DNA from: an uncultured Acetobacteraceae bacterium
Lineage (GTDB): Bacteria; Pseudomonadota; Alphaproteobacteria; Acetobacterales; Acetobacteraceae
Direction: 5' to 3'
Length of the DNA: 41,912 nucleotides
Assembly: GCA_937873225.1 (NCBI GenBank)
Contig: CALMVN010000273.1
Coordinates: 26,295 to 68,206, forward strand
The translations under genes were made by a program, and so were the position numbers. The notes below the pieces were generated by a model. The model saw only the letters and a list, made by a program, of their open reading frames with translations. It searched no databases and was not told the origin of the DNA. Below are positions 1-41,912 of this stretch, piece by piece. Each line of letters opens with the position of its first letter. Positions within the stretch are counted from its first letter, which is position 1.

Positions 1-51
1 GCCGTGCTTCCGCGCGGACTCCTTCCGGCGGCTGCCGGAATCCTTCCCGCC

Positions 52-1488
52 TTGAACACCATCCCCTCGCCCGAGCGCCTGCCCACGAAGCGCCTGCCCA
101 CGAAGCGCCTGCACGTCATCACCTGGGGCTGCCAGATGAACGTGTACGACAGCGCCCGGATGACCGACGTGCTGCGGCCGCTCGGCTACCGCCCGGCGGA
201 CACGCCGGAGGAGGCCGACATGGTCATCCTGAACACCTGCCACATCCGCGACCGCGCGGCGGAAAAGGTGTTCTCCGAGCTCGGCCGGCTGCGCGTGATC
301 AAGCAGGCGCGTGCCGCCGAGGGCCGTCCCACCGTGCTGGCGGTCGCCGGCTGCGTGGCGCAGGCGGAAGGCCGCGAGATCCTGAGGCGGGCGCCGTTCG
401 TGGACATCGTGCTGGGGCCGCAGACCTATCACCGGCTGCCTGAGATGGTGGCGCGCGCGGCACGCGCCGGCGGGGTGGTGATCGACACCGACTTTCCGCC
501 CGAGCAGAAGTTCGACTTCCTGCCGGACGCTGCCGGACCGCAGCTGCCGGGCGGCGTGACCGCGTTCCTGACCGTGCAGGAAGGCTGCGACAAGTTCTGC
601 TCGTTCTGCGTGGTGCCCTACACCCGCGGCGCGGAAGCCAGCCGGCCTGCCGCCTCCGTGCTGGCCGAGGCGCGCCGCATGGTGCAGGGCGGCGTGCGCG
701 AGATCACCCTGCTCGGGCAGAACGTCAACGCCTACCACGGCGACGGCCCGGACGGCCGGACGTGGGGCCTGGCCCGGCTGATGCACGCCCTGGCCGACAT
801 CCCCGGCCTGCTGCGCCTGCGCTACACCACCTCGCACCCGCGCGACGTGGACGACGCGCTGATCGCAGCCCACCGCGACCTGCCGCAGCTGATGCCGTTC
901 CTGCACCTGCCGGTGCAGTCCGGCTCCGACCGCATGCTGCGCCTGATGAACCGCGGCCACACCGCGGACGACTACCGCCGGCTGGTGGAGCGGCTGCGCG
1001 CGGCGCGGCCGGACCTCGCCTTTTCTTCCGACTTCATCGTCGGCCATCCGGGCGAGACCGACGCCGACTTCGCCGCGACGATGGCGCTGGTGGAGGAGGT
1101 CGGCTTCGCCCAGGCGTTCTCGTTCAGCTATTCGCCGCGCCCCGGCACCCCGGCCGCCGCAGCAGCCGACAGGGTGCCGCCTCCGGCCAGCGACGAGCGG
1201 CTGCAGCGGCTGCAGGCGCTGATCCGCACGCAGCAGGACCGCACCAACGCCAGCAGCGTCGGCCAGGCGATGCCGGTGCTGTTCACCGGGCGCGGCCGCC
1301 GTCCCGGGCAGCTCTCGGGACGAAGCCCCTTTCTCCAGGCGGTGCACGCCTGCGCACCGGAAACCCTGATCGGCACCGTGGCGATGGTGAAGATCGAGGC
1401 GATGCTCACCAACTCCCTGACCGCCACCCTGATCGACCCCACCGCCCTGCCCGACCCGATCCCCCTGCCGGAGAGAGCCTGCGCTTGA
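52..1488 (+). CDS. miaB: tRNA-2-methylthio-N6-dimethylallyladenosine synthase MiaB (start uncertain; ORF open from position 4)
   Basis: [11 protein letters not shown]-terminus, radical-SAM CxxxCxxC ([16 protein letters not shown]), C-terminal TRAM-like region; TTG at 52 or the ORF start at 4 are alternatives. Confidence 0.95.
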
Positions 1489-2702
1489 CCGAACTCGCCA
1501 CCGCCGCATCCCCCGCTCCCGGCACGGCGCCGGTTCCTCCCGATCACGGGCCGGCCGCGCGAAGCGGCTCGGAAGGCGATGCGAAGGCCGCGACCATGCA
1601 GTTCAACGACAACGCGCTGCTGCAGCTGCTGCTGGGCGACCACGACCGCCACCTGGTGCGCCTGGAGCAGGGCCTGGGCGTGCGCCTGGCCTGCCGCGGC
1701 AACCGGGTCAGCGTCAGCGGCGACCCCGGCCGTGTGGCGCTGGCCCGCTCGGCGCTGGCGGCGCTGTACCGCCGGCTCGAGGAGGGCCGTCCGATCGACG
1801 CGGCGGAGGTGGACACCGCGATCCGCATGTCGGACCTGCACAACACCGTGCTGGACCCCAGGCGCGAGGCGATCCGCGTGCCCGGCCGCGGCGGCGCGCC
1901 CAGGCGGGATCCGGACGGGTTCCCCGGCCTGCCCGGCCCTGCCGGCACCCTGCCGCCGGATCCCGACCCGCGGCTGCCGTTCAGCGACCTGCCGGCGATC
2001 CGCACCCGGCGCGGCGCGATCGAGCCGCGCTCGCCCGGCCAGGCCGCCTACATGGAGCTGCTGGGCAGCCACGAGATGGTGTTCGGCGTCGGCCCGGCCG
2101 GCACCGGCAAGACCTACCTGGCGGTGGCGCAGGCGGTGGCGATGCTGCAGGCAGGAAGGGTCGACCGCATCGTGCTGTCGCGCCCGGCGGTGGAAGCGGG
2201 CGAGCGGCTGGGCTTCCTGCCCGGCGACCTCAAGGAGAAGATCGACCCCTACCTGCGCCCGCTCTACGACGCGCTGCACGACATGATGCCGGGCGACCAG
2301 GTGATCCGGCGCATGGCGTCCGGCGAGATCGAGGTGGCGCCGCTCGCCTTCATGCGCGGCCGCACCCTGGCGCACGCGTTCGTGATCCTGGACGAGGCGC
2401 AGAACACCACCGTCGCCCAGATGAAGATGTTCCTGACACGCATGGGCTCCGGCACCCGCATGGCGATCAACGGCGACCTCAGCCAGGTCGACCTGCCGGC
2501 CGGCGTGTCGTCCGGCCTGCGCGACGCGGTGGAAACCCTGGAAGGCCTGCCCGGGATCGGCTTCGCCCGGTTCGAAAGCCGGGACGTGGTGCGCCATCCG
2601 CTGGTCGCCCGGATCGTCGATGCGTATGATCAGCGCGCGGCGGCCGAGCGGGACACCACCCGGAACCGGACGCGCCGGGAGACCGATGGAACCGCCAGGT
2701 AG
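1485..2702 (+). CDS. phoH: PhoH-like ATPase
   Basis: Walker [40 protein letters not shown] at 1485 overlaps the miaB stop, ATG at 1597 is the alternative start. Confidence 0.92.
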
Positions 2703-3309
2703 GACCAAGCCGAAGAAGGACCGCCCCCGAAAACGGGACGCCCGCCCAGGCAAGACAGGTGCGGGCAAGTCGGGCGCGGGCAAGCCAGGAGCGGGCAAGG
2801 CGGTCGCCGGCGTGTCCCGGCACGCGGCCGAACGCCGACGCACCGAGGCGGCGGGCGAGGCCGAGGTGTTCGTGGTCGACCGGCGCTGGCGCCGGCTGGT
2901 GCCGCATGTCGAGCGCCTGGCCCGGCTGGCCGCGATCGCCGGCGGCGGCGCCGGCTCGGTGGTGCTGGACAACGACCTGCGCGTACGCCGCCTGAACGCG
3001 CGCCATCGCGGCCGCAACACGCCGACCAACGTGCTGACCTTCGCCACTCCGCCCGGCATCGCCGGCGGCGACATCGTGCTGGCGCTGGAAACCGTGCGGC
3101 GGGAAGCGCTGGCCGCCGGGCGCCGGCCGCGCCACCACCTGGCGCACCTGGTGGTGCACGGCGCGCTGCACCTGCGCGGCCACCTGCATGGCGGCGCCGG
3201 CGAGGCGCGGCGCATGGAGATGGCCGAAGCCCGCATCCTGCACCGCCTGCGCGTGCCGAACCCGTGGAAGCCGCGCCAGCCGTCCGGACCGAAGGGCGGG
3301 GCACGGTGA
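2686..3309 (+). CDS. ybeY: Endoribonuclease/rRNA maturation factor YbeY with a Lys/Gly-rich N-terminal extension
   Basis: [17 protein letters not shown] and [15 protein letters not shown] (HxxxHxxxxxH zinc motif); position between phoH and corC. Confidence 0.88.
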
Positions 3310-4226
3310 GCGCCTCCGCCCGGCCGGACGCCGAGCGTCCGCGACGCAGCGGCCTGCTCGGCTGGTGGAGCCGACGCCGCGGCGACCAGGACCTGCGCGC
3401 CCGCGTCGCCGCCCTGGTGCAGGAGGCCGCGGACGCGCCGCAGGAAGAGGGCGAGACGCCGGAGCTCGACCGGCAGGAGCGAGTGCTGATCGCCAACGTG
3501 CTGCGCCTGCGCGGCACCACGGCGGACGACGTGATGGTGCCGCGCGCCGACATCGTCGCCATGCCGGTGAACCTCGGCTTCGAGGACGCGCTGGCGACCA
3601 TGAAGCGGGAGAACCATTCCCGGCTGCCGGTGTACGGCGAGCAGCTCGACGACATCGTCGGCATGGTTCACGTCAAGGACCTGGTCGGCTATGCGGGCCC
3701 GGCGGACGGCTTCCGGCTGCAGTCGATCCTGCGCCAGCCGCTGATGATCGCGCCGCAGATGCCGGTGCTGGACCTGCTGCTGCAGATGCGCCTGCGCCGC
3801 ATCCACCTGGCGCTGGTGATCGACGAGTACGGCGGCATCGACGGGCTGGTGACGATCGAGGACCTGGTCGAGACCATCGTCGGCGACATCGCCGACGAGC
3901 ACGACGAGCCCGACGTGCCGATGCTGGTCGAGCGCCACGACGGCACGCTGGACATCGACGCACGCATGCCGGTCGAGCAGTTCGAGCACCGGCTCGGCGC
4001 GGTGCTGACCGAGCAGGAGCGGGAATCCGAGATCGAGACCGTGGGCGGGCTGGTGTTCCGGCTGGCCGGCCACGTGCCGACGCGCGGCGAGGTGCTGAGC
4101 CACGGCAGCGGCATCCAGTTCCGGGTGATGGACGCCGACGCCCGGCACATCCGGCGCGTGCGCGTCCGCCCGGCGCCCAGGGCCGAGCCGGACCCGGCCG
4201 CCGCGCCGCCGCCGGGAGCGGTCTGA
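3306..4226 (+). CDS. corC: CBS-domain/CorC_HlyC-type transporter-associated protein
   Basis: [54 protein letters not shown]-terminal CorC_HlyC region; GTG start overlaps the ybeY stop. Confidence 0.9.
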
Positions 4227-4229
4227 GCG

Positions 4230-5204
4230 TTGAGGATCCACGTCCACACGGGCACCGGCCGCGAGCAGCCGATCACGTCCGAGTTGTGGGCCGAGGCGGC
4301 CCGGCGCGCGCCGGATGGCGGCGGCGGTCACGCCGTGAGCTTCGGCGCCACGGCCGAGGCGCTGTGCGAGGCGCTGGCGGAATGCGAGATGGTGGTGTTC
4401 ACCAACCACCTGCCGCGCCCCCTGCCCGCGCCGGCGCCGAGGCTGCGCCACCTGTTCTGCACCTTTGCCGGCATCGACGGGCTGATGCCGCTCGACTGGC
4501 TGCCGCCGGGCGTGGGCCTGCTCAACAACCGCGGCACCCACGCGGACAAGGCGGGCGAGTTCGCGATCATGAGCCTGCTCATGCTGGCGAGCCACATGCC
4601 GGGCTTCGTCGCCGACCAGCGGGCGCAGCGCTGGAACAGGCAGCACGGCACCGTGCTGGCCGGGCGCCGTCTGACGGTGGTGGGGCTCGGCAGCCTGGGC
4701 GAGGAAGCGGCCAGGCGCGCGTCGCAGTTCAGGCTGCGCGTGACCGGGGTGCGCGCCCGTCCGGCGCCGCATCCGGCCTGCGAGCGGGTGGTCGGCACCG
4801 ACGCGCTCGACGCGGTGCTGCCGGAGACCGAGTTCCTGCTGCTGGCCTGCCCGCTCACCCCCGCGACCCGGGAGCTGCTGGACGCGCGCCGGATCGGGAG
4901 GCTGCCGCGCGGCGCGTTCGTGGTGAACATCGGCCGCGGCGCCCTTCTCGCGCAGGACGCGCTGTGCGACGCCCTGGAGGAGGGGCGGCTCGGCGGCGCG
5001 GTGCTGGACGTGTTCACCCCCGAGCCGGTGCCGCCCGGCCACCGTCTCTGGACCACGCCCAACCTTCTCATGACGCCGCACGTGTCCTGCGACGACGGCG
5101 CGTCCTACCTGCCGCGCAGCCTGGACATCCTCCTGGAGAACCTCCGGGCGATCCGGGACGGCCGGACGCCGCCCAACCTGGTGGACCCGTCCCGCGGCTA
5201 TTGA
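4230..5204 (+). CDS. D-isomer-specific 2-hydroxyacid dehydrogenase
   Basis: Rossmann GLGSLG, NIGRGALL (Arg), FTPEPVPP (Glu), MTPHVS (His); TTG start. Confidence 0.88.
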   Translation: MRIHVHTGTGREQPITSELWAEAARRAPDGGGGHAVSFGATAEALCEALAECEMVVFTNHLPRPLPAPAPRLRHLFCTFAGIDGLMPLDWLPPGVGLLNNRGTHADKAGEFAIMSLLMLASHMPGFVADQRAQRWNRQHGTVLAGRRLTVVGLGSLGEEAARRASQFRLRVTGVRARPAPHPACERVVGTDALDAVLPETEFLLLACPLTPATRELLDARRIGRLPRGAFVVNIGRGALLAQDALCDALEEGRLGGAVLDVFTPEPVPPGHRLWTTPNLLMTPHVSCDDGASYLPRSLDILLENLRAIRDGRTPPNLVDPSRGY

Positions 5205-5692
5205 AGCCGGACCACCGCATCCCCGCGCCCGATCCGGCCGGACTCCAGCACCCGTGCGGTCACCCCGCCATGGCCGCGCACGGCGTTGTAGCCGCCCGGC
5301 CCGAGCGCCGCTTCCATGCGCGAGCAGGGATGGCACGGGCCGGTGACCTCCAGCACCGCGTCGGCGATGCGCAGGCGGCGTCCGGGAAGGGCCAGCAGGT
5401 TGAGGCCGGACACCAGGAGGTTGCGACGCAGGAGTTCCGGCGCGACCGGGTCCTGCCCGAGGCAGGCCGCGATCACGGAGAGGTGCTCAGCCTGCAGCAG
5501 CGTGACCTGCCGGGCGCCAGCAGCACGGCCGCCGTAATGGTCGCCGGCCAGGCCGCCCTGCGGATCGAGCAAGGCACGGTCCACCGCCGTCATCGCCGCC
5601 CGCCGATCCGGACGGAGGCCGATCCAGCACAGCGTCCCGGGACGAACCGGCGCGTCGATCAGCCGGGCCAGCGGCGAGGCCGGGTTCAGCAT
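5198..5692 (-). CDS. MOSC domain-containing protein
   Basis: GLAGDHYGG ... QVTLLQAEHL ... RRNLLVSGLNL ... CHPCSRMEAALGPGGYNAVRGHGGV. Confidence 0.85.
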   Translation of the reverse strand: MLNPASPLARLIDAPVRPGTLCWIGLRPDRRAAMTAVDRALLDPQGGLAGDHYGGRAAGARQVTLLQAEHLSVIAACLGQDPVAPELLRRNLLVSGLNLLALPGRRLRIADAVLEVTGPCHPCSRMEAALGPGGYNAVRGHGGVTARVLESGRIGRGDAVVRLQ

Positions 5693-5752
5693 CGGCGGCG
5701 CGCGCTCCGACCGATCATGCGGCGGGAAGGACCGATGCCCGGCGGGGGCCGG

Positions 5753-5980
5753 TCACGTCCAGCGGCGGCGCGATCCGGCCACGGCCTCGGCAGCCGAGGG
5801 AACCCCATGGAAATGCCGGGCGGCCTGGTGCCGGAGCGCCGCCAGGCTGGGCAGGATGCTGCCGTGCATCGGGCGCAGCCGGTCGTGGGTGGCGAAGAAC
5901 GCCAGGTCCACGCGGTTGGGCTGCAGGATCGCCGCACCGACGAACACGCCGTCGATCTCGACCACTTCGCTTTCGACCAT
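5753..5980 (-). CDS. Small hypothetical protein (~75 aa)
   Basis: ATG ORF MVESEVVEIDGVFVGAAILQPNRVDLAFFATHDRLRPMHG..., downstream of a conspicuous palindrome; could extend to a TTG at 6025. Confidence 0.55.
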   Translation of the reverse strand: MVESEVVEIDGVFVGAAILQPNRVDLAFFATHDRLRPMHGSILPSLAALRHQAARHFHGVPSAAEAVAGSRRRWT

Positions 5981-6066
5981 CGTCGTCCACCCTTGGCGAC
6001 GGAGCCTGATCCTCGCCAGGGTCAAGGTCTATCCCGTCCTCATCCCTCATTCAAGCACATGGACTC

Positions 6067-6084
6067 GTGTAATAGTTATTACAC
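6067..6084. promoter_or_regulatory. Candidate operator palindrome GTGTAATA-GT-TATTACAC
   Basis: Perfect 8-bp arms with 2-nt spacer in a local AT-rich intergenic stretch, about 90 nt upstream of the ATG at 5980 (minus strand). Confidence 0.5.
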
Positions 6085-6117
6085 TAAAATGATGGAAGGC
6101 GCTGCGCCGGTCGCCCG

Positions 6118-7068
6118 TCAGGCGGCCGCCCTGGAGGGCGTTCCCGACAAGGCTGCGATCAGCTCCGCCTTCACCGCCTCGGCCCGGTCGTTCGGGATCT
6201 GGCAGGTTCCGGCCGCCTCGTGGCCGCCGCCGCCATGGGACAGGCACACGGCACCGACGTCGACGGTCGAGGACCGGTCGAGGATCGACTTGCCGATGGC
6301 GAACACGGTGTTCTGCTTCCTCAGGCCCCACAGCACGTGCGCCGAGATGTCGCAGCCGGGGAACAGGGCATAGACCATGAAGCGGTTGCCGGGATGGATC
6401 ACCGCCTCGTCGCGCAGGTCGATCAGCGCCAGCCTGCCGTGCACGGTGGTGCAGCGGCGGAGCTGGGCCGCGAACAGGTCCCGGTGGGCGGCATACAGGT
6501 CGACGCGCTCCTTCACGTCCGGCAGCGCCAGCACCTCGTCGATGCCGGCGTCGCGGCAGCGCTCGATCAGCTGCATCATCAGGTCGTAGTTGGAGATGCG
6601 GAACTCGCGGAACCGGCCGAGCCCGGTGCGGGAGTCCATCAGGAAGTTGAGCAGCACCCAGCCCTGGGGGTCGAGGATCTCCTCGCGGGTGAACTGCGCC
6701 GAGTCGGCCTGGTCGACGGCTTGCATCAGGTCCGGACGGACGCGCGGGAAGGCGGCGGCACCACCGTAGTAGTTGTACACCACGCGCGCCGCGGACGGTG
6801 CCGCAGGGTCGATGACGTGGTTGGGATAGGACCGCTCGCCCTTGCGCGACATCTCGCTGGCATGGTGGTCGAAGGCGAGGTGGCAGCCGGCGACATAGGG
6901 CAGGTTGGTGACGATGTCGCGCCCCGTGATCGGCACGATCCCATCCTGCATGTCCTTGGGGTGGACGAATTTTATCTCGTCGATCAGGTCGAGCTCGCGC
7001 AGCAGCATGCCGCACACGAGGCCGTCGAAGTCGCTGCGTGTGACGAGGCGGTGTTTGGGGGTCGCCAT
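6118..7068 (-). CDS. DHH-family phosphoesterase (exopolyphosphatase/RecJ-like, DHHA1)
   Basis: TRSDFDGLVCG, LAFDHHASEM, C-terminal CLSHGGGGHEAAGTCQI. Confidence 0.85.
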   Translation of the reverse strand: MATPKHRLVTRSDFDGLVCGMLLRELDLIDEIKFVHPKDMQDGIVPITGRDIVTNLPYVAGCHLAFDHHASEMSRKGERSYPNHVIDPAAPSAARVVYNYYGGAAAFPRVRPDLMQAVDQADSAQFTREEILDPQGWVLLNFLMDSRTGLGRFREFRISNYDLMMQLIERCRDAGIDEVLALPDVKERVDLYAAHRDLFAAQLRRCTTVHGRLALIDLRDEAVIHPGNRFMVYALFPGCDISAHVLWGLRKQNTVFAIGKSILDRSSTVDVGAVCLSHGGGGHEAAGTCQIPNDRAEAVKAELIAALSGTPSRAAA

Positions 7069-7115
7069 GACGGCCTACGGCTCCGGTTGAACACGGCGAC
7101 CGTGACAGCGGAAGG

Positions 7116-9251
7116 TTAAGATTGTCCTATCGGACCTGCGAGAACCAGCAGGCGGTCGAGACCGGACGCGCTACCGAGCACCGCGGCCCGCTCCGGCAGC
7201 GTCAGCAGGACGAGGGCGGCATCCAGCGTGGCCGCCTCGTCGAGCTTGGCCAGGCCAAGCGCCAGCAGCGGATCGAACGGGTCGCGCCCGGGCACGCGAG
7301 GCGGCAGCATGGCGCGGTGCGCCGCCATCAGGACGGGATCGGCCAGCAGGCGGCGCAGGCTGTCGCCGGGCGCTGCGTCCCCCGCGGCCTGCAGGGCGAC
7401 CGCGCGCGCCAGCACCGCGGGCGGCGCCGCCTCCTCGGGGATGCGCAGCAGGCCGAGCCGGCGCAGCGCCAGCCCGGCCCGGCGCCCGGCGGTCAGCGAC
7501 ACCAGCGGCACCGCCAGCAGCAGCCCGAGCAGCACCGGCGACATCCAGGCGAACAGCGCCGGCGACACCGCCCAGGCGATCCCGGCCAGCACGAGCCCGA
7601 ACGCGGTGTAGCGCCAGTAGCCGGCCCACACCACGGCCAGCGGGATCGCCCCGTCGTCGCGTCGCTGCGCGTTCCAGCCGGAGTCGCGGCCGGCCAGGAT
7701 GGAGATCACGCCGCCGGTCTGCACCAGCATGGCGACCGGGGCGATCAGCCCGCCGATCACCGTCTCGACCAGCAGCGACACGAGCGCGCGCAACGCTCCC
7801 CCGGCGCCGCGCCGGTCGGAAGGGTTGAACAGCAGCGCCACGTAGGCCAGCAGCTTCGGCGCCAGCAGCACGGCCATGGTGCCGATGAACACGCCCCTGG
7901 CCAGCACCGGGTCGACCTGCGGCCAGCGCGGGAACAGCAGCTTGGTGCCGCCGAAGTACTCCGGCCGCACGAAGCGCTCCTGCAGCGACACCAGGATGCC
8001 GCACAGCAGGAACACGAGCCACAACGGCGCGGTGACGTAGGAGCCGATCCCCATCAGCAGGTGCAGCCGGCTGACCCAGTGCAGCCCGCGCGCCGGCAGC
8101 ACGCCGGCGTGCTGGAGGTTGCCCTGGCACCAGCGGCGGTCGCGTACTGCGATGTCGGTCAGCGAGGGCGGGCTTTCCTCGAACGAGCCGGGCAGCCCCG
8201 GCACCATGTGGATCGCCCAGCCGCCGCGACGCATCAGCGCGGCCTCGACGAAGTCGTGGCTGAGGATGTGCCCGCCGATCGGCCGCCTGCCTTCCAGCAC
8301 CGGCAACCCGGCCTCCTCCGCGAACGCCGCGGTGCGGATGACGGCGTTGTGGCCCCAGTAGTTGCCGTCCGGCCCGTGCCACCAGGCGATGCCATGGGCG
8401 ATCAGCGGCCCGTACACCCGGCCGGCGAACTGCTGCATCCGGGCGAACAGGGTGGACCCGTTGACGATCACCGGCAGGGTCTGGATCAGGCCGACCCCGG
8501 GATGGCGTTCCATCGCCGCCGCGATCCGCACCAGCGTCGCGCCGTCCATCACGCTGTCGGCGTCCAGCGTGACCATCTGCGGATATGCCCCGCCCCAGCG
8601 GCGCACCCAGTCGCCGACGTTGCCCGCCTTGCGCTCGGTATTCTTCGCCCGCCTGCGGTAGAAGATGCGGTCGTGCCCGCCGGTGGCCTCCCGCAGGGCG
8701 AGGAACGCCGCCTCCTCCTCGAGCCAGACGTCCGGGTCCGTGGTGTCGGACAGGATGAACAGGTCGAACCACGGCAGCCGGCCGGTCGCCTGCAGGCTGT
8801 CGTGGATGGCGGACAGGCCGGCCATCACGCGCGACGGGCTCTCGTTGTAGGTCGGCAGCAGCAGCGCGGTGCGCGTGCCGAGTTCCGGCAATGGCCCGTC
8901 TCGGCTGATGCCGAGCCCGAGCCCGCCGCGCCCCAGCAGCGAGGCGAAGCCGCCGAGTGCGGAGGTGAAGGCGAGCGCGATCCAGGCGAACAGCACCACG
9001 AACAGCGCCAGCACGAGGAGGCCGAGCGGGTGGGGGCCGTTGCCGTTCCGCACCAAGAACAGCTCGTCCCCGCCGCCCCCCGGCAGCCGCACCGCGCCGC
9101 CGATCACGCGGAGGCGGCGCAGGGCGAGGCCTGGCGGCCGGGTGGCCGGTCGCCGTCCGGTCCGGGGCGCCTGCGACAGCGACTGCACCGGCATCAACAG
9201 CGGCGCCTCGGGCGGCAGCGCCGGGGCGTTCGGCATCAGGGCACCGGGCAT
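7116..9251 (-). CDS. opgH: Glucans biosynthesis glucosyltransferase H
   Basis: GT2-type membrane glycosyltransferase: LLPTYNE, TLDADSVM, RDRRWCQGNLQH, multiple TM segments; ATG overlaps the opgG stop (TGATG). Confidence 0.93.
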   Translation of the reverse strand: MPGALMPNAPALPPEAPLLMPVQSLSQAPRTGRRPATRPPGLALRRLRVIGGAVRLPGGGGDELFLVRNGNGPHPLGLLVLALFVVLFAWIALAFTSALGGFASLLGRGGLGLGISRDGPLPELGTRTALLLPTYNESPSRVMAGLSAIHDSLQATGRLPWFDLFILSDTTDPDVWLEEEAAFLALREATGGHDRIFYRRRAKNTERKAGNVGDWVRRWGGAYPQMVTLDADSVMDGATLVRIAAAMERHPGVGLIQTLPVIVNGSTLFARMQQFAGRVYGPLIAHGIAWWHGPDGNYWGHNAVIRTAAFAEEAGLPVLEGRRPIGGHILSHDFVEAALMRRGGWAIHMVPGLPGSFEESPPSLTDIAVRDRRWCQGNLQHAGVLPARGLHWVSRLHLLMGIGSYVTAPLWLVFLLCGILVSLQERFVRPEYFGGTKLLFPRWPQVDPVLARGVFIGTMAVLLAPKLLAYVALLFNPSDRRGAGGALRALVSLLVETVIGGLIAPVAMLVQTGGVISILAGRDSGWNAQRRDDGAIPLAVVWAGYWRYTAFGLVLAGIAWAVSPALFAWMSPVLLGLLLAVPLVSLTAGRRAGLALRRLGLLRIPEEAAPPAVLARAVALQAAGDAAPGDSLRRLLADPVLMAAHRAMLPPRVPGRDPFDPLLALGLAKLDEAATLDAALVLLTLPERAAVLGSASGLDRLLVLAGPIGQS

Positions 9252-10858
9252 CAGGGCGTCCAACGATACACCCACTGCTCCGACAGCGGGCCTCCTTCGC
9301 CCGCCAGGGTGCAGTGCAGCTCGGCCAGCCTGGCCGAGCCGGGATGGAACTCGAAGGTGATGCGCCAGCCCTGGATCGACGGGTTCTGCACCACCACCAC
9401 GTTGCGGATGGCACCCGTGCTGGCACCGAGATCGGCATGCAGCCTGGCATCCGCGCCGAGCGACTTCAGCGCGCCGCCGGCGAAGTCGAGCATCACGAAG
9501 CGTCCCTTGCCGTCGCCGGTGGCGCCGATCCGGGTCTGCGCGGTCCGCGCCAGCCCGCTGCTCCACGGGTTGTCCCAGCACCAGTGCATCCGGTAGGTGT
9601 GGCTGTACTCCCCGCCCGCCGCGAGCGGCGCCCTGGGGCGCCAGAACGCGACGATGTTGTCGTTGACCTCGTTCGGCGTCGGCAGCTCGACCAGCACCAC
9701 CGCGCCCTCGCCCCAGTCGCCGATCGGCTCGATCCACAGCGACGGCCGCTTCTCGTAGTTCAGCGCCAGGTCCTGGAAGTCGGCGAAGGCGCGCTTGCGC
9801 TGCATCAAGCCGTAGCCCTTGGGCGTGGTGTCGGAGAACGCGCTGACCTGCAGGTCGATGGGGTTGGCCAGCGGGCGCCACAGCTGGTCGCCCTTGCCGG
9901 TCCACATCGACAATCCTTCGCTGTCATGCGCGGCGGGGCGGGCGTCGTCGACGTGCTGGCGGTCGTTGGCGTCGAAGAAGAACATGCCGGTGAGCGGCGC
10001 CACGCCGGAGCTGGCGATGGCGCGCCTGGGATACAGCACGCTTTCCACGTCGAAGACGGTCTCGTCGCCCGGCCGTATGGTGAAGCGGTACGCGCCGGCG
10101 ACGCTGGGGCTGTCGAGCAGCGCGTGCACCACGATGGCGCTGGTGCCGGGGGCGGGCCGTTCCAGCCAGAACGCCCGGAACAGCGCGAACTCCTCCTTCT
10201 GCTCGCCGGTGCCGTTGGCGAAGCCGCGCGCCGACAGCCCGTAATCCTGGCCCCGGGCGACGGCGCGGAAGTAGCTCGCGCCGAGGAACACGCAGACCTC
10301 GTCGAAATAGTCCGGACGGTTCAGCGGATAATGCAGGCGGAAGCCCGCGAAGCCGAGGTTGTCCGGCACGCGCAGGTGCGGGTCCTCGTAGTCGAACAGG
10401 CCCGGATCGTAGCCGAGCCGGGCGGCCTGGCCGTCGCGCACCTCGAAGATGTCGATACGCGGCCGGTACAGGAAGCCGCGCGGCAGGAACTCGACCTGGA
10501 AGCCGAGCCCCTGGCCGCGCCACAACGCGCTCTCCTTCCTGAAGCGGATGCCGCGATACTGGTCGAAGCTGAGCGCGTCCACCGGCCCCGGCAGCTTCTC
10601 GTCCGGCGCGGCATAGGGATGTCCCGCCATCGCCTGCGCCAGCCGGCGCACGCTGGCGCCGTCGAACGGGCCGGGCGCCGCGACAGGCGCCGCCGCCGCG
10701 GCGCGTGCGGCCGATCCCGCAGCGCCGGCCGCCATGACCACCGAGGCGGCGGCGCCCGCCTGAACCAGCTCCCGTCGAGACAAGGCCAAACCGATCCTCC
10801 TTCCCCGCCTGCCGGGGAGCATCCATAGCCGGGCATCCCTAGGATCGGGCTGTGTCAT
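9251..10858 (-). CDS. opgG: Glucan biosynthesis protein G/D with twin-arginine signal peptide
   Basis: Full-length OpgG-like sequence (FDQYRGIRFR, FQVEFLPRGFLY, GMFFFDANDRQ, HDSEGLSMW, MHWCWDNPW); N-terminal SRRELVQAGAAASVV. Confidence 0.9.
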   Translation of the reverse strand: MTQPDPRDARLWMLPGRRGRRIGLALSRRELVQAGAAASVVMAAGAAGSAARAAAAAPVAAPGPFDGASVRRLAQAMAGHPYAAPDEKLPGPVDALSFDQYRGIRFRKESALWRGQGLGFQVEFLPRGFLYRPRIDIFEVRDGQAARLGYDPGLFDYEDPHLRVPDNLGFAGFRLHYPLNRPDYFDEVCVFLGASYFRAVARGQDYGLSARGFANGTGEQKEEFALFRAFWLERPAPGTSAIVVHALLDSPSVAGAYRFTIRPGDETVFDVESVLYPRRAIASSGVAPLTGMFFFDANDRQHVDDARPAAHDSEGLSMWTGKGDQLWRPLANPIDLQVSAFSDTTPKGYGLMQRKRAFADFQDLALNYEKRPSLWIEPIGDWGEGAVVLVELPTPNEVNDNIVAFWRPRAPLAAGGEYSHTYRMHWCWDNPWSSGLARTAQTRIGATGDGKGRFVMLDFAGGALKSLGADARLHADLGASTGAIRNVVVVQNPSIQGWRITFEFHPGSARLAELHCTLAGEGGPLSEQWVYRWTP

Positions 10859-11084
10859 TTTCACGGCGACGCTGCGGACCCGGAACGTTCCGCCCCCGGA
10901 TAGCGGGACAATGCTGCGGTTCCGGGCGCCCGGCACCGACCAGGGCCCATAGGGCCTCGCGCGTCCGCCTGGGGCCCATGCGATCGGGACGGCAGACAGG
11001 AGCCTCCATCGCGAGGTGTGGCACGAACCGTCGGGGCGGCAAGGGCGTTCCCTCCGGTCGCCATCGCTGCACCAGAGGCCAGGC

Positions 11085-11645
11085 TTGCCACGTCCCGTCA
11101 CCGCGTTCCGTCACCTGCTGCCCATCCTGCTGCCGCTGCTCGGCGCCTGCGCGGTCGAGGATTCGGACGTCGCCGAGCACGCGCAGAAGCGCCTGATCGG
11201 CCTGAGCGAGGTCGACCTGGAATCCTGCCTCGGCGTGCCCGACCAGCACGCGAGCTTCGGCGGCACCGACGTGCTGACCTACTACGCCACCTCCAGCAGC
11301 TCCACGAGCTACGCGGTGCCGATCGTCGGCGGCCTCGGGCTGTCGAACGGCGGCTACTGCCATGCGACGTTCCGGGTCGATGACGGGCGCGTCAGCCGGC
11401 TGCTGTACTCGGGCGAGAAGAACGCGACGCTGGCGCCCAGCTCCTATTGCGCGCCGATCGTGCGCACCTGCCTGGCCTGGCTCGACCGGCATCCGGTGCA
11501 GGCCGGTGCCGTCGGCACGCCCAGCTACCGGGCCGGCAGCGCGGGCCAAAGCGCGGTCGCGCCGGGCAGCCCGAGCGGCGCGCCGCAACCGGGCGCGTCC
11601 AACGCCGCCATGCCGGCCAACGTGCCGACCGCCACCCCGCGCTGA
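11085..11645 (+). CDS. Putative lipoprotein
   Basis: Hydrophobic N-terminus ending in lipobox LLGAC; TTG start assumed; Pro/Ala-rich tail. Confidence 0.65.
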   Translation: MPRPVTAFRHLLPILLPLLGACAVEDSDVAEHAQKRLIGLSEVDLESCLGVPDQHASFGGTDVLTYYATSSSSTSYAVPIVGGLGLSNGGYCHATFRVDDGRVSRLLYSGEKNATLAPSSYCAPIVRTCLAWLDRHPVQAGAVGTPSYRAGSAGQSAVAPGSPSGAPQPGASNAAMPANVPTATPR

Positions 11646-11703
11646 AAGCCGGTCACGGGAGGATGCCGCCTGCCATGCGATCCGTTCCACGAGGTCCGGG
11701 CCG

Positions 11704-12579
11704 GTGATCGCCGATCGCCGCGCCGGGATGCGCATCCTGGTCCGCGAAAGCGTGCGCCCGCTGCTGGCACTGTTCGCCTGGGACGTGGTGGTGGTTCTCG
11801 CCTTCCAGCTCGCGCACCGTTCCTGGATGGACCAGCCGGCGCTGCCGTTCTCGCTGATCGGCTCCGCCCTGGTGCTGTTCCTGAACGTGCGCAACACCGC
11901 CGCCTACAACCGCTGGTGGGAGGCGCGCACGCTGTGGGGGGCGGTCACCAACAACGCCCGAAGCTTCGCGCGGCAGATGCAATCGCTGCTCGGCGGCGCG
12001 CCGGAGCTGACGCGGGCGATGATCGGCTACGCCCACGCGCTCCGCGGCGCGCTGGCCGGCGCGGACGTGTCGGGAACGGTGGAAGCGCTGCTGACGCCGG
12101 AGCTGGCGGGCCGGGTGGCCGGGCTCCGCAACCGGCCCACGGCGCTGCTGTTCGAGATCGGCGTGGCGGTGCGGGTCCTGGCCGAGGCCCGCGGCGTCCA
12201 TCCCGCGGCACAGGCCGGGATCGACCGCATCCTGTCCGACCTCGCCAACGCGCAGGGCGGGCTGGAGCGCATCCGCAACACCCCGCTGGCGGTGCAGTTC
12301 TCGGTCCTGCCCTGGCTGCTGGTGCGGGTGTTCTGCCTGGTGCTGCCGCTTTCGATGGTGCAGGAGCTGGGCTGGATCACCCCGCTCGGCTCGACCGTGG
12401 TGGGCTTCCTGTTCGTGGCGCTGGACGAGATCGGCGCCGACCTGGAAGCGCCGTTCGCGCCCGGCCTGCACGCGGTGCCGATGGCGGCGATCACCCGCAC
12501 GATCGAGATCGACCTGAGGCAAGCGATCGGCGATCCTGCGCCGGAGCCGATGCAGCCGGTGGACGGCGTGCTGGCATGA
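11704..12579 (+). CDS. Bestrophin-like (RFP-TM/UPF0187) anion channel family protein
   Basis: FLNVRNTAAYNRWWEARTLWGAVTNNARSFARQ and C-terminal PLGSTVVGFLFVALDEIGADLEAPF. Confidence 0.9.
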   Translation: MIADRRAGMRILVRESVRPLLALFAWDVVVVLAFQLAHRSWMDQPALPFSLIGSALVLFLNVRNTAAYNRWWEARTLWGAVTNNARSFARQMQSLLGGAPELTRAMIGYAHALRGALAGADVSGTVEALLTPELAGRVAGLRNRPTALLFEIGVAVRVLAEARGVHPAAQAGIDRILSDLANAQGGLERIRNTPLAVQFSVLPWLLVRVFCLVLPLSMVQELGWITPLGSTVVGFLFVALDEIGADLEAPFAPGLHAVPMAAITRTIEIDLRQAIGDPAPEPMQPVDGVLA

Positions 12580-12604
12580 GGCTCGTCTTCGAGGGGAGGT
12601 CCGC

Positions 12605-13228
12605 ATGGCATCCGCGCCGCTGCCGCATGAGCCGGTCACGCCCGACCAGGCGCTCGCCCGGCTGAAGGAGGGGAACCGCCGCCACCTCAGCGGCGAGGCG
12701 ATCCACCACCGGATGACCAGCCAGGAGCGCCGCGCCGCCCTTGCGCAGGAACAGCGCCCGTTCTGCGTGCTGGTCGGCTGCTCCGACAGCCGGGTGCCGC
12801 CGGAGGTGCTGTTCGGCTGCGGCCTGGGCGAGCTGTTCATCGTCCGCAACGCCGGCAACGTGGTCGACCTCGCCGCCATGGGCAGCATCGAGTACGGCGT
12901 CGTGGTGCTCGGCGCGCCGCTGGTGGTGGTGCTGGGACACGAGCGCTGCGGCGCGGTGCAGGCCGCGGTCAACGTGGTGGAGACGGACGCGACCTATCCC
13001 GGCAGCATCGGCCAGATGATCGAGCCGATCATCCCCGCGGTGCTGCGGGCGCGGCGGGACGGACCGGACAACCTCCTCGACCGCTCGGTGGAGCAGAACG
13101 TCCTGCGCATCGTCGCCCGGCTCCGCAACACCGAGCAGCTGCTGATCGAGCCGCAGCGCGAGGGCCGGCTGAAGATCGTGGGCGCGCGCTACGACCTCGA
13201 CGACGGAAGCGTGGAGTTCTACGAGTAG
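12605..13228 (+). CDS. Beta-carbonic anhydrase
   Basis: CSDSRVPPEVLF, RNAGN, GHERCGAVQAA. Confidence 0.95.
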   Translation: MASAPLPHEPVTPDQALARLKEGNRRHLSGEAIHHRMTSQERRAALAQEQRPFCVLVGCSDSRVPPEVLFGCGLGELFIVRNAGNVVDLAAMGSIEYGVVVLGAPLVVVLGHERCGAVQAAVNVVETDATYPGSIGQMIEPIIPAVLRARRDGPDNLLDRSVEQNVLRIVARLRNTEQLLIEPQREGRLKIVGARYDLDDGSVEFYE

Positions 13229-13286
13229 CCGTCCGGCCGGCCGGACGAGCCGGACGCCGACAAACGCGGCGCCCGGCGTCGCGGTC

Positions 13287-13487
13287 TCAGTAGTAGCGGT
13301 AGTAGTGGTGGTGGTAGCGGTCCCAGGCCCAGGCGCGATGGTGCCAATGGTGACCGTGGTAGTAGTAGTGCGGCCCGACCCAGCCCGGCGGCACCGGCTG
13401 CGCCTGGGCGAGCGGCATCGCCGCCAGGGTCGCGACCGCGGCCGCCGCGGCCAGAACGGAACGCCTGAGGTTCCGACGGAAGTCCAT
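13287..13487 (-). CDS. Small secreted His/Tyr/Trp-rich protein (66 aa)
   Basis: MDFRRNLRRSVLAAAAAVATLAAMPLAQA signal peptide followed by QPVPPGWVGPHYYYHGHHWHHRAWAWDRYHHHYYRYY. Confidence 0.65.
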   Translation of the reverse strand: MDFRRNLRRSVLAAAAAVATLAAMPLAQAQPVPPGWVGPHYYYHGHHWHHRAWAWDRYHHHYYRYY

Positions 13488-13633
13488 TCCGGTTCTCCTG
13501 TTTCCGCCCGGACTCGTTGGTGACCCCGGGCGTCCAGGTGATCTGGCCTTCGTTCTGCGGCACGATTCGGGCGGATGTCGTAACCGGGTGTGTCCGCGCA
13601 TCCCGGCGTCGCGGATCGACCGGCTGCGCCCGG

Positions 13634-14743
13634 TCAACCGGACGCGGCACCCACCGTTCCGGCTCCCGCCGCCGCATGCCGCTCCGCCGGCTCCGGCATC
13701 AGCGCGGCGGCAACGTCGGCGACGTCCCGGCTGAGCATCTGCAGGGTGAAGCGGGCCAGCGGCCCGGCCTCATCGCCCAGCCGGTCGAGCCTACCGGACA
13801 GGGCACGCGCCTCGAACACCAGCCGTCCGGCACCAGGCCCGCGCGACTGCGCTTCCCCGTCGAGTGCCGCCTGCAGCGACCGGAACGCCGCCGACACCGC
13901 CGTCGACACCTCGGCCAGGGACGGCGGCGGCCCGTCCGTCGCCGCGGTCTCGCCCAGGGCGCGCGCGACGAACAGCACGTCGCTCTGCAGGCGACGCAGC
14001 ATCGGCACCAGCCGCTCCATCAGCGGGTCGTGCCGTTCCACCACCGCGAAGCGCTCGCGGTTGGCCTCGGTGATCGCCGCCACCAGCGCCCGCAGCGCGT
14101 CGTTGCTGCTGTCGTTCAGCCGCTCGACCTCGTCCATCGCCACCCGCCGGGTCAGCACCGCCGCCTGGGTGGCGTCCACCGTGGCCAGCATGTCGGAGGC
14201 GGCCTTGAAGGCGAGCTGCCGGGCGCGGGTGCGGAACACCAGGTAGGACACCGCCAGCGACACCACCGCCCCCACCAGGATCGCCAGCACGCGGTCGACC
14301 GGACGGCTGAACGCCCCGCCCTGCGCCGGGAACAGGAACACCACCACCAGGGTGACGCCGGCCAGGCGCAGGTTCGGCTTGAACGCGGCCAGCAGCGCCA
14401 GCGGCACCAGCAGCACGGCGAACACCGGCACCTTGGGCAGCCCGGCGAGCCACAGCGCGATCCCGGCCGCCCCGGCGAGGGCGCCGACCAGCGTGCCGAT
14501 GATCTGGTCGCGGCCGGCTTCCAGGGTCGAGCTGATCCGGGCCTGGGTGACGATCACCGCGGTGATCAGCGCCCAGTAGGGTTCGCGCAGGTGCAGCGCC
14601 TGCGCGACCAGGTCGGACAGGAACACCGAGACCAGGGTGCGGACCGCCTGCCGCAGCTCCGGGGTCCAGCCGAGGATCCGGTCCCAGGCCGGGGCGAGGC
14701 GGCCGGTCCGCCCGGGCTCTTGCCGGACAGCGTGGTCGGACAT
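13634..14743 (-). CDS. FUSC family membrane protein (aromatic acid exporter-like)
   Basis: LREPYWALITAVIVTQA, EAGRDQIIGTLVGALAG, repeated TM segments followed by a soluble helical region. Confidence 0.85.
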   Translation of the reverse strand: MSDHAVRQEPGRTGRLAPAWDRILGWTPELRQAVRTLVSVFLSDLVAQALHLREPYWALITAVIVTQARISSTLEAGRDQIIGTLVGALAGAAGIALWLAGLPKVPVFAVLLVPLALLAAFKPNLRLAGVTLVVVFLFPAQGGAFSRPVDRVLAILVGAVVSLAVSYLVFRTRARQLAFKAASDMLATVDATQAAVLTRRVAMDEVERLNDSSNDALRALVAAITEANRERFAVVERHDPLMERLVPMLRRLQSDVLFVARALGETAATDGPPPSLAEVSTAVSAAFRSLQAALDGEAQSRGPGAGRLVFEARALSGRLDRLGDEAGPLARFTLQMLSRDVADVAAALMPEPAERHAAAGAGTVGAASG

Positions 14744-14752
14744 CGCCGCCGG

Positions 14753-16465
14753 TCAGCCCGGCGCCTTGCCCGAGCCGTCCGCCGTGCCCGCGATCGGCAG
14801 CGGCACCCAGCGCGAGCCGTCGCCGTTCTGCACCAGCATCACCACCGAGGGCCGGTGCTGCCGCCGCGCCGCGTCGATGCCGGTCTGCACCTGCGCCGGC
14901 GACGACACCTCCGACTGCTGCACCTCCACGATCACGTCGCCCGCCTTGATGCCGCGGTCGGCGGCGGCACCGTCGCCGGCCACGGCCGTCACCACCACCC
15001 CCTTCTGGGTGTCGGCGATCCCGTATTTCTGGCGGAGCAGGTCGTCGAGCGGCGCCAGCGTCATGCCAAGCCCGGCGAGGTCGACCGTGGCCGGAGGCGC
15101 CGGCTTCTTCGGAGCGGGCGTGGCTGCCGGTGCCGCGCCGTCGTCGGGAAACGCGCGCACCGTGACCGGCAGCGTCAGCGCGTGCCCGTCGCGCCACAGC
15201 ACCACCGGTACCGTCTGGCCCACGGGGGTCTCGCCGACGACCCGCGGCAGGCTGCGCCCGTCCACCGGCTTGCCGCCGACCTGCTGGATCACGTCGCCGG
15301 TCCTCATCCCGGCCTTCGCCGCCGGCCCGTCCACTTCCAGCCCGGCGAGCAGCGCGCCCTTCGGCGCCTTGAGCCCCAGGCTGTCGGCGATGTCCTGGCT
15401 CACGTCCTGGATCCGCACCCCGATCCAGCCGCGCGTAGCCTTGCCGAACCGGCGCAGCTGGTCGATCACCCCGCGCGCCTCGTTGGACGGGATCGAGAAG
15501 CCGATGCCGATCGAGTCGCCGGATGGCGAGTAGATCGCGGTGTTGATGCCGATCACGCCGCCGTCCATGTCGAACAGCGGCCCGCCCGAGTTGCCGCGGT
15601 TGATCGGCGCGTCGGTCTGGATGAACTCGTCATAGGGCCCGTTGTCGAACGAGCGGCCGCGCGAGCTCACGATCCCGGCGGTGACGGTGCCGGACAGGCC
15701 GAACGGGTTGCCGATCGCCACCACCCAGTCGCCGACCCGCGCCTTGTCGCTGTCGCCGAACGCCACCGCCGGCAGCGGGTGCGCCGGCTCCACCTTGAGC
15801 AAGGCGAGGTCGGTCTTGTCGTCGTGGCCGAGCAGCCGGGCCTTGAGCACGGTGTCGTCCTGCAGCGTCACGGTGATGAGGTCGGCGCCCTTGATGACGT
15901 GGTTGTTGGTGACGATCAGGCCGGACGGGTCGATCACGAAGCCGGAGCCCAGGCTCTGCATCCGGCGTCCGGGCGACGCCTGCGCGCCATCCTGACCGCT
16001 TCCCTGGCCGTTCCCTTGGCCGCCCCCTTGGCCGCCATGATGGTTCATGAAGTCGTGGAAGAACTTCTCGAACGGCGAGCCGGGCGGAAAGGCGGGCACC
16101 GCGGGGCCGCTCCTGTCGCCGTTCTTGTTGTTGCCGTTCCTGTTCCCCTTGTCCGGCGCGGCAGGCGCGCTCGGCAGGTCGCCCTCGTCGTCGTCCTCGC
16201 TGTCGTCGCTTGCGGTGCCGGTGGAGGAGATGTTGACCACGGACGGCAGCAGCCGGGCGGCGAGGTCCGCGAAGCTGTCCGGCGCGCCGCGCGCCAGGGC
16301 CGGCACGGGTGCTGCCACCGGCAGCGCGAGCCCGCCGCCCGACGCCAGGACAACCGCCAGCAGGCCGGACGCCAGCGGGCGGCTTGCGGACCGGCGCCGG
16401 GGATCCGGAAGGCCGCACGAGCCGCGCGGCGCGGCGCCTCCGCCGGAGGAGGAAGTGAAGCGCAT
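14753..16465 (-). CDS. Do/DegP-family periplasmic serine endoprotease with two PDZ domains
   Basis: Catalytic triad contexts NNHVIKGAD / KTDLALLKV / GNSGGPLFD, two PDZ regions; N-terminal signal sequence. Confidence 0.93.
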   Translation of the reverse strand: MRFTSSSGGGAAPRGSCGLPDPRRRSASRPLASGLLAVVLASGGGLALPVAAPVPALARGAPDSFADLAARLLPSVVNISSTGTASDDSEDDDEGDLPSAPAAPDKGNRNGNNKNGDRSGPAVPAFPPGSPFEKFFHDFMNHHGGQGGGQGNGQGSGQDGAQASPGRRMQSLGSGFVIDPSGLIVTNNHVIKGADLITVTLQDDTVLKARLLGHDDKTDLALLKVEPAHPLPAVAFGDSDKARVGDWVVAIGNPFGLSGTVTAGIVSSRGRSFDNGPYDEFIQTDAPINRGNSGGPLFDMDGGVIGINTAIYSPSGDSIGIGFSIPSNEARGVIDQLRRFGKATRGWIGVRIQDVSQDIADSLGLKAPKGALLAGLEVDGPAAKAGMRTGDVIQQVGGKPVDGRSLPRVVGETPVGQTVPVVLWRDGHALTLPVTVRAFPDDGAAPAATPAPKKPAPPATVDLAGLGMTLAPLDDLLRQKYGIADTQKGVVVTAVAGDGAAADRGIKAGDVIVEVQQSEVSSPAQVQTGIDAARRQHRPSVVMLVQNGDGSRWVPLPIAGTADGSGKAPG

Positions 16466-16565
16466 GGCTCGGTCGGTCTCCTGCGTGCGGCAGCGATCTG
16501 TTCCCGATCTGCTCACGCGTCCGGTCCTGCGGCAAGGGCCCGGGACGCGGGGAAACGGCGGCGCG

Positions 16566-17246
16566 TCAGGCGCGGGCGATCACCCAGCCTGCCACCGCCT
16601 CGCCCAGCAGCGCATAGCCCGGGTCGGCCATGTGCGTCCCGTCCGGGGACAGGGTGTCGCGGGTGAAGGCGGTCCCGTCGCACCAGCCGCGCATCAGCGC
16701 ATGGCGCGGGAACACCGCCACCCCGGCCTCGGCGCCGAGCCGGTGCAGGGCGTCGCAGTAGGCGGCAAACCCCGGCGCCTCCTCCAGCGCGCGGCTGTAC
16801 TGCTGGTCCATCAGCACCAGGTCGGCACCGGTGTGCAGGAGCCGGGCGATGCCGCGCCGCGTCAGGCGCTCGAACAGGTCCAGCGGCACCGGCCGGGTCA
16901 CGTCGTTGGAGCCGGTCTGCCACAGCACGAGGTCCGGTTCCGCGGCGGCCACCGCGTCGAGCCGGCCGTCCATCTCGATCGCGCACTCGCCGCTGACGCC
17001 TTGGTTGGCGAGCGCGATGCCGCCGGGGAAGTGCGGCAGCAGGGCACGCCGCATCACTGCGGGATAGCTGTGCTCCGGGCCGCTGGCGCCGAAGCCTTCG
17101 GTGGTGGAGGAGCCGAACGCCACGACGCGCAGGGCGCGCCGGCCTGGTCCGGGAGGATGGCTCCGGACGACGCGGGTGCGCGGCAGGGACGGAACCGGAC
17201 CGGGACTCACGGTTGGCTCATCCGGCGGCGGCTGCCTCGCCGGCAC
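16566..17246 (-). CDS. SGNH/GDSL hydrolase family protein
   Basis: GSSTTEG (block I), NQGVSG (block II), GSND (block III), DGTHM (block V). Confidence 0.88.
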   Translation of the reverse strand: MPARQPPPDEPTVSPGPVPSLPRTRVVRSHPPGPGRRALRVVAFGSSTTEGFGASGPEHSYPAVMRRALLPHFPGGIALANQGVSGECAIEMDGRLDAVAAAEPDLVLWQTGSNDVTRPVPLDLFERLTRRGIARLLHTGADLVLMDQQYSRALEEAPGFAAYCDALHRLGAEAGVAVFPRHALMRGWCDGTAFTRDTLSPDGTHMADPGYALLGEAVAGWVIARA

Positions 17247-18390
17247 GCCGGGCGACGCGCCGCTTCGCGTCCCGCTTGCGCCGGTCGAGTAGCCCGGCCA
17301 TCAGGTAGAGCGTGCCCAGCCCGACCACGTTCACCGCGACCTGCATCGGCCAGCCGGTGCCGTAGGTGGTCATCAGCAGGCGTGCCAGCAGGTCCAGCAC
17401 GGTGCCGACCGAGAACACCTCCAGCGAGTGTCGCCCATACACCGCCAGCACCTGCCCGACCCGGCCGCCGGCCAGGGTGCGGGCCAGCCGGCTGCTCTGC
17501 ACCAGGTAGAAGATCGCCAGCACGTCGATCAGCCGCAGCGGCGACAGCGGCGTCTTCTGCGGCGGGTCGATCGGCAGCGGCGACAGGTCCGGCAGCCCCC
17601 ACTGCGCCCAGGGAAAGGACTGCACCGCGCTGAAGCCGAGATACAGCCAGCACGCCGCCACCACCCACCGGTTCCACGGGATGTCGCCGCCGGTGCGGCC
17701 GGTCTCGATCGCCGACCAGGCGCCGAGGGTGAACAGGAACTGCCAGGCGAACGGGTCGAAGTACCAGCCGTCCGGATCCAGCCAGTTCGGCAGGTTCAGG
17801 CGCGGGTCGAGGTTGATCAGCAGCCACATCGCCGCACTCAGCCCGAGCGCCGCCCAGCGGCTGGTCCGCAGGCCGACATAGATCACCGGGAACAGCACCA
17901 GCAGCACCATGTAGAGGGGCAGGATGTTGAGGTTGCCCGGCAGCGCCTGCAGCGACAGCACCCGCCAGAACGAGCGCACGCCATGCGCCAGCTCCGGCTC
18001 GAGGAAGTCGACCGGCACCGGGTGGTAGCGCCGCCATTCCCGCACCGCCATCACGGTGGCGACCAGCATCCCCATCTGGAACAGGTACAGCCGCAGCACC
18101 CGCTGCCCGAGCCGGAGCAGCCCGGTGCGCACGCCGTCGCGCTCGAACGCGCGGCCATAGGCCAGCATGGAGGCGTACCCGGCCAGCAGCACGAAGATCT
18201 CGGCCGCGTCGCAGAAGCCGAGGTTGCGTATGGTCAGCCGGTTCAGCAGGTTCTGCGGGATGTGGTCGCAGAACATCATGGTCAGCGCCACGCCGCGCAG
18301 CGCGTCGACCCGGTGGTCGCGGCCGGGCCGGGCCGGCGCCGGGGCCTTCGCCGCCGGAGGCGGTGCGAGGACCGGCTCGCTCATGTCCAT
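17218..18390 (-). CDS. opgC: OpgC-family membrane protein (glucan acyl/succinyltransferase-like)
   Basis: RDHRVDALRGVALTMMFCDHIP, FCDAAEIFVLLAGYASMLAYGR, NLDPRLNLPNW..WYFDPFAWQFLF, multi-TM. Confidence 0.88.
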   Translation of the reverse strand: MDMSEPVLAPPPAAKAPAPARPGRDHRVDALRGVALTMMFCDHIPQNLLNRLTIRNLGFCDAAEIFVLLAGYASMLAYGRAFERDGVRTGLLRLGQRVLRLYLFQMGMLVATVMAVREWRRYHPVPVDFLEPELAHGVRSFWRVLSLQALPGNLNILPLYMVLLVLFPVIYVGLRTSRWAALGLSAAMWLLINLDPRLNLPNWLDPDGWYFDPFAWQFLFTLGAWSAIETGRTGGDIPWNRWVVAACWLYLGFSAVQSFPWAQWGLPDLSPLPIDPPQKTPLSPLRLIDVLAIFYLVQSSRLARTLAGGRVGQVLAVYGRHSLEVFSVGTVLDLLARLLMTTYGTGWPMQVAVNVVGLGTLYLMAGLLDRRKRDAKRRVARRAGEAAAAG

Positions 18391-18543
18391 ACCGCCCTCC
18401 CGTCCCGCTGCGTCCGGCTCAACCTATGGAGCCGGGACGCGCGATGCCAGGGCAGGATGCCGGGTGATTATGGCCAAGATGCGATTCGCCACCGGCCGGA
18501 GGGTGCACTAAGCCCGGAGGCGACCGGCGGACGAGGCGATCAC

Positions 18544-19689
18544 GTGGTAAAAGCGGACGGGGCAGAAGCGAACGGGACGCTGGAGCAGGCGGTGCGGCAG
18601 GCGCTGCAGCGGATCCCGGCGCCGGGCGGGGATCGGGACCTGGTGGGCGCCGGGCTGGTGGAAAGCGTGGTGGTGCGCGACGGGCTGGTGCAGGTGGCGA
18701 TCCGCGCCGACCGCGCCGGCGCGGCCGGGCTGGAGCCGGCGCGCGGCGAGGCCGAGCGCGCGGTGCGTGCCCTGCCCGGGGTGCTGAACGCGACCGTGGT
18801 GCTGACCGCGCACCGGCAGGCGGCGCCCGCTCCCGACCCGGCACCGGCGCCCGCCGGCGGCGGCCACCGGCCGCTCGGGCTCGGCGGCGCGGAGCCGCCG
18901 GCAAAGCTGCTGGCCGAGGTGCGTGCTGTGATTGCGGTGGCGTCCGGCAAGGGCGGCGTAGGCAAGTCGACCACCGCGGTCAACCTGGCGATCGGCCTGT
19001 CCCGGCTCGGCCTGTCGGTCGGGCTGCTCGACGCCGACATCCACGGTCCCAGCCTGCCGCGCATGCTGGGCATGTCCGCCGTCCAGCCGGAGGTGCGCGA
19101 CGGGCGGCTGGTCCCGGTGGAGGCCTGGGGCATCAAGGCGATGTCGATCGGCCTGCTGGTCGAGGAGAACAAGGCGATGATCTGGCGCGGACCGATGGTG
19201 ATGGGCGCGCTGACCCAGCTGATGGGCGAGGTCGAGTGGGGCCCGCTCGACGTGCTGGTGGTGGACATGCCGCCGGGCACCGGCGACGCCCAGCTCACCC
19301 TGGCGCAGAAGGTGGCGCTGGCGGGGGCGGTGATCGTGTCCACGCCGCAGGACATCGCCCTGCTCGACGCCAGGCGCGGGGTTGCGATGTTTGAGAAGAC
19401 CCGCGTGCCGGTGCTGGGCATCGTCGAGAACATGAGCGTGTTCTGCTGCCCGAACTGCGGCCACCGCACCCCCCTGTTCGGCCATGGCGGCGCGCGCGCG
19501 GAAGCGGACAAGCTCGGCGTGCCGTTCCTGGGCGAGGTGCCGCTGCTGCTCGACATACGCGAAAGCGGCGACGCCGGAACGCCGATCCTGGCCCAGGACC
19601 CGCACGGCGAGGCGGGACAGGCCTACGTCGCGATCGCCAGGCGGGTGGCCGAGGCCTTGCGGCCGCACCTGCGGCAGGACCGGGTCTAG
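18544..19689 (+). CDS. mrp: Mrp/NBP35 family Fe-S cluster carrier ATPase
   Basis: ASGKGGVGKSTTAVNLA, DADIHGPSLPRMLG, DMPPGTGDAQLTLAQ, CPNCG; GTG start. Confidence 0.95.
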   Translation: MVKADGAEANGTLEQAVRQALQRIPAPGGDRDLVGAGLVESVVVRDGLVQVAIRADRAGAAGLEPARGEAERAVRALPGVLNATVVLTAHRQAAPAPDPAPAPAGGGHRPLGLGGAEPPAKLLAEVRAVIAVASGKGGVGKSTTAVNLAIGLSRLGLSVGLLDADIHGPSLPRMLGMSAVQPEVRDGRLVPVEAWGIKAMSIGLLVEENKAMIWRGPMVMGALTQLMGEVEWGPLDVLVVDMPPGTGDAQLTLAQKVALAGAVIVSTPQDIALLDARRGVAMFEKTRVPVLGIVENMSVFCCPNCGHRTPLFGHGGARAEADKLGVPFLGEVPLLLDIRESGDAGTPILAQDPHGEAGQAYVAIARRVAEALRPHLRQDRV

Positions 19690-19720
19690 TGTCCCGAATC
19701 TGAAGTTCGTCGGACTTCAG
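19688..19720. repeat. Copy A of a dispersed motif AGTGTCCCGAATCTGAAGTTCG-TCGG-ACTTCAG (possible IS end/REP-like)
   Basis: CTGAAGT/ACTTCAG inverted repeat; about 18/22 identity to the motif at 35600. Confidence 0.5.
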
Positions 19721-19868
19721 GTCCTCGGTGGCCACTGATCTTTCCGATAAGTTAGTGGCCTGCTTATCCCCGAGATTCACCCGCGAATTCAAGCCAGGAC
19801 ACTGGTGCCGGTTTCGATCGTATGACGAGCAGGGATGCTCCTGCCGGACGGTAAGCTGTATGGCAGGT

Positions 19869-20897
19869 CTACCTTGGGGTCATGAGATCCGATACGCGCC
19901 AGCAATACCAAACACCGTCATCGACCAGATGGAGCATATCACCTCGACCAGTAAGCAAGGCCGGATGTTCCCATACAGGTGCCGGCTGACTTGTTGGAGC
20001 TGGTAAACGGCGCAGAGGAAGTGCCCATTGAGCGATTGCGCAAACGTCTTCTCCTTGCCCTGGACCATCGAGTGTGACCAGCACCAAACGGTTCGCATCC
20101 TCGCCATAGCCGCCTGCTATGAGCGCGTGAGCGCCGTCCACAGCTATTGCGCTCGACCCTCTGAATTCGCTTCGCCACCACTGGACAGGTCGTCCCGGCA
20201 CGACTCGAATCAGTCGAAAATCCACATGCGAATAGAAGCAAGTCAAGGCGCTCCGGTCTGTGATGTTCAATGCATAGCACTCGATCAACAGACCAGCTTC
20301 AAACAGCCAGTCAGGCAGGGATGAGAGTGCGCCGTTCACATCGAAACATCCGAGTCCGTCCAGTGACGGCGGATACTCATGGCCACGAACATCCCAATCG
20401 CCGTTGCCGCCTGTTCCCTGGTCACTCCAGCCAACCCAGATCCGGTTGGAGGCGTCCGTTACAATGTGTTGGATGCCGTCACCAAGCCTGAGACGGCCTA
20501 GCAAGGCGCCGTCGCGAGAAAACAACCGTGCATTGGCGCCACCATCAAAGCCCGAGTCTGCTGTGAGCCATCGTCCATCATCAAATCGATCGATGATCGG
20601 GTAGGGCTTTTCGAGAGGACAGGCGAATGCCTCCACCCAGCCGGAACTACAGGCCGTCCACACCTGTGCCGTGCCTTCAGAACTGAGGGCCTTAAGGCGC
20701 GAGACAGGATTAAGACGAGGCGACGATGGCAAAACCCGTTTGACGCGCTGATGCTCACCTGCAAGATCGACATTGGTTGACAGTAAGGCAAGCGTTCCAT
20801 CTGCGAAGATCGTGTAACTAATCGGCTGCCAGCCGGTAGGCAGCGGAGAAAGGAGCCGCTGGAAGGAGTGTGGAACAGGCGACGATCGATCTGACAT
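19869..20897 (-). CDS. Hypothetical beta-propeller-like protein
   Basis: Single intact ORF in a lower-GC patch; propeller-like DDGRWLTADSGFDGGANARLFSRDGALLGRLRLGDGIQHIVTDASNRIWVGWSDQG. Confidence 0.7.
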   Translation of the reverse strand: MSDRSSPVPHSFQRLLSPLPTGWQPISYTIFADGTLALLSTNVDLAGEHQRVKRVLPSSPRLNPVSRLKALSSEGTAQVWTACSSGWVEAFACPLEKPYPIIDRFDDGRWLTADSGFDGGANARLFSRDGALLGRLRLGDGIQHIVTDASNRIWVGWSDQGTGGNGDWDVRGHEYPPSLDGLGCFDVNGALSSLPDWLFEAGLLIECYALNITDRSALTCFYSHVDFRLIRVVPGRPVQWWRSEFRGSSAIAVDGAHALIAGGYGEDANRLVLVTLDGPGQGEDVCAIAQWALPLRRLPAPTSQPAPVWEHPALLTGRGDMLHLVDDGVWYCWRVSDLMTPR

Positions 20898-20927
20898 GAA
20901 AGAATGCTAGAATAGCTGATCGCTGAT

Positions 20928-21090
20928 GTGGAGGCTGCTCTAGGTGTTCAGTCCCGGCGTGTGGCGACACGGATCACGAGGCGGCACGGGACAGGCTGCC
21001 ATGGGTCGGAAGAGCTTCGCCCGTCGGTTCTGACGCGTGAGGAGGAAGCTGCCGTGGTGGCGTTCTGCCACCGGCAAGGGCCAGGTTCGA
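20928..21090 (+). pseudogene. Transposase remnant, possibly IS481/IS3-like N-terminal fragment with frameshifts
   Basis: VQSRRVA...RRHGT.../SEELRPSVLTREEEAAVVAF resembles the HTH-to-linker region of IS481-type transposases; sequence identity lost afterwards. Confidence 0.45.
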
Positions 21091-21596
21091 AGCCTGTCCG
21101 ATCGGGTTCCTCGAATGCCGGCTTCATCAGGTCGATCAACTGTTCAGCGTCCATGAGCCGCCGTATTCCGGATGATGATCTTCTCGTGCATCCCGTCCGC
21201 CTTCCGTCGGCTGCCTGCTTGGAAGCCTACATGACCTGCTTGGACGCTCCGTTACGACACCGGACCATGCTTCAGGAACATGCGGTGCCTTTCCATGCTA
21301 GCCGTCGCATGTTCCCAGTGAACCCCGAACGTCGCCGCCACGTGGGGATAGTCGAACGCAACCTTGACCAGCCATACCTGCCCAACGGTCAGGTGGGCCT
21401 GTTGCCGTACGACGTGATCGCCGCCGTGTTCGGCGAGCCATGCGAAGACGAGCCCTGGATCCTCCACAAGCAAGGTGAAGCGTTGCACCCTCGTAGATTT
21501 TCCATCCGGATGGCGTCCACCACCCTACTGCATCCATGCTGGCTTCTTCCGGCCACCTTGTGTTGATCGACCGAGCCGGTTCGACCGGACGATGCC

Positions 21597-23000
21597 CTAG
21601 CGCCCGGCCCGCGCCACCCGCCGCCTGAGCAGGAAGCCGCGTCGGGGCCGCATCGGCCGTGCCGGCGCGAACAGGGCGAACACGGCGATCCCGACATAGC
21701 CCGCCAGCGGCACCGCGAAGCCGGCGCTGATGCCCGACCGGTCCGACAGCAGGCCCACCAGCGGCGGCAGGAGCGCCCCGCCCACGATCGCGCTGCACAG
21801 CAGGCCCGACACCGAGGCCGCCGGCGCGTGCGAGCGTTCCAGCGTCAGGGTGAACAAGGTCGGGAACATCACCGAGTTGAAGAAGCCGATCAGAAGGGCG
21901 GCGCAGGCGGCAAGCGGGCCGGCGGTCTGCGACACCGTGAGGCACAGCAGGACGTTGATGATCGCGAACACCCCCAGCACCCGCCCGGCGCTGACGATCC
22001 GCAGCAGCTGGCTGCCGGCGAACCGGCCCAGCATCGCCCCGCCCCAGAACACCGCGCCGAGCAGGATGGCGGCGCGGGCCGCGGACACGCCCAGGATCGT
22101 GGGCTGCGACAGGAAGTTGACCATGATGGTCGATACGCCCACCTCCGCGCCGACATAGACGAACACCGCGAACGCCCCGAACAGCCCCCAGCCGGAGCGG
22201 AACGCCGAGACCAGGCTGCCGCCGAGCACCGACGGCAGCGGATCCGCCGCGATCAGGCGTCGGCGCACCGACCACGCCAGCAGCGCCAGGCCCGCCACCA
22301 GCAGGGCGATCAGCCCGAACTGGCGGTCGATGTTGTGCAGCGACACCAGCCGCGCGGCTCCGGTGGAGGCGATGCTGGGATCGGGCGTGGTGCCGGAGCC
22401 GAACAGGCCGCCCCTGAGCAGCAGGCGCCCGGCCACCACAGGCCCCAGCACGGTGCCGAGCGAGTTGAACGCCTGCGCCAGGGTCAGCCGCGCATGCGCG
22501 CGCGACGGCTCGCCGTGGGCGGCCACCAGCGGGTTCGCCGCCACCTGAAGCAGGGTGATGCCGGACGCGATCACGAACAGCGCCAGCAGGATCACCCCGT
22601 AGCTCTGCGTGCGCGTGCCCAGCAGCACCACCAGGCATCCCGCCACGGTGACGCCCAGCGCCAGCTCGATCGCCCGCGGCGCGCCGACACGCCCCAGCAG
22701 CACCGAAGCCGGCAGAGACACGGCGCCGTAGGCGGCGAAGAAGGCGAACTGGGTGAGCATCTGCGCCGCGTAGCTCAGGTGGAAGATGGCGCGCACCGCC
22801 GGCGCCAGCCCGTCGATCACCGAGGACACGAAGCCCCAGACCAGGAACAGCGCGGTGATGGCGGCGAACGGCACCGGCCGCGGATCGCCCGGCGGATCGG
22901 GGGGAACCGGACCGTGCGACGGGAGCCCCACCGGACGGCCGTCAGGGATGGGGGGAGCAGTCGGTGCGCCCGGTCGCGATGCAGTCCTGCTGGGCGACAT
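21597..23000 (-). CDS. MFS transporter (FucP/sugar permease-like)
   Basis: 12-TM hydrophobic pattern; FLVWGFVSSVIDGLAPAVRAIFHLS, LLQVAANPLVAAHG, QAFNSLGTVLGP. Confidence 0.85.
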   Translation of the reverse strand: MSPSRTASRPGAPTAPPIPDGRPVGLPSHGPVPPDPPGDPRPVPFAAITALFLVWGFVSSVIDGLAPAVRAIFHLSYAAQMLTQFAFFAAYGAVSLPASVLLGRVGAPRAIELALGVTVAGCLVVLLGTRTQSYGVILLALFVIASGITLLQVAANPLVAAHGEPSRAHARLTLAQAFNSLGTVLGPVVAGRLLLRGGLFGSGTTPDPSIASTGAARLVSLHNIDRQFGLIALLVAGLALLAWSVRRRLIAADPLPSVLGGSLVSAFRSGWGLFGAFAVFVYVGAEVGVSTIMVNFLSQPTILGVSAARAAILLGAVFWGGAMLGRFAGSQLLRIVSAGRVLGVFAIINVLLCLTVSQTAGPLAACAALLIGFFNSVMFPTLFTLTLERSHAPAASVSGLLCSAIVGGALLPPLVGLLSDRSGISAGFAVPLAGYVGIAVFALFAPARPMRPRRGFLLRRRVARAGR

Positions 23001-23118
23001 AGCGCTGGACCATCGGGAACAGCATCACGCCGGCATAGATCAGCAGCAGGATCAGCGCCAGCACGACGAACGGCATCAGGCTCGGCAGCGGGCTCGGCCC
23101 GCGCGGCGGCTCACGCAT
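22942..23118 (-). CDS. Small single-TM hypothetical protein
   Basis: MREPPRGPSPLPSLMPFVVLALILLLIYAGVMLFPMVQRYVAQQDCIATGRTDCSPHP; one TM helix, two Cys. Confidence 0.5.
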   Translation of the reverse strand: MREPPRGPSPLPSLMPFVVLALILLLIYAGVMLFPMVQRYVAQQDCIATGRTDCSPHP

Positions 23119-23225
23119 GAACGGGCACTCCTGCGCGCTGCGGTCCCGCACGATGGCGCCAGGCCGAAGGCGATGCAAGCCGCATGTGAACGTTGTTCAG
23201 GAAACCGGCGGACGCGCCGCCGGCT

Positions 23226-24356
23226 TCAGTCGAGCAGCCAGCGCAGCGAACGGCGCAGCGCCGCGGTGCCGTCCCGCTCGAACCACGCGCCGTGCGCGAA
23301 CACGACCCGCTCCGGCCGCAGGTCGAGGAGGCGCCGGGCGGCGCGGGCGGCGGACGCGCGGCGCAGCCTGATCACCGCGCGCAGGTAGGTGGCCGGCATG
23401 CCGTCCGGCGCCGTCGTGCCGAGCAGGCGGGCCACCGGCCGAAGCGCCGCCGGCAGCTTCTGCGCCTCGAGGTTCAGCACCAGGTCGGTCAGCACCAGGG
23501 TGCGCGACGGCTCGTGGAACAGCGCCACCTCCAGGAAGCCGAGCCCGCCCGGCACCGTCACCAGCGTGATCCCCTCCCATTCCGGCGGCGGCACGTCGCC
23601 CAGGTCGTTGTCCAGACGCACGCGGCTGCGACGCACCGGGCCGCGCTCGCGCAGGCCGGGCGCCGCCCAGGTGACCGCGTCCGGACAGGCGCGCTGCCAG
23701 TCCTGCAGGAACATCCAGTGCGCCACGTTGGGCGCGACCAGGTGGCGGATGCGGCCCAGGGTCTCGAGCTGGGCCTTGAGCGGATAGCTGAACCGCGTCG
23801 GCGAATGGAGCAGCAGGTCGCCGCCGGGCAGGCGGATCACGGTCATGCGCACCGGCAGGGCGCTGCCCAGCGGGCCGGGCATCAGGCTGTCGACCACGAA
23901 CACGTCGCCTGCCACCGGCTTGGGCGTGTCGACCGGTGGATAGCCCACCTGCTCGGCCGAGGGCGGGTGGAGGTCGAGCACCCGCCCGACCGGCCCGGAG
24001 CCCTGCCCCGGGCCGCTCACCGGGCTGGCGCTGCTGAACGCCGTCACCAGCAGCTCCGACGCGCCCACGGCCAGCAGCAGCGCGCGGCTGCCCGCGGGCT
24101 GCCGACGCATCAGCAGGGCGGCGCCGCACAGGGCGGCCCCGCCGGCGGCGTCGAGCAGGAGGTGGGCGCGCATGCCCAGCACCGGCCGCAGCCCGGCCTC
24201 GTAATCCGTGAGCACCGCATAGGAGCCGTGGAAGGCGGACGCCGTGCCCATCACGCGACGCACCGGCCGGGGCAGCGTGCCCGAAACGGCGAGGCTGCCG
24301 AGCAGCGACGCCACGGCGTAGTCGATCGCGCCATGCAACCGGGTCGGGATCTTCAT
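23226..24356 (-). CDS. Membrane N-terminal region fused to a DUF4336-like (metallo-hydrolase-related) domain
   Basis: N-term MKIPTRLHGAIDYAVASLLGSLAVSG plus C-term LLLHSPTRF...HLVAPNVAHWMFLQDWQRACPDA...LGDVPPPEWEGI...FHEPSRTLVLTDLVLNL. Confidence 0.7.
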   Translation of the reverse strand: MKIPTRLHGAIDYAVASLLGSLAVSGTLPRPVRRVMGTASAFHGSYAVLTDYEAGLRPVLGMRAHLLLDAAGGAALCGAALLMRRQPAGSRALLLAVGASELLVTAFSSASPVSGPGQGSGPVGRVLDLHPPSAEQVGYPPVDTPKPVAGDVFVVDSLMPGPLGSALPVRMTVIRLPGGDLLLHSPTRFSYPLKAQLETLGRIRHLVAPNVAHWMFLQDWQRACPDAVTWAAPGLRERGPVRRSRVRLDNDLGDVPPPEWEGITLVTVPGGLGFLEVALFHEPSRTLVLTDLVLNLEAQKLPAALRPVARLLGTTAPDGMPATYLRAVIRLRRASAARAARRLLDLRPERVVFAHGAWFERDGTAALRRSLRWLLD

Positions 24357-24424
24357 CGGGCACCTCGGACACTGCTGATCCCGGGAACGGCGCAGCGCGG
24401 CGATAGATGCGTCGCCGGCCGGCA

Positions 24425-24465
24425 CGGAAAAGGCCCCGGACGCTTTCGCCGCCGGAGCCTTTCCG
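24425..24465 (-). terminator. Hairpin terminator-like element downstream of the S53 peptidase gene
   Basis: CGGAAAAGGC...CCGG / CCGG..GCCTTTCCG stem with one bulged A, just after the minus-strand stop at 24520. Confidence 0.5.
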
Positions 24466-24519
24466 TCAGGCCGGACTGTCGGCGACCACGGGCGGCGGAT
24501 CGCTCCGCCGCCCGGTGCC

Positions 24520-26646
24520 TCAGAAGTTCAGCAGCAGCTGCGGGATGTCCACCGAGCCGAGGCCGGTGGCGAGGTCGTAGCCGACGCCGGCGTTGAAGGC
24601 GGTCGACTGCGTCGTGGTGCTGGTGGACGAGATGCCGATGCCCTTGGTGGACAGGCTGTTGGTGTAGCAGTTCGGGGTGCCGGCCTGGCAGGCCACCGAG
24701 TTGTCGCCCACCGCGACGTCGTGGAACACGCAGAGCGGGTTCGCCGGGAAGTTGGTGGTCTGGCACTGGGTCGCCAGCAGCTTGTTCTTGTACTGGACCT
24801 TGGCGATCTGGTACAGCGCCGGCGCCATGTTGCCGACCTTGCCGTACAGCTCCGCCACCAGGGCGGCGATGCCGGCGAAGTCGGGAGCCGCGAACGAGGT
24901 GCCGCCGAAGGCGGAGCCGAGGAAGTTGTTCGGGTTGGTGAAGTCGCACGGCACGCCGCCTTCGGCCGTGTTCGACATGCACTCGAGATAGAAGTGGTTC
25001 CACTGCCCGTTGGAGGCGAACAGGGAGATGTCCGGCAGGTCGCGCACGCCGTCCTTCGGCACGCCCGGCACGCCGGTCAGCTGCCACGAGGGCTTGGCGA
25101 ACAGCAGGCTCTGCCCGCCGCTGCCGCCGACCACGTTCTGGTAGGTGGCCGCGGTCTGCGGGTTGTTGCAGTTCTGCAGCGGGCCCGCGGCGCCGGCGCC
25201 GGCCCAGTTCACGTAGGAGCCGCAGCTGTTGTCCCAGGGGATCTCCGGCACGTAGCTCTTGGCCGAGCCGCCGGTGGAACTGTTGGTGCTGCTCCAGAAG
25301 GTGCTGTTCAGCCCCACCACGGTGTCGCCGAAATCGGTGCCGCCGACCGCGGTGTCGTAGATGTTGGAGGCCAGCCCGTTGACGTTGATGCCGCTGGTGG
25401 CGAGCGTGGCGCCGGTGTCGGCGATGTCGGCCGCGCCGTCGCCGGTGGACACGAAGATGGAGATGCCCTCGGCCGCTCCCTCCTCGACCAGGTTGGACCA
25501 TTCGGTGAGGAACACGACGCCGTTCTCGAACTCGGCGCCGCCATAGGACACCGAGATCGCCGAGGCCGTGGTGCCGCCCTCGACCAGGTTCTGCAGCGCG
25601 GTCATCACGCCGAACCCGGTCTCGCTGGAGGAGCAGGCCGCCTCGATCACCGTCGCGTCCGGCGCCACCGCGCCCGACCACTCGGCGTCGAGCGCCGCCT
25701 CGCCCTCGTCGGCGGTGAAGCCCGGATCGACGCAGCCGCCCGGATGGGTGATGCTCAGCGTGCCGGCGTATCCCGACAGCCCGAACTGCGAGCGGAAGTT
25801 CTGCACGTCGGCCGGGTTGATGTCGGTCTGCTCGGCGACCGCCAGCGTCACGCCCTTGCCGGTCACCTTGCCGACCACGCTGGAGCCGCTGAACAGCCCG
25901 TTCTCGTCGTAGATGGTGTGGAAGTCGCTGGGCGTCACCGCGTAGAAGGTCGTGCCCTGCACGGCCATGGTGTAGCTGGAGCCGACCTTGTGCACCTGGG
26001 CGCCCGCGAGCGCTGCCGCGGACGGCTTGCGGCTGGCCACCAGCATCGGGCGCGGGAAGAAGTTGCCGAGCACGGCACCCTCCACCACCGGGCTGAGCGC
26101 GGACGGGAAGGACTGCTCGCCCGACGCCGCGAAGTGCCGCTGCCCGGACCGGGTGTAGCCGTGCAGCACGGTGTGGAAGGCGGCGCCGACGCTCGCCGCG
26201 GTACCGGAGAAGTCGATCGACATGCCGGTGGGCGACACCTTGTTCACCACCAGCCCGCGCGACTGCAGCCACGCCACCGTGGTGGCGATGTCGGCGGCGT
26301 CGGGCCCGTACTGGTCACGCAGCTCGGCCGGGGTGAGCCAGCGGTGGTACTCCGCCGAGCCCTTGGTGGTCTGCGCCAGCACCAGCGCGTCCAGCGCCGC
26401 CTGCTTGTCGGCAGGCCGCTTCAGCGCCAGCTGCAGGTGCTCCAGCGCGTGCCCGGACGCGAGCGGGCCCGTGTCGGTGGCGGATGCGAGGGCGGACGGC
26501 ATCGAGTGCGACAGGGTGGCCAACGACGTTTCGGAAACCGAAGCGCCGATCAGGGCGCTGCCGGTTGCGGCCTGCGCGCCTGCCGCGGCGAGACAGGCGA
26601 GCGCACAACCGAGCCCGGCCCGGTGCACGAAGTTTCTGGATGACAA
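24520..26646 (-). CDS. S53 family (sedolisin/kumamolisin-type) pro-peptidase, secreted
   Basis: Pro-kumamolisin activation region (AEYHRWLTPAELRDQYGP), EGEAALDAEW, SVSYGG, GGTSFAAPDFAG; TTG start preceded by GGGAGGATCC; signal peptide. Confidence 0.9.
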   Translation of the reverse strand: MSSRNFVHRAGLGCALACLAAAGAQAATGSALIGASVSETSLATLSHSMPSALASATDTGPLASGHALEHLQLALKRPADKQAALDALVLAQTTKGSAEYHRWLTPAELRDQYGPDAADIATTVAWLQSRGLVVNKVSPTGMSIDFSGTAASVGAAFHTVLHGYTRSGQRHFAASGEQSFPSALSPVVEGAVLGNFFPRPMLVASRKPSAAALAGAQVHKVGSSYTMAVQGTTFYAVTPSDFHTIYDENGLFSGSSVVGKVTGKGVTLAVAEQTDINPADVQNFRSQFGLSGYAGTLSITHPGGCVDPGFTADEGEAALDAEWSGAVAPDATVIEAACSSSETGFGVMTALQNLVEGGTTASAISVSYGGAEFENGVVFLTEWSNLVEEGAAEGISIFVSTGDGAADIADTGATLATSGINVNGLASNIYDTAVGGTDFGDTVVGLNSTFWSSTNSSTGGSAKSYVPEIPWDNSCGSYVNWAGAGAAGPLQNCNNPQTAATYQNVVGGSGGQSLLFAKPSWQLTGVPGVPKDGVRDLPDISLFASNGQWNHFYLECMSNTAEGGVPCDFTNPNNFLGSAFGGTSFAAPDFAGIAALVAELYGKVGNMAPALYQIAKVQYKNKLLATQCQTTNFPANPLCVFHDVAVGDNSVACQAGTPNCYTNSLSTKGIGISSTSTTTQSTAFNAGVGYDLATGLGSVDIPQLLLNF

Positions 26647-26676
26647 GTAGGGATCCTCCCAGGTTGCGCGGCCAGA

Positions 26677-26695
26677 CTGCCCAGGTTCTGGGCAG
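26677..26695. promoter_or_regulatory. Perfect inverted repeat CTGCCCAG-GTT-CTGGGCAG in the leader of the S53 peptidase gene
   Basis: 8-bp perfect arms, 3-nt centre, about 30 nt upstream of the TTG start. Confidence 0.45.
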
Positions 26696-27026
26696 AAGCT
26701 GAGACAGCTCTCGGGAACACGAACGATGCTCAACTTCTGGACAGACATTAACGGTATGCAACGGTCCGGCAAGGCTTTGTTTATGGGATTTGACGGACAA
26801 TTCGCTCCGGAACGGCTCGATCCGGATCTGCCGGCCTGATCGGGACCGGACACCACGATCGGCCGGCGCAGCCGGAAGCAACCGGCCTCACGACTCGCCG
26901 CCTCGGGAAGTCCCCGGAGGCCCATGCGGAGGTGGAACGGAACGGCCGGACCGCGACCGGTTCACGTCCTCGCGCCGGCCGCGCTCCGGCTCGTCGTCCG
27001 GGCAGGCATCCTCGCCGACCAGGTGG

Positions 27027-28028
27027 CTACGCCAGGTCCGGTGATGCTGCGGCCTGGATCCGGCCAGCCAGTTCCGGCACCGTCTCGACCAGCTCGCGCA
27101 GCTCGCGGCCGCCCAGCCCGAAGGCGGCGGGATCCAGCGGCTCCCGCCCGGCCAGCGCCGCACGCAGCAGCGCGGGCGCCGGACCCGACAGGGTGGTGGC
27201 GTTCATCACGTAGTCGGCGAACGCGTCGTGCACCGCCGGCACCCAGGCCTGCACCACGCCCAGGATCGCGTCGGCGAAGGCGCGTATCTCCGCCTGGGCA
27301 TGCGGGTCGGCGCGCAGGCTGAGGAAGCGCAGCAGGTTCCACAGGTCCACCTTCCAGTAGAACTGGGTGTAGATGCCCACCGGCAGGTTGATCCGGGCCA
27401 GCTCCCGGGCGACGCCGGCGCGCCCGGGATCGTGTGCCTCGCCCTCCGCCTCGTTCAGCATCCAAAGGTAGTTGTCGTAGCAGCGCGCCGCGTCGTCGCG
27501 CAGCATCTCGACCACGCGCGCCGCCTGCTCCGGCGCCATCGCCGCCCCCCGTCCCTGCCGGTTCGACGCCGACTGCGCCGCCACCGACTCGGGCGGGGGG
27601 ACGTAGAACTCGCGCTCCAGCACCGAGTAGCGGGCGGAGTACTCGTTGATGGAGGCGGTGCGGTGGCGGAACCACTGCCGGGTGACGAAGATCGGCGCGC
27701 GCACGTGCAGCTTGATCTCGGCCAGCTCGAACGGCGTGGTGTGGCGGTGGCGCATCAGGTAGCGGATCAGGCCGCGGTCGCTCTGCACCGCCCGCGTGCC
27801 GCGGCCGTAGGACACGCGGGCGCCCTGCACCACCGCGTTGTCGTCGCCCATGTAGTCGACGACGCGCACGAAGCCCTTGTCCAGCACCGGGATCGCCTGG
27901 AACAGCAGCGCTTCCAGCCCAGGCGCGGTGGCGCGACGGGTGGAGGCGGAGGCGGCCCGCGCGTCGGCGATCTCGGCCTGTTGCGCGTCGGTCAGGAGGG
28001 AAGCCGGAACGGGGGACGGGTTCTGCAT
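27027..28028 (-). CDS. thyX: FAD-dependent thymidylate synthase ThyX
   Basis: ThyX motif RHRTASINEYSARYS; YTQFYWKVDLWNLLRFL. Confidence 0.95.
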   Translation of the reverse strand: MQNPSPVPASLLTDAQQAEIADARAASASTRRATAPGLEALLFQAIPVLDKGFVRVVDYMGDDNAVVQGARVSYGRGTRAVQSDRGLIRYLMRHRHTTPFELAEIKLHVRAPIFVTRQWFRHRTASINEYSARYSVLEREFYVPPPESVAAQSASNRQGRGAAMAPEQAARVVEMLRDDAARCYDNYLWMLNEAEGEAHDPGRAGVARELARINLPVGIYTQFYWKVDLWNLLRFLSLRADPHAQAEIRAFADAILGVVQAWVPAVHDAFADYVMNATTLSGPAPALLRAALAGREPLDPAAFGLGGRELRELVETVPELAGRIQAAASPDLA

Positions 28029-28128
28029 CGGCTTCCTCGGGCGCGGGAATGGCCGGTCCGGGTTAGCATTCCGGGCGGACCGCTTCGAGCCCCGTTCCGA
28101 CATCTGGACGCCGGGCCCGGATCGTCCT

Positions 28129-28134
28129 ATATCT
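28129..28134 (+). promoter_or_regulatory. Possible -10 hexamer (TATATC) for ssrA
   Basis: AT-rich hexamer about 10 nt upstream of the inferred tmRNA 5' end; no strong -35 recognised. Confidence 0.3.
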
Positions 28135-28140
28135 GACGGC

Positions 28141-28420
28141 GCAAGAGGGAAACCTCGGCTACGGCGATAAACGGTACGTGGAATAAACGTTGTGGACCCG
28201 GGGGCAGTGCCCGGCGTCTCCACCATCCCGGCGACGGGACATGCGGGGACGAAACAGGCTCGACACGCGTGGTAAAGACCTACCTTTTGCTCGGCATGAT
28301 ACCGCCGTTATCGGGTCATATCACAAGTGCCAATGACAATCATGAGGCGCTCGCTGTCGCTGCATAAGTGACAAGCGCGGTTCGGGGGGGCACCGGGCAA
28401 CAGAAGCCCCCCCACTCGCT
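28141..28420 (+). ncRNA. ssrA: Transfer-messenger RNA, circularly permuted two-piece alphaproteobacterial type
   Basis: Acceptor piece GTGGACCCGGGGGCAGTGCCCGGCGTCTCCACCA (CCA ends 28225); spacer hairpin TCCCG-GCGA-CGGGA 28226-28244; coding piece starts GGGGACG at 28245 and pairs with CGTCTCC (G3:U70); tag ORF GCCAATGACAATCATGAGGCGCTCGCTGTCGCTGCATAA (ANDNHEALAVAA*) at 28329-28367; final GC-rich stem 28384-28413. Outer ends approximate. Confidence 0.95.
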
Positions 28421-28545
28421 AGTTGGTGCCCATGTGGGCGCTCGCGTGTTGGCGACTTGCACCGCACCATCGATTGTCGCATGGCTGCGCCGTATCGAGG
28501 CCCGCACCCGGTTCCCGGGCACGCGTCGCAAACGAGGAGCCCAGC

Positions 28546-29097
28546 ATGGCCGAGGACGATCGCGGCGGCGCCGGCGAGGATGGCGGCATGGCGGACAGCC
28601 TGCTGCCCTACGAAGGCTGGATCGAGCAGGCCTACCGGGAGGTGATGGTCCGGGCACTGGAGCATGCCGCCGCCGAGGGCCTGCCCGGCGGCCATCACTT
28701 CTACATCACCTTCCGCACCGACGACCCGCTGACGGTGATCCCCAAGCGCATGCTGGCGCAGTACCCGACCGAGATGACCATCGTGCTGCAGCACCAGTTC
28801 TGGGACCTCAAGGTCGACGAGGACGCCCAGCTGATGACGGTGGGGCTGTCGTTCGGCTCGGTGCCCACCTCGCTCGCGGTGCCGCTGCGCGCCATCACCG
28901 GCTTCGCCGACCCGCACGTGCGCCTGGCGCTTCGCTTCACCCCGGTTCCGGTCGAGGCGGCCGAGCCGGCGCCGGAGCCGGCGACGCAGCTCGCGGTGGT
29001 GCCGGAGCCTGAACAGCAGGAGGGTCCGGCGCCGGACCCGACGCCGCAGGTCGTGAGCCTCGACGCGTTCCGCAAGCGAAGCCCCAACCAGAGCTGA
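28546..29097 (+). CDS. sspB: SspB-family ClpXP adaptor/stringent starvation protein B
   Basis: [55 protein letters not shown]; acidic linker and conserved C-terminal VVSLDAFRK. Confidence 0.93.
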
Positions 29098-29126
29098 ACC
29101 TCGCCGCCCCGATCCGGATCGCCGCC

Positions 29127-30791
<1,665 letters not shown>

Positions 30792-30804
30792 GCAGGACGG
30801 TTCC

Positions 30805-31197
30805 ATGCGCTTCACCGTCGACCGGCTCGACCACCTGGTGATCACCTGCAGGGACGTGGAGAAGACCTCGTCCTGGTACCAGCGCGTGCTCGGCATGGAG
30901 CACGAGGAGTACGGCCGCAACCGCCGCTGCGCGCTCAAGTACGGCGGCCAGAAGATCAACCTGCGCCCCTACGGCGCCGAGGGCTGGACCACCGCCGCCG
31001 ACGCGCTGCCGGGCAGCCAGGACCTGTGCTTCGTCACCGCGGTCGAGAGCGACGACGTGGTCGAGCACCTCGGCCAGTGCGGCGTGGCCGTGACGGAGGG
31101 CCCGGTGACGCGGCTCGGCGCGCTGGGGCCGATCACCTCGGTGTACTGCCTGGACCCCGACGGCAACCTGATCGAGATCGCGTCCTACCAGGGTTGA
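30805..31197 (+). CDS. VOC/glyoxalase-family protein
   Basis: LDHLVITCRDVEKTSSWYQRVLGME...CLDPDGNLIEIASY. Confidence 0.9.
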   Translation: MRFTVDRLDHLVITCRDVEKTSSWYQRVLGMEHEEYGRNRRCALKYGGQKINLRPYGAEGWTTAADALPGSQDLCFVTAVESDDVVEHLGQCGVAVTEGPVTRLGALGPITSVYCLDPDGNLIEIASYQG

Positions 31198-31224
31198 ACG
31201 CTTGATCCTCCCGCCGGGGCGGGG

Positions 31225-32907
31225 TCAGGCCGTCCTGATCGAGGCGATGAACCGGCCCACCTCCGCGGACAGGTTCTCCGCCTGACGCGACAGGTCGCCG
31301 GCGGCGCCCAGCACCTCGGTCGCGGCGGTGCCGGTGTCGTTGGCCGCCCGGCTGACGCCCGAGATGTTGCTGCTCACGACCCGCGTGCTGGCGGCGGTCT
31401 GCTGCACGTTGCGGGCGATCTCGGCCGTGGCAGCCCCCTGCTGCTCCACCGCGGCGGCGATCGCGCTGGTGATGGCACCGACCTCCTCGATCAGCCCGCC
31501 GATCTCGCGGATCGCCTCCACCGCGCCGCTGCTCGCCTGCTGCACCTGGGCGATCTGGGCGGCGATCTCGTCGGTGGCGCGCGCGGTCTGCTGCGCCAGG
31601 CTCTTCACCTCCGACGCCACCACCGCGAAGCCCTTGCCGGCATCCCCCGCGCGTGCCGCCTCTATGGTCGCGTTCAGCGCCAGCAGGTTGGTCTGGCTGG
31701 CGATGCTGGTGATCAGCTCCACCACCTTGCCGATCCGCGCGGCACTTTCCGACAGCGCCCGCACCGTGTCGTCGGTGCGCCGCACGCTGCCGACCGCCTC
31801 CCTGGTGAGGCCGGTCGAGGAGATCACCTGGCGGTTGATCTCGTTGATGGAGGCGGCCAGCTCGCCCGAGGCGGCGGCAACCGTCTGCACGCCGCTGCCG
31901 GATTCTTCCGCGGCCCGTGCCACGGCGACCACCTGGGCTTCGGTGTGCGCGGCGTTCCCGGTCATGGAGGAGGCGGTGGCCTCCATCTCGGTCGAGGCGG
32001 CGGCGAGCACAGACACCGTGCGGCCGATCTGCTGCTCGAAGGCGCCGACGAGGCTCTCGATCCGCGCGTTGCGCCGTTCGCGCGCAAGGCGCTCGGCATC
32101 CTTCTCCGCTGCAAGCCGGTCGGCCTTCTCCATGTCGTCCTTGAACACCTGCAGCGCCGACGCCATCCCGCCGATCTCGTCGCCGCGCCCGGCATGGGGA
32201 ATGGCCGTCGCCATGTCGTGGCCGGCGAGGCGGCGCATCGCCGCCGTCATCGCCACCAGCGGGACCGCGACGCCGCGCACCAGGCTCCAGCCGGCCAGGG
32301 CGCAGAGCAGTGCCGCCAGGCCGATGGCGACCAGGATCCAGCAGCGTGCGGAGGCATGGACCTTGCTCCCGTGCCTCGACGCCGACGCGGCGGCGGCGGC
32401 GTTCTGCGCCATCTCGGCGTGAAGCGCGCCCTGGAACAGCATGAAGCCGTGCTGCATGTCGCCGCGATACAGGCCGACGGCGCCGTCCACGTCGCTCGCG
32501 TGCAGGGCGCTGAAGTACTTCCCGTCCTGTTCCGCATAGCCGGTCCAGGCGCGACGCATCCCCGCCACCCGCACGCGTTCCCCGTCCTGCCGGACCAGCC
32601 GGTCATAGGCGGCGAACGCCTTGTCCGCCGCCTCGCCGGCACGCGCCAGCGCCGCCTCGTCGCCGTGCCGCGCGTCCGGATCGGGTGCCAGCGCGGCGTC
32701 GGCTTCCAGCTGCCGGTAGCGCATGGTCTGGTAGGCGATGTCGTCCAGGCCATGCGTCCTCGGCAGGGTGATGCTGCGCATGGCGGCGGCGGTGTGGTCC
32801 ATCGCGCCGAGCCGCTGCAGGGCGAACAGGCCGAGCCCGATGGTGCAGACCAGCACGGCCGCGAAGCCGCCGACGATCTTGGTGCGTATGGCAAGGTTTG
32901 AAAGCAC
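31225..32907 (-). CDS. Methyl-accepting chemotaxis protein
   Basis: Two TM helices, 4HB-type periplasmic region, HAMP, signalling hairpin [42 protein letters not shown]. Confidence 0.95.
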
Positions 32908-32995
32908 GACGGTCTCCGGCGCTACGGACCGGAACAGTGAAGGCCGCGACCGGTAAAGAAAGGCTTTATCCGTCGGCAGGCGGCGGACGACCCCT

Positions 32996-34816
<1,821 letters not shown>

Positions 34817-34975
34817 GAACGGGCTCGCGACGGGTCGAGCCCCATCGTCGGGCCTCGCGGCACCGAGACTAGGGCCAAGGCGACGTGTTCCGCCAACCCG
34901 GCATTGCCGCGGCCTGCCGGGCACGTCCCGCACCGGCGGATGACGCGCCGGACGCCGACCGGCATCATGCGGGAC

Positions 34976-35593
34976 ATGAACGGGAACCGTACGGCCGCCA
35001 CCGAGATCCTGCTGCTCCGCCACGCGGAAAAGCCCGGCGAGGGCGGCGAGACCGTCGGGCTCGGACCCGACGGCCGGCCGGACGCGAAGTCGCTCACGGT
35101 CCGCGGCTGGCAGCGCGCCGGCGGGCTCGCGACGCTGCTGGCGCCGCGCGGTCCGCTGGCAGGGCCGGACGCGCCGGCGCCGCGCCTGCCGCGGCCGGAC
35201 CGGATCCACGCCTCGGCGTTCCGCAAGGGCGGCGGCCACAGCAGGCGGCCGGAACAGACGGTGCTGCCGCTGGCGGCGAAGCTGGGACAGGTCGTGGACC
35301 TCCGCTGGGCGCTGCACCAGGAGGACGCGTTCGGGGAAGCGCTGTCGGCACAGGCCGGGATCGTCCTGGTGTGCTGGCAGCACCAGGGGCTGCCGGCGCT
35401 GGCCCGCGCGGTGGCCGCTCCGCAGCGCCTGCCGGAGCTTCCCGACCGGTGGCGCTGGCCGAAGCGCTGCTTCGACGTGATCTGGTCGCTGCGACGGGAG
35501 CGGCCGGGCGAGGCCTGGCGCTTCGCCCAGCACTGCCAGGGGCTGCTGGCCGGCGACCGCGCCCAACCGTTCGACCTGCCGGACGGGGCCTGA
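34976..35593 (+). CDS. Histidine phosphatase superfamily-like protein
   Basis: LLLRHAEKPGEGG near the N-terminus and VLVCWQHQGLPALA later. Confidence 0.7.
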   Translation: MNGNRTAATEILLLRHAEKPGEGGETVGLGPDGRPDAKSLTVRGWQRAGGLATLLAPRGPLAGPDAPAPRLPRPDRIHASAFRKGGGHSRRPEQTVLPLAAKLGQVVDLRWALHQEDAFGEALSAQAGIVLVCWQHQGLPALARAVAAPQRLPELPDRWRWPKRCFDVIWSLRRERPGEAWRFAQHCQGLLAGDRAQPFDLPDGA

Positions 35594-35599
35594 CCCGCC

Positions 35600-35635
35600 A
35601 GTGTCCTGCCCCTGAAGTTCGCACGCGACTTCCAG
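35600..35635. repeat. Copy B of the dispersed motif AGTGTCCTGCCCCTGAAGTTCG-CACG-CGACTTCCAG
   Basis: Matches copy A at 19688; internal inverted repeat CCCTGAAGT..ACTTCCAGGG. Confidence 0.5.
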
Positions 35636-35758
35636 GGATGATCCCGGCGGCGTCGGGGTTTGACCGGCAGGCGAGCAAGCCGCAGGGCTCCGCCCATCGA
35701 TCTGCGTCGCAGCTCGGTCCGCTGGGGCCGGAAGCCCCATCAGTGTTGTTTGCGGGTT

Positions 35759-35833
35759 CCCAACGGGCCCCTGCCTTTTGGGGGGCCCTGGGCAGGGCCC
35801 GGGCCTATGCAGGTCGACCCTCCCGCCGTTGGG
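35759..35833. other. Structured intergenic element with nested inverted repeats
   Basis: Outer CCCAACGG (35759-35766)/CCGTTGGG (35826-35833) enclosing GGGCCCTG (35783-35790)/CAGGGCCC (35793-35800). Confidence 0.5.
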
Positions 35834-35848
35834 GTATCCTTGAAAGGC

Positions 35849-37369
35849 CTAGCGTTCGCCAGGACCCGGCGCGGCGTTCTCCAGCTCCGACAGCTCCGCC
35901 ATCGCCGCCTTGGCCGTGCCGCCCGGCACGTCCATCGCCACCCCCGGCCCGGCCTGCTCGGGTTGCAGCCGGCGGGTGACCGCAAAGGCGGTGACCACCG
36001 CGAGCGTGCCGAACACCATCCCGCCCGCCGCCTGGCCCAGCAGCACGCCGACCGGGCCGTAGCGGGTGCCCAGCGTCACGAACGGGATCGTGCCCAGCGT
36101 CGCCCGCCCCCAGTTGAAGGCGGTGGACAGCAGCGGGTGGCCGAGGTTGTTGAACGCGGCGTTGGCCACGAACAGCGCGCCCACCCACAGGAAGCCCGCC
36201 ACCGTCAGCGAGCAGAACAGGTGGATCAGCACGGCCGCGGTGCCGGTGGCGGAGAACAGGACCACCACCTGGTCCTGCAGCGCTGCCAGCAGCGCCCACA
36301 TCAGGAGCACGCAGCCCAGCACCAGCAGCAGCGAGGCGCGCAGCGTGTCCCGCACCCGGCTGCACAGGCCGGCCCCGAGGTTCTGCGCCATGATCGGCCC
36401 GACCGAGCCGGTCAGCGCATAGATGAAGGCGAACGCGACCGGCGTGATGCGGTCGATCGTCGCCTGGCCGGCCACCGCCTGCAGGCCGAACCGGGCCAGG
36501 ACGTGGGTGGTGTAGGCCGCCCCTACAGGGGTGGCGAGGTTGGTGAGGATCGCCGGCATCGCCACCACGCCCACCCGCCTGGCGTCCGGCAGCAGCCGGG
36601 AGGCCATCGGCCGGTGCAGCAGCCCGTGCCGCCGCACGCCGAGATAGCCCAGCAGCGCCGCGGTGCCGCGCGAGGCCACGGTGGAGATCGCCGCCCCGAC
36701 CAGCCCCAGGTGCAGCCCGGTGACGACCCCCAGGATCAGCAGCGGGTCGAGGCAGGCGGTCACCGCCGCCCCCCACAGCGTCACCGTCATGGAGCGGCGC
36801 GCGTCGCCCAGCGCACGCAGCAGGGAGGAGAACCCCATGCCCAGCGTGATCAGCGGCAGGCAGGGCGAGACGATGCGCACGTAGTCCGCCACCGCGTGGA
36901 AGGTGCCGCCGCTGGCGCCGAGCCCGAGGAGGATCGGGCGGAGCAGCAGCACGGTCAGCAGGCCGATCAGCAGCATCACCGCCCCCATCACCAGCAGGGC
37001 GGAGGACGCCACGCGTCCCGCCTCCTCGAACCGGTTGGCGCCGATCAGCCGGGACACCACCGCGCCGAGCCCGATCGACATGCCGATGGACACCGCGAGC
37101 TGCAGCATGCCGACGGCTCCCGTGAAGCCGATCGCCGCGGTCAGCCCGCGGTCGCCGAGGCGGGAGATGTAGAACAGGTTGAGCAGGTCCACCGCGAACA
37201 CCGCGATCAGCCCGACCGCGCCGGTGCCGGCCATCACCGCGGTGTGGCGCATGATCGAGCCGGTGCAGAACCGCGCCCGGCGCCCATTCCCACGGGCCTG
37301 GACCTCCACGGGTCCCGCCGATCCAGCCTTCATTCCCGGAAACCCCGACACGATCCGGTTCTGACCCAT
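35849..37369 (-). CDS. MATE family efflux transporter
   Basis: 12-TM MATE-like: FAVDLLNLFYISRLGDRGLTAAIGF, SIGMSIGLGAVVSRLIGA, IMAQNLGAG. Confidence 0.9.
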   Translation of the reverse strand: MGQNRIVSGFPGMKAGSAGPVEVQARGNGRRARFCTGSIMRHTAVMAGTGAVGLIAVFAVDLLNLFYISRLGDRGLTAAIGFTGAVGMLQLAVSIGMSIGLGAVVSRLIGANRFEEAGRVASSALLVMGAVMLLIGLLTVLLLRPILLGLGASGGTFHAVADYVRIVSPCLPLITLGMGFSSLLRALGDARRSMTVTLWGAAVTACLDPLLILGVVTGLHLGLVGAAISTVASRGTAALLGYLGVRRHGLLHRPMASRLLPDARRVGVVAMPAILTNLATPVGAAYTTHVLARFGLQAVAGQATIDRITPVAFAFIYALTGSVGPIMAQNLGAGLCSRVRDTLRASLLLVLGCVLLMWALLAALQDQVVVLFSATGTAAVLIHLFCSLTVAGFLWVGALFVANAAFNNLGHPLLSTAFNWGRATLGTIPFVTLGTRYGPVGVLLGQAAGGMVFGTLAVVTAFAVTRRLQPEQAGPGVAMDVPGGTAKAAMAELSELENAAPGPGER

Positions 37370-37402
37370 CGCACCCCGTCTGACCAGGGGTTCGGGGACG
37401 CG

Positions 37403-38764
37403 TCAGGCGAGCCGCAGGATCGGCTTGTGACGCCACACCAGCCGGAAATAGGCGCTGTATGCCAGCGCCATCACCACCGTGGCGGTCGGATAGGCGATCC
37501 ACACCCCGTCGAGGCCGAGCAGGCGGCTCAGGTCCCAGGCCACCGGCACCTCCACCAGCGCGATCGACAGCACCAGGATCAGGGTGGGCACCAGCACCAC
37601 GCCGCTGGCGCGCATCTGTCCGGACAGGATGCCGTTGATCCCGCTCACCACCACGCTCCACAGCACGATGTGCAGCAGCGTCTCCGTCATGCCGACCACC
37701 GGGCGGCTGGCGATGAACAGTTCCACCAGGCGGCGCGAGAACAGGGTGGCGATCGCCACCAGCGTCCCGGTGATCACGAGGTTCAGCAGCATCCCGGTGC
37801 GCAGGATCGACGGCAGCCGCGCGGTCCGGCCGGCGCCGATCGCCTGCGCGCTCAGGATGCTCACCGTGATGCCGACCGACATGGCGGGGAACTGCACGTA
37901 GGCCATGACCTGGTTGACCGCGCCGTAGGCCGCCGTCGCGCCCGGTCCGAACCGGTTGACCAGCCCCAGCAGCACCATCTCCGCCAGCGCCATCGCCACC
38001 ATCTGCACCGCCGACGGCACGCCGAGCCGGAGCACCCGGTCCAGGATCCGCCAGTCCGGGCGCATCGCGCGCCAGAAGCGCCGGTCCGGCGCCATCGGGC
38101 TGCCCTGACGGCGCAGGAACCAGCAGAGCCAGGCCCCGCCGACCGTCCACGCGGTCACGGCACCCCAGGCGGCGGCGGCCACGCCCAGTCGCGGCAGGCC
38201 CAGCCAGCCGCGGATCAGCGCCGGCGTCACGGTCATCGACACCCCGAGCGCGATCGCCAGCGCCCGGAGCGGGGTCACGGTGTCGCCGACGCCGCGCAGC
38301 AGCACGGTCATCAGCAGGAAGGCGAAGAACACCGGCATGAAGCCCAGCATCACCGTGGCATAGGCCACCGCGCCCGGCAGCACGCGCGCCGGCGTGCCGA
38401 TCGCCTGGAGCAGCGGCCGCGCCAGCGGCGTCAGCAGCAGCGACACCAGCACGCCGCAGGCCAGCACCGCGACGGTGGTGGAGGCCGCCACCCGGCGCAC
38501 CTGGGCGACGTTCCCGGCACCCCAGGCCTGGCCGATCAGCACCGAGGCGCCGACCCCCATGCCGATCACCAGGGAGACCAGGAAGAAGATCACCGGAAAG
38601 AACACGCTGGCCGCGGCCATGGCGTCGATGCCGATCATCTGGCCGAGATAGATGTTGCTGACGGTTCCCGAGGCCGCCTGCAGCACGTTGCTCAGCATCA
38701 TCGGCCCGAGAAAGGCGAGAAAGCTTCTCCACAGCGGCGGGCTTCGACGGAGCGCCATGTCCAT
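37403..38764 (-). CDS. MATE family efflux transporter (second, divergent copy)
   Basis: FLGPMMLSNVLQAASGTVSNIYLGQMIGIDAMAAASVFFPVIFF, GMGVGASVLIGQAWGA. Confidence 0.9.
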   Translation of the reverse strand: MDMALRRSPPLWRSFLAFLGPMMLSNVLQAASGTVSNIYLGQMIGIDAMAAASVFFPVIFFLVSLVIGMGVGASVLIGQAWGAGNVAQVRRVAASTTVAVLACGVLVSLLLTPLARPLLQAIGTPARVLPGAVAYATVMLGFMPVFFAFLLMTVLLRGVGDTVTPLRALAIALGVSMTVTPALIRGWLGLPRLGVAAAAWGAVTAWTVGGAWLCWFLRRQGSPMAPDRRFWRAMRPDWRILDRVLRLGVPSAVQMVAMALAEMVLLGLVNRFGPGATAAYGAVNQVMAYVQFPAMSVGITVSILSAQAIGAGRTARLPSILRTGMLLNLVITGTLVAIATLFSRRLVELFIASRPVVGMTETLLHIVLWSVVVSGINGILSGQMRASGVVLVPTLILVLSIALVEVPVAWDLSRLLGLDGVWIAYPTATVVMALAYSAYFRLVWRHKPILRLA

Positions 38765-38866
38765 GGGCCGGTTCAGACCACAAGACGTTCGTTTCCGCCA
38801 GATACCCGGATAGGTTGAGGAGGTGGTGCAAGGGGGCTGGCCCGCCCGGCGGGGAGGACCTAGATC

Positions 38867-39919
38867 GTGCCGGCCATGACCCTGCTCGCCTCGGACTACG
38901 ACTTCGCCCTGCCGTCGGAGCGGATCGCGCAGGAACCGGCGCGTCCGCGCGAGAGCGCCCGCCTGCTGGAGGTGCGCCGGGACTGGAGCACCGACCGGGT
39001 GGTGGCCGAACTGCCCGCCCTGCTGCGCGCCGGCGACCTCCTGGTGGCCAACGACACCCGGGTGATCCCGGCCCGGCTCGAGGCGCTGCGTGGCGAGGCC
39101 CGGATCGGCATCACCCTGGACCGGATCCTGCCCGACGGGAGCTGGCACGTGCTGGTCCGCAACGCCCGCCGCCTCCATGACGGCGACGTGCTGCGCTTTC
39201 CCGGCACGACGGTGTCCGCGCGCGTGCTCGACCGCGAAGGGGGCGGCGGCGCGGTGCTGCGCTTCGATGCCGCGGGCGACGCGTTCGACCGCTTCCTGCG
39301 CACCGCCGCCGCCCTGGCGCTGCCGCCCTACATAGACCGGCCGGACGGGCCCACCGTAGCAGACCAAGCCGACTACCAGACCGTGTTCGCGGCGCATGAC
39401 GGCGCCGTCGCCGCCCCCACCGCCGGGCTGCACTTCACCCCGGCGCTGCTCGACGCGGCGCGGGCGCGCGGCGTCGGCCACGTCACGGTGACGCTGCATG
39501 TCGGCGCCGGCACCTTCCTGCCGATGCGCGAGGAAACGGTGGACGCGCACCGGATGCATCCCGAACGGGGCATCGTGAGCCGGGCGGCGGCAAACGCGAT
39601 CAACGAGACCCGCGCCAGCGGCGGCCGGATCGTCGCGGTCGGCACCACGTCGCTGCGCCTGCTGGAAACCGCCGCCGATGCCGACGGCACGGTGCGCGCC
39701 TTTGACGGCGAGACCAGCCTGTTCATCAGGCCCGGCCACCGGGTCCGCGGCGCCGACCTGCTGCTGACCAACTTCCACCTGCCGCGCTCGACCCTGTTCA
39801 TGCTGGTCTGCGCCTTTTCCGGACGGGACCGGATGCTGGACGCGTATGCGCACGCGATCGCGTCCGGCTACCGCTTCTATTCCTACGGCGACGCCTGCCT
39901 GCTGGAGCGGGACGCGTGA
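38867..39919 (+). CDS. queA: S-adenosylmethionine:tRNA ribosyltransferase-isomerase
   Basis: [60 protein letters not shown]. Confidence 0.97.
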
Positions 39920-41037
39920 CGGGCTTCTCCTGGACCGCCGAGGCGCGCGACGGCGCCGCCCGCGCCGGACACCTGCACACCGCGCACGGCACGGTGCCGA
40001 CGCCGACCTTCATGCCGGTCGGCACCGCCGGCACGGTCAAGGCGATGACCGCCGATGCGGTGCGATCGACCGGCGCCGGCATCGTGCTCGGCAACACCTA
40101 CCACCTGATGCTCCGGCCGGGGGCCGAGCGGGTGCAGGCGCTGGGCGGGCTGCACCGGTTCATGGACTGGCCCGGCCCGATCCTGACCGATTCCGGCGGG
40201 TTCCAGGTCATGTCGCTGGGGCACCTGCGCAAGCTGGATGGTGACGGCGTCACCTTCCGCTCGCACCTGGACGGCACCACGCACCGCCTGACCCCGGAGC
40301 GCTCGACGGCGATCCAGCACGCGCTGGATTCCACGATCACCCTGTGCTTCGACGAGTGCCCTGCCCTGCCCGCCAGCACCGACGCGATCGCCGCCTCCAT
40401 GCGGCTGTCGATGCGCTGGGCCGCCCGCTCGCGCGACGCCTTCGTGCCCCGCGACGGCTATGCCCAGTTCGGCATCGTGCAGGGTGGCGTCGAGCCGGAC
40501 CTGCGCGCGGAAAGCGTGCGCGCGCTGCGGGAGATCGGCTTCGAGGGCTATGCGGTCGGCGGCCTCGCCGTGGGCGAAGGCCAGGCGCTGATGTTCTCGA
40601 CCCTGGACGCCACCGTGCCGCTGCTGCCCGCCGACCGGCCGCGCTACCTGATGGGCGTCGGCACCCCGGACGACCTGCTGGGCGCGGTGACGCGCGGCCT
40701 CGACATGTTCGACTGCGTGATGCCGACCCGCGCCGGCCGCACCGCGCGCGCCTATACCGGCCTGGGCATCCTGAACCTGCGCAACGCCCGGCACGCCAGC
40801 GATCCCCGACCGGTGGAGCCCGGCTGTTCCTGCCCGGCCTGCGCCCGGCACAGCCGTGCCTACCTGCATCACCTGTTCCGGGCGGACGAGATCCTGGGTC
40901 CGATGCTGCTGACCTGGCACAACCTCCACTACTACCAGCACCTGATGCGGAGCCTGCGCGCGGCGATCGTGGCCGGCCGGCTGGCGGCCCACGCGGAGGC
41001 CCTGCGCACCGGCTGGGCGGCGGGCGACCCGACGTGA
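39916..41037 (+). CDS. tgt: Queuine tRNA-ribosyltransferase
   Basis: [51 protein letters not shown], zinc motif CSCPAC; GTG overlaps the queA stop. Confidence 0.97.
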
Positions 41038-41912
41038 ACGCCGCGGCGCTGCGCGACCGGATCCGCGACCATGCCTTTTCCCTCGGCTTCGACGCGTTCG
41101 GGGTGTGCGACGCCACCCTCGGCCCGGAAGCGCGCACCCGTCTGGCCGACTTCCTCGCCAGCGGCCACCACGGCGAGATGGGTTGGCTCGCCGAGCGCGC
41201 CGATGCGCGCAGCCATCCCCAGGCGCTGTGGCCCGAAGCGCGCAGCGTGCTGGCGCTGGGCCTGAGCTACGCGCCGGGCGAGGACCCGCGGCACATCCAG
41301 GACCGGCCCGACCGCGGCGGCATCTCGGTGTATGCCCGGCACCGCGACTACCACGACGTCATGAAGGGCATGCTCAAGCACCTGGCGCAGTTCGTGGTGA
41401 AGCAGGCCGCCGCCGACGGCCCCGAGGTCAAGGTGTTCGTCGACACCGCGCCGGTGATGGAGAAGCCGCTCGCCGCGCGCGCCCGGCTCGGCTGGCAGGG
41501 CAAGCACACCAACCTCGTGTCCCGTGAACATGGTTCATGGCTGTTCCTGGGCGAGGTCTACACCACGCTCCCCCTGCCGCCGTCCGAGCCGCGCGCCGGC
41601 GGCTGCGGCTCCTGCACGCGCTGCCTCGAGGCCTGCCCGACCGACGCCTTTCCGGCGCCGTACCGGCTCGACGCCCGGCGCTGCATCTCCTACCTGACCA
41701 TCGAGCATCCGGGCCCGATCCCGGACGAGTTCCGCACCGCCATCGGCAACCGGATCTACGGCTGCGACGACTGCCTGGCCGTCTGCCCCTGGAACAAGTT
41801 CGCCCGCACGGCCCAGGAAAGCGCCCTGCACGCCCGCGAGGCCCTGCGCGGGCCCTCGCTCGCCGACCTCGCCGCCCTGGACGACGGCGCCTTCCGCGAG
41901 CTGTTCCGCAAG
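41034..41912 (+). CDS. queG: Epoxyqueuosine reductase, truncated by the window end
   Basis: GTG at 41034 overlaps the tgt stop; [35 protein letters not shown], ferredoxin-like [16 protein letters not shown] and [14 protein letters not shown]. Confidence 0.95.

Follow-up and report, generated by a model that had tools for sequence, protein, structure and literature searches.

The window, a 41,912-nt stretch of Acetobacteraceae DNA, carries a full-length tmRNA gene (ssrA) of the circularly permuted, two-piece type, which is the standard ribosome-rescue RNA of alphaproteobacteria and a kind already known. The Infernal search with the Rfam alpha_tmRNA model (RF01849) that the first-pass annotation had proposed returned a match at positions 28101-28416 of the forward strand (229.9 bits; E 1.5e-65; gathering score 50). 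This score is far above chance level, and the alignment spans the whole model (positions 1-355). ARAGORN independently called a permuted tmRNA at 28133-28458 with the tag ANDNHEALAVAA, and together the two results bear out the earlier claim of a permuted two-piece tmRNA. The newer merged permuted model, RF04321, scored 141.1 bits on the same gene. By direct reading of the letters, the encoded ACCA, acceptor stem, G3:U70 pair, spacer and resume frame all lie where that annotation had placed them. The RNA family and tRNA scan of the window found no further RNA family and no tRNA besides the tmRNA. We also considered a phage origin and rejected it, as the phage records that were searched gave no match. 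As the expected rescue RNA of an Acetobacteraceae genome, the gene on its own carries little weight beyond annotation; the more useful by-products are its spacer hairpin, its ssrA-sspB neighbourhood and, in Acetobacter, a second tmRNA that is carried on plasmids and has a changed tag ending.

We are close to certain that this is the host's single permuted ssrA and that it acts by the two-piece route, a reading that draws on observed sequence, structure, covariation, single copy number and the presence of smpB and sspB. Its processing, charging, tagging and degradation in this host would run as follows, with the two-piece maturation carried over by analogy from Caulobacter. A single transcript would contain the acceptor half, a hairpin spacer closing the end of the acceptor stem, and the coding half. 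Excision of the spacer would follow, the likeliest enzymes being RNase P at the coding half and those of tRNA 3' processing at the CCA end; the two products, about 65-85 nt and 172 nt long, would remain joined via the acceptor stem and P2. AlaRS would charge the RNA via G3:U70, and SmpB would bring the charged tmRNA to stalled ribosomes, where translation would resume on the tag. The tagged protein (A-ANDNHEALAVAA) would be passed to ClpXP, aided by SspB-alpha from the adjoining gene.

The order of the halves, with the acceptor half first, the coding half second and an encoded CCA and spacer between them, is evident both in this sequence and in a parse of 64 genes that includes it. The acceptor piece lies at 28160-28225 (+), its mature 5' end being approximate, and contains a T-arm CCGGG-GGCAGTG-CCCGG (28198-28214) placed by the RF01849 alignment, the acceptor 3' strand CGTCTCC (28215-28221) and the encoded ACCA (28222-28225). 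The 3' strand pairs with the acceptor 5' strand GGGGACG (28245-28251) in a 7-bp stem made up entirely of standard pairs, G3:U70 among them. The predicted wobble is confirmed here and recurs with a 7-bp stem in 64/64 parsed genes, even though genes were admitted to the final parse regardless of it. PMC3985003 names a G-U in the third pair of the acceptor stem as the AlaRS determinant. The acceptor stem also covaries among the 64 relatives; positions 4, 5 and 6 show changes on both sides, which is what a real helix should show. The T-loop had been flagged for departing from TTCRANY. The mismatch is real, but it is not odd in this group: GGCAGTG is the commonest form (33/64) and GGC[AG]GT[AG] is common to all 64 genes, which rules out an aberrant T-loop.

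The coding piece (28245-28416, +) comprises a P2 strand, the tag frame and a 3' pseudoknot, as delimited by the RF01849 alignment and ARAGORN. The resume frame at 28329-28367 (+), proposed from the letters and read identically by ARAGORN, runs from GCC to TAA and encodes ANDNHEALAVAA followed by a stop; the tag ends in a hydrophobic/Ala-Ala degron of the ClpXP type. The annotation had regarded this tag as specific to the sequence, a view that did not hold up: nine of the 64 parsed genes, this one included, encode it, and the eight other loci (L004, L006, L007, L008, L020, L055, L056 and L058) belong to several genera. A literature search on the exact tag found no paper. The 3'-end pseudoknot (28378-28412, +) is built from CGGU (28378-28381) with ACCG (28392-28395) and from GGGGGGC (28385-28391) with GCCCCCC (28406-28412). 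Across 45 sequences, 98.0% of its cells are paired, both sides have changed in 7 of 11 pairs, and 22 cells are doubly changed compared to 2.4 in shuffles, with a steep loss when the register is slid. For the pseudoknot PK1, inspection by eye gave no clear pairing register, and it was left out of our feature list.

The two halves are separated by a 19-nt spacer, TCCCGGCGACGGGACATGC (TCCCG-GCGA-CGGGA-CATGC; 28226-28244, +), whose predicted removal follows PMC11915505 and PMC3985003. As the annotation had proposed, it folds into UCCCG-GCGA-CGGGA, and alone it reaches -8.3 kcal/mol compared to a shuffled mean of -4.0. Its supposedly exceptional shortness disappeared on comparison: spacers among the 64 parsed genes range from 3 to 121 nt (median 28), and 10 are shorter than 19 nt. 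In the L026 and L060 genes, the coding half is set off from the ACCA by just 3 nt (TGA and TAG).

We compared the folding of 56 of the 64 spacers (those of at least 17 nt) with dinucleotide shuffles, using 223 equally long flank windows as a control. The mean z was -2.27 for the spacers and -0.19 for the flanks, with p <= 0.05 in 62.5% and 7.2% of cases, respectively; a rank test between them gave 3e-20, a value that overstates independence because the sequences are related. Spacer sequence and length vary between genera, so that the hairpin persists without sequence conservation; the spacer of the congener L056, UCCCG-GAAA-CGGGG, keeps the stem and changes the loop. Because spacers fold beyond their flanks while differing in sequence and length, the hairpin looks like a kept, family-wide feature. 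The hairpin is not discussed in the passages on permuted tmRNA that were covered, and it may already be known from classic work such as Keiler et al. 2000. We tentatively suggest, while leaning slightly towards doubt, that selection maintains the hairpin as a processing element independent of sequence, one that keeps the halves joined or directs cleavage until the cuts by RNase P and the 3' enzymes have been made, and that tag and tag-reader are kept co-evolving by the ssrA-sspB neighbourhood.

The compact hairpin, which recurs in most relatives, could also mean that the precursor is left uncut at the spacer, and that a one-piece, circularly permuted RNA works as the tmRNA with the hairpin capping its acceptor stem. 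We consider this very improbable: every relative parsed encodes ACCA at the same fixed position, an uncut 3' end is not chargeable, and in Caulobacter the tmRNA consists of two pieces (Keiler et al. 2000, cited in PMC3985003 and PMC11915505). Both citing papers describe permuted precursors as being cut into two pieces by enzymes of tRNA processing, with RNase P and tRNase Z as the probable ones.

A putative promoter with a CTGGACG-like -35 and a CTATATC -10 (28103-28133, +) was recognized by recurrence, as CTGGACG and CTATAT strings also precede the tmRNA genes of four congeners and L055; it went unflagged in a generic sigma-70 scan, and generic promoter and terminator scanning at the tmRNA gene gave nothing useful. 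Between this element and the mature acceptor piece, a short leader hairpin in the GCAAGAGG-GAAA-CCTC region (28142-28159, +) corresponds to an RF01849 stem. Several of its pairs are non-standard in the alignment, and GAGG-GNAA-CCTC-like strings occur in two congeners. These broken leader pairs, together with the draft state of the genome (4.06 Mb in 348 contigs), would suit a decayed or silent tmRNA copy whose working counterpart is absent from the assembly. Such a pseudogene is highly unlikely, as no damage is seen in the acceptor stem, T-arm, tag frame or 3' pseudoknot, the promoter-like elements agree with those of congeners, genome completeness is 99.55%, and the gene sits in a conserved thyX-sspB context.

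Copy number in the host genome agrees with a single ssrA. RF01849 has one match there, the window gene, and the one-piece model (RF00023) produced seven matches, all below its cut-off, of which ARAGORN called six as tRNA-Ala, tRNA-Ser or tRNA-Pro and left one (L038) uncalled. A standard one-piece ssrA elsewhere in the genome, one of the findings that the annotation had named as fatal to its reading, was not found above the cut-off, and the reading stands. Within this genome the window holds the only tmRNA found, with the reservation that in a 348-contig draft the absence of a second copy is not absolute. SmpB is encoded once, elsewhere in the genome (G000:C262; PF01668, 168.4 bits).

On either side of the RNA lie thyX, a divergent upstream neighbour (27027-28028, -; TIGR02170, 190.1 bits, cut-off 87.9), and sspB, the next downstream gene (28546-29097, +; PF04386, 128.6 bits), which encodes SspB-alpha. 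Among solved structures, 2qas and 2qaz come nearest to the SspB product; 2qaz carries the name SspB Protein. Among the 64 tmRNA loci, sspB follows in at least 44 and a divergent thyX precedes in at least 56, both counts being lower bounds because the flanks mostly extend for about 1.5 kb. In the reverse direction, starting from SspB in public genome contigs, a permuted tmRNA was located upstream on the same strand in 65/80 loci, and several of the others are broken by a contig end. The thyX/ssrA/sspB order (27027-29097 in the window) is widely conserved, and the gene for the tag adjoins the gene for the adaptor that reads it. In Caulobacter, SspB-alpha brings tmRNA-tagged proteins to ClpXP. 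A review confirms an SsrA/SspB/ClpXP pathway in that organism (PMC8119881). Our literature search on the ssrA-sspB neighbourhood returned nothing to the point. A gene farther upstream in the window (24523-26925, -) encodes a large protein that carries a pro-kumamolisin activation domain (PF09286) and is likely a secreted sedolisin-type acid protease.

An RF01849 RNA is present in 296/299 genomes of the order and in 5/5 genomes of the genus; G110, G238 and G280, all with high stated completeness, have no RF01849 match, reflecting either an assembly gap or real loss. Compared to the Caulobacter crescentus ssrA (RF01849 type; Keiler et al. 2000), the window gene shares the half order, encoded CCA, G3:U70, T-loop type, ANDN start of the tag frame and 3' pseudoknot, and it differs only in sequence detail, namely a 19-nt GC-rich spacer and a 12-codon tag that both fall inside the family range. 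In congeners and other Acetobacteraceae (L056, L058, L061, L069 and L055), thyX and sspB are neighbours in 5/5 and fumarase in 4/5, and the spacer hairpin is shared, with differences in spacer length and loop sequence. The tag is identical in L055, L056 and L058, one residue off in L061 (ANDNHEALALAA) and two residues off in L069 (ANDNNQALAVAA). The beta and cyanobacterial permuted tmRNAs (RF01850, RF01851) share the permuted gene logic, in keeping with the RF04321 match, but they are separate permutation lineages, and it is the alpha model that fits the window gene over its full length.

Two genomes of genus g12 in the order each hold two permuted tmRNAs, the normal copy included. Their second copies (L070:2721-3086 and L071:2445-2875) encode the tags ANDNKVALAAVA and ANDNRVALAAVA, and similar genes are found on Acetobacter megaplasmids (L154:3977-4405 and L155:3974-4339). 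The plasmids with the second type are pAC1084_1 of A. persici, where the tmRNA adjoins type I-F cas (CRISPR) genes, and pAP22518-1 of A. pasteurianus. When the second-type tag was searched for as a strict DNA pattern with the stop as TRR, 1/397 genomes of the family matched; as judged from sequence, the putative second type is rare but not unique, because G224, which has the other version, is not listed in that sample. The second-type tags read ANDN[KR]VALAAVA and end in AVA rather than AA, an ending that, as a guess from ssrA variants, could be a weaker ClpXP signal.
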